The notes beneath the pieces were generated by a model. The model made no database searches, was not told the DNA's origin, and saw only the letters and a list, made by a program, of their open reading frames with translations. Position numbers and translations under genes: made by a program. Shown here in pieces: positions 1 to 64,000 of a stretch of DNA of 64,000 bases. Numbering within the stretch: the stretch's first letter is position 1; the number at the start of each line of letters is the position of its first letter. The stretch is from Syncephalis fuscata (lineage: Eukaryota > Zoopagomycota > Zoopagomycetes > Zoopagales > Piptocephalidaceae), in contig JAHLTZ010000009.1 of the NCBI GenBank assembly GCA_025786725.1, positions 682,001-746,000 on the forward strand, given 5' to 3'.

Positions 1-404
1 AACACAATCAAATAGCCAAGACTATAAATATAACTAATATAAATAGTAAAAAAACAATACCACAAATTAACCGGTAAGTACGACTTGTGCATAGCAATTG
101 TTACCACGCTGTTTAAAACAATCGTTTTATTTAACTGGTAGAAACACTTGGCGGTTAAATATCAGCTCTTTTAATTGACTTTTACTCTACCAAACCTTAA
201 CATAACCTTGAAGACCATTGCTTTTCCACTTCTATATTAGTGAACCAATTTTGTTTCTTGCCTGTTTACTGTTAGTTATTGCCATTAACTAGTCTATTAG
301 CCGCACTTTCTATTCAAAATATTAACGCGTCAACTCTAACCTATTCCCTTGAGTATTTATGTACTGTGTATTCCATTAACACTTCAGCCTTTAACTACAA
401 CAGA
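1..404. other. Upstream region of the RING/LRR gene
   Basis: AT-rich sequence with no convincing coding frame. A weak reading frame runs into the first exon from about position 279, but it lacks an ATG, so I treat this stretch as promoter and 5' leader. A TATA-like stretch lies near positions 20-35. Nothing else recognisable. Confidence 0.5.
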
Positions 405-3400
405 ATGCCTCGAAATGGCGAGGAAATTCTTACCGAAGCCTTTCATCGGCGAGAATACCGTTATTTAGACGACGAACAAGACTTTAACGATCATCTAGAC
501 GATGAAACAACCAATGAAGAAGACGAGAACAACCATAATGAAGAAGGCGACGACGAGAACAGTAACAACAGCAACGAGGAAGAAGACAGCCGTGTATTAG
601 GCCAGTTACACCCGAAGTCACCTTTACTCTTGGCGAATAAGACACAGTCAAATAGTCCACAGCCATTATTGTATAATAATAATAATAATAATAACACTGA
701 TGTTAATAACACTGGTGTTAGTAACAATGACATGACTCCAATTCAATTTATTGCATTATCAAATGTTACAGAAGAGCAATTATCAAGTGGCCATCATATT
801 GTTAATCAGTCCGAACAGCCAAATGCGCCCATCAATGGTCATACAAATACAAATGAACTCCATCCAACTATACCTGTTTCTATGGGCCGTTTAAGTCTAG
901 CATTGGCCGATAACTTGGCAGATACTTATATAGGTAATTTACTTACCAGTGCTGTTTATATCAAATAGTTAGTTAATGTATACATATATAATAGACAGTT
1001 ATAGTGGGCAAATATCAACGATATCCAATGCTCGAAAGCGTCAATCACTGGACTTGTCTAACCAAACAGATAAAACACAGCCTATTGATATGCCAACACA
1101 TTTAAGAGACCAAACATTATCAGATGGAAGAAGCCAATTAAGCCGCAGTCTTAGTCCATCTTTATTAATGTCTGCTACTAATAATAATAATAATAATAAT
1201 GATGATGATGATGTATCATCAAGTAATAGAATGAATGAAATGGCCACAGTATTACTTAGTGATGATGATGAAGAAGCATGTCATTTAAAACAAGGAAAAC
1301 AAATAGCACGATCAAAATCAATTCATCGTCGCTCTGCCAGTTACGGTAATCCATTACAAATATCTACTAACATAGCATCTACATTACACAATATGGCATC
1401 AGTAGACGATACGACAGACACTGCTACACCCACTACACCTACTACACCTACTACACCGCTTAAAACAAAGAAGCCTATGGACAGTAAAACCATGGCTAAA
1501 ATGAAAAGAAAATCTATTGAATTTTCCAATAATCTTACCTGTGTTATTTGCTGTGACTATTATCAACAGCCGGTGCGTCTACGTCGTTGTCGTCATTTAT
1601 TCTGTAGACCATGTATTCTAGCCTCATTGGCCCGTACAAGCACCTGTCCTATTTGTAGAACAAAGACCCGTCAACGTGATTTGGTACCATCAGTACGTAC
1701 AGGCAAACTAGTCGATGCCTACAAGTAAGATGTGATTACGCACCCCGTTGTCGATGGATTGGTCAACGCATAGCACTCGATCAACATTTAAGTGTGGACT
1801 GTCGAGAAGTATTGGTGCCATGTTCAGCGGATCCATTACATCCCGACTGCGCCGATAAATATCCACGTCGTAAAATTAATGCCCATCGACGTATTTGTCG
1901 TTGGCGTATGACACCATGTGCCTTTGGCTGTGGTGAATTATTCTATGATACACGTGCACTTACGCTTCATTGTCAACAACAGTGTTTGAATCGTACAGTG
2001 AATTGTTTGCATTGTGATGCCCAACATTTAGCACGTCATCGTGATAGACATTTACTGACTTGTCCACGCGCCATTATACCTTGTCCACATCAAGCAGCAC
2101 TGGGTACAGCAGCGGGTTGTATGGTGCGTGTAGAACGACGCGACCTGCCTTTACATTTACGGCAATGTCGATTTGAGGATATGAAAGATGTGCTGCGTGG
2201 TGTACGTATTCATTTAAATACACTTACGCGTCGCCAAAGGGCCTCTGAACTAAGATATAAAGCAGAATTACGGCGTATTACGACACTGACACTGCATAGT
2301 AGTGATTTGCGTGATACGTTTCATTTACGTAATCTGTTACGCTTTAATCCGGCTATTCGGGCCCTTCACATTCGTGACTTTCAACCAGGGCCGGCCTGGG
2401 TTCAATTAACTGAGGTACTGCAAGATAATGCATGGCCTATTCATACACTTAATCTGCATGGCAGTACTATTGAAAAGACGGGCGCGGTATTACTGGCCAA
2501 AGCACTGCGTACCAATCAGAGAACGCGTCATTTAATACTTACCGATAACGTTATTGGTGACCAAGGAGTAGAATTCCTAATGAAAGCACTAATGGAAGGC
2601 AGTCAGCCGAATCATTTGAATACAACATCTATAAACATGAATGGCTCGGCGAATACAGCGACTACATCCACCAACACGCCAACTGTTAATAACAGTAACA
2701 ATAGCAACAATAATAACCACAATAGTAATAGTAATAGTACTGGATATAGTGCGTTAAGGCATTGGCCATTTCAACGACCACAAACTACTTTGCGTGACAC
2801 CGCTACTGTTAATGGAAGACAGCCAAATCAACATTATCGACGTACATCGGCACCTGCTGAATCTACTTTACCTAACAATGGACTATCCAATACATTAGGA
2901 TCATCGCCATCAACATCGCTTGGCTCTTCTATAGGCTATCATACAATGCCCACTCAATTAGTAGCATTATCATTGGGCAATACAACATCAAATCAACATG
3001 GACGCTCTAACAGATCAACTCGTCCCACACCGGTATGGCTAGCTCAACAAGGACAAAGCACAATTTCCAATGGTATTAGCACTGCCAGTACAGCGACTAA
3101 TACTAGTGCTGCTGCCACTACTGCTACTGCTACTGGCACTAGCGCTACCGCTAATAACAATAGCAGTAATAACAATCATGGTACTGCACAGCCATGGCCA
3201 ACATTACTAGGACAGCCTGCCTCATTGCCAACTTATTTATATCATCCGCGTAATAGATTAACTACTTTATTACTAAGTGGCTGTTTATTAACTGATAATC
3301 GGCTGAATTACTAGCCCGTGGTCTATCTACACTGCCTCGCCTCCACACACTTGATCTATCATGGAATAGATTTAGACATCGAGGGGCTGAACAAATAGGC

Positions 3401-4524
3401 TATGCACTTAGTACACACCCATCATTGAGGCGGTTTAATTTCTCGGCCAATGATCTGGGCCCTAAAGGCAGTGAGGCATTGGCGGGCATGATTGGCCGTA
3501 ATGCTATTTTACGTGAACTTGATTTATCACGTAACAAGTTAGGTGGTGCTAAAGGATTAGAGGCATGTCACGGGCTCTTAGTCCATCTTTACTAAGAGCA
3601 TCACGTGGTGAAGTGGCTGCATTTAATATTGGTCCATCATCGATGATGTCACATGGACCACGTAAAAGTATTGATCACTCTACAAATTATCAACAACAGA
3701 ATATGGCCAATACAGCTAATTATACAAATCAGCAACCATCTATACCCAATAGTCGATTAAAAACAACATCAACCACCAATGCAACAAATATACGTCAACG
3801 AGCCACCTCTTCACCTAGTCTTAATTTAAATGATCTATTTATGCCACCCACCAATGATACTACTACTAATGCCAATAACAACAACAACAACAGCAGCAGT
3901 AGCAGCAGCAACAATAATAATAATAATAATATGGCATCGGTTTATTCACCATTACCACGTCGTACATCATCTGGTGGTGCAGTGACATCGATAGGTGGTG
4001 GTGCGTCAATGCATCTACCTACGAATACTACACTACGTATACTTCGATTAAATGATAATGCTATTGATGATACGGGTGCTTTACATTTATCACGGGCTCT
4101 GTTAAAACATCCAGGTTTGCGACGTATTGATTTGGCGGATAATCGTATTAGTGATATAGGCATTACCGAACTATTAGACGCCATTTATGAATCGGGTCGA
4201 CCACGTACTCTTCATATACGTGGTAACTCATCGGTGTCGCGTGAACTACAGTATGAAGTAAGTGGACTGGCTCGTGAAGCAGCCATCTACGCCGATCAAT
4301 TAGGCGAACCGATGACCGACGATGAATCATCCCCCTCGACCGATAATACCGATAGTGATAATGATGGTGACGGTGATGGTGGTAATGAAGGCAATAGCTC
4401 TTGGCTAGATGAATATGAACTAGGTGATGAATTGGATAACCTTACATTGCCAGTTTATCATTCAAGAAATGATAGAAATGGGCACACTTCCAAGAAGGAA
4501 ATGTCTACATTGTTTAAAAGATAG
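405..4524 (+). CDS. RING finger / TRAF-type zinc finger / leucine-rich-repeat protein
   Basis: The start is the ATG at 405 (MPRNGEEILTEAF). One intron, 934-994, joins in phase 1. An acidic, Asn-rich N-terminus is followed by a C3HC4 RING finger at 1540-1655 (LTCVICCDYY, CRHLFCRPCI, CPICRTKT), then Cys/His-rich TRAF-type zinc fingers (about 1735-2180). C-terminal to these is an RI-type leucine-rich repeat region (HTLDLSWNRF, ELDLSRNKLG, RRIDLADNRI), broken by long Asn/Ser/Thr spacers, and an acidic tail. RING plus TRAF fingers suggests a ubiquitin ligase or scaffold with the LRR as binding platform; that role is inferred. The frame is one base short near 1725, 3301 and 3564; each shift falls where zinc-finger or LRR homology continues in the next frame. 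Adding three bases gives 1353 codons. Homopolymeric Asn and Asp runs come from AAT, AAC and GAT repeats. I do not recognise an orthologue. Confidence 0.8.
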
Positions 4525-4654
4525 TGATGGCATTGACAAGTGATTTAAAATTATTATTATTATTATACAAAGTATAGCTTTATTTTATGTATACTATTCA
4601 ATCCAACTATTACATTATTAGCATTGTTGTTTTAAATAAATGAGTAGCAATGAA

Positions 4655-6097
4655 TTAATGTTTCCAGCCTTGTTCGTGTCCATCTACCATTTGTGGTTCT
4701 AATAAGCCGCGGAATTGCCATTGATCCAATAAAGCTGTAGTGTTAGAGGCTGTATTGAAAGATGGTGTGTAGGTCCAACGTGCACCGTATCCATCTTCGT
4801 TACGTATTTCGTAGGCAATAATATTATGCTAGAATGATTTGCTGTTTTAATTGAATGATAAATAAATATAAATACCTACTGGTAATTGGTGTAGATTACG
4901 CCACACGACACTAGCTAGAATCTTTGACAAGGCAATATTGGCCACTTTATTTTTATTATGATCGGCTTATAATAGCAATAACAATCATATTAGCTAATGG
5001 TTTTATGGTATAGTATGCACTTACATCCGGTACAAACACCCCAGAAACTTTGGCTCATATCTCGATGGCTATGTTTTGATAATGCTTTAGCACCAACAGT
5101 CAATTGACTGGGTGGCAACGATGCTCGCTTTGGTTTTCTATTACGACAATGGGTTTGTTAATGGTCAAGCTACGGTAACTAGCCAGTTACCTCGATGAAC
5201 TGGTAGAGAGGTAGCGACGGGTAAATGCCCCGATACATGTATCCAACGAAGGTGGTAGTAATAGCTGTAACGATGAAGTTAACGCCGTAGTATCTTGCAT
5301 TAAAACTGAGCCAACAGTTGTTTGTAGGCCAAGAAATGGTGCATAGTCTTTAAGGGTCAGTATCTAATTAATGCGCTTGCTCATTAGTTGGCTATAATAC
5401 TATTTCTGTATGCTATTTACTTGCATTGAATAAAAATTCAAACATTGTGCTGTGAGCCAATTGATCTTCTTCAGTTGCAGTCGTGTCGTCATTATTAATC
5501 CATAAAGGTGTATACTCATTGATGGCGGTTATAATTCTAGATATATTATAATTTTGTAATTGAATAATTATAGTCTACTTACCTTTGCTCTACAGTGCTT
5601 GTTACATTTAATAAGTGGATGTTTCTCATGGCTTTTGAAACTATAGTATTGGCATGGTCAAGGATGCAGGCTTGAGATGACTGCAAGCTAATGATCTGTT
5701 CTGCTAGCGCGTAGGCTAATGTTATATAGTGTGGTCTAGAGGATATACCAAATCTAAATGGATGAGCAATTAGTGGAAAAGTTGAGTTACTTTCAGGCGA
5801 TTCAGTAGGACATTGTTGCTCTAATAAAGTGTATAAATGTTGTTGTACATCAGTATTGTCGCTGATATTCTATATGATTTTGTTTGTAAGTAGAATAGCT
5901 GGTTGTGGTGTACCTACAGCATCAGTATCGGGTAAAGAAATAGTTGACGTATCGTAGAGTAGTTCACGGGCCAATGCACAGATAATAGAATGCGGATATT
6001 TAGTAATTTTATCAACTTCTTTATCCTGCTCCAGTGTCGACTCAAGTGCATGTTTTATTAAACGTGCTAAACGAAAAGTCAGTGTTGCGATATCCAT
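4655..6097 (-). CDS. Conserved eukaryotic protein of unknown function
   Basis: Minus-strand gene of about six exons. The start is the ATG at 6097-6095 (MDIATLTFRLARLIKHALES); an upstream TTG is not a credible start. The first intron probably begins at GTAGGT in phase 0 and removes an in-frame TAG. Recognisable blocks are FRFGISSRPHYITLAYALAE, ALSKHSHRDMSQSFWG, a KNKVANIALSKILASVVWRN helix, AYEIRNEDGYGARW and a C-terminal FRGLLEP..MVDGHEQGW. I remember this set of blocks from a family of uncharacterised fungal and plant proteins, but cannot name it. One junction near 5430-5350 does not phase cleanly, so a frame problem or a different donor is possible there. It converges on the RING/LRR gene, with 130 bp between stop codons. 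Confidence 0.6.
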
Positions 6098-6239
6098 TAT
6101 GTTTTGCAATTTAATAAAGAGTGCTGATTATTATTGACCATACATCATTGGATCTATTTTTATCACTGATCATCTTAGATGATTTGATCTATATACTATA
6201 ATTTTATTTTTCATACAGATCGTTGAATTATGGCTGTCT

Positions 6240-6530
6240 ATAGACTTTTTATTACTTATTATAGTAGAATCGATATACAATAAGAAGAGCAGGAATAGCG
6301 GTGTTGAGGTTATAGTGCATATAATGCAATGAGTGGAATGAGTCAAGTGTGTTGGAACGTATGCTGAATAGAATGTGTCTAGTGTATGACAGAATGATAT
6401 ATAGTAGTATGGATAGAACAGGAATGATATGAATGAATAGAGGCTATATGCGTACTGAATAATCGATCTATAATACTGAGTAGTTTAGACTTTAGTGTCA
6501 CTCACCACCCAGTCCCATGTTCACTGAAGT
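6240..6530 (-). mobile_element. Degenerate copy of a TIR element family
   Basis: This stretch matches, with many substitutions, the minus-strand orientation of the better-preserved element at 23271-23872. Shared landmarks are GAGTGGAATGAGTCAAGTGT, a GTGTCTAGTGTAT stretch, AGGCTATATGCGTACTG and the terminal GTGTCACTCACCACCCAGTC. No transposase is visible. It follows the start of the preceding minus-strand gene by about 140 bp. Confidence 0.6.
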
Positions 6531-7627
6531 GGATGTATAGTTCAGTTGCGCGAATATAATCAAATATAGTCATTTGCCCCCAAATTATACTATGATCAAT
6601 AGATTGCTCATAAAAACAAGTTGTGTAGTAGTGCTAAACGACCCACAACCTGTTGTGCGTTTATCTGACTTAATAGGCACGTAACAGGGCCCATGAGTTC
6701 TTTAAAGTTAAAAATAAAACAACACATGATACGCATTTATTAGTGCAATAGCACTGGCAGAAATCAATAAGACAATTGGCCAAATGAACCACCAATATTG
6801 TTAACATAAATAACGTGTTGCAGTTGTATCGGATGCAACTAATTGTGGTGTGTTAATTTTGGCAAAAAGCTATTTCTATTTAGTCAATAAAAGAAGTAGC
6901 AATAACAGCAAGGTGCCTAGAATATCCTATTTACTATTGCGATATGGCTGCACGCGGCCTTTCAAGTGGTGCGCCAAGCAATCGAGTTTTGCGACTCATG
7001 GCTTGTAAAACTGCAGCCTGCTATACCGATTGCAATGTGACTTTCAATGAACACCAATCACCACACAATAAAACACCGAGGATCGACTATTGGTGCATTG
7101 TCATTCAGCATCCTTATTATTGTTTGTATAGCCTTCAGCTACCTATACTGTCAATGTACCACGTACTATTTTTGAATTATTCATTCTGTAATAAACACTA
7201 AACTTGATTACAAGGTTTAACGAACAATGTGCATTAATTATAGCGCTATGTGCTTGGCTATTGTCAAATCGTTTATTCACTCAAAATTAGAACAAGGCAC
7301 TCGGCCATACCCGTTTTTACCGACGTGCTTCTGACAATAGGGCATACCTGCATGGCCTACGGCACAGGGTGTATTGAAGCGCGCAACCAACGTCACATTG
7401 TATATACTAACAACTGGATTTTCCACACTGTAGCACAATAAGACAAGGCGAATGAACATGCAGTTGAGCGTTTAAATAGATGCGCCATTTGCATGTCGGT
7501 TAGCGCAGTATCATTAGCTCTTCATCAATTTCGCGGATTCACCATCTTTTCTGGTACTTCCCACCAATATCTGTTTATTGTGTTCTTTGCTGTGCAAAGT
7601 CCTTTAGTTAACATTTAAATACCAACC
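6531..7627. other. Intergenic region upstream of the LPMO-like gene
   Basis: No supportable gene. Short frames at 6944-7201 and 7250-7459 have no family resemblance and no splice-consistent extension. The last 100 bases are T-rich and pyrimidine-rich, as expected for the promoter and leader of the gene starting at 7628. Confidence 0.4.
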
Positions 7628-8511
7628 ATGTATCTTTCTGCTATTACTGCTTTGACCGCTTTGTACGCCGTCTCTAGTGTATCTGGTCACGGCCATTTGT
7701 CCTACCCCCCTTGCCGTGGATGCGACAAATATAATACGGCACGCGATAGCATCAACAGCCCGCTCCTAACACCAAACCTCTGTCGTGGTGAGCCGGCCGG
7801 TGTTGTTACGACGGTTAATCATCAATTGACGCTGCAAATCGATGCCTCTGCTCCTCATGTAGGACCGTGCAGCGTTTACCTTCTTGATGAGAATCTTGGA
7901 AATCCTATCAAGGTTGCCGACAAGGAAAACTGTGCCGCACCTGTTTAGACCACTCTTGGGCCATAGATATCCCATCCGACATAACTGGCCGCAAGGTACT
8001 TCGTTGGACCTGGGAAGGTTGCCATGTCCAGCCATGTGAGAAATATGAGCAATGCTCTGATATCACAATATCGGGCGGCAATGGTGGATATACCCAGAAA
8101 CCGCCAGTTGATACTCCAGTCGCTAGTGTTTATACTCCAGCTACTGCTCCATATACACCACCATCATCACCGGCAGCCAAACCAAAGAAAGGACCAGCTA
8201 CTTTGGGAATTACACTTGGACAAGCCGATAAATATGACGACAGCGATGACGACAGCGATGTCGACAGCGACGGTGACTACAGCAGTAAGCAGCCAAGCAC
8301 CCCCGGCTCTACCTATGCACAGAAGTCGCCAAATGACGCATCTGACGCAGCTGGATGCAGCTCTGGCCAGTACACTTGTAATGGCAACAAGTTTGGTATT
8401 TGCAACGGCAAAGGCTACACTTGGTTTGGCTGTTCTCCCGGATCTATTTGCCATCAGTCCAAAGACAGCTATTATTGCGGTCCACCAAAACAACAACCTG
8501 CCTATTATTAA
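7628..8511 (+). CDS. Secreted LPMO-like protein with C-terminal chitin-binding-type module
   Basis: A signal peptide (MYLSAITALTALYAVSSVSG) ends just before HGHLSYPPCRG, which would expose an N-terminal histidine, the first ligand of a lytic polysaccharide monooxygenase copper brace. A second candidate ligand is in APHVGPCSVYLL and a candidate axial tyrosine in EKYEQCSD; VLRWTWEGCHV is the usual late strand of these domains. A Pro/Thr linker and an Asp/Ser-rich acidic stretch (about 8224-8280) lead to a Cys-rich tail (GQYTC, GICNGKGYTW, FGCSPGSICH) resembling a CBM19-type chitin-binding module. Role by family: oxidative cleavage of chitin or a related glycan outside the cell. The frame is one base short at 7944-7946 (TTT where TTTT restores it); corrected length is 294 residues. 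The exact AA family is not settled. Confidence 0.65.
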
Positions 8512-9304
8512 GCTATTACAACAATCAGCACATTAATACTAGTGTTTATAATGGCAAATAGTACTTGGTTATATCTTAAATTAACATTTAAACAAATTAG
8601 TCAATATAAAAACATTAGGCTGGCCTTTTGTTACTTGTATTGACTACTTATATCTGAACATATCTAAACGAGTAGTTAAATAAATAACTTTTTATATATT
8701 ATAAATCAACGTCATTCCATCTTTACTGTGTGCAAACTATGTAACATGTAACTTTAAATATTTATTGTAATTAACATTAATACTACTATGAAAATAAAAT
8801 AGCAATCTAAACATATAAAGTGCGCAAAAATAAAAAGGTTATTACTATTATTTTTTATTTAAAATAATCAATGATATAGCTTCTTTTACCTAAATAAAAA
8901 ACGTGCTATAAATTTGCTAAAAGTACGCAGCTACAATTCTTTAACATAATTACAAATACGATAATTATGCTTACACTTTACAAACACATTTAATGGTGTT
9001 AATTGTCGTAATAATTAAATAAAATATTACACATTTATATCGTATACTGTGTATACTTTTACTTCTAGTTAGTGTGCGTTAGTTGCTTTAACTTGTATTA
9101 TTCTACAGTTTACAACACGTGTAATACAGAGTTTGGTTGTTATATTATTTATCATTGCTACTGTTTCCTAGTACTATTGAATCAAAATCTCGCTTTATTT
9201 ACTTTAATAAAAAATAACCATCAATTACGAATAAACCAAATTGAAATTATCTTTGTTTCATGTAAAGATTAAAGCTTGCTTGATTTATGATATTTAAGCG
9301 GCTA
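8512..9304. other. AT-rich intergenic spacer
   Basis: Between the stop of the LPMO-like gene and the stop of the convergent histidine-rich precursor gene. It contains AATAAA-like polyadenylation signals for both strands (for example near 8680 and 8795). I see no coding or structured element. Confidence 0.4.
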
Positions 9305-10502
9305 TTAAAGTCCATGTCCGTCTTGCGATTTGTGCGTATCCTGCTTACGGCTTTCATGATCACGAGATGCTCCATTTTGGCCATGTTCACCATTTGGTTT
9401 CTTATACTCCATATGCTTATCAAAGAAGCCGCCTCGATGTTCTTGGTCAAATAATAGCTTTTTAAAGTCTTCATTATTCATATCGCGACGGAAACGATGT
9501 TCTTGGCCTGGTCTATGGCTTTCATGGTCACGAGATGCTTCATTTGGGCCATGTTCACCATTTAATTCCTTATGCATTTCAGGACCACGATGATCATTTC
9601 CTTGATGTTCCTTATGCTGGCCAGGGAAGCCACCTCGATGCTCTTGATCAAATGATGACTTTTTAAAGTCTTCATTATTCATATCGCGACGGAAACGATG
9701 TTCTTGGCCTGGTCTATGGCTTTCATGGTCGCGAGATGCTTCATTTGGGCCATGTTCACCATTTAATCCCTTATGCATTTCAGGACCACGATGATCATTT
9801 CCTTGATGTTCCTTATGCTGGCCAGGGAAGCCACCTCGATGCTCTTGGTCAAATGATGACTTTTTAAAGTCTTCATTATTCATATCGCGACGGAAACGGT
9901 GTTCTTGGCCTGGTTTATGGCTTTCATGGTCACGAGATGCTTCATTTGGGCCATGTTCACCATTTAATCCCTTATGCATTTCAGGACCACGATGATCATT
10001 TCCTTGATGTTCCTTATGCTGGCCAGGGAAGCCACCTCGATGCTCTTGATCAAATGATGACTTTTTAAAGTCTTCATTATTCATATCGCGACGGAAACGG
10101 TGTTCTTGGCCTGGTTTATGGCTTTCATGGTCGCGAGATGCTTCATTTGGGCCATGTTCACCATTTAATCCCTTATGCATTTCAGGACCACGATGATCAT
10201 TTCCTTGATGTTCCTTATGCTGGCCAGGGAAGCCACCTCGATGCTCTTGGTCAAATGATGGCTTTTTAAAGTCTTCATTATTCATGTCACGGCGGAGGAG
10301 CTGACCTTGGGGTAAATCATAGTGATTAAATTCACCCTTAATATTATAAAATAGAGAAGAATCTTAATGTCAAAGATTATTAATTAATGTTTATAACAGT
10401 ATGTATGTTTATATTACCTTTGGGGGTAGGCTGTGCGTATATTGTGCCAACCAGGGCAGACAATATATAAGTGGTGGCGACAAGAATGGTAAAGTTACGC
10501 AT
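9305..10502 (-). CDS. Secreted histidine-rich repeat precursor with Kex2-type processing sites
   Basis: The start is the ATG at 10502-10500, opening a signal peptide (MRNFTILVATTYILSALVG). An intron at 10306-10417 joins in phase 1 and gives PTPKGQLLRRDMNNEDF. The mature part is four nearly identical 67-residue repeats plus a shorter degenerate fifth. Each repeat opens with DMNNEDFKK, is rich in His, Gly, Glu and Gln (HRGGFPGQHKEHQG, HRGPEMHKGLNGEHG), and the full repeats end with EHRFRR. The Arg-Arg before Asp at every boundary is the signal of kexin-processed repeat precursors, so the gene may release several identical peptides. High His content could bind metal; function is unknown. The exons sum to 361 residues with no frame problem. 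No modifying enzyme of the RiPP type is recognisable nearby. Confidence 0.75.
9476..10285 (-). repeat. 201-bp tandem repeats inside the histidine-rich precursor
   Basis: Four in-frame copies of about 201 bp, differing by only a few substitutions (for example P/S before the first SF pair and K/R before PGQEH), with a fifth diverged copy at 9305-9475. Near-identity of the copies indicates recent expansion or homogenisation. Confidence 0.85.
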
Positions 10503-11658
10503 TTTGTGCTTTCGTTTGTTCTATAAACGTTGAAGTTTGAAAAAAGTGAGAGCGAAAAGCTTTATGCTGGCAGTGTGAAATCTAGCTAGAAGTGATGATG
10601 AATTGGTATTTACAAAGCTAGTGCTTATGAGTGCTTTTATAGTAGATTAATTGGCAGTCTTTCTTAGTTACTGCGTCTTGGGAAGCTGTAGAATCAATCA
10701 TAATAGAAGTGAGTTTGAAATTATAAATATCTGTAGGCATTTTAAATTCTTGGCGATATTAATAATTAATGTTGCAAGCAAACTTGTTAGCTTTTTTCAG
10801 TAAATAAAATGCAAGCTATTTTTAAATAGATAGCATTGTAAAAGTGAAATCCAAAAGTAGCTATACTAATTTATATTGTCGAGTATTAAACGGCAATGGT
10901 AGTACAAACTAGATAGCGGCATAATTAACCAACTTTGCCTATACAATAAAGCAATGCTAAAATGTTTACACTAGTGGTAATAAAGTCAAAAAAACAGTGC
11001 TTATATGGTATTCTAGTAAATTGAATAGTAATAATATTGCTATTAATTTGATTGTTGCTGTTTTTTTAATGCTACTTGAACTGATAACTAATTATACTGG
11101 TTACCCATCTAACCAAAAAAGTAACTAAATTTACTGATTCGGAGTTTATTTTTATACATTTATGGCAAAAAATATTTTTTAAATAATTGCCAAGAATTGA
11201 CATAACCGATAGATATTGTGATACCGTTGTGGTTACTTGAGACGTGTAAGAATAATAGTAAAGAAACATAGATTTAGAATTAAGCAATGCTTTTATAAAC
11301 TATCAAAGCAAGAAATAAGATAAAAGTTTAATTGCATCCAGATGAGAACCCGTCAGCTACCAATTTCTTTACCATAATACTGATGATTACATGCTCACTC
11401 TTTTGGATTTACCCCAGTAAATAGCATTTAAATTGTTTGTATTAAGTTTTTAACTAATACGTTTTATTTCTGCTAATTCTATTAAATTAAAATTACGTTT
11501 TATCTGCTTTAATAACCAAAAACGTAACAAATTTACAGCCTGTAAAAAAAGCTATTTTATTGAACAGCTTGTTTAATGTAATTTGTCTAAAATTGTTTTT
11601 GCTTTAATTGCTTAATATCCAGTAGCTCTTTTACATAAGAAATTGTGGAGATAGACAA
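10503..11658. other. AT-rich intergenic region
   Basis: Divergent side of the histidine-rich gene and downstream side of the glycosyltransferase. It includes the precursor promoter (about 10503-10620). The short frame at 11072-11287 has no support. No structured repeat seen. Confidence 0.4.
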
Positions 11659-13375
11659 CTAAATAAAAATGGCGAAAAAAACAGCAAACAAAACATATAG
11701 ATTGTAGTTTTTTGCTTTCCACCATGGCATACGCCAGTTTGCGCTTTTGTGAGCTATTATGGCGCCTGGGACTGCGGCTAGTTTAATAAGATCCGCTCCC
11801 CGAGCCTGATCGCGCTCAATGATACGTACTATTTTTTTGAGTCTTGCCGCATTAAAAAGAAACTTTTTTTTGTTTGAATTATCTGATAATAAACGATAAA
11901 GCATTTTATCAAGTGTTTCCTCGTTTACTTGCAATTTTGGTAGCCATAAGCCTACTCCCTGTTCCGCCAGTTCAATAGCGTCGCCTGGTTGATCGATAAA
12001 AGCAGATATTCCAATAATTGGTACACCTGTGTGTAATGTCTCATGAACAGATGACATACCACAGCGTGTAATAAATAATTTGGTTGATGGATGTTGCAAT
12101 ATAGCTTGTTGTGATGCACAATTCAATAAATGAATTACTGGATGTTTATCCAAGCGCATGTCTCCAATACTGTGCGCAATGTCATCAACAGTTATAGTTT
12201 TAGGCACTGTATTGTGCCCATCATCATCATACATGCTCGACCGCATTAATCTCCACACCACATCATCAAGCAATCCTTTTTATGAGCAACCAATAAAGCA
12301 TGTATAATCTGTGTTATGCATTGAGGGGATATAATAGTAATGGTGCCAAAACCAACATAGACTACTCATTTACGCATATCCAAGAATTCACGTAATTTGT
12401 TCGATAATGGCGCAAAAATTGGCGGCATAAAAAGCCCAATTATAAATGTGTTGGCTGGCAGTGGCTGCGGTGTCTGGCAAACAGTCAGTATAATTTTTCA
12501 CGATTACTGGCAGCTTACTTCAAAACCAAAAAAGCTATTTACCAGTACTATACCATGTCGCCAACAGTCAGCGTAATTTGTGTACGGAGTAACACCAAGC
12601 TCAGACATAGTATACCGTTTTTTATAATGGTATCCCAAGAGCTCAGCAAAAACCGCGCTGGCAACAGAACGGTATCGGATAGACGTTCCATAAATGTGGC
12701 ATGCTCGTAGGTTGATGAGATTGTGTTGAAAGCATTTGTTATATAAGGCTGCGTTATAAAATCTACACAAGTCAGACCAATGATACAATCGTTTATCCGG
12801 AACATAGTTACCTAGCCCACCAAGCATAGGTGTAGTGGCCACAAAAGGGCGTTTTGCGTAACGGGCAGCGTCGTAGCGGCCGTAGTTGAGAAAATCACAC
12901 ACCACAACATCTACTGCATTGTCTTTAATCCATTGACTGAAAAGCTTGAATTTGCTTGCATATGAGTGTAGGCTTAATCGCCGTACTACCACAGCAAATT
13001 CTACCGGATCTGCATCGGTATCAGAAAACAAATATCTACGACATGATTCCATTATGACAGTCTTATTCAATGAATTTTCACCAAGGCTTATCGGGTGCAA
13101 GGATGGATAGTCTTTCAACCAGGATGCCAGTGTATCGCTGTAGCTGGCAAATGTCACATTATGCCCACGAGCCGACAGTATGTTGCCTAGCAATAGCTGT
13201 GGTGCCGTGTGCGAGCACGCACTAACTGCAGTGTTCATTAAAATATTCAATGGATGATCAAGGTCCGCATGCTGGCTAAAAGCCGATTCAACACTACTGG
13301 CTTTAACTGAAGCCTGCGATTTAGTATAGCATACAGCAACAAGCTAATACTAAAAAACAGTTTTTTCAGCTGCAT
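11659..13375 (-). pseudogene. UDP-glycosyltransferase, probably decaying
   Basis: GT1-type glycosyltransferase. The start is the ATG at 13375-13373 with a hydrophobic leader (MQLKKLFFSISLLLYAI). The acceptor-side domain carries the usual His after strand 1 (SACSHTAPQLLLGNILSARG). A short intron, 12474-12518, restores NSFFGFE to PQPLPANTF. The donor domain has VVYVGFGT and TGVPIIGISAFIDQPGDA, and the C-terminus is a membrane anchor (YNLYVLFAVFFAIFI), so the product would face the ER lumen. Defects: one base short near 13315; an in-frame TGA at 12366-12368 just before VVYVGFGT; one base short in the T-run (A-run on the coding strand) at 12277-12281; and Arg in FITRCGMSS where the family normally has His. 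The two short-base sites may be assembly errors, but the stop and the Arg substitution suggest real decay. With two bases added it is 557 codons plus the internal stop. Confidence 0.65.
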
Positions 13376-14317
13376 ATTAAAGTAGCAATAAAAAAAATAA
13401 AAAATTACTGAGTAACAATTTTCTAGCCTATTTTTTATTTTATTATGAAGTTGAAACGTGTGTAATGGCAGTAGAGTAGATAGATGTAAAACACGTTTCA
13501 ATACTCTATATTACTTGGAATAACTCAAATGCAATAAAAAACGCTCATACTGTCAATATTTTTACTCTCCCAGCAATTGTTAGCAATAAATCAATCAAGC
13601 CAGTGCTGAGATCTTACTGTGCGTTGTGTTAATGCATAACTCTGTAGACTGAGCGTCAAACGTTTTTAGGCAGCAGCATTCTATTCACGCAGTATACTCA
13701 TCCATCCTATCTGTCTGTACCACTTCATTCTAACCTGTATACTCAGTGCAACACATGCTGGAAACGCACAGCCAAATGGCGCTGTTACCTTTACAGAACC
13801 AATCGAATTTAATTTGGAAGCATGTGGTGGACTGTGTAACAATATTTTATTTTATTGATTGGTCTTGGACCACACATGTACCATCTAATTGTCACATACA
13901 CGTCATCTGAATGAGTAGGCGTAGGCTCATTAAAGAATACTAAAAAACTGAAATCATGCCTTGTTGTCCGAAATGTATTCCATAGAATCATAGAGATGCA
14001 TCTTGATTGGTGTGAACTGTATCTGCAATGTGCTTTCTGCAGATTTTCTCTTGGTGTAAAAGCATTCCATCCTTCACATGAATATACTTTTATTGGTAGA
14101 AATTGCATGCGCAGTCTATTCTGTGCAATAAAAAACATTCGTCTCTTCACTGTCGCCGTAAACTTAAATAGCCCACATCGATTTGCGATTGCTACTACAC
14201 TTTGTCAACTCCTACACACACTCTCTCTTTTCTACTACATATTATTTACCACTACCATTATTTACTACATACTCTCTCTTTTGGTCTACTTGTCTATTCT
14301 AACAAATCAACATTACC
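13376..14317. other. Intergenic region with one unexplained reading frame
   Basis: Contains a 113-codon minus-strand frame (13809-14150) that opens MKRRMFFIAQNRLRM and includes VTIRWYMCGPRPI; it has ordinary amino-acid composition but no family I recognise. On the plus strand, 13690-13855 reads like a signal peptide end (FILTCILSATHA) followed by GNAQPNGAVTFTEPIEF, but it lacks a start. Either could be an exon or a remnant. The last 130 bases are pyrimidine-rich and form the promoter side of the microexon gene. Confidence 0.3.
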
Positions 14318-15507
14318 ATGAATTTTTCCATTGCTACTGTCTGCACTTTCGTCGTGTTTTTTGTGTCCGGTGTAATCTTGGTGGATGCCATGCCATCCCG
14401 AGGTCGTGGTAATATGCTGTACTTATAAGCAACTATTGCAATATTAACCGTTTAATATTTGTTTATATAAACCGTCTGGAACTGCAGGACTAGTCAGAAG
14501 TAAGGAATTTATATGGACAATTGTATATTTACTAATTTTAATCCACTGTCGATATCGATTTAATAAATGTGTACTTGTAGGAGGTATACTATTTTTATAA
14601 ATAAAATATACAAAGACTGACCACGCAGTATTTTCTGATGTAAATTACTAAACCAATATCAATAGATGAGCCACAAGGTATAGCACGACTATAAATTTTT
14701 AATTATATGGCATTACTAACAATGACTTAAAAACTTTATTATTTATAGACAGTAAGTGACTTTAAAGCACAAATTAGTTAATATTTATGCATGTTATTAT
14801 TAATAATTATTTCTAGATCGTAAGTGGCTTACATTATAATTTCATCAATACCTATACATGTGTATTGTTTATAGTTTGTAAGTTATACTATGAAGCAGTG
14901 CTAGTAATACTTATATAAATGATATTGATTACTTATCATCCACAGTTCGTAAGTCGCATATGAAACTATTGCCAATATTACTTACATAAACTATTCCTTG
15001 CTAACTATTTATAGAACGTAAGTTGCCGGACAGGCCAACACAAATGATATTTACACGTGGTATTGACAACTATTATTTGTAGACAGTAAGTTAAATTAAA
15101 ATTGCTATAAGTAATATTTACATATGCTATTGCTAAACTATTATCAATAGTTTGTAAGCTGCAATAAAAATTACTACCAGTGTTACTTATATATGTTAAC
15201 AATCGAATTTTATTTATAGTTAGTAAGTTACATTAAATTTTAACACTACCGATGTTTACAAGTTTTATTGATAAACTATTATTTGTAGATCGTAAGTTGC
15301 ATTACATTTTAATGCCTTATAATTTATATATCCTACTACCTAATTCTTGTTTACAGAGAGTAAGTTACATAATAAGCTAGTTTCATTAATACTTAAACAT
15401 GTTGCTGGTATTCTACTATTTATAGGAGGTAAGCTGAATTCTATCTGTTTACTTAATCTATTTTATATAAATCTGATCAATAATGTATGTTCATATGATT
15501 AGATTAA
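14318..15507 (+). CDS. Small secreted peptide encoded by a chain of 3-nt microexons
   Basis: Exon 1 (14318-14408) encodes a signal peptide, MNFSIATVCTFVVFFVSGVI then LVDA, followed by MPSRGR and one base. The proposed exons, all joined in phase 1, are: 14488-14499 (12 nt), 14581-14583, 14666-14677 (12 nt), 14749-14751, 14817-14819, 14875-14877, 14946-14948, 15015-15017, 15083-15085, 15151-15153, 15220-15222, 15289-15291, 15357-15359, 15426-15428 and 15503-15507 (ends in TAA). Twelve of sixteen exons are exactly 3 nt, each between a pyrimidine-rich ...TAG or ...CAG acceptor and a GTAAGT/GTAAGC donor (GTATAC after the first). The sum is 156 nt: 51 residues and a stop, with no internal stop. The mature part begins MPSRGRGLVRR; after Arg-Arg comes DEPQDNLFQHIFNQRD, most of its residues added one per exon. 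Arg-Arg before Asp suggests kexin cleavage, as in the gene at 9305. Function unknown; the splice model is inference until tested on RNA. Confidence 0.8.
14678..15502 (+). repeat. Tandem array of about 68-nt intron plus microexon units
   Basis: From 14749 the 3-nt exons start 68, 58, 71, 69, 68, 68, 69, 69, 68 and 69 nt apart. Unit ends are conserved (GTAAGTTRCATTA-like start; CTATTATTTRTAG-like end) while middles have diverged. The array looks like repeated duplication of one intron with its 3-nt exon, followed by divergence of everything except the splice signals. Confidence 0.8.
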
Positions 15508-15976
15508 ATGATCAATCAAGGATGCTGGATCAAAAACCATGGCTGTCATTTAAGCATATTTTAGGTATACGCCTGATTAATAACAAGGTTATTTAACAGC
15601 ACGCTATGTAGTCCCTTGTACACCAAGATCTGGCTTATATCCCGGTCGGTCCACTTTCTAATCGATGGTGCCGTTATATTACTAATAAGATAATATATAT
15701 TATTTATACTAATAAATATTCTTATGCTAATAAACATATCATGATATCTTACAGCTGTGGCATTAATACTTTATTCTTGTTTTTATCTTTACTTGATAGC
15801 AATTAATAGCAAACAAACGGAAAATGCAAACAACAACAAACGCACTCTTATGCGATAAATTATAGAACGGTATAATGGTAAATAGACCAGTACAATCAAT
15901 CCAATTTAACAAAAAAAATAATTGAATTAGACCAGAGTATGATAAATTTTGTTTAAATAAAAAATACAAGTAATAG
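15508..15976. other. 3' flank of the microexon gene
   Basis: AT-rich, with AATAAA-like signals near 15710-15730. The minus-strand frame at 15763-15969 is hydrophobic but has no start context or family support. I see nothing else. Confidence 0.4.
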
Positions 15977-17039
15977 TTTATGCCACGCCATCTAGTCTAT
16001 TATATATTAGTTCATACTATTGTATATAACAGGTGCAATTAAATCTAATGCTAATCCCATTTATATATTGCATTATTATTGTTTATTGAATAATAGTGTG
16101 CTAATGCTTTATTACAGCACTGTTTATCCGTGCCATGATGGACACACGGTGCCACGTCACAATATTACCAACTTGATAGCTTAACTGTCTGGATACATCA
16201 TCTAATTTATTCAAGGCTCAGCTACAAACATACATTTCAGTAGAAAATATGTCACATGAACCGTTTAATATTATGTGCTTCACAATAGCATGGCTGTGGC
16301 TCAGATATGCTAAAGTTGCTTTCCAGCATTTGCTACAATTAAATAAACACAATATTGTATGGCTTTTAACTTTACAGTAGCTAGACTGCTAAAATAAACA
16401 GCCTAATTGAATATACAAGACAAGATAAAAATGCAAGCCATAGTCCATATGCTAGAGCGTATCAATTGCAAAGCACTACTTGTAAACATCCATTAGCACA
16501 AACATTGATTATGCTGTAAAGCAGTATTGTATAAGTTTCCAAACGGTAACAGTATATAGAAACACCTGAGTAGATGTGATAGTATAATAGACTATGTCAA
16601 TCATTTAGGCCAACCATATTGCCGCTATGTTGTTAATGCCTCTGCCAAGTATTCACTAAATTGACTCATAGACAACAAATACATCGAATCGAGATACTTG
16701 TTTATATCAGTGACCGAGAAACAGGTTTTTGAACAAGCAGACTTATTTGGTTGCAAAAATAGTTGGAATGAAAGTTCGTAGAACACACATGAACTTGGCT
16801 ATTGACCAAGCTGACATACACAAAGCATTACTTAACAAAGCTTACTCATTATAAAATGCACATATGTGCTTAATTGACTAGTATAAAGCCACATTTTAAT
16901 ATCATATTAGCGTAATGTAACGTATTTATTAAATAGCTAGTTTGAAGAATTCAAAGTGTTGTTAGCTTCTGTAAGACAAAACAAGCCAGCAATTGGCCTA
17001 TCCTTCAATTAATATGGCATTAATTAGTGTCTTAAAAAG
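15977..17039 (+). repeat. 1.06-kb duplicated block, copy A
   Basis: Nearly identical in direct orientation to 59794-60854; differences are scattered single substitutions and small indels (for example TTATCCGTGCC against TTATCCGTACC). It has no long open frame. In both places it ends several hundred bases upstream of a secreted repeat-protein gene on the same strand, at 17543 and 61590. No terminal inverted repeats or LTR signals seen. Confidence 0.9.
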
Positions 17040-17542
17040 TGAATCACTATTTGTTTCAATAACGTGAATAAAGCCGCTATCGCCTTAATTAAAAAAGACA
17101 TCATAAAAAATTGGCCTTTTGTTCAGTCATCTCCCTAGCATAATTGCGTAGCCTTTTATTGCTTTAATTAATGGGTGGGTCTATTTTAAGCTTTACCAGG
17201 CGGTTGTTCAAGATGTTTTCCTTTTTAAGATGTTATAATCAAGCTATTCTACTTATTGAATCCCATGAAAAAATGCATAAAGTACGACAAATAAATAGGC
17301 CTATATTAATTTACTACTTTGCATAATTTAACTAATGGCATAAATCATAAGTTCATTAAATTGTATATTTAAGGCAATCACATATTTTATTTGACTGAAT
17401 TATTAAAAGTTATAGCTATACGCACGACTCTCCATTCAAAAACTTACGGCCTGAATCTCATATTACTCGATCTTAGCTTATCAGCACATCATTTGTTGAA
17501 CTTTTCTTACAAATCATCATTACGTTTTAATCATCATTCAAA
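17040..17542 (+). promoter_or_regulatory. Proximal promoter of the secreted PHVPAPHKPYTP-repeat gene
   Basis: Sequence between the duplicated block and the ATG. It shows weak, gapped similarity to 60855-61589 (for example TTGTTTCAATAACGTGAATA against TTGTTTCAACAACTTGAACA, and shared AAATTGGCCTTT), so the homology of the two loci continues here but at much lower identity than in the block. No defined transcription factor site assigned. Confidence 0.5.
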
Positions 17543-18991
17543 ATGTTTAGCAAGCGTACGACACTGGCCGCAATATTGCTTATCGCTGCAACAAGCAATG
17601 TTTTATCCGTCTCGGGTGCGCCATCTATAGATCACAATGCATCAACTGATCAGCCTACTAGTACTGATGCACCTTTCTTAGGATCGAACTCCGATGCCAG
17701 CAATATCTTTAATAGCCAGCACAAAGACTGTTATGGCAATTTTTTGAAAAAACGTTCTTATAATACTGGCTATGGTAACAATATACCTGTTCCAACCTAT
17801 TCAAATCAGTCACCTCCAGTATATGTACCAGAACCAACCAAGTCATATACGTCTATGCCAACTAAAAGCACTCCAGCGACGGTATCAGAGTCGATTACAA
17901 CGTATATACCTACGTTTACTCCAATATCCCATGCACCTGAGCCATCTAAGCCAAATACACCTGTACCTTCTTCACATAAGCCATATACGCCTATGCCTGC
18001 GCCAAAGCCTCATGTACCTGCTCCACATAAGCCATATACGCCTGTGCCTGCGCCAAAGCCTCATGTACCTGCTCCACATAAGCCATATACGCCTATGCCT
18101 GCGCCAAAGCCTCATGTACCTGCTCCACATAAGCCATATACGCCTGTGCCTGCGCCAAAGCCTCATGTACCTGCTCCACATAAGCCATATACGCCTGTGC
18201 CTGCGCCAAAGCCTCATGTACCTGCTCCACATAAGCCATATACGCCTGTGCCTGCGCCAAAGCCTCATGTACCTGCTCCACATAAGCCATATACGCCTGT
18301 GCCTGCGCCAAAGCCTCATGTACCTGCTCCACATAAGCCATATACGCCTATACCTGCGCCAAAGCCTCATGTACCTGCTCCACATAAGCCATATACGCCT
18401 GTGCCTGCGCCAAAGCCTCATGTACCTGCTCCACATAAGCCATATACGCCTGTGCCTGCGCCAAAGCCTCATGTACCTGCTCCACATAAGCCATATACGC
18501 CTGTGCCTGCGCCAAAGCCTCATGTACCTGCTCCACATAAGCCATATACGCCTGTGCCTGCGCCAAAGCCTCATGTACCTGCTCCACATAAGCCATATAC
18601 GCCTATACCTGCGCCAAAGCCTCATGTACCTACTCCACATAAGCCATATACACCTTATTACCCAGTCAACCGATACGGTAATGGATACTCGCAGTATGGC
18701 TCATATGGTTCTGGTTCCTCAAGCGGCTCATATAATGGATACTCACAATCGTATGACTCTCAATATGGCTCATATGGTTCTGGCTCATATGATTCTAGCT
18801 ATTCAGCCTATCCATATAGTGGATATTCGCAATCTTCCGCACCTCAATATGGATCATATGGCTCTGGCTCATATGGTTCTGATTCTGGTTCATATGGTTC
18901 TAGCTATTCAGCCTATCCATATAGTGGATATTCGCAATCTTCCGCATCTCGATATGGATCATATGGCTCTGGCTCATACAGCGGATACTAG
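17543..18991 (+). CDS. Secreted proline-rich repeat protein (cell-wall or adhesion type)
   Basis: A 482-residue protein on one intact exon. The signal peptide is MFSKRTTLAAILLIAATSNV followed by LSVSG. A short N-terminal segment (STDAPFLGSNSDASNIF, KDCYGNFLKKRSYNTGYG) has one Cys and a KKR dibasic site. Thirteen 17-residue repeats of the form PKPHVPAPHKPYTPVPA follow (V replaced by M or I in some). The C-terminus is Tyr/Gly/Ser-rich, with YGSYGSGSYGS and SAYPYSGYSQSSA units. The composition suits an extended structural protein of the wall or spore surface, possibly O-glycosylated on Thr; this is inference. It is paralogous to the gene at 61590: similar signal peptide, similar position after a duplicated 1.06-kb block, and related 3' flanks. 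Confidence 0.85.
   Translation: MFSKRTTLAAILLIAATSNVLSVSGAPSIDHNASTDQPTSTDAPFLGSNSDASNIFNSQHKDCYGNFLKKRSYNTGYGNNIPVPTYSNQSPPVYVPEPTKSYTSMPTKSTPATVSESITTYIPTFTPISHAPEPSKPNTPVPSSHKPYTPMPAPKPHVPAPHKPYTPVPAPKPHVPAPHKPYTPMPAPKPHVPAPHKPYTPVPAPKPHVPAPHKPYTPVPAPKPHVPAPHKPYTPVPAPKPHVPAPHKPYTPVPAPKPHVPAPHKPYTPIPAPKPHVPAPHKPYTPVPAPKPHVPAPHKPYTPVPAPKPHVPAPHKPYTPVPAPKPHVPAPHKPYTPVPAPKPHVPAPHKPYTPIPAPKPHVPTPHKPYTPYYPVNRYGNGYSQYGSYGSGSSSGSYNGYSQSYDSQYGSYGSGSYDSSYSAYPYSGYSQSSAPQYGSYGSGSYGSDSGSYGSSYSAYPYSGYSQSSASRYGSYGSGSYSGY
17976..18651 (+). repeat. 51-bp tandem repeats coding PKPHVPAPHKPYTPVPA
   Basis: Thirteen near-perfect 51-bp units. Variation is almost confined to the single residue after YTP (GTG, ATG or ATA) and one GCT to ACT change in the last unit. 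Such uniformity means recent expansion and probable length variation between strains. The open frames on other strands and phases here are repeat shadows. Confidence 0.9.
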
Positions 18992-19572
18992 CAACATCGC
19001 AGCTACCATTATTAAGAGTTTACTTTAATCATGCTTTTACATGCTATTAATTAATAAACTATAGCAGCTTAAACAATACTAATTATTTATTATCTATATT
19101 AAAACAACATTTGCTTAATTGAATTTTTTGCCAATCCAAGCGTAATCGAAATAAAGTATATAATTATAGACATATCAACAGAATACTTTATTAACTAACT
19201 ATATTAAATTATGTTTGCGTAATTCAATATATTCGGTGTTTTCCATCAATTATTAACGCATAGATCGCTGTTAATATAAGATCCGTACTCTAGCAGCTAA
19301 ATTATAAATCGTTAATAATCGGCATACAAATCTATCTTTATTAAATAATAAATAAAAAACATTTTTCATTTTTATCAAGCCGTGTGCAATTAATTATCAT
19401 TTTCTAGCGCACAGCTTTCATTCAAAACGATATGTATATAAATAACACATTAACGAAAGTGTGGATATGCTTGCATTGGTTTGTTTAATAGATTTATTAC
19501 ATAATAATTGTCAAAACTAAAATGTGACATTGGTTTAAGTGGATATCGATAAAAATTAAAACAATAATCATA
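18992..19572. other. 3' flank and AT-rich spacer
   Basis: The first 60 bases (TTAATTAATAAACTATAGCAGCTTAAACAA) resemble the flank after the paralogue's stop at 63912, giving the shared polyadenylation region. The rest is AT-rich without coding signs. Confidence 0.5.
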
Positions 19573-19788
19573 CTTTTACTGCATGGGCTAGGTGCTTCTT
19601 GAAAAGGTAGGCGACATGGGCTAGTATAATTGTGTTAAAATGGGATACGAGCAGTCAGAATTGTGTTTCAAGCTCATAACCACTAAAACTACGTAGCTGG
19701 CTTTGGTTACTCGTATCCCATTTTAACACAATTATACTAGCCCATGTCGCCTACCTTTTCAAGAAGCACCTAGCCCATGCAGTAAAAG
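19573..19788. repeat. Perfect 79-bp inverted repeat with 58-nt spacer
   Basis: Arms 19573-19651 and 19710-19788 are exact reverse complements over 79 bp (left arm begins CTTTTACTGCATGGGCTAGG, right arm ends CCTAGCCCATGCAGTAAAAG). An RNA from either strand would form a long, fully paired hairpin. It sits 640 bp upstream of the cyclin ATG. No open frame spans it. Confidence 0.95.
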
Positions 19789-20427
19789 CGCTATTGATGC
19801 TATATAATAAATATAATGGGCATGTCGCGTTAAATACCATTTTATCAAGTCACAATTAACCATCCAACACCAAACAAATGATTAAATTTTCTTCAAGCAA
19901 TAAAAACTTGCTCATCGAAAAAACGGTCAGATTTTACGCTTTAAATAAGGCTGCCGTTTATGATCGGCTCTTTCTCGTTTTCCTTTGAGCTTTTCCCTTT
20001 TCTATTCCTTGCTTAGCCTATCACTATTACCGCTGCTGCTTATTGTCGCGTTGAATACCAGCCACTGCCTAAGTAGTTTTGAGTCTATTGTTATAGCAAG
20101 CTATCAACCCGCTAGCCTGCTTGGTCTCTATATTAATTCCAGTGGTCAAACGGCGTAAAACACGCTTTGATAGCTGACGCACGCGTTCTATTTATCCTTG
20201 GGCGCGCTTGGGATTTACCGTTATATTCTCTTACTTACGAATCAAAAGTAAAACATAGTAGCCTATGCATTAGCATATTTATGCCCAAGACTAGTAAATA
20301 GTGCTTACTGTGTTTACCAACAAGCTACAGGCTGTTTTGCTTTTATTGCGCAAAAAGTGCGACTTAGTTATTTATTATCTTTTGGCACTAACCGAAAACA
20401 ACGTGTCATTATTCGTTGGCACAATAT
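19789..20427 (+). promoter_or_regulatory. Upstream region of the cyclin gene
   Basis: No coding frame. Pyrimidine-rich patches (about 19970-20030) and more GC than the surrounding spacer suggest a promoter and leader. I assign no specific sites. Confidence 0.4.
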
Positions 20428-21504
20428 ATGCCCGTTGAGCGGCATCTATCTTTAGCAACTACGGTTGCAGCTGCCTCAACAGCCATGTCTTCAGTCCAAA
20501 CGCTGGCATACCGACAAGCTAACGGATGCAAACGCACCGGAAGCGGAAGCGATGTATGGCACTTTAACGAGGCTTCTGTTACACGGTCGCAACCGTCATT
20601 GGAACTTGCTTCCGACCGTCGCCACAGCATAGCAGACATATCCATGGCTGAATCTACAGAGCTGCCATACTGGCATCATCATAATGAGTCAAATGACAGT
20701 ATGGTAACGGCCAACGGTACTCATCGCGTTTATGACGAATGCCATCGCCAAATGAGTTACACGAATGATGCCGCTATTCTCGCTGATTCAGGCCACAATG
20801 ATATCAGCGATAAACAATCCGATAGCAAAATAACAGAACGCTTTCCAGCGCATCAAAGTGAAACATTGGTAAATGCTGACGATCAGCATATGAATTTGCA
20901 TTCTACAAGCCAAATACATCATGATAACAAAACTAATAGTACTAGACACGCAGCGACAGTGCCAATAGCAGCTAGTATGGCACGCACTCAGGCGTCTACT
21001 AACTGCCGTAGACCATTATCTGAACTACTAACGCGTGCTCCATCATTTTATGATAGTCCTGCAGAGTCGCAAGAGGTTGATGACTATGCAACTCTAGGAA
21101 GATGGGCTCAACCTGAGAAAAGAAGAAAGATTGATGCAGAACTAGAAACAGAAATACCGCCTTGTATATCTTCAAATAACACTGCAACCTCTCATTTCTC
21201 ACATCGACGAATTACAACTATGGCATCTATTGAAATGGTAGATGCACCTCCTTTTGAACGTCAGAAGAGCCTATCAGAACATACATCTGGTTTTCTTGAA
21301 TGGTCAGCCAACTATAATGCTGCATTACAGAACTCAAAACAAATGGCATCAACACTGTTACAGCCAATTACTTCTAATGAAGATTATACATCTATAGAAT
21401 CAAATATCTTTGGTTGTAGTTCTCCTGATAACATTAGAAATAACAGAGATACTATAGATGATAATCCATTTGAAACTAATCACCATAGCGAAAATACTGA
21501 TGTT

Positions 21505-21535
<31 letters not shown>

Positions 21536-22751
21536 ATGATCACGAGGATAATGAAAATCGTCCACCACCGGTTCTTCAGCTACCACGTCCTGATGAACTT
21601 GATTGGACTCTACGATTAAAAAACACTGATCTAAATGGCAGCAATGCCAATCGTACCGATGATAACGATAATGACGATGATGATGATGATGATGATGACA
21701 CATCTGCATCACTTGAATATGTTATTAATGATCAAACGCGTGCACAGCCCGATCCTAATTACGCTGCTAATATGTCATTACCATTTGATTTTGAAAAATT
21801 TCGTCGTCGTGTCGTTATTTGGGCTATTCAGGCAAGTCATTTAATATTATTTAGTTAGTAGTACTTTATATTTTATTACTAACTGTACTACAAATGACGA
21901 TGCTTATTGATATAGACATCCGGTGTTCTTGGCTATCATGCGGAAACGGCTTATTTGGCCATCAACTTTGTCGATCGCTATTTGTCGCGAGTTCGAGTTA
22001 TTGACCGACATAACTACGCACAAAATGAATCGGTGGCATTTAAGGATTTCCAACGACTAACGGTCACTGCTCTTTTAATGTCGGCCAAACTTACAGAAGA
22101 AAACCGGAATCCATGTGCTGCTGACTTTGCCTGTTTTTGCGACGGCAAAACTACCCGAGGAGAGATCAAGGTATTTTACAAACCAATTAGCTGTCAATTA
22201 TTAATGAATATGAAACAATAGCGCATGGAGATTGAATTTAGTAAAGTGCTTAATTATCAGTACCGGCCCGTCACGCCACATCGCGTCATCGGAGAAATTA
22301 GCGCGATGATTCCGGCTCTTTCCAGTACACTAGGTGATGAGCTTATTCGTACAGCGTATCAGTATATTGCCACGGCTAGCATTGGTAAGCAATGATGTTA
22401 GCAAGTAGAACGTATATATAAGCGATCTGTTCTAACGATAACTGTACAACAGACTATCGTGCACTTTGTTTTAAGCCGGCAATTTTAGCAGTGGCCGCAC
22501 TGGATCGTGCTTTGGCGGATTTCTACAAAGTAAACCCAAGCATATCACAGCATCAATCGCTTTCATCGTTTTTGCCGCGTACAATATTAGCGCAATTAGT
22601 TAAAGCGGATATGGTAAGTAGTCGCTATTGCTGTTATTGTTATTGTTATCATTTACTGATACTGGTTGTTTAAAAGGCTGAAATCGAAGCGTGTGCGGTC
22701 TATCTTAATGAGCTGCTTTCCTGTCAATGGTTTTCTGGATTAGCGATGTAA
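20428..22751 (+). CDS. Cyclin (two-box, A/B-like) with long acidic N-terminus
   Basis: Start ATG at 20428 (MPVERHLSLATTVAAASTAM). Five exons with introns 21832-21915, 22171-22221, 22385-22452 and 22614-22676; the exons sum to 685 residues. The N-terminal 450 residues are low complexity, with two long Asp runs (about 21505-21550 and 21662-21700). The first cyclin box follows: FRRRVVIWAIQTSGVLGYHA, TAYLAINFVDRYLSR, LTVTALLMSAKLTEENR; then the second box (IEFSKVLNYQYRPVTPHRVI, DYRALCFKPAILAVAALDRA). By family it activates a cyclin-dependent kinase. I could not assign A, B or another class with certainty, and no destruction box is obvious. Intron 1 is GC-AG (CAG then GCAAGT), a rare but standard donor type. 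Confidence 0.8.
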
Positions 22752-22956
22752 TATGTAGCGTATTTTTATAAAACATGATGTTTAAAATCCTTGTTGGCCA
22801 AGCTTCTGTGTATGATTTGTGATATAAATATTTTTACTGTGTACAAATTGGCGATAAAGCATATTCCAATTGGAGATTATACAAAAAATACAATAAAATA
22901 TGTTATAGTGATAGTAATTAGTTTATTATTGCCGTGTATTAAAAAAGTCTTTCTTT

Positions 22957-23906
22957 GATTTATTGACTTGAATTAAAAGCAGAAGGTGAATAAAACAATA
23001 ACGCTTCTTTAGCCGTGATATATACTAGAATGACCACGAGAGTGACAGCAGAGAGAGAAAGCAAAGTATATGGCTGTTCTAGTTATATAAATAATACCAT
23101 AACAGCGGTGATAGTGGCAATTTAATGATTACATCCAGTAATGTTCGCTTTATTAAACTAGCTTTTTGTTTTATTGAAGACGGGGCCGAGTGGTGAAAGC
23201 TATTAATGATCAACTCATTTAATCTCATTGTCACTTGGTAGTCAAATGGCTTTATTTAATAACATTTGTTCTATTGAACATGATGATGGGTGGTGAGTGA
23301 CATCAGTGATCAAATACTCGTTACTATCTAGTATGCATATATCCTCCATCCATCTATAACACTAACGCTGTATATTTATATAAATTGCAATTTATAGCCA
23401 ATCGATATATATTTAAACTGACTGCAGTTCGGAATAACATGTAACTATTAGACGATAAAATAATATACCCTATAGCGTATATACAACATCAAACATATAT
23501 GCATGAGCGAATGAACGAGATTAGTTGAACGTTATAATAATAAAGCTAAAGCAAAAATAAAAATAGTTTTGGACAGAACATGACTAAGTGAGTATAGAAT
23601 GATATAGAATAGTATGAATATGCAATGGGAAAAGTATAAATATTGATATTGGATTTATAATGCATATATTATAATGCGTGGAATGAGTGAAGTGTATTGC
23701 CGCATATAACAAATATAATGTGTCTAGTGTATTGTAGAATGATATGTAGCAATGTGGGATAGAATGGGAATAATGCAAGTAAATGGAGGATATATGCATA
23801 TTGGATAGTGAATCTACAATAATGAGTATTTGATGATTGATGTCACTCACCGCCCATCATCATGTTTAATAGAGTATTATTAAATCATTTACTATTAATG
23901 CAATAG
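22957..23906. repeat. 950-bp inverted repeat, left arm
   Basis: Reverse complement of 30707-31656, same length, with only a handful of substitutions that I could find (for example near 23130, 23180 and 23865). It contains the TIR element at 23271-23872. The identity stops sharply at both ends. The 6.8 kb between the arms holds the F-box and DUF4436 genes. Confidence 0.92.
23271..23872 (+). mobile_element. Non-autonomous TIR element, best-preserved copy
   Basis: About 600 bp bounded by imperfect terminal inverted repeats of about 50 bp: the left end reads CTATTGAACATGATGATGGG then TGGTGAGTGACATCAGTGAT, and the right end is its reverse complement with few changes. Just inside are TATGCATATATCCTCCAT and its inverse. 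No transposase. Target-site duplication is not clear. A MITE-like element is the simplest reading. Confidence 0.7.
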
Positions 23907-24129
23907 CCTCAACAACAATAAAACAATCAGCTAAATAAATAAACCATTAGTATTATATTTAGTTCTTATATCTAAGTATTTATAAATACAAGTGTAATTT
24001 TTTTATAATAGACGATATGCTGCCTTTTTACAGCATTACACAATTTAAATCAATAAAAAGCTGTGTGTTGGTTTAAGGTTTTATTAATTGAATGTTCAAA
24101 ATACACGGTATGCAAATAAAGTTGTTTAT

Positions 24130-26294
24130 TTATAACATAAATGCCCTGTAAGATCCATCGTCATTTGTTCGCCCAATAGCAGTGGTTGATACATAATATT
24201 CTGAAGTAGCCGGAATCCAAGCTTCAAATGGTTTTGGTAATCGCGGTACTTCAATGGGACCTAGAAACTCATTTTCAGCGCCGTTTTTAGTTGGTTGATG
24301 TCTAAGACAAATCGGTGGCATGTAAATACGGCCAGTTTGCATATCAATAAACATCAAATTTCCGCTGGCCTCTATATGTAGTTTACATAGAGATCCAAGA
24401 AAAGGAGTGAGGCTGGATTCGTGCATATAAGCGATCGAACGTAGTAAATTTCCATTTTGAGCATTTAGTACATCAATTGTTTTATAGCTTTGAGCGACGA
24501 TTAGCCTTTTACTGTATAGATTTGTAATAGCACTTTCAAGTATAGGCCGACTCCATAATACATGACCTTTCTCGGAGCTATTAATTGGTAAAAGCTGGCC
24601 ATAATCTCTGGCATCAAATAGTGCTTGTGATGAAGTATTTGATACATCATTTCCGATTACAAAAAACAGAAGCAAAGCATCATGTGGTTCATGCTTACTA
24701 TAGTATGTTTTAACATATGGCTCAGTTATAGTAATTAAGCACATTCTTTCTGTGTACGTCTTGGCCTGAATTGTACCGTTTGGCCAATATGGAATGGCGA
24801 TTTGGTTCGATAATATTTTCTCACTTTGAGGCTGGCCTTTTTGAGCGTTAAATAGCCCCCATTGAATGTATAATGACCGGCTATCACTGTTAGCAGTATG
24901 TGCATCTTGAGTGGCCATGGAAGCAGAAGTAGAGCCAGGTTCTTTGACGTCATGTATTATTGTGCATGTTAGAAACTGGCATTGGTCGTAAGAAGCAAAC
25001 TGAATACAGCCAGATGTACTGTGATTGTCCAATTTTGACCCTTCTATCCATTGATTGCCATCTAAATCAAATATATCAAATCGTTGGTATGGATATTGTG
25101 GATATTTAGTATAAAAAAGTATCCATTCATTATAGGTGTCAGAAAATGCATATTTATCTTTTCTCTCGTTTTGGTGTTCAAGATAAATAACGTTAGGTGA
25201 TGAGTTACCAGCAGTACGCCACACTAAAACGGCTCTCCTCTCGCTACTTTTTTGTTTATTTGAAAATGCAATTGTCGAGTATACAGTAAATTGTTAATCC
25301 AAATTAATAAAAAGTTTTACATTTGGTTTTATAACTTACAGGCTGTCTAACTCCTTTACATCGACTATTTTCAATGGCATTAATAAATATTTGATATAAT
25401 TATTAGTATTAATAATTACTAGTTACCTATTGGATCCCCAGGTGCTATAATCTTCACTTCATTGTATGTATGTATCCAAACTTCAGCCACAACAAACCGA
25501 CGCATTGCATAGCCATCAAGAAAGCTATATCGGACACAGTTATTTGCCGACAGTAAAGGAATGTTTAGCTTTTTCCATGGCAGTTTTTTATTTTTGTGTT
25601 TATTTTTATTGCTAAAGACATCGTGCTGAATTACCCAAAGACTATCGCTATCATGGTCCAATGCCAATGCACCCCAAGAATTTATGTCGTGTAAATACAG
25701 GTCAGGATCTTCATCAACTACGAATTTGCACTTCTGCTCTTTGAGTCGACCTGTCATAAAATTGTAATTGCTTTGTCGCCGCCGTTGGTAAGCATAAAAC
25801 CATCGAGTAGTATCGAAGTTATAAGTGACCGGTAAATGGCTAGCAGATAATATATATTCATTATCATTATTATCATTATTATAATCACTAGAGTCACTAG
25901 AGTCACTAGAATTATTATAATTACTGTAATCACCGCAATCACTATAATTATTATAATCACTGTAATCATCATCACTATCAACAGTGTTGCTAATGGGTGA
26001 TAATAAACGTTTTCGTTTTTTCCTATTTAAATTGGGCGTAGACTCTTTTGATTTTATCGTAAAATTAATTCGCCAGTTATACCATGTAAGCCATTCTTGT
26101 TCACGCCGATCGCCCAGACAAAACCTTCGTCTATATTGTCGTTCCCAATGACTAGGCGGATTTGTTATTGTCTGGTGAATAAGCTGACAGCTGTTGGTAA
26201 AAAGTACTAGCTCCTTGGCTTCCATAAAGCGAGATAAATACAATAAAACGTCACGGTTTTGCCATAAACGTTTATTATGAGTACCTAAAGACAT
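24130..26294 (-). CDS. F-box-like protein with acidic linker and beta-rich C-terminus
   Basis: Start ATG at 26294-26292. Three exons (25427-26294, a 25-nt exon at 25340-25364, and 24130-25246) sum to 669 residues, and the phases agree. The N-terminus looks like an F-box (NRDVLLYLSRFMEAKELVLF, NPPSHWERQYRRRF), which would bind Skp1 in an SCF ubiquitin ligase. A repetitive Asp/Tyr/Ser/Asn tract (about 25855-25985) follows. The C-terminal part has repeated strand-like segments with aromatic residues (QKGQPQSEKILSNQIAIPYW, LIVAQSYKTIDVLNAQNG) resembling a beta-propeller, possibly the substrate-binding part. No orthologue recognised. The gene lies between the 950-bp inverted repeats. Confidence 0.65.
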
Positions 26295-26879
26295 GACTGA
26301 CTAGTAATAATTGTGCAAAAAGTGCTATATGATTGACAAGGCAAACAATAGTGAAAAGAAAAAGAAAAAACATGCGCAAATATAAGCAGTTTTGCTCTAT
26401 TTACAGCACAGCGGTAACACAAATACATATACCTTTTTTGTCTTTTTATTCAAATGCTAAGGCTCCACGACAGCTAACACCAATGTACATAATCCATCAT
26501 ACTTTGTGAGTGGATCATTTATTTACCAAGTGATATAAAAGCTTATTTTCTGGCTTAATATCTGCTATTACCATGAGTAATTATAAATGATTGGTTTTCC
26601 ACATTAAAGAATAGCGATTTACGCATTTTTATCTTGTTATAAGCATTGTATTTTACTTACGCAAACAATAGCTATATAATCAATTGATTTTGATTATTAA
26701 TAACGTATACAGTTATATTCAACTTGTACTTTTACACACTTTTAGATGTTCACAATTGCTATAGTGTTTTTATAGTATCATTATAACTCATTGCTCTGAT
26801 ATTTACCAATTTATTAACAATCTAATATGATTTGGAATTAAAGAGCTGCATTTGATGTCATTCGAGTAATTGAGCTAGA
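26295..26879. other. Upstream region of the F-box gene
   Basis: AT-rich, no supportable gene. It includes the divergent promoter side of the F-box gene and ends at a TIR-element remnant. Confidence 0.4.
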
Positions 26880-27610
26880 CATTTGTTTTGTTTGGCATGG
26901 AGCCAAGTGGTAAACGGCATCAATCATTAAAACACTCATCATAAATTGCTATCTTGTATGCATATATCCTCTATCCACCTATATATTCCGTCATACATCA
27001 GCATTTCTATGTGGCATAGAATTATATACTAGACACATTCTATTATTTATACGTTTCTATGCGCTTCACTTATTGTACTCATTGCGCTATATGCATTATA
27101 GCATCGACATCATTTTATATGCTTTACCATTGCATATTCATTCTATACTCATTTAGCTATGCTCTATCCAAGTGCGTTTTACTTTTGTCTTGGCTTTATT
27201 ATTAATAAATAGCAACTAATTTCACTTTTTTGCTCATTGATCTATATCGATAGAACAAACAATACAAGTATCTGTAAAGCTATTACTTTATTAAAAGTGC
27301 TTATCAAATTACATATTAATAGCCAATTAGTGCTGAGTTGTTTAGGGTCAATTGATTATAACTTCGATGGTATCTAAGCCAAATAATGGTGCATACATAA
27401 GAAAAACAGGTTTTAAAATTGGTATGAAAGTGAAATAAACTAGGAATAAAGTCAGCATAGACAGTAATAATGCAATACTGCGCAAATCTAATAATGTAGT
27501 GGTATTTGCAAAAGAGGATATATGCACACTGGATAATAAATCTACAATAACAAATATTCTGGTGGCTGATGTCGTTCATTACCCAGTTCCATGGTCAATA
27601 GAGCAAACAT
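26880..27610 (+). mobile_element. Diverged copy of the TIR element family
   Basis: The left end (GGAGCCAAGTGGTAAACGGC, CATCAATCATTAAAACACTC), the internal TATGCATATATCCTCTATCC and the right end (GCTGATGTCGTTCATTACCC) align with the element at 23271-23872. Like the copy near 6530, its flank continues AACATCTAGTTTAATTA, so the true element may extend to about 27660. No transposase. Confidence 0.6.
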
Positions 27611-28101
27611 CTAGTTTAATTATGCAAATATTATAGAATATAATTGTTTAACCACCAAATGATTATGCAATTGTTAATCAACTGTTTAATAGATAACATA
27701 AATTAATTGGTCATTACTATGTTGCAAACACCAATACTTCATTATACTATAACTAACAAAAGCATTGACTCTGTTGCTAATGCTTTTGTACTTTGTCACT
27801 ATGCTTAATTAGTTATAAAACCATTTTACCATTCTATAATAAACGGTATACGATACATTCCAGACTAATATTTATCTCATGATATTAGACTTTATTTAAA
27901 CTAATGACTTGCACCAGTGATTAATTGGTATAATGCGTATCATTAAAATGCGAATTAATATTAACCAGCAATATTTTTGTCGCCGACATTAACAGTAGAT
28001 GATATGTAATACTAAACAAACTAAACAAATTTTCATTCTTCTGATTTCTTTAACTGTGCCAATCACCATTCTTAGGATCATTATTTGATGCCTACTGTAA
28101 A
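27611..28101. other. AT-rich spacer
   Basis: Between the TIR remnant and the stop of the DUF4436-type gene. No coding or structured signal seen. Confidence 0.4.
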
Positions 28102-29416
28102 TCACACTACCGACAATGTATTGGAGTGTTTACCATTTCCCGATGGTGTAGCTGGTGTGATTTGTATTGTTGACACTGGCTCTGACACTGCAGCCTGCTT
28201 TGGAGCCGGGTCTTTTGCGGGAGGTGACCATCGAAGCGTATATGTAATAATAATGCTAACCGAGAATATTGTTACCAGCATAATATTCCTATAATAGGTT
28301 ACATATTTAAATTAATATAAATGCAATTGTGCATTACCATTCAGTCAACCTACCAGACAAATCCAAACATATCACTGGCCACACCGACCGGCGGTACGGC
28401 TGGTTGAGAATTACGCAAACCAGGAAGCGCAAATAGAATGGCTATACCTACTGACATGTGTGGCGGAGCAACCTCACGGCCACGTACGACAAGCTGCATC
28501 CATAGAATACCAAGGCCCAAGGTAAGGAACCACATTAGCACGCAAATGAACACAGAAAATACCACTGTTGTTGTGGTGCGACGGGTCCGAATGAAGAAAG
28601 ACGCCTCAGTAACCGAGTCGTAAATTACAAATGCTCGGAAGCTAATTGATTGTACAGCACCGTCAAAATGAGCCTTGAAGGGCACAGGGAAATACGCTTT
28701 TGCGGTATCGTTGCCTTGTTCCCGATATACTTTCATGAAGATAAATGCCGGGTATTTGTCAAGTGGATATGCTGCTTGATTTCCGTTTTGGAATGGTATT
28801 TGTAGATCGCGGTTCTCCCTAAATAGATATAATGAGTCAACGGTTATTTATAATCATTATGGTATGGTTTGCCATTAACTTACATTATTTGATTTGCCGA
28901 AAACTTTATTGTTGTCGTACCAAGGGTCACAGTTACAGGTGTGGCCAAAGCAGATGGCGCTGTAAGACCCTCTGCATCTACAATACCGTTTTTCAAAGAC
29001 TTTGTTACAGCACCACGGATCTCTTCTTGCGTTATTGTGGCATTGTTAAGAGCGAAGGTTCCCACAGGTAGAAATGATGCGCGCACTTTTAGAACGCCAT
29101 TGGCAAAATCGGCTCCAGTTGCCCGAAGTAGAATATCGATGAAATTCTCAGCCTCTGAAATTGACGTATCGTTATTATTTACCAAATCACTAATTGGCAT
29201 ATTAAGTTGGTCCGCACGCTGCTCCAGCTTTTTCATATCCGCAAAAAGCGGAGCTCGGTCGACGGAAACACGTCGGCGCACGCTTTCTTCATTATAAGCT
29301 TCGTAGATGGGTACTACAATGATAACGTAGAGAACGCATACCAACAGCATCCAGAGTGCACGACGTATATAATCATGTCGTCGTAGAAAACGTGCTGTCC
29401 GTTTCACCAGCGACAT
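28102..29416 (-). CDS. DUF4436-type multi-pass membrane protein
   Basis: Start ATG at 29416-29414 (MSLVKRTARFLRRHDYIRRA). Three exons, 28884-29416, 28354-28818 and 28102-28288, sum to 394 residues with agreeing phases. A membrane segment near residues 20-42 (ALWMLLVCVLYVIIVVPIYE) is followed by a large extracytoplasmic domain with FLPVGTFALNNATITQEEI and AAYPLDKYPAFIFMKVY. Three closely spaced C-terminal membrane segments follow (VVFSVFICVLMWFLTLGLGI, MSVGIAILFALPGLRNSQPA, FVWNIMLVTIFSVSIIITYT). The RNSQPAVPPVG..SDMFGFVWN signature is what I remember of the DUF4436 family of fungi and actinobacteria; function unknown. Lies between the 950-bp inverted repeats. Confidence 0.75.
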
Positions 29417-30706
29417 GGCTATATTCAATGGTAAATTGTGTGTTGTGAGATTAATTCAAAATCAAGGTGCGAGTAGTTGAGCAAACAGTTGCCACCTTCT
29501 TGGCTATCGTTGTTAAGGACAGCTTGCAGACGAATAACAAATGTTGTATCGATTGACAACAGAAACAATTAATATCAATGCTAAGATGCTTAATATTAAT
29601 GGTGCGAACGAGAAAGGAATATGTGTGTATGAAGTATGGTTGTTCTGCAACGCGGTTTTATATCAGATGCAATAGTGACAAGCGAGGATCCCGTGCTGCC
29701 TTACAAAGTCTCAATAACGATAATTATTCGGAAACAACGCATAAGAATGATACACAATGATAACAACTTGGGCACCATTGTGGGTCACAAGGCACAAAGG
29801 CGACACCGCATGCATAACTAGTACTCACTAATAATTACACAACATGTGGTTGAGACTAATATGGCAAGCATCATTATTTAGTTTGTAGACTTTAATGTTA
29901 ACATACTAAGCTAAGAATTAGTATTATTAATATAACATCATCACCAACGAATGTTTATATCAAATTATTCTTGCTTAATGGCCATTTGACCTTGTTTCAA
30001 ATGTTGTTACACTCTCGCATGGTTTGTTCTGGGTAACCCCCCTTTAGCCAACCCAAAAAAACGTTTTATTGCTGGCAAATGGTTGAATCAATCATAACAG
30101 AAACAGATATGTTACAATTTGCATTGAGGAGTAGTATTTAATCTTTAAATTCAGTCAATTTCCCTGTTATGTTTTACCTTGAATATAACAATGCCAAAAT
30201 ATATTTTGGCAGTTATCACACTATAAGATACACACCATGCTGTGATTTTATATTTGCACATGACATGTACATGATTTGTTCAAACGGGCCTAATGGCGTT
30301 CAGCAATCTCAGTTTACACCAACAGCCCCAATTTCTCAAAAACCAACCAGCATAATAAATTTAGCTAATCCATTAGACTATTAGGCAGCCTTTTGGTAGT
30401 ATTAGCATTATGTGGATTTGGTCACACCATAAGCCATTAAAGTTCCATATGTGATTACGGATGATGCTGACTAAAAGAAAAAGGCGACATTTCAAACAAT
30501 CCTTAGCCCAACGCCGCCTTGTCGCTAACTTGAAACTTGTTGCTTGGCTGTAATTGTAATTCTAGCAAAAACACCATTATTATAGAACAACCTGGATGCA
30601 TTTCTAGTTGTATTGATTAATTTATTCATAGTTTTTCTATCTATAATTTATTGTAATCTGACTTGTATTACCATAATACGATTAATCTACCTTGTTTATT
30701 AATAAT
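29417..30706. other. Intergenic region
   Basis: Upstream of the DUF4436-type gene. Short frames at 29578-29821 and 30169-30384 lack family or splice support. An ATAACAACTTGGGC to CACAAGGCACAAAGGCGACA stretch is less AT-rich but remains unexplained. Confidence 0.4.
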
Positions 30707-31656
30707 CTATTGCATTAATAGTAAATGATTTAATAATACTCTATTGAACATGATGATGGGCGGTGAGTGACATCAATCATCAAATACTCATTATTGTAGA
30801 TTCACTATCCAATATGCATATATCCTCCATTTACTTGCATTATTCCCATTCTATCCCACATTGCTACATATCATTCTACAATACACTAGACACATTATAT
30901 TTGTTATATGCGGCAATACACTTCACTCATTCCACGCATTATAATATATGCATTATAAATCCAATATCAATATTTATACTTTTCCCATTGCATATTCATA
31001 CTATTCTATATCATTCTATACTCACTTAGTCATGTTCTGTCCAAAACTATTTTTATTTTTGCTTTAGCTTTATTATTATAACGTTCAACTAATCTCGTTC
31101 ATTCGCTCATGCATATATGTTTGATGTTGTATATACGCTATAGGGTATATTATTTTATCGTCTAATAGTTACATGTTATTCCGAACTGCAGTCAGTTTAA
31201 ATATATATCGATTGGCTATAAATTGCAATTTATATAAATATACAGCGTTAGTGTTATAGATGGATGGAGGATATATGCATACTAGATAGTAACGAGTATT
31301 TGATCACTGATGTCACTCACCACCCATCATCATGTTCAATATGACAAATGTTATTAAATAAAGCCATTTGACTACCAAGTGACAATGAGATTAAATGAGT
31401 TGATCATTAATAGCTTTCACCACTCGGTCCCGTCTTCAATAAAACAAAAAGCTAGTTTAATAAAGCGAACATTATTGGGTGTAATCATTAAATTGCCACT
31501 ATCACCGCTGTTATGGTATTATTTATATAACTAGAACAGCCATATACTTTGCTTTCTCTCTCTGCTGTCACTCTCGTGGTCATTCTAGTATATATCACGG
31601 CTAAAGAAGCGTTATTGTTTTATTCACCTTCTGCTTTTAATTCAAGTCAATAAATC
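30707..31656. repeat. 950-bp inverted repeat, right arm
   Basis: Reverse complement of 22957-23906 (see that entry). Carries the second well-preserved TIR element at 30741-31342. Ends 200 bp downstream of the RNPS1-like gene's stop codon. Confidence 0.92.
30741..31342 (-). mobile_element. TIR element within the right inverted-repeat arm
   Basis: Mirror copy of 23271-23872 with terminal repeats CTATTGAACATGATGATGGG and the inverse ending CCCATCATCATGTTCAATAT. Its terminal base pairs differ slightly from those of the left copy. Confidence 0.7.
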
Positions 31657-31857
31657 GAATAAATATATGCATTTCCATATTGTCATTATTTAAATATAAA
31701 CAAATAAATTATACATGGTAAAATACAATATTCCTAGTTTGAAAAATATAATTTTTAAAACATGTTAAAAGTAATAATCTGATACATCGACGCTTAGCAT
31801 AGCAATAGCGTCATAACATTTGTATTCATATGGTTGACTCTTCTGCATCATTGTCTA

Positions 31858-32892
31858 TCAAGGCCGCCGTGGACTTCTAGAACGATTAGGTGAACGCGAT
31901 CGAGAATAGGATGGACTGCGACCCCGCCGTCTATTATTATTTGGACTAGGACTATTGCTACGACGACGAGGCCTGCCTCTTGGTGATCCAGGCGACCTCG
32001 AGCTACTTATTGACCGACTATAGGATCGGCGGCGATAGTGGTAGTTACCCGGACTACGTGAGCGTGCATTGCGTACATTCGATTGATTTTGCTCATAGGG
32101 CCGATAAGCATCGCCGCCACCACCACCACGATACCGTCCATTACGAAAACGATTATACCGTGATGGATAATAACTGTCACGGCCACCGCCTCTTGCGTTA
32201 TAGCCACCACCATAAGATCGCGATGGAGGAGACCGTCCTCGATAATCATTACCGCCACCTCTTCCATCACGCAAGGATGCAGACAATGGACCCGATACGG
32301 AATGACTATAACTATTCGATGCCAGAGCAGATCGATAAAGAGTGACCACCAGCTCAACACCATCTAACTGCCCACCATGCATATACTCAATCGCCTTTTC
32401 AGCATCAGCCATCTTTTCATACTCGATTACCGCCTGTCCCCGATGGATATTCAGTCGCTCGACGCGCTGAAGCTCAACCGTGCGTATCGAGCCATAGGCG
32501 CCAAATATCTCTTTCAGATGGTCTTCCGTCACATTAATCGTCAGTTTGTTTACATTAATGGCCGGTCTAGGTGGCGGGGACCGCGAGCGGGAACGGGAGT
32601 GTGATCGCGATTGCGAAATAGATCGTGAAAAGGACCGATCGCGTGAGTAGCGTCGTCGACGTGGTCGACCACGCGACTGAGAACGAGGCGGTGAACGGCT
32701 CCGACTAAAGGAGCGCGATAACGAGCGCGATCTAGAACGCGATGAGAATGATCGTGATGATCGCGACATAGATCGCGACCGTGAACGCGATACTGATACA
32801 GGACGTGGCCTATTCAAGCAAAATAAAATGAATCAATTCTAGTATATATATATATATATATATACAATATACATAAAGGCATCGACTTACAT
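31858..32892 (-). CDS. RNPS1: RNPS1-like SR protein (exon-junction/ASAP factor)
   Basis: Arg/Ser-rich N-terminus, one RRM (INVNKLTINVTEDHLKEIFG, SIRTVELQRVERLNIHRGQA, EYMHGGQLDGVEL) and a Gly-rich and RS-rich C-terminus. The RRM position and sequence fit RNPS1, which joins the ASAP/PSAP complex and the exon junction complex in the nucleus. The large 3' exon has no upstream ATG in frame. A good donor, GTAAGT at 32890, and the acceptor at 32810 (TTGAATAG) leave AT from the first exon and G from the second, creating an ATG split by the intron; CDS is then 31858-32809 plus 32891-32892, 317 residues beginning MPRPVSVSRSRS. The intron contains a TA dinucleotide run (about 32840-32863). If this splice is not used, the first internal Met (MSRSSRSF) is the alternative. 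Confidence 0.75.
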
Positions 32893-33212
32893 AAGGATAT
32901 ACAAATAGTATTCAAATGAATTACGTCACTACAACACCCTATACACTCGTATATTTATACTACAGTCAGTTAGAATAATACGGCACTATCAGCAATCTTA
33001 AATGGCCGTTACTACAGTATGCATATATTGATGGTGGTGGTGTATTCACAGTCAATCAATAGCCACAACTATAATAGATGAATAGACTGATAGATGGATG
33101 GATGGATGGATGAATAGATGATGTGTTGGGTAAATAAAGACTTTTTTAGACTTCAACTTATTGACCACTTTGTATAAGTAATTACAAACAGCTATTTGCT
33201 AACTAGCTGGGT
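32893..33212. other. Divergent promoter between RNPS1-like and ValRS genes
   Basis: 320 bp separating two divergently transcribed genes, including the 5' leader of the RNPS1-like transcript. Contains a GGAT microsatellite (about 33093-33111). No defined sites. Confidence 0.5.
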
Positions 33213-36200
33213 ATGAGTCGCTTTATCAAGTTAAACAGTATAGTAAGTGGTATTCTATAGTATTCTACATAGAATCCATGCTACTCGTCAATTCATGTTT
33301 TAATAATTACATGTATATCTATAGACGAGTATAGGATGGACGCGTTATCAGTTAGGATCGCGTTATTTTCTCCAACAGTATAAAATACAGTTACGATCAA
33401 ATTATCTGTCATCTAGTTTAAATACACGCTTGTGTTCATTATATTCAACTATTAATGAAATAAATACTAGAAATACTAATGAATTGGCTTCACTTCATCA
33501 ACCTTTACCACCTACCTATGATCCGGTAATTAACTCTACAGAGTATGATATGCTATGTGTTGATATCAACAAACTATATTATAGAAATTAGTAGAACATG
33601 AGTTATATGATTGGTGGGAGCAACAAGGTAATAACGCAAACACATTACATGATAACATATCAACCATATTATTGTATAGGATTATTTACATCCCGTATAT
33701 CATTAAAGAAACAATCGACCTTTTCAATGTTATTGCCACCACCTAATGTAACTGGAGCATTACATATTGGACATGCACTAACTGCGTATATTCAAGTAAT
33801 GTTAATAGCCATTAATATGCAATATAGTATTTATATAATATTAGGATGCGATTGTTCGATGGAAACGAATGCAAGGCGAATCTGTTCAATGGATACCTGG
33901 CACAGATCATGCCAGTATTGCCACACAGACTGTGGTAGAGAAACGGCTATGGCAAGAACAAAAGGTATACTTAATAGACTACTAATTACATTAAATATTG
34001 AGTATGCTAGTAATCAATACTAATCAATAGAAACGAAGAACTGATATGACACGAGATGAATTTCTATCACATGTATGGACATGGAGACAACAATGTGGTG
34101 ATCGTATATTTCATCAATTAGTAAGAGACCAGTCATTGGTATTTATTAATAGACTCATTATTTAATATTAGAAACGGGCTGGTGCTTCATTGGATTGGAC
34201 CCATAGCTATTTTACAATGGATAAGACACGCTCTGAAGCAGTTAGTGCTGCATTCTGTCGACTTTATGATGAAGGATTTATTTATAGAGATACACGACTG
34301 GTCAATTGGTGTTGTGCCCTACGCACTGTCATTTCCGATATCGAAGTGGGTACATCAATTGGTATGATGCTGTAGGACTAATACTGATAACTACTGTAGA
34401 TAGAGTATGAAGAGATTAGTGGTCGTACGCTACTAACACTGCCTAATCACGCATCGCCGTAAGGATCTATCAATTATTACAAGTGTATTATAACATATGG
34501 ATGTAAATAGTGTCGAGTTTGGCGTACTACACTGGTTGGCCTATCCATTAGTAGAAAACCAGTTAGATCGTGTAGATCGTGGTATAAACGAGCTAGTCGT
34601 TGGTACAACACGTATTGAGACAGTGTTAGCCGACTGTGCTCTAGCAGTTCATCCAAACGACGAACGTTATAAGGTAAATACCATGGCTATTCATTATTAT
34701 AACACATTAATTACTATTACTATCAGAGCTATATTGGTCGAAAGGTAAAACATCCTATAACACAGCAACACATTCCAATTATTGCCGATGATCAATTAGT
34801 CGATCCTGAATTTGGTACAGGCATTGTAAAGGTAATCCATTATATTAATTTATCTATTACATTTAATACAATCTATTAATAGATCACACCTGCCCATGAT
34901 CCAAATGATTATGCCTGTGCACGTCGACATCAATTACCCATAGTCAATATATTCAATCTAGATGGCACATTAAATGAACAATGTCACATACCAGAACTAG
35001 TGGCAAGTTACCATTAATATATTTGTCTATTACATTCATTAATTCTATGGCTATTATTATTAGAATAAAAATCGATTTGAAGTAAGATCTGTACTGTTGG
35101 AACAGTATAAACAACAAGGCTATTATCGCGGTGCTGATACACATCATGTAACACGTATTGGTCGGTGTTCACGTACAGGTGACATTATTGAACCTATGAT
35201 AAGACCACAATGGCAAGTACTGGAATATCTAATAGTGATAATGAATACATACGAATATTTACATCTAACATAACTATACAGGTATATCAAATGTACAGCG
35301 ATGGCTCAACAAGTATTAGATCAATTAGATCAAAAATCAAATGATCCTCAGTCATTAAATAGCCAAAATACTTATCAAATCATACCGAGTCATTATGAAG
35401 TGGAATGGCGACGATGGCTAGGCAAGTAACTATTTAGTTGGTTGTTTATAGTATTTACCAGTAACTATAGACCATATTCATGATTGGTGTGTATCTCGTC
35501 AATTATGGTGGGGACATCGTATACCTGCTTATAAAATAGTAATGCATCAAGGATCCAAGTCAAATAGCGATGAAAATAATGATGCAAAGGGTAATAGACT
35601 CTAATAATGTTAATTATAGCTTACTAATACATTTATTAGATATTTGGGTAGTGGCCAATACACTAATAGAGGCTCAAAGTAAAGCCACTGTTAGATTAGC
35701 TGAATTAGGCCATGATATAGCAAGTATATCATTTGAACTACATCAAGTAAGTAGAACAATAGAAATATTAACAATACACTATTATTAATATTAATATTAA
35801 TATTAGGACCATGATGTACTTGATACATGGTTTTCTTCCGGACTGTTACCATTATCGGGATTAGGATGGACAGGCAACACATCTTCTATACCAGTAATTA
35901 TCTATTATTGAATGTATTTAATTATAACGACATTCATATGATTAATTATTAGAATAACTATCCATTAAATTTAATGGAAACGGGTAGCGATATTCTATTC
36001 TTTTGGGTAGCTCGAATGGCCATGTTATGTACCCATTTAACAGGTGGTGTATTTCCCTTTAATGTCATTACTCTCCATCCCATGGTAAGTATAGTATCTA
36101 GTTACGATTTAATACTAATTAAATGTTATGACTATTAATGATAGGTACGAGATGCACAAGGCCGTAAAATGTCCAAATCACTTGGTAATGTTATTGATCC

Positions 36201-37885
36201 ATTACATGTTATTGATGGACAATCATGGCAACAATTAAAAACAAGTATTGAACGAGGCAATCTACCCGAAAAAGAAAAGAAAAGGTACTGGTTATGGTTA
36301 ATATATTTTAATAATTACTTATTTATACAATAATGTATTATGGTAGGAGTATTGGTATGATGAAACAGCAATTTCCTAATGGTATTCCAGCCTGTGGATC
36401 GGATGCACTTCGACTCTCATTACTACTAGCCACACAACAAGTATGTTCATTCTTATTACTCTATTTATTAGTTAGATGATTAAGACTAATTTGTATTTGT
36501 TATTGATTGATAGACACGGCAGATTAATATGGATATTAATAATGTGATATCTGCAAATCATTTTGCCAACAAATTATGGAATCTTACTAAATTAACACTA
36601 TCACGACTTGACCTCTTATTAGATGATCATCATACTAACCCAGTCGATGTCATTGACTATCAACAAAGAGTTCAAACAAATGGACACTCTTTATTAAGCC
36701 AATATATATTGTCACGTCTAGCCCATACTACGACATTGGTTGACAATTCATTAAAACAACTGAATCTTTCAGATGCTACAGATGCTATAAAGCGGTTTAT
36801 ACTCGATGATCTATGTGACACGTTTGTAGAATATATAAAGCCTACACTCTATCATAAAGATCCACAGGTAAATGGATCAATTATAAATATTAATTTATTA
36901 ATTGCTCATCTATGGAGCAATAGATACAATGGACCGAACTATCCACCCTACTCTATACACTTGAAGTGTCACTTCGTCTACTGCATCCTATGATGCCATT
37001 TATTACCGAAGTAAGTATTTAATCTGGTAGATCAATAGACCATTAACACTATTAATATGTATAGCGATTATGGCAACAATTACAATACCGACTCCATCCA
37101 CAATCTATATCATCTATTATGATAGCACCTTATCCAAATCCAATAGACTTTTTATTGTTTGCTAACAAGCATGCCGAACGTGATCTACAGGTAACATTAA
37201 TCCAATAGTTATAATAGCCATACTTAATGTTATTACTAGTTAATACGCAGTGTTGTCCACGCATCACGTTCACTACGACAAACACATTTTATTTCAATAT
37301 CTGAACCACTACCATTTATGGTGTGGATGCCAGAAATGACCTCTAGTCATCCATTAACTAGAAACCATATAGCTATACAAAACTTTATTAATGCCCCATC
37401 ACTCTCCCTTATATCGAATGAGGTAAATAACTATAATAGTAACTATTCAACATACTAATATATATGTATGTATATGTATATGTATATGATGTATATGTAT
37501 ATGTATATGATGTAGATGCTATGTAATAATGAAGCGTTAAAGACCCAATTACATCAACAATCAGTAGTAGCATCTATAAGAGCAGATCTAAAGGTGTACC
37601 TACCTGTAACATCTATTCCGGATCGATTACGAGTTATTAGTCGATTTGAACAGAAACTCAGCAAAATACATAGAGAATTAGGTAAAATTGAAATGAGAAT
37701 GAATAAATTAGAATACACAACCCGTGTACCACTCTCCATTAGAGAAACCGACGAGTAAGTACTATGTTATAACTAATCATCATTATAATTTATATATGTA
37801 TAATAGACAACAATTAAAGCTACTCAAAGTACAACAACACGATCTAGATCATAGTATCCGACTATTACAGCAATCTAATGAATGA
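33213..37885 (+). CDS. VAS1: Valyl-tRNA synthetase, with N-terminal mitochondrial-type presequence
   Basis: Class I synthetase charging tRNA-Val. The start is the ATG at 33213; the first exon is 30 nt and intron 33243-33324 joins in frame. The first 50 or so residues ([20 protein letters not shown] and on) are rich in Arg, Ser and Leu with no acidic residue, a mitochondrial presequence. The catalytic HIGH motif is in [16 protein letters not shown] (about 33730-33783), the second signature is [11 protein letters not shown] (about 36166-36198), and [15 protein letters not shown] precedes it as in ValRS rather than IleRS or LeuRS. The editing-domain region contains [20 protein letters not shown]-terminal Val-type coiled coil ends in [10 protein letters not shown]. 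More than twenty short introns interrupt it. Fungi often use one gene with two starts for cytosolic and mitochondrial forms; whether a second start is used here is not visible. Confidence 0.9.
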
Positions 37886-37911
37886 TTACCGTAATAACAA
37901 CACGCCTACTA

Positions 37912-40900
37912 CTATCCATAAATACTTCTAGCCAGTAATGATTGTCTTCTTCTAATAGCTGTGGCATTAGCATTAGTATCTACGCCACCACCACTACCAG
38001 TCTTAGTAGTGGTAGTGGTAGTAGTAGATGAATTCAATTTCATTTTACTACTCGATGGATGTTTATCCGATACCGTGAGTGGTGTGGGTGCTGTTGATGC
38101 CACCGATACTATAGATGATGAAGACATGGGTACAGGCCCTGATGTAGATACATTACTAGTTACTACTTGTGGTACCACTTTCTATTAGGATGATGATGAT
38201 GATCATGATCATAATAATGATTAATAAAGTGATCTATATATGTATGTATGTATATACTGGTTATTACCGTTTCAATAGTGCATACATGACCACAACCTGT
38301 AGGACATTCCAAGTTCTCTTGAAACCATGTATACATATGCTTTAAATGGCCACCATGTCCACAGCCTTGACACCAAGCATATAATCCTTTAACCGTTTGA
38401 TGACTAGTTCATTATATTAGTGTATTCCTATTACTGTATCTATAGATGTCCTACCAAAGTGAACACGGATTAACAGGACGACGACATCGATCACAGGCCC
38501 AATTAGCACCATGAGGATTATTCAGTGGCCTAAAACAGTTATTACAAGTAGTATGGATGACGGTGGCCTCCTAGTTAAATACAAGCTATAAATACAAATA
38601 CTTGGTGTCACAAGTCATTTACTTGATTAATACTCGATATCTCTTCTAATCGACAATTATTCATAACCGCCGATGCAGTTGACCATAATTTAAATCGATG
38701 TAATAATTCTACCATAGATACATCAGTAATCAATATAGCCATTAATAATAATAATAATAATAACAATAGTTACCGATATAGGCTGTGAACCAATGTTTAG
38801 CAATGGCTGGCCATATAGCTAATTGTTGATCCAATACGAGTAATATAGTAGTGCACATTTGTACATCCCCCTATACATAGTCTTGGTTAATAGATAGGCT
38901 ATATAATAAATAATGACCTACTTGTTCACCGTAGTAGTATAGTATTTCTAGTAACATTTGTTGTGGATTCCATGATTCACTCCACGGTACCACATCAGGA
39001 TCAGGATAGGATAGATGGGCCATAATCCCTAATGACTGAGGATAGTGACCAGTAGATCCAATAAATGAAGAGGATCGATGTGATTCTTGACTTGTATTAC
39101 CACGTCGTTCCACATCCTTTTGATGTTGGATCAATGTACTAAGTGATGGTCTTATAGGCACACCCGTCATAGAATTACTATTAGTATTAGTGTTGTTGTT
39201 GTTACTGTTAGTAGTGGTGGTGGTGATGGATTGAGTTGGTTTGGGTGGTTGAGGGGGTTGTGAAAAGAGTAGTTGTAGTACACGCCAGGTTTGAGCAGTA
39301 CGTCCATGACCGGCTTGAGCAGCTACGCGAGCATTACGGGCACACGATGCCCATATATCCTCACCACTAGCAATACTATACTGACGGGCCATCATACAAA
39401 AGGCTTGATAATCAAAGGGTGGCATATTAACAATACCTGCCGGTTGATGTGATTTATACTAAATAGAATTATTAGTTTAATTAACAAGTGGATTGGTCAG
39501 TAACTTACCTCGTTACCGATGGTAGTGTCACCAGAAGTGGAGGTGGTTTTATTAGTATTGACAGCAGTAGTGGATGTATTATATACATTGGTGGTGGTGG
39601 TAATTGATGATGATGATGACCCGGCAGCAGCGGCCACAGCAGCAACAGCAGCAGTAGGTGTAGGTATATTCGTATTATGGCTACTATTATTACTATGGCT
39701 AGGACCACTGATAGAATTACGTGTCTGTCTACTTGTACGTCTTAATGCCGATAACATAAATGTAGTAGGTGGCCGATATCTATTAATTATACCATTAGTA
39801 TGATTATATTAATAATGAATAGATTGTATTTAATTACACTTCATTCTCTATTGATTTATCCTCAGCAGCAAATATTATATCGTTATAGGCATTCCAACTA
39901 TGTGCAGTTACAGTAATTAAATCAAGTGGTCGATGAAAGGCCGATACATGATGTCGCATAAAGTGTTTGTCCTTTGAACATGACCATATGACACCCGGAT
40001 CCTGCCATTTAAATCCTACAATTAATAGTCAATAACCACTATACAAATAATATATACATATACGTATACGTATATATATATATATATATATATAATAACT
40101 TACCAGTGGCTACATTATCGTGTTCTTCAATATAGTATTTGGCGAGAAAGGGTCGCCGTACATCCCATACATGTATACGGTAATCTGATAATAGAGCACA
40201 TGATGCCACTTCATATTCTCTACCAGGTCTCCACTGTACTCGAGCAACACTCGTCATGGTTTGTATAACATGAAGTGGTTTACGTCCATCAGATTTCATA
40301 TCCCACACCTATCATTATTTAGTTATTTAATTATTTAGTTACTTATAGTTTACAAATTACCTTTATAAATTTATCTCTACCACCAGTGGCCAATGTACGA
40401 CCATCAGAGTGCCAGTCAACAGTCAATGCTAATCCATAATGAGCATTAAGTTTACGTTCATAAATATTAGGCTTTCTTAAATCCCATTTCTAATAATAAT
40501 ATTATTATTAATTAAATTGATTCAGTATCTATTCGTTTATCTACTTACTTGAATGGTGCCTGTCTCAAATGCCGCGGCTAATTCGTGTATATTGACTGGA
40601 TTGAACTGTACATCTCTTACACTTTCTGATTTACCATCAAGTACCAGTTTGGCCGGTTTAGCCTCTCGTAAATCCTATAGATATAGATATAGATATAGAT
40701 GTATATATATTGTCATTGATAAGATATAGCACTATATGTTAAATGACTTGCCCATAACCGCATTGTACCATCCTGAGAAGCACTAAGTAATAGACCACTG
40801 CCTGGTGGTCCACCACATATCCTATTGACTGCTCGAGCATGTTCTGATATCACTCGTTCTATAAGTAAATTGATTAGAATTAACTATATCCTATTACAAT

Positions 40901-41541
40901 AGATATACTATATATATAGTATATAGTATAGCAATGTATTACCTTGTAGTTTTTGACGGGCCCGAGTCAGATCCCAAATAACAACCGCGCCATTTGTGGC
41001 CGCCGTAGCAATCTTTTGTTTAGTTACTAATAAAAGAGTAATTGATTAATTGATTGATTAATTAATTAATTGACTAGTCTATAGCCATTATCCTATTACA
41101 TACACCATTGAACATCGTTACTGCTAAAGTTCAAGTTAAGTCGACTGCCCACACGTATATTTAACGCTTCGGTTACTTCAGTCTCGTTAACACTTAGTAC
41201 TTTTAATACTATTTGTATATAGAATTAGTATACTATTACTATAGTTCAACTAATAGTAGTGAATTACCTTCACGGCCAGCTACAATAGCATGAGTGCCAT
41301 CAGGAGAGGAATCTAGTGCATTTAAAGCGCCATTTAACTTTAACTTTACCGCTGACTGTTGAGGCGGTGTCATTCGGTCTATTGAATGGGCTACAGTATG
41401 ACCTGTACCATGACTATTGCTACAACTATTACTATTGCTACTGTTGTTACCATGTCCAGACAGTGAAGGCGGCAATAAAGGCGGTATGAGATTCATTGCA
41501 GTACCACTACTATTACTGTTGTGGTTATTATCTCGATACAT
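37912..41541 (-). CDS. WDR24: WDR24 / Rtc1 subunit of GATOR2 (SEACAT)
   Basis: Start ATG at 41541-41539 (MYRDNNHNSNSSGTAMNLIP). After an Asn/Ser-rich leader, a WD40 propeller: ALDSSPDGTHAIVAGREG, a GPPGSGLLLSASQDGTMRLW block, VQFNPVNIHELAAAFETGTI, WHSDGRTLATGGRDKFIKVW, PGREYEVASCALLSDYRIHV, and FKWQDPGVIWSCSKDKHFMR. A long low-complexity middle (poly-Ser, Thr, Asn, Ala) precedes a C-terminal Cys/His zinc module (CGHGGHLKHMYTWF, CPTGCGHVC). This combination is WDR24, the RING-bearing GATOR2 subunit that controls TORC1 at the vacuole or lysosome in response to amino acids. Many short introns. Its stop lies only 26 bp from the stop of the convergent ValRS gene. Confidence 0.85.
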
Positions 41542-41812
41542 TGATATACAGGTCGTTATTACTGCTGTGTTGTTGTTGTTGTTGTTGTTGTTATAGTGTA
41601 CTAGTGTTGTAGTTGTTGGTTAGTCAAAGGAGAGAAGAAAGCTTATACATTAAATGGTTTATTTCTATTAATAAAATGGTGATTATGGTAATTAAAGAAC
41701 GTAAATATTGGATATGTCACGTGATGTAATTTACTTTCTCCTTTCTTCTTTTTTACCCTTGCTATTTCTCCAACTAACTATTTCTCTACTGGTCCATAGA
41801 GAGAATATTACA
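41542..41812. promoter_or_regulatory. Bidirectional promoter with CACGTG E-box
   Basis: 271 bp between the divergent ATGs of the WDR24 and YEATS2-like genes. A GTCACGTGAT element (CACGTG at 41718-41723) is the type of site bound by bHLH factors such as Cbf1 or TFEB-like proteins. A TTG triplet run (about 41569-41590) belongs to the WDR24 leader. Confidence 0.5.
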
Positions 41813-44800
41813 ATGTCGTCGTCTAATATATTGGAGGAGAAACTTGCTGGTAAATACAGACAATATATACAACAATGACAGTTCTATAACTATAACTATA
41901 TTATTATTACTATATTACTATATTATTATTACTATTACTATTAGAACCGGCTGTAAAACAAGTGGTTCAACAAGTGATTGAACGTGAATTTAACTTGGAA
42001 ATTTTATTAAAGCGACGAGAACTATCGCTTATTCGACAAGAACTTGATAAAGGAGAGCGTATACTTGGCTCAATACATAGATATATATTATATGGAGGTA
42101 AGAGATAGTTATATTAATTAGAGTGACCTATTAGTTAATATATATGTATATGATATGTATATGTATATGTATGTATATAACGGTTAATAGAGGATGCAGA
42201 TACAGAATATACGAATACCCGAGAGACAAGATATACAACAACTAAACAACGCTCTCTATCTTCATCAGATCGCTTTAATGGACAAGTAGAAGAGAAGGAA
42301 GTGGTTCGTGGCATATCAGCACCTGTAACACCGTTATCATCTTCAGGGACCACAACACCAATTGTTCATCGTAAAAGACGATTAGCACGCGCCACTGTAA
42401 ATCAGAAACCAAAATATGGTGGTAATGGTCCTACACAACCATTATATTCACGTAGAAGTGATGGTACTTATGTAGTGTAAGTCAAGTCTTTATTGATTAG
42501 TAGTAGTAGTAGTAGTAGAATGTCTAATTACATTATAGTATTATATGTCCTACTTGTCAACGAGGCAACTTTTTAAATATGCAAGGATTTGTTAATCATT
42601 TTAAATTAAAACATCGAGGTGATCTGGCATCACATGAAGAAGCCACGGAACTATGTGGTATACCTGTAGTAAGTAGATAGTATTTGTAGTACTGCTGTGG
42701 ATAAACTAATGGCATAATATATGTAGAATGAAGAAGAGATTCCTATGGATCATTTATGTCGACTTCGTTTTAATGATACATTGCCTGAACGGTAATTTAT
42801 AATGATTTAATAACTAGTAGGTATGGACTAATAAATGAATATAGACTTAAAGGTATTGCTGAGAGAGGAGCGGCCAGAGATCAATTAAAACGCACCAAGG
42901 TAATCAAAAGGTTAATACAGTTATTGTATTAATGATTGAATATAGCCCAAAATTAAAGTATTTGAAGAAGCAGTTGATATTCATCAAGATACGACAACAA
43001 CGACAACAACAACAAATAACAATAGTAATAGTATTGAATCAAATCCATTACAAATGCAGATTGATTCAAATACAATGACGAATGATAAAGTCAATACTGT
43101 TACTAAATCAATTCATACCCTACATAATAGATCATTAACGAGTGAAATGGAGACAGTACCTACACTTTTATCCCCTGTACCAATAACAACCCTATCATCT
43201 TCTGGATCTCGTTTCTATGTAAAACGACGGGTTACTGTCGGTAATACATCACAATATATACCACCTTGTAAGTATACTGTATTGTATAACCAACTATCTA
43301 ATTGTAATTAGTAAAACGATCTGAAGATAAAAAGAATCACTCTCATCGATGGATGGTCTATATTGTAGGACCACCTCAAGTAAGTACCTTGTATGAATAT
43401 TAGATATTAGATAGAGTGTACTAATAAATGTAATTACTCAATGGTAAAGGATACTAATGAAATCAGCACTTATATTAAACGAGTCCGCTTCTACATGCAT
43501 CCTTCTTATCGACCCAATGATATTGTAGATGTATTAAAACCACCATTTCAACTTATACGTTATGGATGGGGCGAGTTTCCGGTTAGATTACAGCTATTCT
43601 TTTCGGATACCCGTAATAAACCAGTGGATATTGTACATATGTTACGGGTCAGTTAATTAATCTATAGACATAGAGTTGGGGATACTAATGCTCCATAATA
43701 GCTTGATGATAGCCATACTGGAGGACAGACCCAAGGAGCAGAACGTACATTTGATTTAGAACTTGATAGAAATACACAATTTAAACAAATAATCAAAGAA
43801 GAGGAGGAGAAAGAAGAACAGAAGGAAGAAAACAAAACGCAAGTAATTAAAGAAGAGAAAGAAGAGAAAGAAGAAATCTCTAAAGATATATTGGATAAAA
43901 ATACAATAATCCATACTAATACATCCAATATGATGGATGTAAAAAAAGAAGTAATATTAGATACAACGACAAATGAAAATAAGTTACTTTGTGATAAACA
44001 TGAAAGTGAAGAAGAGAATACTATTAATAATGATGTTATTAATGGTGTAGATAGTAAGTTTAATTATTTATAAAGAATAGTTATTAATATGATTAGAAAA
44101 AGATAAAGCATTTAAAGCTTGGCTTAAACCTCATTTATTAAAGGCCTATCAATATTATCCATTAATTAAGCCATTAAGACAAATGAGATCTGGTCAGTGT
44201 AGATTAACTAGTTTATTATTATTTATCTAATTTATTTAATCATTAGATCATGTGCGTATTTCTTATCGATTAGCATCTTCTATTGATGAATTTACTTTAT
44301 GGACTCATGGAAGACAGAAATCAGTTTATGTAAGTTATAAGTATATATATTATAAGTACTATGTTACTAATATTAAAGTAGTGGCAACAAGCAAAAGCTA
44401 TTAGTGCTTATTTAAAACGACAAATGGCACAACATCCACCTGTAATGACATCACTTAGTACAATGCCTCTACCTACTATGCGATTTATTCTCGATTGGTG
44501 TCGACAACAATCATTATCATTAATGACATCTAAAGATACAATGACATCTAAGATACAATGACATCTAAAAGTAATAATGTCAATTTATCAAATCATTCTA
44601 CATCAACATTATCAACTAGAGTATTAACCCATAGTATACAAAAGCCAATGACTATTTATTGTAAATTCTGTGGTCTATTTCATGCTGATGTATCAACATT
44701 GGATTCACCATGGCGTGTTACCTGTTCATCACGTCCCATGGAGTTCCAAGGACCGCGTAGTACATTGAATAGTGCCACTACAGCTCGTCCATTACTTGAT

Positions 44801-45721
44801 CAACTGCATCGACAATTAGTATGTGCAACAGGCAATGCCAGTGACGATAATGACGATAACATAGACCACGACTTTGACATGGCCATGAACACTGACGAAG
44901 ATGAAGGTAAATAATATTAACATATATATATATATATACATAATAATAACGTTAATAATAATGATTAGATGTCGATATTGAAGTTGATATTGCTGATACA
45001 CAATGGACACAATCTACTGCACTGTCACACTCTACACCTCTAGTGAATCCATTAGATCATTTAATGACCTGGTCTACACTGGCTACTATGCCCGAGATGT
45101 CATCATCACCTATGGCTATTGATTGGATATGGCGAGTGATTGGTGAATTACATATGCCCACCTATTTACCATCGGCATTAGTACCGACCCGTAAAAGTCG
45201 TTACTATGGATCACAGATGAGTCGTGTAACTGGAAGTAGTGGTAAAGAGGAACGGGCCGGTCGATTAGCCATAGTACGGGCATTTGCCACTCCTACATCA
45301 AATACTAGTCGTCATAATGAGGATTTGGTAGAGATGGAAGAGCAGAAGAGTGACTCTAATGCATCACTATTACCACCTGCTCGTTTATTAGCTCTACGAC
45401 AACAAGTATCTGTAGGCGGTGTTTTACTCTTGGTAAGTAATAACTTATTATTAATATTTATATTGTTAATCTATGATATAGGCTACACGATCATTTCTTA
45501 AACATATTATTGATAAGGCTAATAAGCAGCGATCATCTTGTGATATGGCTAATGACACTACATCTAATAATTCAGAACTATTACGTAAAAAGTCAATGCT
45601 TATGCCATTTCATATTTACAAGACACTTTATGAATCACCAGAACAATTTGACTTTCTTACCCAGCATTATTTAAATGCCAATGATAATAGTAGTAACAGT
45701 AACAATAATAAAATTGTGTAA
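41813..45721 (+). CDS. YEATS2: YEATS2-like chromatin reader (ATAC-type subunit)
   Basis: The start is the ATG at 41813 (MSSSNILEEKLA) with a short first exon. N-terminal helices (VVQQVIERE, LLKRRELSLIRQELDKGER) precede a zinc-finger-like segment (IICPTCQRGNFLNMQGFVNH). The YEATS domain follows: RRVTVGNTSQYIPP, HRWMVYIVGPPQ, KRVRFYMHPSYRPNDIVDV, RYGWGEFPVRLQLFFSDTRN. YEATS domains read acylated lysines on histone H3. A second Cys motif (IYCKFCGLFH) and a C-terminal histone-fold-like region (WIWRVIGELHMP, LLATRSFLKHIIDKANKQRS) match the animal YEATS2 layout, where the fold pairs with another ATAC subunit. Many introns. The frame is one base short near 44550, inside a small tandem repeat. Stop TAA at 45719-45721. 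Confidence 0.8.
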
Positions 45722-45761
45722 AATATACTTTCTTTCTGTTAAACTCTACTTATTATTTAAC

Positions 45762-46308
45762 ATGTTTCGTTTTACTTCACGACAGCCAGAGATTACTCGG
45801 CCAGTATTGAATTTCAACGAGATTCTTCAAGATCTAGTCCAACAGAATAACTGTTTGGTGAAAGGTTAGTTACTTAATAGTATATTGGCCAACTATATTG
45901 ATTGAATTCACGTTAATAGATACTTTGACCCTATCGGATACATCGTCACTGGAACATGAATTAACTACACTACTTGGTGCTTTGAAGAAAACAAGTCCAG
46001 TATTTAGTGATAGTGCTACATCGACACGTAATGAAACAGTAAAAGATATGACTACACCTGTATCTTGTAGTAATGAAGAGGAATCGTACGATGAGAACTC
46101 GCCTCTTGATAAAGATACAACAACAACAACACTACAAAACGATATAACCGAGAATGCACTATTCATTGCCCAAGGTATTCACTCGCTACAAACAACCGTA
46201 ATTGATCAAGCAGAAAAGGCGCGTCATCATCTGGTTACTGAATTAAATGATCGACAACTAGATACAGAGTGTTTACTTAATGAACTCACTCAAGTATCTC
46301 ATTGTTAG
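45762..46308 (+). CDS. Small helical protein of unknown function
   Basis: ATG at 45762 (MFRFTSRQPEITRPVLNFNE), intron 45865-45919, 163 residues; the exons sum correctly. N-terminal helix (FNEILQDLVQQNNCLVKD), Ser/Thr/Asp-rich middle, and a C-terminal amphipathic helix (ALFIAQGIHSLQTTVIDQAE, RHHLVTELNDRQLDTECLLN) suited to a coiled coil. It starts 40 bp after the YEATS2-like stop on the same strand. It resembles small BLOC- or kinetochore-type subunits only in size and coil content; I cannot assign a family. Confidence 0.6.
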
Positions 46309-46481
46309 TAATATACACGCCATCAATACAGTAGCCGTATATGTTTTTGTTATCGTTTTGTATAAACATTGTTATATAATAAACACATAAGGTTTCCATA
46401 GCAATCTTCTATAGCACTATATTATACTATTTGTATGGCTATGTAGATCATTAAATGTTGTTATTTTTTAGTTGATTTACT

Positions 46482-46717
46482 ATGGCACTGACAGTAGTAA
46501 GAGGTATCTTTATTATAATTGCTATTCTATTGCCACCGCTTGCTGTTATACTTAAGGTAGGATTTAGAACGGATGTGCTAATTAATGTTGTATTTATGAT
46601 TCTAGGATTTGTGCCGGGTAAGTTAATTAGATTGATGTTTATAATGCTATGTTAACGATGATTTGTACCAATGGATTAGCTGTAGCCCATGCATTATATA
46701 TTGTATTAAGATACTAA
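46482..46717 (+). CDS. PMP3: Pmp3-family proteolipid, copy 1
   Basis: 57 residues in two exons (46482-46617, 46680-46717). MALTVVRGIFIIIAILLPPL begins the first membrane helix (LPPLAV motif) and INVVFMILGFVPA with HALYIVLRY the second. Pmp3/Sna proteins are small plasma-membrane proteolipids affecting membrane potential and salt tolerance. The copy at 58565 has the same length and the same phase-1 intron position, so the two are paralogues. This copy has VGFRTD where the other has the more typical RGCGCD loop. Confidence 0.9.
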
Positions 46718-46905
46718 AGCATAACATTTTACTATTACTTGTATATTTAGTAAAATCAGCCATGATAATGATAATGATAATGATGAATAGACCAATGGCC
46801 ACTAGTTCTTTAGTTTTATTATAGTGTTGGTTGTAGATTGGACTTGTTAAGCCACCGTCATTTCTTTCTTTATTCGTGCTTGTTTATCTATTTCGTATTT
46901 ACAGC

Positions 46906-48704
46906 ATGTACACCACTACCACACCTACTACCCAACGGACCTCTTCCTCTACGACGCCGTCTCGTACATTCCAGACGACGCTTGGTACAGCCGGTACACA
47001 GCTATCACAGCTGCTGACCCCCACCACAAGTAGCGGTACCACGCCGATGGCCACGAGTGGCAGTAGTGGTGGATTGCCCTATATTGGTCGTCGTCATAGC
47101 ATCTACGGCACCGAAGACCGTGTCGTACTCGATATTGGATCGCTGTATATGCGTTGTGGCTATAGTGGTGAATCTCAGCCCCGTCATCTAATCCCGGTAT
47201 TTGGCGACTTAGATTGTCATCGAGAGCATAGTTGTAACGAGAGCTGTCGTCTTACAAGTCGGGTAAGCCCTCTATAGGGTCTAGAGCGAAAGTAGTTATG
47301 CTAATTAGCTATGGTTATTATAGTTTGCCGAACTATTTACACCGAATATTCATAAGATTGATCTAGTATTGTTAGAGGAAACATTGCGCTATTATTTGCA
47401 TCATGTTTATTATCGGTAAGTGTTGATAGATGCTTATAGAAGATACGCTTATGCAGCAGTCATTAGCTATTTACTTACCGAACCACGTCAACGAAAAGTA
47501 CTTATTTGTGAACCACCACTTATGCCGGTTATTGTAAAAGAAATGCTAGCGCGTATATTATTTGATCATTTTCAAGTGCCGTCCATTTCATTTGCACCCT
47601 CTGGACTTTTAGCCCTTATGACTGCCGGTACAATAACGGGTATTGTTCTAGATAGCGGTAATTGGGAAACGACGGTTATACCGGTAAGTATTAGTAAAAG
47701 GATATTAGTATACAACTAATATAATGGACATCTCATCAAGGTATTTGATGCTCGACCACTTATACCATTTGTACAAACAACACCGCTAGCTGGTCGTGCT
47801 TTATCTAATCGACTTCGTATTTTGTTACTGAGTCATGCACAAATACTAATGCCGCAAGGAGAGCCACAGCCATTGACGGCCGACATGATTGCGGCCGAGA
47901 CGCTTGAAGATATTAAAGCACGGCTTTTATTTGTATCTCCATTTAAGCCGATTAGACCCGATGCCGGACCGGCACCTAGCATGGAAGGCGACGACTTTGA
48001 AGGATGGTATCGTGATGTAAGTGCCGCCACCGATGCGACATGTCGATTCCAACGGGCCGATACTGGGCAAACCAGTCGACTATCCATACCGGGATGGGTA
48101 CGTGAACGGGCTGCTGAAGTACTATTTGATGGAGATGAAGATGAGCCCAATATTGTGTGCTGTTTACTAGAATCATTACTTAAAGTAAGTGACACATTTA
48201 TAGACTAATTAACTGATTAACTGATTAACTGATTAATTAAAAGGTACAACCTGATGCACGGGTTCAATTGGCAGAAAATGTATTATTGACAGGAGGTACA
48301 GCAATGCTACCCAATTTCCAGGCCCGTTTTCATCAAGAATGTATTAGAACGGCTGGTGAACATCCACGCTATCAAGTACTACAAGGTCTAGTTGACAAAA
48401 TGCGATTTTTATCCGGTGGTGAACGTGGCCGTATTTTCCCGGCCAATTGCCGTACTTGGGTAGGCGGTAAGTACATTTACCATTATTATTCATGTATAAT
48501 AGATATTAACACGCTAAATGATATGATATGATATGATATGATATAGGTTCATTGGTTGGAGCTATTAGATCAGCTGGACCAGAAATAACCAAGGATAAAT
48601 TCAATGGCACAGTACCTGACTGGACCAATACACCATTGGCATCTGATGCACCAGAACCAACTGGAGATGGTGTTAATACTATTTTTGCACAAACAAACAA
48701 CTAA
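46906..48704 (+). CDS. ARP10: Actin-related protein Arp10/Arp11 (dynactin pointed-end subunit)
   Basis: The start is the ATG at 46906. Six exons with introns 47263-47323, 47416-47466, 47684-47740, 48185-48243 and 48467-48546 sum to 496 residues. A Thr/Ser-rich N-terminal extension is followed by actin-fold motifs: VVLDIGSLYMRCGYSGESQP (phosphate 1), SFAPSGLLALMTAGTITGIV with LDSGNWETTVIPV (phosphate 2), and NVLLTGGTAMLPNFQARF (adenosine loop). Divergence from actin and the ESQPRHLIP segment point to Arp10/ACTR10, which caps the Arp1 filament of dynactin. A central acidic insert (GDDFEGWYRDVSAATDA) may be specific. An ATGAT microsatellite lies in the last intron. Confidence 0.8.
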
Positions 48705-49350
48705 ATCTTATAAATGACCATGTTAAATATGTCATTCATCCTACCCGTCATCACTTGTTGCACGTGGTTGACACGTTAAGTGGGCAATAACACGTTAAAT
48801 GATTTGTGACGGCGTTGTCTACACCAAATAACCATAATAATAATAACCATAATAATAATTGTTTAATAATAATAATGCTGTTTGGGTGTAAATTGTATAT
48901 TTTGTCTTTATTTATATTTATTAGTAACACTGCTCGTGATATTATATAGTTAACAACACGCGTGCATCAATGGCATCCAATTCACGCCTACCTTTGATGT
49001 CTTTCTCCTTCTTATCTACTGATAAATAGTCACTATTGGCACTGCTACTATTGGTCTTTCTTATTAGCACTCAAACTAGTGTATTCACCCTCTTCTATCC
49101 ACCGTACTATCTTGATAGTTGTCTTTGTATGGGCTTTTGTACAGTCTGTGCACTTGAACTTTGTCTGTGCCTCCATCGCGACCATTTGTCTTTTTAAATA
49201 GTCATTGGACAGCATCTAGTGGTAGCTATATGTACTTTTCTGCCTCTGTTGTCTCTATAAAACACGGTAAGTACTGAAGAACTATAAAGCTTTCTATTTT
49301 AATTGTTTACGAGCAGTTTTGTATATCATTCCAATAGTTGCTTGAACAAA
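48705..49350. other. Intergenic region
   Basis: Follows Arp10. Contains a CACGTTAAGTGG / CACGTTAAATG direct repeat pair and an ATAATAACCATA repeat near 48830-48860. No gene. Confidence 0.4.
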
Positions 49351-50663
49351 ATGGCTACAGATGAGTCAAAATCGTTTACTCCTATTAAGGATTTGTCGCA
49401 ACAGCAGCAAAATACTGCTATAAATCAACAAACCACGTCAATGCCGCCTACCTCTGCAGATATTGCCAAGGTAAGTGTGTATCTATGTATTGTATATTGT
49501 ATACTATATATTGTGTGGGGTGGTATATTTGTTACTAATAATAATATAATTACTGATACGTATAAAGCTGTCACACATATTACGCGTCCGACTTCGGCTA
49601 GCAACCGTAAAGGCCGAGCGTGGCTGGGAATATTTGTCATTAAGCGAGACAGAAGAACGATTACGTGATGAAGGCAAATCTATTGATGGCAAACCTACTA
49701 GTGCTACCTACTGCTGCTGCTGCTGCTACCAGTAATAACAATGACTATATTGATGAATCAGCCGAATTAACATCATCCATTTATTCGGCCTTTAAACGAT
49801 TAGCAAAAGATACAGAAGCTGAAGATGAGCAGAAAAGGTCAGCAATAGATATGGATAAAGCGATTACAAGTATAAGTACAAAAATACACGATAAACATGT
49901 AAATGATACGACCAAACATATTGGCCCACCCAATCGTGTTTATAGTTCAGCCAAAGCAAATGAACGGCGTAGACAGCGACAAAAACGACAACTGATCCAT
50001 CGTCCCTATGAACGACAACGATCAAAGAGTCCATCGCTAGTAGAGGCCGCCCTATCTTCATCCCCGTCATCTTCATCGTGGCCACCGCATCATTACATCG
50101 CGCATACGATTACCAACGATTATGATAGTAATGACGATTATGAACTTAACGAGGATGGTAATAATAATACAGAGGATATTACTAAAGGCCGTAAAAGTGC
50201 ATTTAAACAAACGGCAGAACACAGTGCACAATATTATGCAGTGTATAATCGATTAAGTGCTGATAATGAAGCTACGCATCAGTTTAATACGATGAACAAT
50301 CAATTATCTACTAAATCGAATACTATTTCAACTATTACAAAAGCGATGATTACACCATCATCATCACAAGAATGTGAAGTTCAAATGAATAATAGATCTA
50401 TTCATAGTACTAATAGTGCCGCTACTTCATCTACTTCATCTGTTTCACCACCACCAGCAGCAGCAGCAGCAACAATGGCCCGCGTATCACCACGTCGACC
50501 TGATTTCAGTCTAGGTCGATTACCAACACGATTGGCCGATCCAACGGGTACTACACCACCTACATCGCCGGATACCGAGCAGGCAGCCCGTCTAATGATT
50601 ATGTTGGCCAATTCACACGACACGGGAAAAGAACAAACTGATATGACACGTAGCAATCTATGA
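49351..50663 (+). CDS. Uncharacterised Ser/Asn-rich protein
   Basis: The start is the ATG at 49351 (MATDESKSFTPIKDLSQQQQ). The intron is probably 49471-49601. The start of exon 2 is problematic: the best protein-like reading (ERGWEYLSLSETEERLRDEG) is in a different frame from the long frame that follows (AELTSSIYSAFKRLAKDTEA to the stop at 50661-50663), so one missing and one extra base, or unseen splicing, is needed in 49602-49735. The C-terminal half is basic and low complexity (SAKANERRRQRQKRQLIHRP), then acidic, then ARVSPRRPDFSLGRLPTRLA, a segment with motif-like conservation. Family not recognised. GCT and GCA repeats code Ala runs. Confidence 0.5.
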
Positions 50664-51535
50664 AAGCCGCTAGAACGATCTTTATTTGCATGTATCTTTT
50701 AGTTTTTTTAGTGGATTTACCAACCATTTGTTATTAGTTAGCAACGCTGCACTGTTGTCTATCTCGAGTCCGTCTGTTTATTACATTTTTATGTAAAGAC
50801 CGCTATTACGTATTGACTATTTAGTTGATACCATTTTCTATTCTTTCCTATTTTTTCTTATTAGTATTATATAGCTTATATTTGATTTATTTGCATAGAT
50901 TGTGGCTACTATTGTAAATAACGCGATAAATATGCATATTTCAATGTGATACTAAATCATTATCTGTTACACATTAAACTATATCATAAATAATGTTTAA
51001 AACCAATCTCAAGCTGTGCTAATGTATCAAGCATAGTTGATTTGACGCTATAATCCCATACTATCTGATATATTATGCCCATCATTATAGCCTTGTAATA
51101 TGAGTAATAATAAAGTGTTCATCTACTATAGTTTATAGTGTTATTTCTAAATTTATTTATTTATTTGTAGCTATTTATTTTGTAATACATTATACCTTTC
51201 ATATCATTGTAGTTTTGTGCTATAAGTAATAATACGGCGCTGATCTATTGTATCTATGGATGTTATGTACGAATTATTTATTTATTTCGTGATATATATA
51301 TATCATTTACAATATAACATTACATCTATCTATACGTGCCATAATAATTGTGTTTAATGATCAAAACAATTTATGATTTGACAGCCCATTGTTTACTATA
51401 TTTACTTTGTGTGTAAATGATTTTATTTACATTACACATCACTATATGCAAAAAAAATAGATCGACCTGCTCCATAACCATTTTACTTTATCTATAATCG
51501 GCGCTGAATTTACACGCGAGCGGAGCAAAAGAGTG
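50664..51535. other. AT-rich intergenic region
   Basis: No coding frame. Long A/T stretches and a perfect GTGATATATATATATCA-like palindrome near 51290-51305. Ends at the tRNA's Pol III terminator. Confidence 0.4.
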
Positions 51536-51608
51536 AGGCCCAGATGGGACTCGAACCCACAACCTTCGCCTTAGGAGGGCGACGCCATATCCATTAGGCT
51601 ACAGGGCC
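51536..51608 (-). tRNA. tRNA-Arg (anticodon CCT)
   Basis: A complete 73-nt cloverleaf on the minus strand: acceptor GGCCCTG with CTGGGCC, D arm GCCTAATGGATATGGC, anticodon stem TCGCC/GGCGA around loop CTCCTAA (anticodon CCT, reading AGG), and T arm GTGGGTTCGAGTCCCAT. No intron. TTTT follows 7 nt after the 3' end as a Pol III terminator. One T-T mismatch in the acceptor stem (pair 6-67) and a weak fourth D-stem pair; otherwise canonical. Confidence 0.93.
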
Positions 51609-52124
51609 ATGATAAGCAAACTAAAATTTAACAAAAAATTGTCTATATGTAGCAAAAATTAAAATTTTATTTTGTTATGGCTTTTAGAGGCTTAATTTTT
51701 AGATAAAATTACTATTGAGCTATTGTTTAGCCATATTAAATTATTAAAATACTGGTTATTTATATAGGTCCAAAAATAATAAGTATGTAATAAAATAATT
51801 AAATATCTATTTATTTTTTATTTTCAATTTACTATTATTGCAAACAGTAGCTATTCATCTATTTATTTAAAATAATATATTATTGTTCCATATTTTATTA
51901 TGTTGCTATCATTCCTATCCATTCAATAAACTCATTTACCACATCTTTAAGTGGTTAATTTATAGACATTACATGAAAGTAACAGCTTGATAATCATTTA
52001 ATTGTTCGTCATTTTACATTATTAAATAATTTATTATTAGTTGTTTGTCAGTATTTAGTATAATTTAGATGTTAAATGACTACATTTGACTACGTTGGCT
52101 CTATTAAACTAAACATTCATTTAA
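51609..52124. other. AT-rich spacer upstream of the tRNA
   Basis: Very AT-rich, without coding or repeat structure that I can define. Confidence 0.4.
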
Positions 52125-53735
52125 TGAACATGAAACTATGTGATGAATGAGATCAGTGATTAAAATACTCACTATAGTAGATTTATTATTTAGTATGCAT
52201 ATGTTTACTACACTATATCATTCCCATTCTACAATATACTAAGCACATGCTATTCAGTATATATTCCAATGCACCCCATCTACTTCAATTATTGAGTTAT
52301 ATACAATACAGTTGAGCATCACTATTCATGTTTTTATTATTGCATATTCATTCTATTTTATATTATTCTACCAGCTACTGATTACACGCTATTGTAAAAG
52401 TTGTTTGTTGATTACCAACTGTATTTTCATACATATTTAATTATTTCACTCATCCCACTCACTCGATTGTATAGACAATAACAGATTTGTTATTATTCAT
52501 GTAGCTTCTTTTACCTAGTTGTTTACTCTATATCATTATATACTTTGTGAATCAAGCTTTATTAATAAAACTCATTTTTGTCACTGGCTATATTGCTTGT
52601 ATACTTCGACCCAATTAGCTTAATCATTTAGATAAGCAATTATACTTTTATCGCCAATATTATACACATCTTTGACCAACCATTTATATGTACAATGTTT
52701 TATTTAAAGTAAAGATGGTAATGGCCTTTAGAGTCATAGCTTAATGTTACAGCTCCAATATAAAAATAAACTTACAAACAGTATTAGTCGCCTTGTATTC
52801 GCCATTAGTTAGCAAATTTACAATACGTTGGATTAGGAGCTATGAATATTGATAGCGCGTTTCTACGTTGAACTAGCACGTGTACAGAATACAATAAACA
52901 ATAATTGCAAAGCTACTTATGATGGTTTTATTCTACTTAGCGAGGCACACGTAAAATACTTTTAAGCTGTACTATGGAAACACATAAGGCTATGTCCATA
53001 TCATCGTTTATCTTTACAGAATACATACCAAACTGACAAGCTATAGCAAGATTTACTTGAGAATTTAAAGAAATGGCGCATATTTAAACTGTAGACTGGT
53101 GGAATATATAGCGGAAGGGAGCAAGGAAGACGATCAGCGGAGAGGTAACAGTGGATATAGCCAATACAGCCAGCGTGCTGGCAACTGCGCACATACAGCA
53201 GCTGGACATGCTGCCTGTGGCGGCTATATGCTGCCAAAAGCATACAACGTGTTTTTACAGCATATGCTCCACATAGCACAAAAACAAGCCACAAAGGCAC
53301 TTACCGTGTCAAAGAAGTTGTCAATACCAATAAGCAGAGTAAATAAGGTGATTTGCATAAATGTCAGATTGCAAAAGAGCAAGGCAAGAATGTAAATAGT
53401 ATTTGTACTTAATTAGTATTAGACAACTACTGATACTAGCAAGGCAGCATATATAAAAGGTAAAAGTATATGCACTGGATACGTGCCGTCAAGTGTAAAG
53501 AAAGAGAAAGGACAGTGATGACGTAGATTATGTGCTGTGTTGTTAATATATGTGAAGTGATAATAGTGATGTCATTTGATACCAAACTACTCATTTTCAT
53601 AGAACATGTTGTCAGTAAATAGTGAATATATTAAAGATAGATACTATTTAACATCAAATCATACTATAATGTGATGATGTAATTATTCAATAAAACTCAC
53701 CTTCCGTTTCCATCGTCAATAGATTGAATGTCTAG
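52125..53735 (+). mobile_element. Diverged, interrupted TIR-element remnant
   Basis: The left end (TGAACATGAAACTATGTGAT, GAGATCAGTGATTAAAATAC, TATGCATATGTTTAC, CATTCCCATTCTACAATATA) matches the plus-orientation element at 30741. A right-end-like segment lies at 53570-53750 (CACCTTCCGTTTCCATCGTC, AGTTCAGTTACGCGAATAT), which also matches the flank after the copy at 6530. The 1.1 kb between them contains unrelated sequence, including a weak frame at 53099-53395, so this is either two fragments or one element with an insertion. Confidence 0.5.
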
Positions 53736-53903
53736 TTCAGTTACGCGAATATTATTATATTTAATCATTTGACCACCAATCAAAGCAAATTATTAATAAA
53801 TTGGTAAATGAATTGTCAATTGTTAATAATCAGTGTAATAGACAGCTAAAAAGCTTTATTATTGATGTTATATAATTACTATGCATTTATTATTTGTGTT
53901 ATT

Positions 53904-55763
53904 TTATACTATGCATGTTTCTTCTTCATATACGTCGTCATAGTTTATTCGCTGGTGACAGCGAATCACTTCGTTGGACCAGTTAAGGCGAAGGATTGCC
54001 CATACCTCGCCGGCAGCTACAATGAAAAGAGCAGAACATAGGCCCCACCAAAGACCGATTAGACCCATGTTCATGTTAAACGTTAAATAAAGGCCGACTG
54101 GAAAGCAGACTACATAGTAGCCAAACAAAGTCAAATAGGCGCCAATATGTTGCTGACCAATTCCACGCAGTATACCTGCGCAAACACCTCCAAAAACATC
54201 GCCAATTTGAAATAGTGCTACTATAGGAAGAAGATCACCAACTAGTTGGACTACATCAGGGTCGTCGTTGAATAAATATCCCCAGTTGTTTTTAAATATA
54301 AGAAGAATTGATGTATTGAAAGTCGAGACAACAACTCCTAATAGCAGCGCACTGTTGCATGCAAGTCTGGCGCGATTACTATTTTTTAAGCCCAGTTCGT
54401 TTCCAATCCGGTTACAAGAGGTGATGCTAATACCGGCTGGGATCATATACATGATGGTGGCTGTGGTCAATACAACGCTTTGTGCTGCCAATGGTATTGT
54501 TCCTAGATAGCCGGCTATTAAAGCAACTACTTCAAATGCCCACCACTCGCTGCAAATAAACGCCATGCCGGATAGACCAAGTTTGATAAACTGGCCCCAT
54601 CCACGAAACGCTTCGCGCGAAAATCCACCCCAGCATTCGCCACCACGCACGTAACGCACATACAAAATGGCAAAACTGAGATTCAACCAGTGACTCAGCG
54701 ACATGGCAATCGGTGCACCAATAAATCCTAATGCAATTGGGGGCCACCAAACAAGTAGATAGTTGGTAGCTACGTTGATGGGACTTGTAACCATTAAAAT
54801 ATACGTGCCGGCGTCCATAATACCTTGTGCCTGTAAATAGCGCTTCATGCACTCGAACATTAAATATGGAACAAGACATGGTATACTCCATCGAATGAAA
54901 CGACCACTAAGCGCCGATAATTCTTCGCTTTGGCCCAACTGCAGCAGAATGGTTTCGGCATACCACCACTAGTGGCAATTGGTACCGCCATTACAAGTAG
55001 AATAAGCATTGCGCGTTGCAAATAAACACCAAGTGCATGTGGATTTCTGCTAGCTGTATATGCCTGGCTACCGAGTGTATCGAGTGCCGTAGTCATACCA
55101 AGAGCCACAGACCAACCGGTCACCGAGATGTACATGGAGCCAAGGGCCGATGCCGCTAATTCCAATGCACCCAAATGACCAAGCGAAAATACACAGGCAA
55201 TATCAATCGACTTTTGTAACAAGTAGGCTAATACTACCGGGCGGCTAGTCGTGCCAGTGAGCCAACTTCTTTCAATAGTCTATGCGGTTGTATAATTTCA
55301 TCTGCTGTAAGATCGTGCGCTACATGCTTAGTAGTAATCAATCGTTGGTGTTCATTGGACTTTTGTACGTGTAACCAAAAAATTTATCAATTTATCAATT
55401 AATCCATCAATCCATCAATCCATCGATCAATCAGTAAATTGTTTTGTCATTAGATTAGTTGCTATTATACAATAAACATTAAAAACATACCCAATCTTGC
55501 GCATACTGTCTTGGATGTGATTCAACAATGTCCTGCGGCCTATGCAAATCATTTGGCATCTCCCCCTGATGAATTGTGCCATAAGAAGGTATATTACTAC
55601 GAAGTCGTGGTGAATCCGGACCGTTACTTATTTCATCATATAGGGCAGCGGTAGAGGCGCGGTAAGCGGCTTGTTCGTCATTTGATAAAGAAGAGGGCCC
55701 GCTAGGTATTGGAATACTGGGTGCAGGTTGCGGACCGTCAGACGGAATGTTAGATGAGACCAT
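53904..55763 (-). CDS. MATE-family multidrug/organic-cation antiporter
   Basis: Start ATG at 55763-55761 (MVSSNIPSDGPQPAPSIPIP). Two exons, 55491-55763 and 53904-55359. The cytosolic N-terminus is followed by about twelve membrane helices with MATE signatures: LLQKSIDIACVFSLGHLGAL, GMTTALDTLGSQAYTASRNP, YLQAQGIMDAGTYILMVTSP, LGLSGMAFICSEWWAFEVVA, and SITSCNRIGNELGLKNSNRA. MATE proteins export organic cations in exchange for H+ or Na+, at the plasma membrane or vacuole in fungi. The frame is one base short in the C-run at 55238-55242 and near 54960; adding two bases gives exactly 576 residues with helices continuous across both sites. The low number of defects and intact motifs suggest a working gene in the organism. 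Confidence 0.85.
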
Positions 55764-58564
55764 AGTTTTGCTTTGAGTAGAGTTGTATGGTAAATAATAT
55801 TTATCTTTTGATTTTTTAACTGTTGGAAGCAATTCCGTTAATGATAATGACAAACTAGAATAAAACTATAACAGGTACTTTGAATAAAGCTAATCTAGCC
55901 GCAATGCTATAACGATGATGTGATGGGAATTTGACAGAGAAAAGAATGTAAATTCCGAATTTTTAATTGTTTTTTAAAATAAAAGGCAGGACGGTATTTT
56001 TTTTAATTTTTAAACTGGTATTTAAATGAGTACTATTGAGTCGGATTTTTATTATACAAATTTAGCCAAATATCAGTTATTTATAGCTGTATTAGATAAA
56101 TAGTAATAAATAGATGAAACTAGTCATTTACTGTATACCATTATCATTGTTAGTTAGCATAAGTTGCCATTTCTAGTTATGCACGATACAGTCCATATTT
56201 AGTAATTCAATATGTCGATACAATAGGTCATTATTAATTCTATTCAAATAGAATTTAAAAGACTTTTTTAAAACTGGTGCTGTACTAGCAATGTTGCGGT
56301 TACGCTTTTAGCATAATCACCGAAGAATTGTTCAATGCCAATACAGTATGATCTGCTACTATTGATATTACAAGAATCGTTATGGACATTACCCGCAGTA
56401 ATAACTTTTAGCAAACCAAAGTACTAATGTAATATTAGTGACATATTAAAGTTATATATATTTAATAAATACATATAGTTGGCATAAAATAAAAAGAAAG
56501 GCGATGATGTAGGCTGTAAGTTGTGTAGTAGACAAACAGTATTTATAAATGAAGTGCTGAAATTGTTATCAATGAAGTAATAGGCGGAGCATAAATACTG
56601 AAAGTCAATTTATTCTAAATGTTGGTATATCATGGAACGTCTTACTAATGTGGTTTTATTTCTTTGACTCCCACATTTAGAGTCCTCAAAGCAAAATTCG
56701 TTTTAATTAAAGCCAATTGTAACAAAGTGGCCGTAGGATGACCACTGTTACTGCTGTTATGCATAACAAACCACAAGTATAGTGTTTTTATTTGATTACT
56801 TGAAATTCATGAGGCCGATCGTTGTTGTTGGCTATGCATAGAAAGATTGATAGAATATTAATAAAAGCCATTGATTGCGATTCCATATCGTCTCGCAGTT
56901 GTTATTGTTGTTACTACGTACAGTGTGATTTCTTTGCATCTAAATGGCCTCTTTTATTTTCCAATCTTCTACTATTGCATTTTGGGCATATTTGTGATGT
57001 AAGATACTCGTCTATGGTGACAAAAAGGTAGGACGACTAGTATTTCTGATGTTCACCATTCTCTTGAGCATTCTTGGTATCAACTTGGTAGGTGCCGATT
57101 ATTTGCCAACCATCGATGAAGCAAATGGCCTCCATTATATGCAATAATGATAGGTTGAGTGTCTTTATTAAAAGTTCTTGTGGCGGCAGTTGTAACCAGA
57201 TAATACGGCATACCGTCGAGGTTACTTGAATAGATAGCAATGTAAAATAAAATAAATAAAGACTAGGGATTGAATAGTGTTTTTTATTGATGTTAAAATA
57301 CGCATGCTATTTATATTGTTATATTCGGCATTATCAGATAATATATTACTGAATAGAACAATAAGATAGCGATAAGAAAAAGGCAGTGAACTGAGTAAAT
57401 AAAAAATGTGAAAGCCAAAGTACAGTAGAAACATTAAAGCCATTTAATACTAAAAGTCGTTGTTATAAAACATACTGCCAATAAATTACTGAGTGTAATA
57501 GAAAATACAATCAAAGTCAATGCTTCTTAAGACAAGTGTAGTCATAAAAGGTGTAATTACTAAAATAATGAAATGTAATCATATTTTAGAAGATGTAACA
57601 ATAGACCAATAAATTAGATGAATGAATAAATAGTGTGATGTTAATGCCAGCAGAAACATGTACAGTATATTCAGTACAATGACCAGTGGTGAACTAAACC
57701 TTCTGATTTTTTACCACCTATTACTACAAGAAATTAAACTGACACTGCTGCATCAATATCATAATTAAATGTAGCATTTATTGTAAGTAACATGAAATAC
57801 TATTTAACATTCATTAACACAATATCGGATATTGAAAATAGTGCAGATTAATTAATACTCTGATTCAATCGGAGCTAATGTGCACTGTTTCAACAAACCA
57901 CCCCCTTTCAGTAGTAAAAACTGATCGACGTTTATTGTTTGAGTTATGGATCTTTTTGTCCCCCATTTAAGGATAGGGACTCAAAGAGAAGTAGCTCCTT
58001 TCATGTAATATATGACCAAATTTATTAAAAAAGATAGATTAGCGACTTTAGATAAATAAAAGCTATTGCAAGTATACCTACAATGCAAAACAAAAGCAGT
58101 TTTAAATCCATATGTTTCTCTTTAAGCGTACCATTACTTAAAGATGATCACAATCACCATGCTTTTCAGTGTCTTACACACAAATGAATCAATTTTAGTG
58201 ACGTATCGGTTTCATGCTATTCTTGGCTTAATTTCCAGCATAGTGCTTGGAATCGACACTGTTTCTACATAATCGTCGTATTTTCGTCATAAATTGCTTG
58301 GCTTATTATCACGTGACACAGACATATGTGATTCAGCTACACATGTCCAAACCTGCACTACTTCCGCGTGGTAAAGATTTATCCAGCACATGTTTTTTCT
58401 TCCTTTAGTAGTCAGTCACATTTCTTTTCCTGCCTTGGCCATCCTTGTCTCCTTTTCACCTGCAATAAATAGCCTACCCGACACCCCCGTTGTCTTACTT
58501 CTTCAATCGTTTCTTTTACTCTTCACTTAGTCTAGCACTATCTTCTCACCAGCAGTCTATCAAC
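55764..58564. other. 2.8-kb intergenic region
   Basis: No gene supported. The part at about 56650-57450 is a diverged direct duplicate of about 59100-59790 (see separate entry). The short frames at 56822, 57037 and 57222 fall in this duplicate and are not conserved as protein. The last 100 bases, C/T-rich, are the promoter side of the Pmp3 gene. Confidence 0.5.
56650..57450 (+). repeat. Diverged direct repeat flanking the Pmp3 gene, copy 1
   Basis: It shares with 59100-59790 several collinear blocks: CTCCCACAT followed by CAAAGCA or TAAAGCA, TGTTGTTGGCTATGCATAGA against TGTTGTTGGCCATGTGTAGA, AAAGATTGATAGAATATTAA, GATTGCGATTCCATATCG against GATTGCAATTCCATATCG, and a late AAAAAATGTGAAAGCCAAAG against AAAAATGTGAGGGTCAAAG. 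Identity is patchy, so this is an old duplication. Confidence 0.6.
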
Positions 58565-58803
58565 ATGGCCCTCACCTGCACTGACATTTTCAAGTTTATC
58601 GCCGCGGTCATCCTTCCACCGCTTGGTGTGTTGCTCGAACGCGGCTGTGGTTGCGACTTGTTGATCAACATCGGTCTTACGCTACTCGGTTACATTCCTG
58701 GTAAGTCTTAGAGTGTAGAATAGCAGTATGCCAGTACAGTAGAACTAATACAAATGCTATTCTAGGTATCATCCACGCCGTCTATATTATTCTCAAATAC
58801 TAG
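58565..58803 (+). CDS. PMP3: Pmp3-family proteolipid, copy 2
   Basis: 57 residues in two exons (58565-58700, 58766-58803). The sequence is close to the family consensus: IAAVILPPLGVLLERGCGCD, LINIGLTLLGYIPG, HAVYIILKY. By family it is a two-helix plasma-membrane proteolipid linked to membrane potential and stress tolerance. Its intron sits at the same codon and phase as in the copy at 46482. Codon use here is richer in C at third positions (GTCATCCTTCCACCG) than in copy 1, a sign of higher expression. It is flanked by the diverged direct repeats. Confidence 0.95.
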
Positions 58804-59793
58804 ATCAACTATCTGGCATTCTTAAAGACAACTATGTATAAGCTAGTTTTATAAACTCTTTTAAACTATGTGATAACATTATGTTGTGTATGTGTATTTG
58901 CAAATGTATTTTGTTAAGCTTGCCTATGCTAAATAAATGGCAATAGCTAAGCGTTTGCACAACAGATAATTATAGTTATCTTTTACAATGTTAATAAATT
59001 TCATATGCATCCCGCAAAGATAACGATGTTACAGTATGTGAAAATGTAGCAAATTATAACATCATAGCAACAGTCGTGGCGACTACAGCTTCAATGTTTT
59101 AATTTTATTGTACTTTAACTCCCACATCTGTCCTAAAGCATAGTTTGTTTCAATTGAGGTCATGTCATTGTTATACACAACATAGTTATACTACTTTTTA
59201 TTAAAATATTAATAAATTGATTTGAACAAACAATGTAACATACTATTTGATTTTTTGAAACGTTTGAGCCCGATTATTATTGTTGTTGGCCATGTGTAGA
59301 AAGATTGATCGAATATTAATAGAAGCCATATGATTGCAATTCCATATCGTTACTCATTATTTCTGTGCCTGTTTGTCATACTGACATCAAACTGCTATAT
59401 AATCTATTTCTTCTCTATCTTGTTTCTGTTTACTTGAACCACACTTGCATATTGTACCAATTATATTTAATAATCGCAATTATTTTATTTTTTTATACTT
59501 GTAGACCGTTTCAACAAGATATTTAACAATTTAGTGTAAAAAGCCTTTTATTTTATTAAATGTTATTTCAACTTCAACTAATACCGTAATGTGCATATTT
59601 AATTGCATTATTGTGTTGATAATTAGACATGAATTGATTAGTGTTGGATGCAATATTATACATGTTATAGTGATGAGTGTATGTTTAATTGTATTTAAAA
59701 GTGTTGAGGGGTGAAATAGATAAATAAAAATGTGAGGGTCAAAGTGAAGTAGCTCCATCAAAATAATTACCATTTGTTAATGCCTTGTACAAT
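58804..59793. other. Spacer with diverged repeat copy 2
   Basis: The Pmp3 3' flank, then from about 59100 to 59790 the second copy of the repeat described at 56650. The minus-strand frame at 59531-59773 lies in the repeat and is not supported as a gene. Confidence 0.5.
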
Positions 59794-60854
59794 TTTATGT
59801 CACGCCATCTAGTCTATTATATATTAGTTCATACTATTGTATATAACAGGTGCAATTAAATCTAATGCTAATCCCATTTATATATTGCATTATTATTGTT
59901 TATTGAATAATAGTGTGCTAATGCTTTATTACAGCACTGTTTATCCGTACCATGATGGACACACGGTGCCACGTCACAATATTACCAACTTGATAGCTTA
60001 ACTGTCTGGATACATCATCTAATTTATTCAAGGCTCAGCTACAAACATACATTTCAGTAGAAAATATGTCACATGAGCCGTTTAATATTATGTGCTTCAC
60101 AATAGCATGGCTGTGGCTCAGATATGCTAAAGTTGCTTTCCAGCATTTGCTACAGTTAAATAAACACAATATTTTATGACTTTTAACTTTACAGTAGCTA
60201 GACTGCTAGGATAAACAGCCTAATTGAATATACAAGACAAAATAAAAATGCAGGCCATAGTCCATACGCTAGAGCGTATCAATTGCAAAGCACTACTTGT
60301 AAACATCCATTAGCACAAACATTGCTTATGCTGTAAAGCAGTATTGTATAAGTTTTAAACGGTAACAGTATATAGACACACCTGAGTAGATGCGATAGTA
60401 TAATAGACTATGTCAATCATTTAGGCCAACCATATTACCGCTATGCTGTTAATGCCTCTGCCAAGTATTCACTAAATTGACTCATAGACAACAAATACAT
60501 CGAATCGAGATACTTGTTCAGATCAGTGACCGAGAAACAGGTTTTTGAACAAGCAGACTTATTTGGTTGCAAAAATAGTTGGAATGAAAGTTCGTAGAAC
60601 ACACATGAACTTGGCTATTGACCAAGCTGACATACACAAAGCATTAATTAACAAAGCTTACTCATTATAAAATGCACATATGTGCTTAATTGGCTAGTAT
60701 AAAGCCACATTTTAATATCATATTAGCGTAATGTAACGTATTTATTAAATAGCTAGTTTGAAGAATTCAAAGTGTTGTTAGCTTCTGTAAACAAAACAAG
60801 CCAGCAATTGGCCTATCCTTCAATTAATATGGCATTAATTAGTGTCTTAAAAAG
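59794..60854 (+). repeat. 1.06-kb duplicated block, copy B
   Basis: Direct repeat of 15977-17039, 43.8 kb away. It starts after TTTATG and ends at CTTAAAAAG, after which similarity drops sharply. See copy A. Confidence 0.9.
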
Positions 60855-61589
60855 GAAAAATTAATTTATTGTTTCAACAACTTGAACAATACCGGTATTG
60901 CCTTTAGCAAAAAGGCTCCTTAAAAATTGGCCTTTATCGTCTGGTGATTTGTTTGTGTAAGCCTGTAGTCTTTGTAACATTCTTCGTTCTAGAAAGGAAA
61001 ATCTAAGCTACGGCACAATCAAGCTTTAATATCTCGGCAATGATTTTTAATAATTCATAGCGTTATAAAGAAATACATGTTTAATTATCATAGTACCAAT
61101 AAAACAAATAAATGAGCAGAAATCCAAGTATTTTATTAAAAAACAATTAAATATATAGCTATTTTCCATTTAAATAATAAATAGCGTTAGGATATAAATA
61201 AAACAAATTTATTATAGGTATAAAACGTAAAAAGTCGATTGATTTGTATTACTATATTCGACAATAATAGATTCAATCTATCAACACGAAATTATTAGTT
61301 GACAAATTTTTTCTATGAAGTTACGACGTGTACGACCAATAGATAGGCCTGTGTTGTTTTATCGCCAAGTGTATTTGGATTGTCAATGAAAGCTATTGAT
61401 TTGCTGATGCCAAAGCTTGCAACAATAAATAGATATGCCAATTTAGTCCAGGTGTCTAAAGAGTGTAGCTATACGTACAATCTTCCAACCTAATATTTTA
61501 CGGCCCAACATCTTTATCCATATTGGAAACTATATATTATTCTTTATTCTATTTATCACTTAGCTGTCACATTTTAATTACTGCTTGCT
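60855..61589 (+). promoter_or_regulatory. Proximal promoter of the second secreted proline-rich gene
   Basis: 735 bp between the duplicated block and the ATG. Weak gapped similarity to 17040-17542 at both ends; the middle has no counterpart, so an insertion or deletion separates the loci. No defined sites. Confidence 0.45.
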
Positions 61590-63911
61590 ATGCTTAGTAA
61601 GCGTATAATATTTGCGGCTGCATTACTTGCAGCAGCAACAAACAGTGTTTTATCTGTTTCAGGCGCACCACCTACTAATCAAGACACATCAACAAACCAA
61701 TCCAAAGATATTGACGTTTCCTTTTTAGGATGGCATTTTAAAACTAATAGCGTTCCTGACAATCAACAAGGAAACAGTGACGACAACGTTACTTTCTGGA
61801 CCATTGAAGGCCCAAATGGCAAAAAAATCAGCGGAGAATTACATAATACGCCGAAATCTAATAAAGATCTTGATAATAACGATGGTTCTACTGGTAAGGA
61901 ATATACCTAAATAACAACAGTGTAACTCATAGCCATTTAGATGAAAATGCTAAAACTATTCAAACCAACAAGCACGTTAATTTAAAAAGTGATACTCAGA
62001 CGATAATGGTGATCAGTCAGAAGCTAATACACTAATTGATGAAGTAAACGACGAAACAAATGCTAATTTTATGCAGACGCAGTTTGATGAAAATATTAAC
62101 GAAACTAATGATGCCGTAAATAGTGCCAATTTTGCTAGCTTTACTTCTGGCCATGGTAGACATAAACCAGCTCCACATCATCCAGTTCCATCTCATCCAA
62201 GACATCCAACTCCACCACACCCACATCGCCCTCCACCATCCAGGCCTGCCCCCACCCACCACATCATCCACCACATCATCCACCACATCATCCACCGGCA
62301 CCTAGACCAGTCCCACCAAGGCCAGCACCGCCACCGGCACCTAGACCAGTCCCACCAAGGCCAGCACCGCCACCAGCACCTAGACCAGTCCCACCAAGGC
62401 CAGCACCGCCACCAGCACCTAGACCGGTCCCACCAAGGCCAGCTCCAGCACCGCCTAAGCCAGCACCACCAGCTCCAAAGCCAGCACCACCAGCTCCAAA
62501 GCCAGCACCACCTAAGCCAGCACCAGTACCGCCTAAGCCGGCACCACCAGCACCAAAGCCAGCACCACCTAAGCCAGCACCAGTACCGCCTAAGCCGGCA
62601 CCACCAGCACCAAAGCCAGCACCACCTAAGCCAGCACCAGTACCACCTAAGCCGGCACCACCAGCTCCAAAGCCAGCACCACCAGCTCCAAAGCCAGCAC
62701 CGCCAGCTCCAAAGCCAGCACCACCAGCTCCAAAGCCAGCACCACCTAAGCCAGCTCCAGTACCGCCTAAGCCGGCACCACCAGCTCCAAAGCCAGCACC
62801 ACCTAAGCCAGCACCAGTACCACCTAAGCCGGCACCACCAGCTCCAAAGCCAGCACCACCTAAGCCAGCACCAGTACCGCCTAAGCCGGCACCACCAGCT
62901 CCAAAGCCAGCACCACCTAAGCCAGCACCAGTACCGCCTAAGCCGGCACCACCAGTTCCAAAGCCAGCACCACCAGTACCAAAGCCAGCACCACCTAAGC
63001 CAGCACCAGTACCACCTAAGCCGGCACCACCAGCACCAAAGCCAGCACCACCTAAGCCAGCTCCAGTACCGCCTAAGCCGGCACCACCAGTACCAAAGCC
63101 AGCACCACCTAAGCCAGTACCAGTACCACCTAAGCCGGCACCACCAGCTCCAAAGCCAGCACCACCAGCTCCAAAGCCAGCACCACCAGCTCCAAAGCCA
63201 GCACCACCAGCTCCAAAGCCAGCACCACCTAAGCCAGCTCCAGTACCGCCTAAGCCAGCTCCAGCACCACCAGCACCACCAGCACCAGTGCCAGAGCCAC
63301 CTAAGCCAGCTCCAGCACCACCAGCACCAGTGCCAGAGCCACCTAAGCCAGCGCCAGCACCACCAGCACCAGTGCCAGAGCCACCTAAGCCAGCGCCAGC
63401 ACCACCAGCACCAGTGCCAGAGCCACCTAAGCCAGCGCCAGCACCACCAGCACCAGTGCCAGAGCCACCTAAGCCAGCGCCAGCACCACCAGCACCAGTG
63501 CCAGAGCCACCTAAGCCAGCGCCAGCACCACCAGCACCAGTGCCAGAACCACCTAAGCCAGCGCCAGCACCACCAGCACCAGTGCCAGAGCCACCTAAGC
63601 CAGCGCCAGCACCACCAGCACCAGTGCCAGAACCACCTAAGCCAGCGCCAGCACCACCAGCACCAGTGCCAGAGCCACCTAAGCCAGCGCCAGCACCACC
63701 AGCACCAGTGCCAGAACCACCTAAATATCCATTCTACCCACCTAGCGGATACCCGCAAGCACCAGTACCTCAACCTGGTCCATACGTGCCTAGCTATCCA
63801 GCCTATCCATATGGTGGATACTCACCACCACCAACATCTCAACGTGGTTCATACGGATCTAGCAATCCAGTGAATGGAAATTCAAGATATCGTGGCTATC
63901 GTCGCAGATAG
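61590..63911 (+). CDS. Secreted proline-rich repeat protein, paralogue of the 17543 gene
   Basis: A signal peptide (MLSKRIIFAAALLAAATNSV, LSVSG) related to that of the 17543 gene is followed by an Asn/Asp-rich segment (DIDVSFLGWHFKTN, FWTIEGPNGKKISGEL). After it come PAPRPVPPRPAPP units, KPAPPAPKPAPP / KPAPVPPKPAPP units and twelve or so KPAPAPPAPVPEPP units. The C-terminus (YPFYPPSGYPQAPVPQPGPY, GYRRR) keeps the Tyr/Pro/Gly style of the paralogue. The frame is one base short near 61900, 61998 and 62252; with three bases added the length is 774 residues and the true frame runs unbroken from 62292 to the stop. The long His/Gln/Ser-rich frame at 62071-63873 is the repeat read out of frame. Likely a wall or surface protein; function unknown. 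Confidence 0.75.
62292..63721 (+). repeat. Proline-rich coding minisatellite
   Basis: Tandem 36- to 45-bp units built on CCAGCACCA and CCTAAGCCA words. Two zones: mixed PAPKPAPP/PVPPKPAPP units (62292-63260), then a homogeneous zone of 42-bp units (63280-63721). Expected to vary in length between strains. Confidence 0.85.
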
Positions 63912-64000
63912 TTTATTTTAGTCTTGACTTTATATGCCATCGATTAATAAATTATAGCAATTTAAACAACGCTGGCCATTTAATATTTGCATTAAAGCAT
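63912..64000 (+). other. 3' flank of the second proline-rich gene
   Basis: GATTAATAAATTATAGCAAT and TTTAAACAACGCTGG align with the flank after the stop at 18991, containing an AATAAA-type signal. The window ends here. Confidence 0.6.

Follow-up and report, generated by a model that had tools for sequence, protein, structure and literature searches.

A predicted gene of 3-nt exons in the window

The window (i.e. the whole 64,000-nt stretch of DNA analysed from Syncephalis fuscata, a zoopagomycote fungus) contains, on its forward strand at 14318-15507, a gene whose sequence can be read as 16 exons, twelve of which are 3 nt long. The signal-peptide exon comes first and is followed by exons of 12, 3 and 12 nt, by eleven further 3-nt exons (14749 to 15428) and by a last exon of 5 nt. 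Exon 1 (MNFSIATVCTFVVFFVSGVILVDAMPSRGRG; 14318..14408) aligns with the corresponding exon of the family described below and ends in phase 1; its assignment as a signal-peptide exon rests on a hydrophobic N-terminus that is conserved in the family alignment rather than on a signal-peptide predictor. The second exon, GACTAGTCAGAA (14488..14499), encodes LVRR with a Kex2-like RR site and has an alternative in-phase acceptor that would yield a shorter exon at 14494-14499. It is followed by GAG (14581..14583) and the 12-nt exon ATGAGCCACAAG (14666..14677). The eleven consecutive triplets are ACA (14749..14751), ATC (14817..14819), TTT (14875..14877), TTC (14946..14948), AAC (15015..15017), ACA (15083..15085), TTT (15151..15153), TTA (15220..15222), ATC (15289..15291), AGA (15357..15359) and GAG (15426..15428), after which the last exon, ATTAA (15503..15507), completes an Asp codon and provides the TAA stop. 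Joining of these exons gives 156 nt, encoding 51 residues plus TAA, and the predicted mature part, DEPQDNLFQHIFNQRD, is devoid of cysteine. In this predicted model most of the coding sequence after exon 1 lies in consecutive very small exons, which is how a micro-exon gene is defined.

A first-pass annotation of this DNA had proposed the same layout of twelve 3-nt microexons with a 156-nt, 51-residue frame ending in TAA, and all 16 exons were recovered at the positions given there. Its argument that eleven splice-site pairs spaced 3 nt apart were very unlikely to have arisen by chance was upheld by simulation: strict [CT]AG-NNN-GTAAG[TC] units occurred eleven times in 14300-15520, whereas 2000 dinucleotide shuffles contained 0.022 such units on average and never more than 2. 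Weaker donors (i.e. GTAATA, GTAAGG, GTATAC and GTATAG, respectively) follow exons 1 to 4. Upstream on the same strand, a TATA-like promoter element, TTAAATAGCCCACA, is present at 14164..14177 and corresponds to an element carried by most family promoters in the family alignment (TTTAAATAGCCCACAAAATATACACA). A leader, AACAAATCAACAT (14301..14313), lies immediately 5' of the ATG and is common to array and intronless family members.

Distribution of the 3-nt exon pattern in the genome

Matches to AGNNNGTAAGT numbered 5490 genome-wide as compared to 1147 for the reversed pattern. Paired AG-NNN-GTAAGT units with 3-nt exons and a separation of 55-85 nt were found 3133 times in the genome, versus 21 times for the reversed-pattern control; 6-nt exons gave 101 such pairs (control 16), whereas 5-nt exons gave 29 (control 18). 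Triple units occurred 2280 times for 3 nt (control 0) and were absent for 4 nt. Spacing by 3 nt thus characterises the genome as a whole and not just one locus. An average of 16.9 unit pairs was present in each of 26 array loci, so that 3133 pairs would correspond to roughly 185 arrays, a rough figure as the sample was mostly picked by pattern, some loci were cut off and some contigs are possibly duplicate haplotypes.

The nearest [CT]AG was located exactly 3 nt upstream for 345 of the 358 GTAAGT donors lying 50-110 nt after another donor in 20 loci, these loci having been chosen by the 3-nt pattern itself. Gene models of usable appearance were obtained for 15 of the 26 array loci, with several models extending to the limit of the fetched sequence. 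Internal exons of 3 nt accounted for 361 of the 382 in these 15 models, with 322 GTAAGT donors and 367 TAG acceptors, ends of this type being favoured by the model-builder. Intron length was 73-80 nt in 401 of 461 introns. The model for one locus (L043) comprised 44 exons, 40 of them of 3 nt.

Exons of 6 nt were observed at set positions, namely the fourth and seventh exons of L047, L066, C225 and C261 and the sixth of C239. Matches to the 6-nt pattern in the genome often had the acceptor TATTAG in place of TATTAATAG, as if the acceptor had shifted 3 nt upstream. Recent duplicates were seen for arrays at C1:475 kb and C1:534 kb and at C2:226 kb and C2:245 kb, and whole exon units had been gained or lost between the C1 copies. 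Some duplicate arrays lie on several small contigs, which are possibly alternative haplotypes.

Exon 1, promoters and membership of the family

An exon 1 of the form MKLSIAVVCTIVVALVASTAMVDAKPALVRRG was present upstream of the array in 13 of the first 20 loci; some of the other seven end before exon 1, and that of L055 looks frameshifted. This array gene, with its apparently frameshifted exon 1 at about 1425-1520 (gene orientation), is probably a pseudogene. A genome search with the exon-1 peptide returned 345 candidate places, and all 150 that were scored matched with an E-value of 3e-8 or better. The first-pass view of a single gene was thus too narrow, since at least 150 matching exon-1 places exist in the genome and some of these are intronless. 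Every one of 20 exon-1 places with a short open frame was an array (18 with at least two triplets and 2 with one, in 741 bases). The first 20 places with longer frames comprised 12 intronless members, 7 arrays and 1 unreadable place, and another 20 comprised 10 intronless members, 1 possibly intronless member (50 residues), 6 arrays and 3 unreadable places, numbers that do not give the true ratio of arrays to intronless members as the places were chosen non-randomly. Two further intronless members were identified besides those of these two samples.

Intronless members have the same signal peptide, usually an RR site and a mostly cysteine-rich peptide in a single open frame. For loci with enough upstream sequence, the TATA-like element was found in 21 of 24 array loci and 11 of 13 intronless loci. 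A 3' motif that follows the stop of the intronless member L063 also marks the ends of the models for L043, L051 and C239, with that of C1b falling within 4 nt; the motif was favoured by the model-builder, and a builder lacking the motif placed the ends of L043 and L051 at the same positions.

In a Pfam scan of 16 peptides of the family, no Pfam entry was hit by two or more of them (best E-value, 0.0096). A profile search of 5.8 billion proteins, with E-values up to 10 and a sensitivity limited to shared 5-residue words, returned 12 proteins, all from S. fuscata. Matches in the PDB to plant vicilin-derived peptides had E-values of 1.9 to 9 and ranked behind two growth-factor chains (1.3 and 1.4); we take these vicilin-derived entries to have the alpha-hairpinin fold (i.e. 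CXXXC...CXXXC in a helical hairpin). An AlphaFold model of one intronless member was too poor to use (mean pLDDT of 59.9).

Reading phase of the arrays

The donor of exon 1 was in phase 1 in all 48 array loci, near-duplicates included. Further phase tests were performed on 43 arrays containing 526 triplets and 440 junction codons, 8 near-duplicates having been dropped. Only 2 of the 440 junction codons were stops in phase 1, both at array ends, as compared to 17.2 in within-run triplet shuffles, none of 2000 shuffles being as low; stops in phase 2 were not depleted (27 versus 27.6 in shuffles). An earlier sample had given 2 phase-1 stops in 348 codons versus 14.2 in shuffles. Cysteine was encoded by 49 of the 440 phase-1 codons, exceeding both the shuffled mean of 27.1 and the maximum of 39 in 2000 shuffles. 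When 14 intronless members served as the reference, codon usage was correlated in phase 1 (rho = 0.69) but not in phase 0 (0.00) or phase 2 (-0.28). These results support a phase-1 reading of the arrays, as predicted from their sequences. The first-pass proposal for the window gene of a signal-peptide exon followed by constant phase-1 joining to the stop is borne out by the family-wide phase of the exon-1 donor, by the depletion of phase-1 stops and by the intronless paralogues described below.

A phase-0 reading, with one exon as one codon, had been prompted by hydrophobic triplet readings in some arrays (e.g. L055). This candidate was rejected because exon 1 invariably ends in phase 1, because codon usage is mismatched and because it is the phase-1 reading that matches the intronless members. 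Stop triplets were also absent from phase 0 (0 of 526; 4.6 expected in a first sample of 385), an absence that we would attribute to a putative cause in the rarity of NTA codons in phase 1.

Peptides spelled by arrays and encoded by intronless paralogues

Two arrays were fetched in full, one of which (C239) was selected after its exon 1 (locus L075) grouped with those of the intronless members L063 and L067 (98/86). The C239 model has 37 exons, 34 of 3 nt, and spells KDPAKCNQCMSQCYGNYPYPSQA..., with the spliced product giving ...VRRAKDPAKCNQCMSQCYGNYPYPSQAINDCPKRCAKQCK and ending at the family 3' motif, an end favoured by the model-builder. Its best match was an intronless protein annotated at NCBI, P0126 (KDPAKLCDKCIDKCHKNYPYPSLATRYCLGYCRKECDT), with a score of 109, whereas 1000 triplet shuffles reached no more than 56 and 1000 residue shuffles no more than 68. 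The next matches were L107, L071 and L082, and not L063. A blind whole-genome search with spliced C239 produced only two hits (E = 7.7e-6), both in continuous frames, on C212 and C104; P0126 is carried by a contig equal in length to C212. The other array fetched in full, C261, matched intronless members no better than shuffles did. A second array, L052, has a model that extends to the limit of the fetched sequence; its spliced product (CGLACNNPSRGG...CTYSECMGK) matched that of intronless L081 (CDRACNRPSRGG...CTYSECMEK) with a score of 90 (at most 50 in 500 shuffles), and a blind genome search with it gave one hit, at L081. Blind genome searches with spliced L043 and C1b produced no match.

Of 17 spliced arrays compared with the intronless members, six (i.e. 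C239, L052, L043, L066, C1b and L049) reached a level of 1 in 500 or better, and 11, including the window gene, fell short of it. With an HMM of 11 intronless peptides, phase-1 readings took the top seven places, with an E-value below 0.01 in one only, and several phase-1 readings scored no better than shuffles. The recurrence in intronless members of peptides spelled by some of the arrays provides indirect but decisive support, at the level of sequence, for the arrays being spliced as read. The mature peptide of the window gene had no detectable match among intronless members (431 of 500 shuffles were as good), and hence the case for this locus is made by its own sequence together with the family, of which it is a predicted divergent member.

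Predicted splicing and processing

With a probability of about 0.9, the window locus is a member of a large S. fuscata family of secreted peptide precursors in which phase-1 arrays of 3-nt exons are spliced to encode the mature peptide. The signal peptide, which is conserved, would be supplied by exon 1, in most cases together with an Arg-Arg site of the Kex2 type. The mature peptide would often be rich in cysteine and would be specified by symmetric phase-1 exons of 3 nt, with as many as about 40 in succession. Nearly every residue would be encoded by a codon split over one intron, drawing its first base from the end of one exon and the other two from the following exon. Introns, ~78 nt in length and for the most part bounded by a GTAAGT donor and a TTAATAG-like acceptor, would be excised singly. 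As an exon of 3 nt is too short for recognition across the exon, the introns would be defined by their own ends, making intron definition with near-perfect donors the likely mechanism, and the near-perfect donor may compensate for the absent contribution of the exon. Kex2 cuts at Arg-Arg in secreted precursors. A short peptide, in many cases carrying disulphides, would be set free once the signal peptide had been removed and RR had been cut by a Kex2-type protease; its function is most likely that of an effector or toxin against fungal hosts. The number of cysteines was even in 10 of the 12 models with cysteines and odd in C225 and C261, both of which extend to the limit of the fetched sequence; L052, which also reaches that limit, has an even number.

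History of the arrays and of the intronless members

Intron 1 had an identity of 0.743 between genes (40 genes) as compared to 0.693 for internal introns, and its identity with the internal introns of its own gene was 0.616. Given this position-specific likeness, the arrays seem to have had a common ancestor that was itself an array, and the pattern points to descent by gene duplication. An exon-1 tree of 58 regions (204 columns, with open forks and unrooted) showed intronless members to be scattered, with 10 state changes (12.8 with shuffled labels), at least four of which were forced by well supported branches. Intronless members have probably derived from array genes several times. The simplest route would be recombination of a gene with its own spliced cDNA, which accounts for loss of all introns with retention of the promoter. 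If intronless genes did arise from spliced cDNA, they would constitute a genomic record of arrays spliced as read.

An opposite history, with identical splicing, would make the intronless form ancestral and have introner-like elements later put an intron in nearly every codon. Promoters common to intronless and array genes are compatible with such a history, as is the flat relationship of intron likeness to distance (0.761 for adjacent introns and 0.756 at lag 10), which resembles the outcome of an insertion burst. However, the greater likeness of intron 1 across genes favours one array ancestor, and the scatter of intronless members would demand many independent gains of dozens of same-phase introns. 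Late insertion is unlikely on this evidence, albeit with an appreciable chance of being correct.

Given the same flat profile of intron likeness, a main origin of the arrays by tandem duplication of exon-intron units, one step at a time, is not supported. In L042, nonetheless, a five-exon unit is repeated at 2820-3622 (AAT CCG AAT CTA CTC twice, then AAT) and residues appear to have been added in blocks. A faster evolution of exons than of introns was considered as triplets look random between arrays whose introns are alike; this was rejected, with 57 of 60 triplets being identical in truly collinear unit pairs. As the first exon-versus-intron comparison had mixed non-homologous units, no acceleration is claimed. 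Two duplicated array pairs differed at 0 of 168 acceptor positions and 2 of 346 donor positions, a conservation of splice sites that gives weak support to splicing of the arrays, since the aligned units show a divergence of only about 2% across the introns as well.

An element starting TTTTGAAGAGCTTG was observed inside array introns of L062 (about 450-860, gene orientation), L039 (about 3530) and L042 (about 850). The L062 copy is retroposon-like, having a T-rich end, a GGTTTGAACC box and a 15-bp flanking duplication that is single in L054. We suspect from its motifs that this is a tRNA-derived SINE; ARAGORN detected no tRNA in the L062-type element. The presence of a retroposon-like insert with a target-site duplication in L062 as compared to L054 suggests that reverse transcription has been active.

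Alternative readings of the arrays and of the window gene

Arrays could act mainly through alternative splicing, with 3-nt exons skipped in combination to produce a library of peptide variants from each locus. All of the 3-nt exons are symmetric, meaning that skipping would preserve the frame, and the similarity of the introns could allow the choice of donor or acceptor to slip. Against this, it is full inclusion that gives an even number of cysteines in the 10 of 12 models, and spacings in the better matches are like those of intronless members, both of which suggest that selection acts on the full product. A main role for variant production is accordingly unlikely.

The window gene could also be a decaying, untranscribed relic of the family. 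Its long branch in the exon-1 tree, weaker first donors and a mature part with no homologue detected would fit with decay; the frame, however, is open to the stop across 15 introns, and eleven strong donors and acceptors have been retained together with the promoter and leader elements, making a relic distinctly improbable. Recursive splice sites have zero nucleotides between acceptor and donor. It is very improbable that the arrays are tandem repeats within one long intron, with exon 1 joined directly to the last exon and the units serving as decoys or stepping stones for recursive splicing, as the repeat-like likeness of introns within arrays (mean identity of 0.747) is outweighed by the exactly three nucleotides between acceptor and donor, by the otherwise unexplained phase-specific stop depletion, cysteine excess and codon usage, and by the triplets spelling peptides present in intronless members.

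Representation in public annotation

Four NCBI proteins (P0124, P0125, P0130 and P0131) were exact whole-length matches to intronless loci. Three others, P0121, P0122 and P0127, are two-piece models at the array loci L065, C256 and C239, respectively, in which the 3-nt exons were missed; the second piece of P0127 starts at a 3-nt exon and continues into the intron after it, so that P0127 contains translated intron. P0123 looks similar to these two-piece models. No fully spliced array was present among the 12 listed family proteins, comprising four intronless, three two-piece and five incompletely traced cases. On the predicted models, the traced array genes are mis-modelled publicly. Public models seem to be lacking for most array genes, there being 12 proteins for at least 150 exon-1 places in a search limited by length and shared words.

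Comparison with known systems

Work on schistosome micro-exon genes (MEGs) describes 35 Schistosoma mansoni genes with exons of 3-81 bp and introns of up to 5 kbp (PMC10526429). As portrayed there, MEGs resemble the present genes in encoding parasite secreted proteins with a signal-peptide start and chains of very small exons in one superfamily (PMC10526429). S. fuscata differs in having internal exons almost all of exactly 3 nt, introns of ~78 nt, a family with at least 150 exon-1 places, and intronless members, and in being a fungus. The bicycle genes of aphids form a large family of fast-diverging putative effectors, in which many of the internal exons are unusually small and nearly all are of one phase, and so share with the S. 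fuscata family both small same-phase exons and a putative effector character (PMC9168663). Neither MEG nor bicycle proteins were found as homologues in the 5.8-billion-protein profile search, limited as it was to shared 5-residue words. Bicycle exons are tens of bases long and not single codons, and bicycle genes differ from the S. fuscata family in phase, kingdom and protein. By architecture, the S. fuscata genes are of the same kind as schistosome MEGs and aphid bicycle genes, at an extreme limit, with no link of descent found.

Introners are mobile introns that give rise to many similar introns in one genome, related copies lying at independent insertion sites with target-site duplications or having dispersed to unrelated genes. 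The array introns of S. fuscata are likewise similar to one another, the comparison for the arrays covering likeness and position. Filamentous fungi splice very small exons, examples in the excerpts consulted being Trichoderma Xlr2 and the one-nucleotide exon of Fusarium CYP621A, each with one microexon per gene as compared to dozens in succession in the S. fuscata arrays (PMC11121469, PMC12940212). Neither this gene family nor its layout was found described in the literature searched, a scope without preprints and most subscription journals, and the writing of single codons per exon is unmatched among known micro-exon families found there.

Implications and neighbouring frames

Exons in these genes are reduced to the length of a single codon, dozens of them within a gene and thousands across the genome, providing a test case for how a spliceosome handles exons too short for simultaneous binding of both ends. 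The arrays indicate that effector-like families can nearly escape gene prediction, and the intronless paralogues allow the loss or gain of introns to be studied as a natural experiment. Syncephalis is a mycoparasitic genus whose genomes reportedly seem to contain few secondary-metabolite genes (PMC10386755); array peptides may be weapons of the mycoparasite against other fungi. We tentatively propose, at somewhat less than even odds, that exons used as codons constitute a gene format encoding a hidden arsenal of perhaps 200 arrays, in which residues are added, lost or skipped as exon-intron units with the frame intact and spliced cDNA is repeatedly rewritten as intronless genes, the arrays being the diversifying form and the intronless genes the fixed form.

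Other frames in the window include, on the reverse strand at 9305-10363, an open frame with RRDMNNEDFKK five times in ~65-residue repeats, presumably a Kex2-processed repeat precursor. On the forward strand, 17531-18991 and 61590-63911 encode two related proline-rich secreted proteins about 44 kb apart, with long tandem repeats (PAPKPHVPAPHKPYTPV and PPKPAPVPPKPAP) and similar N-termini ending in VLSVSGAP.
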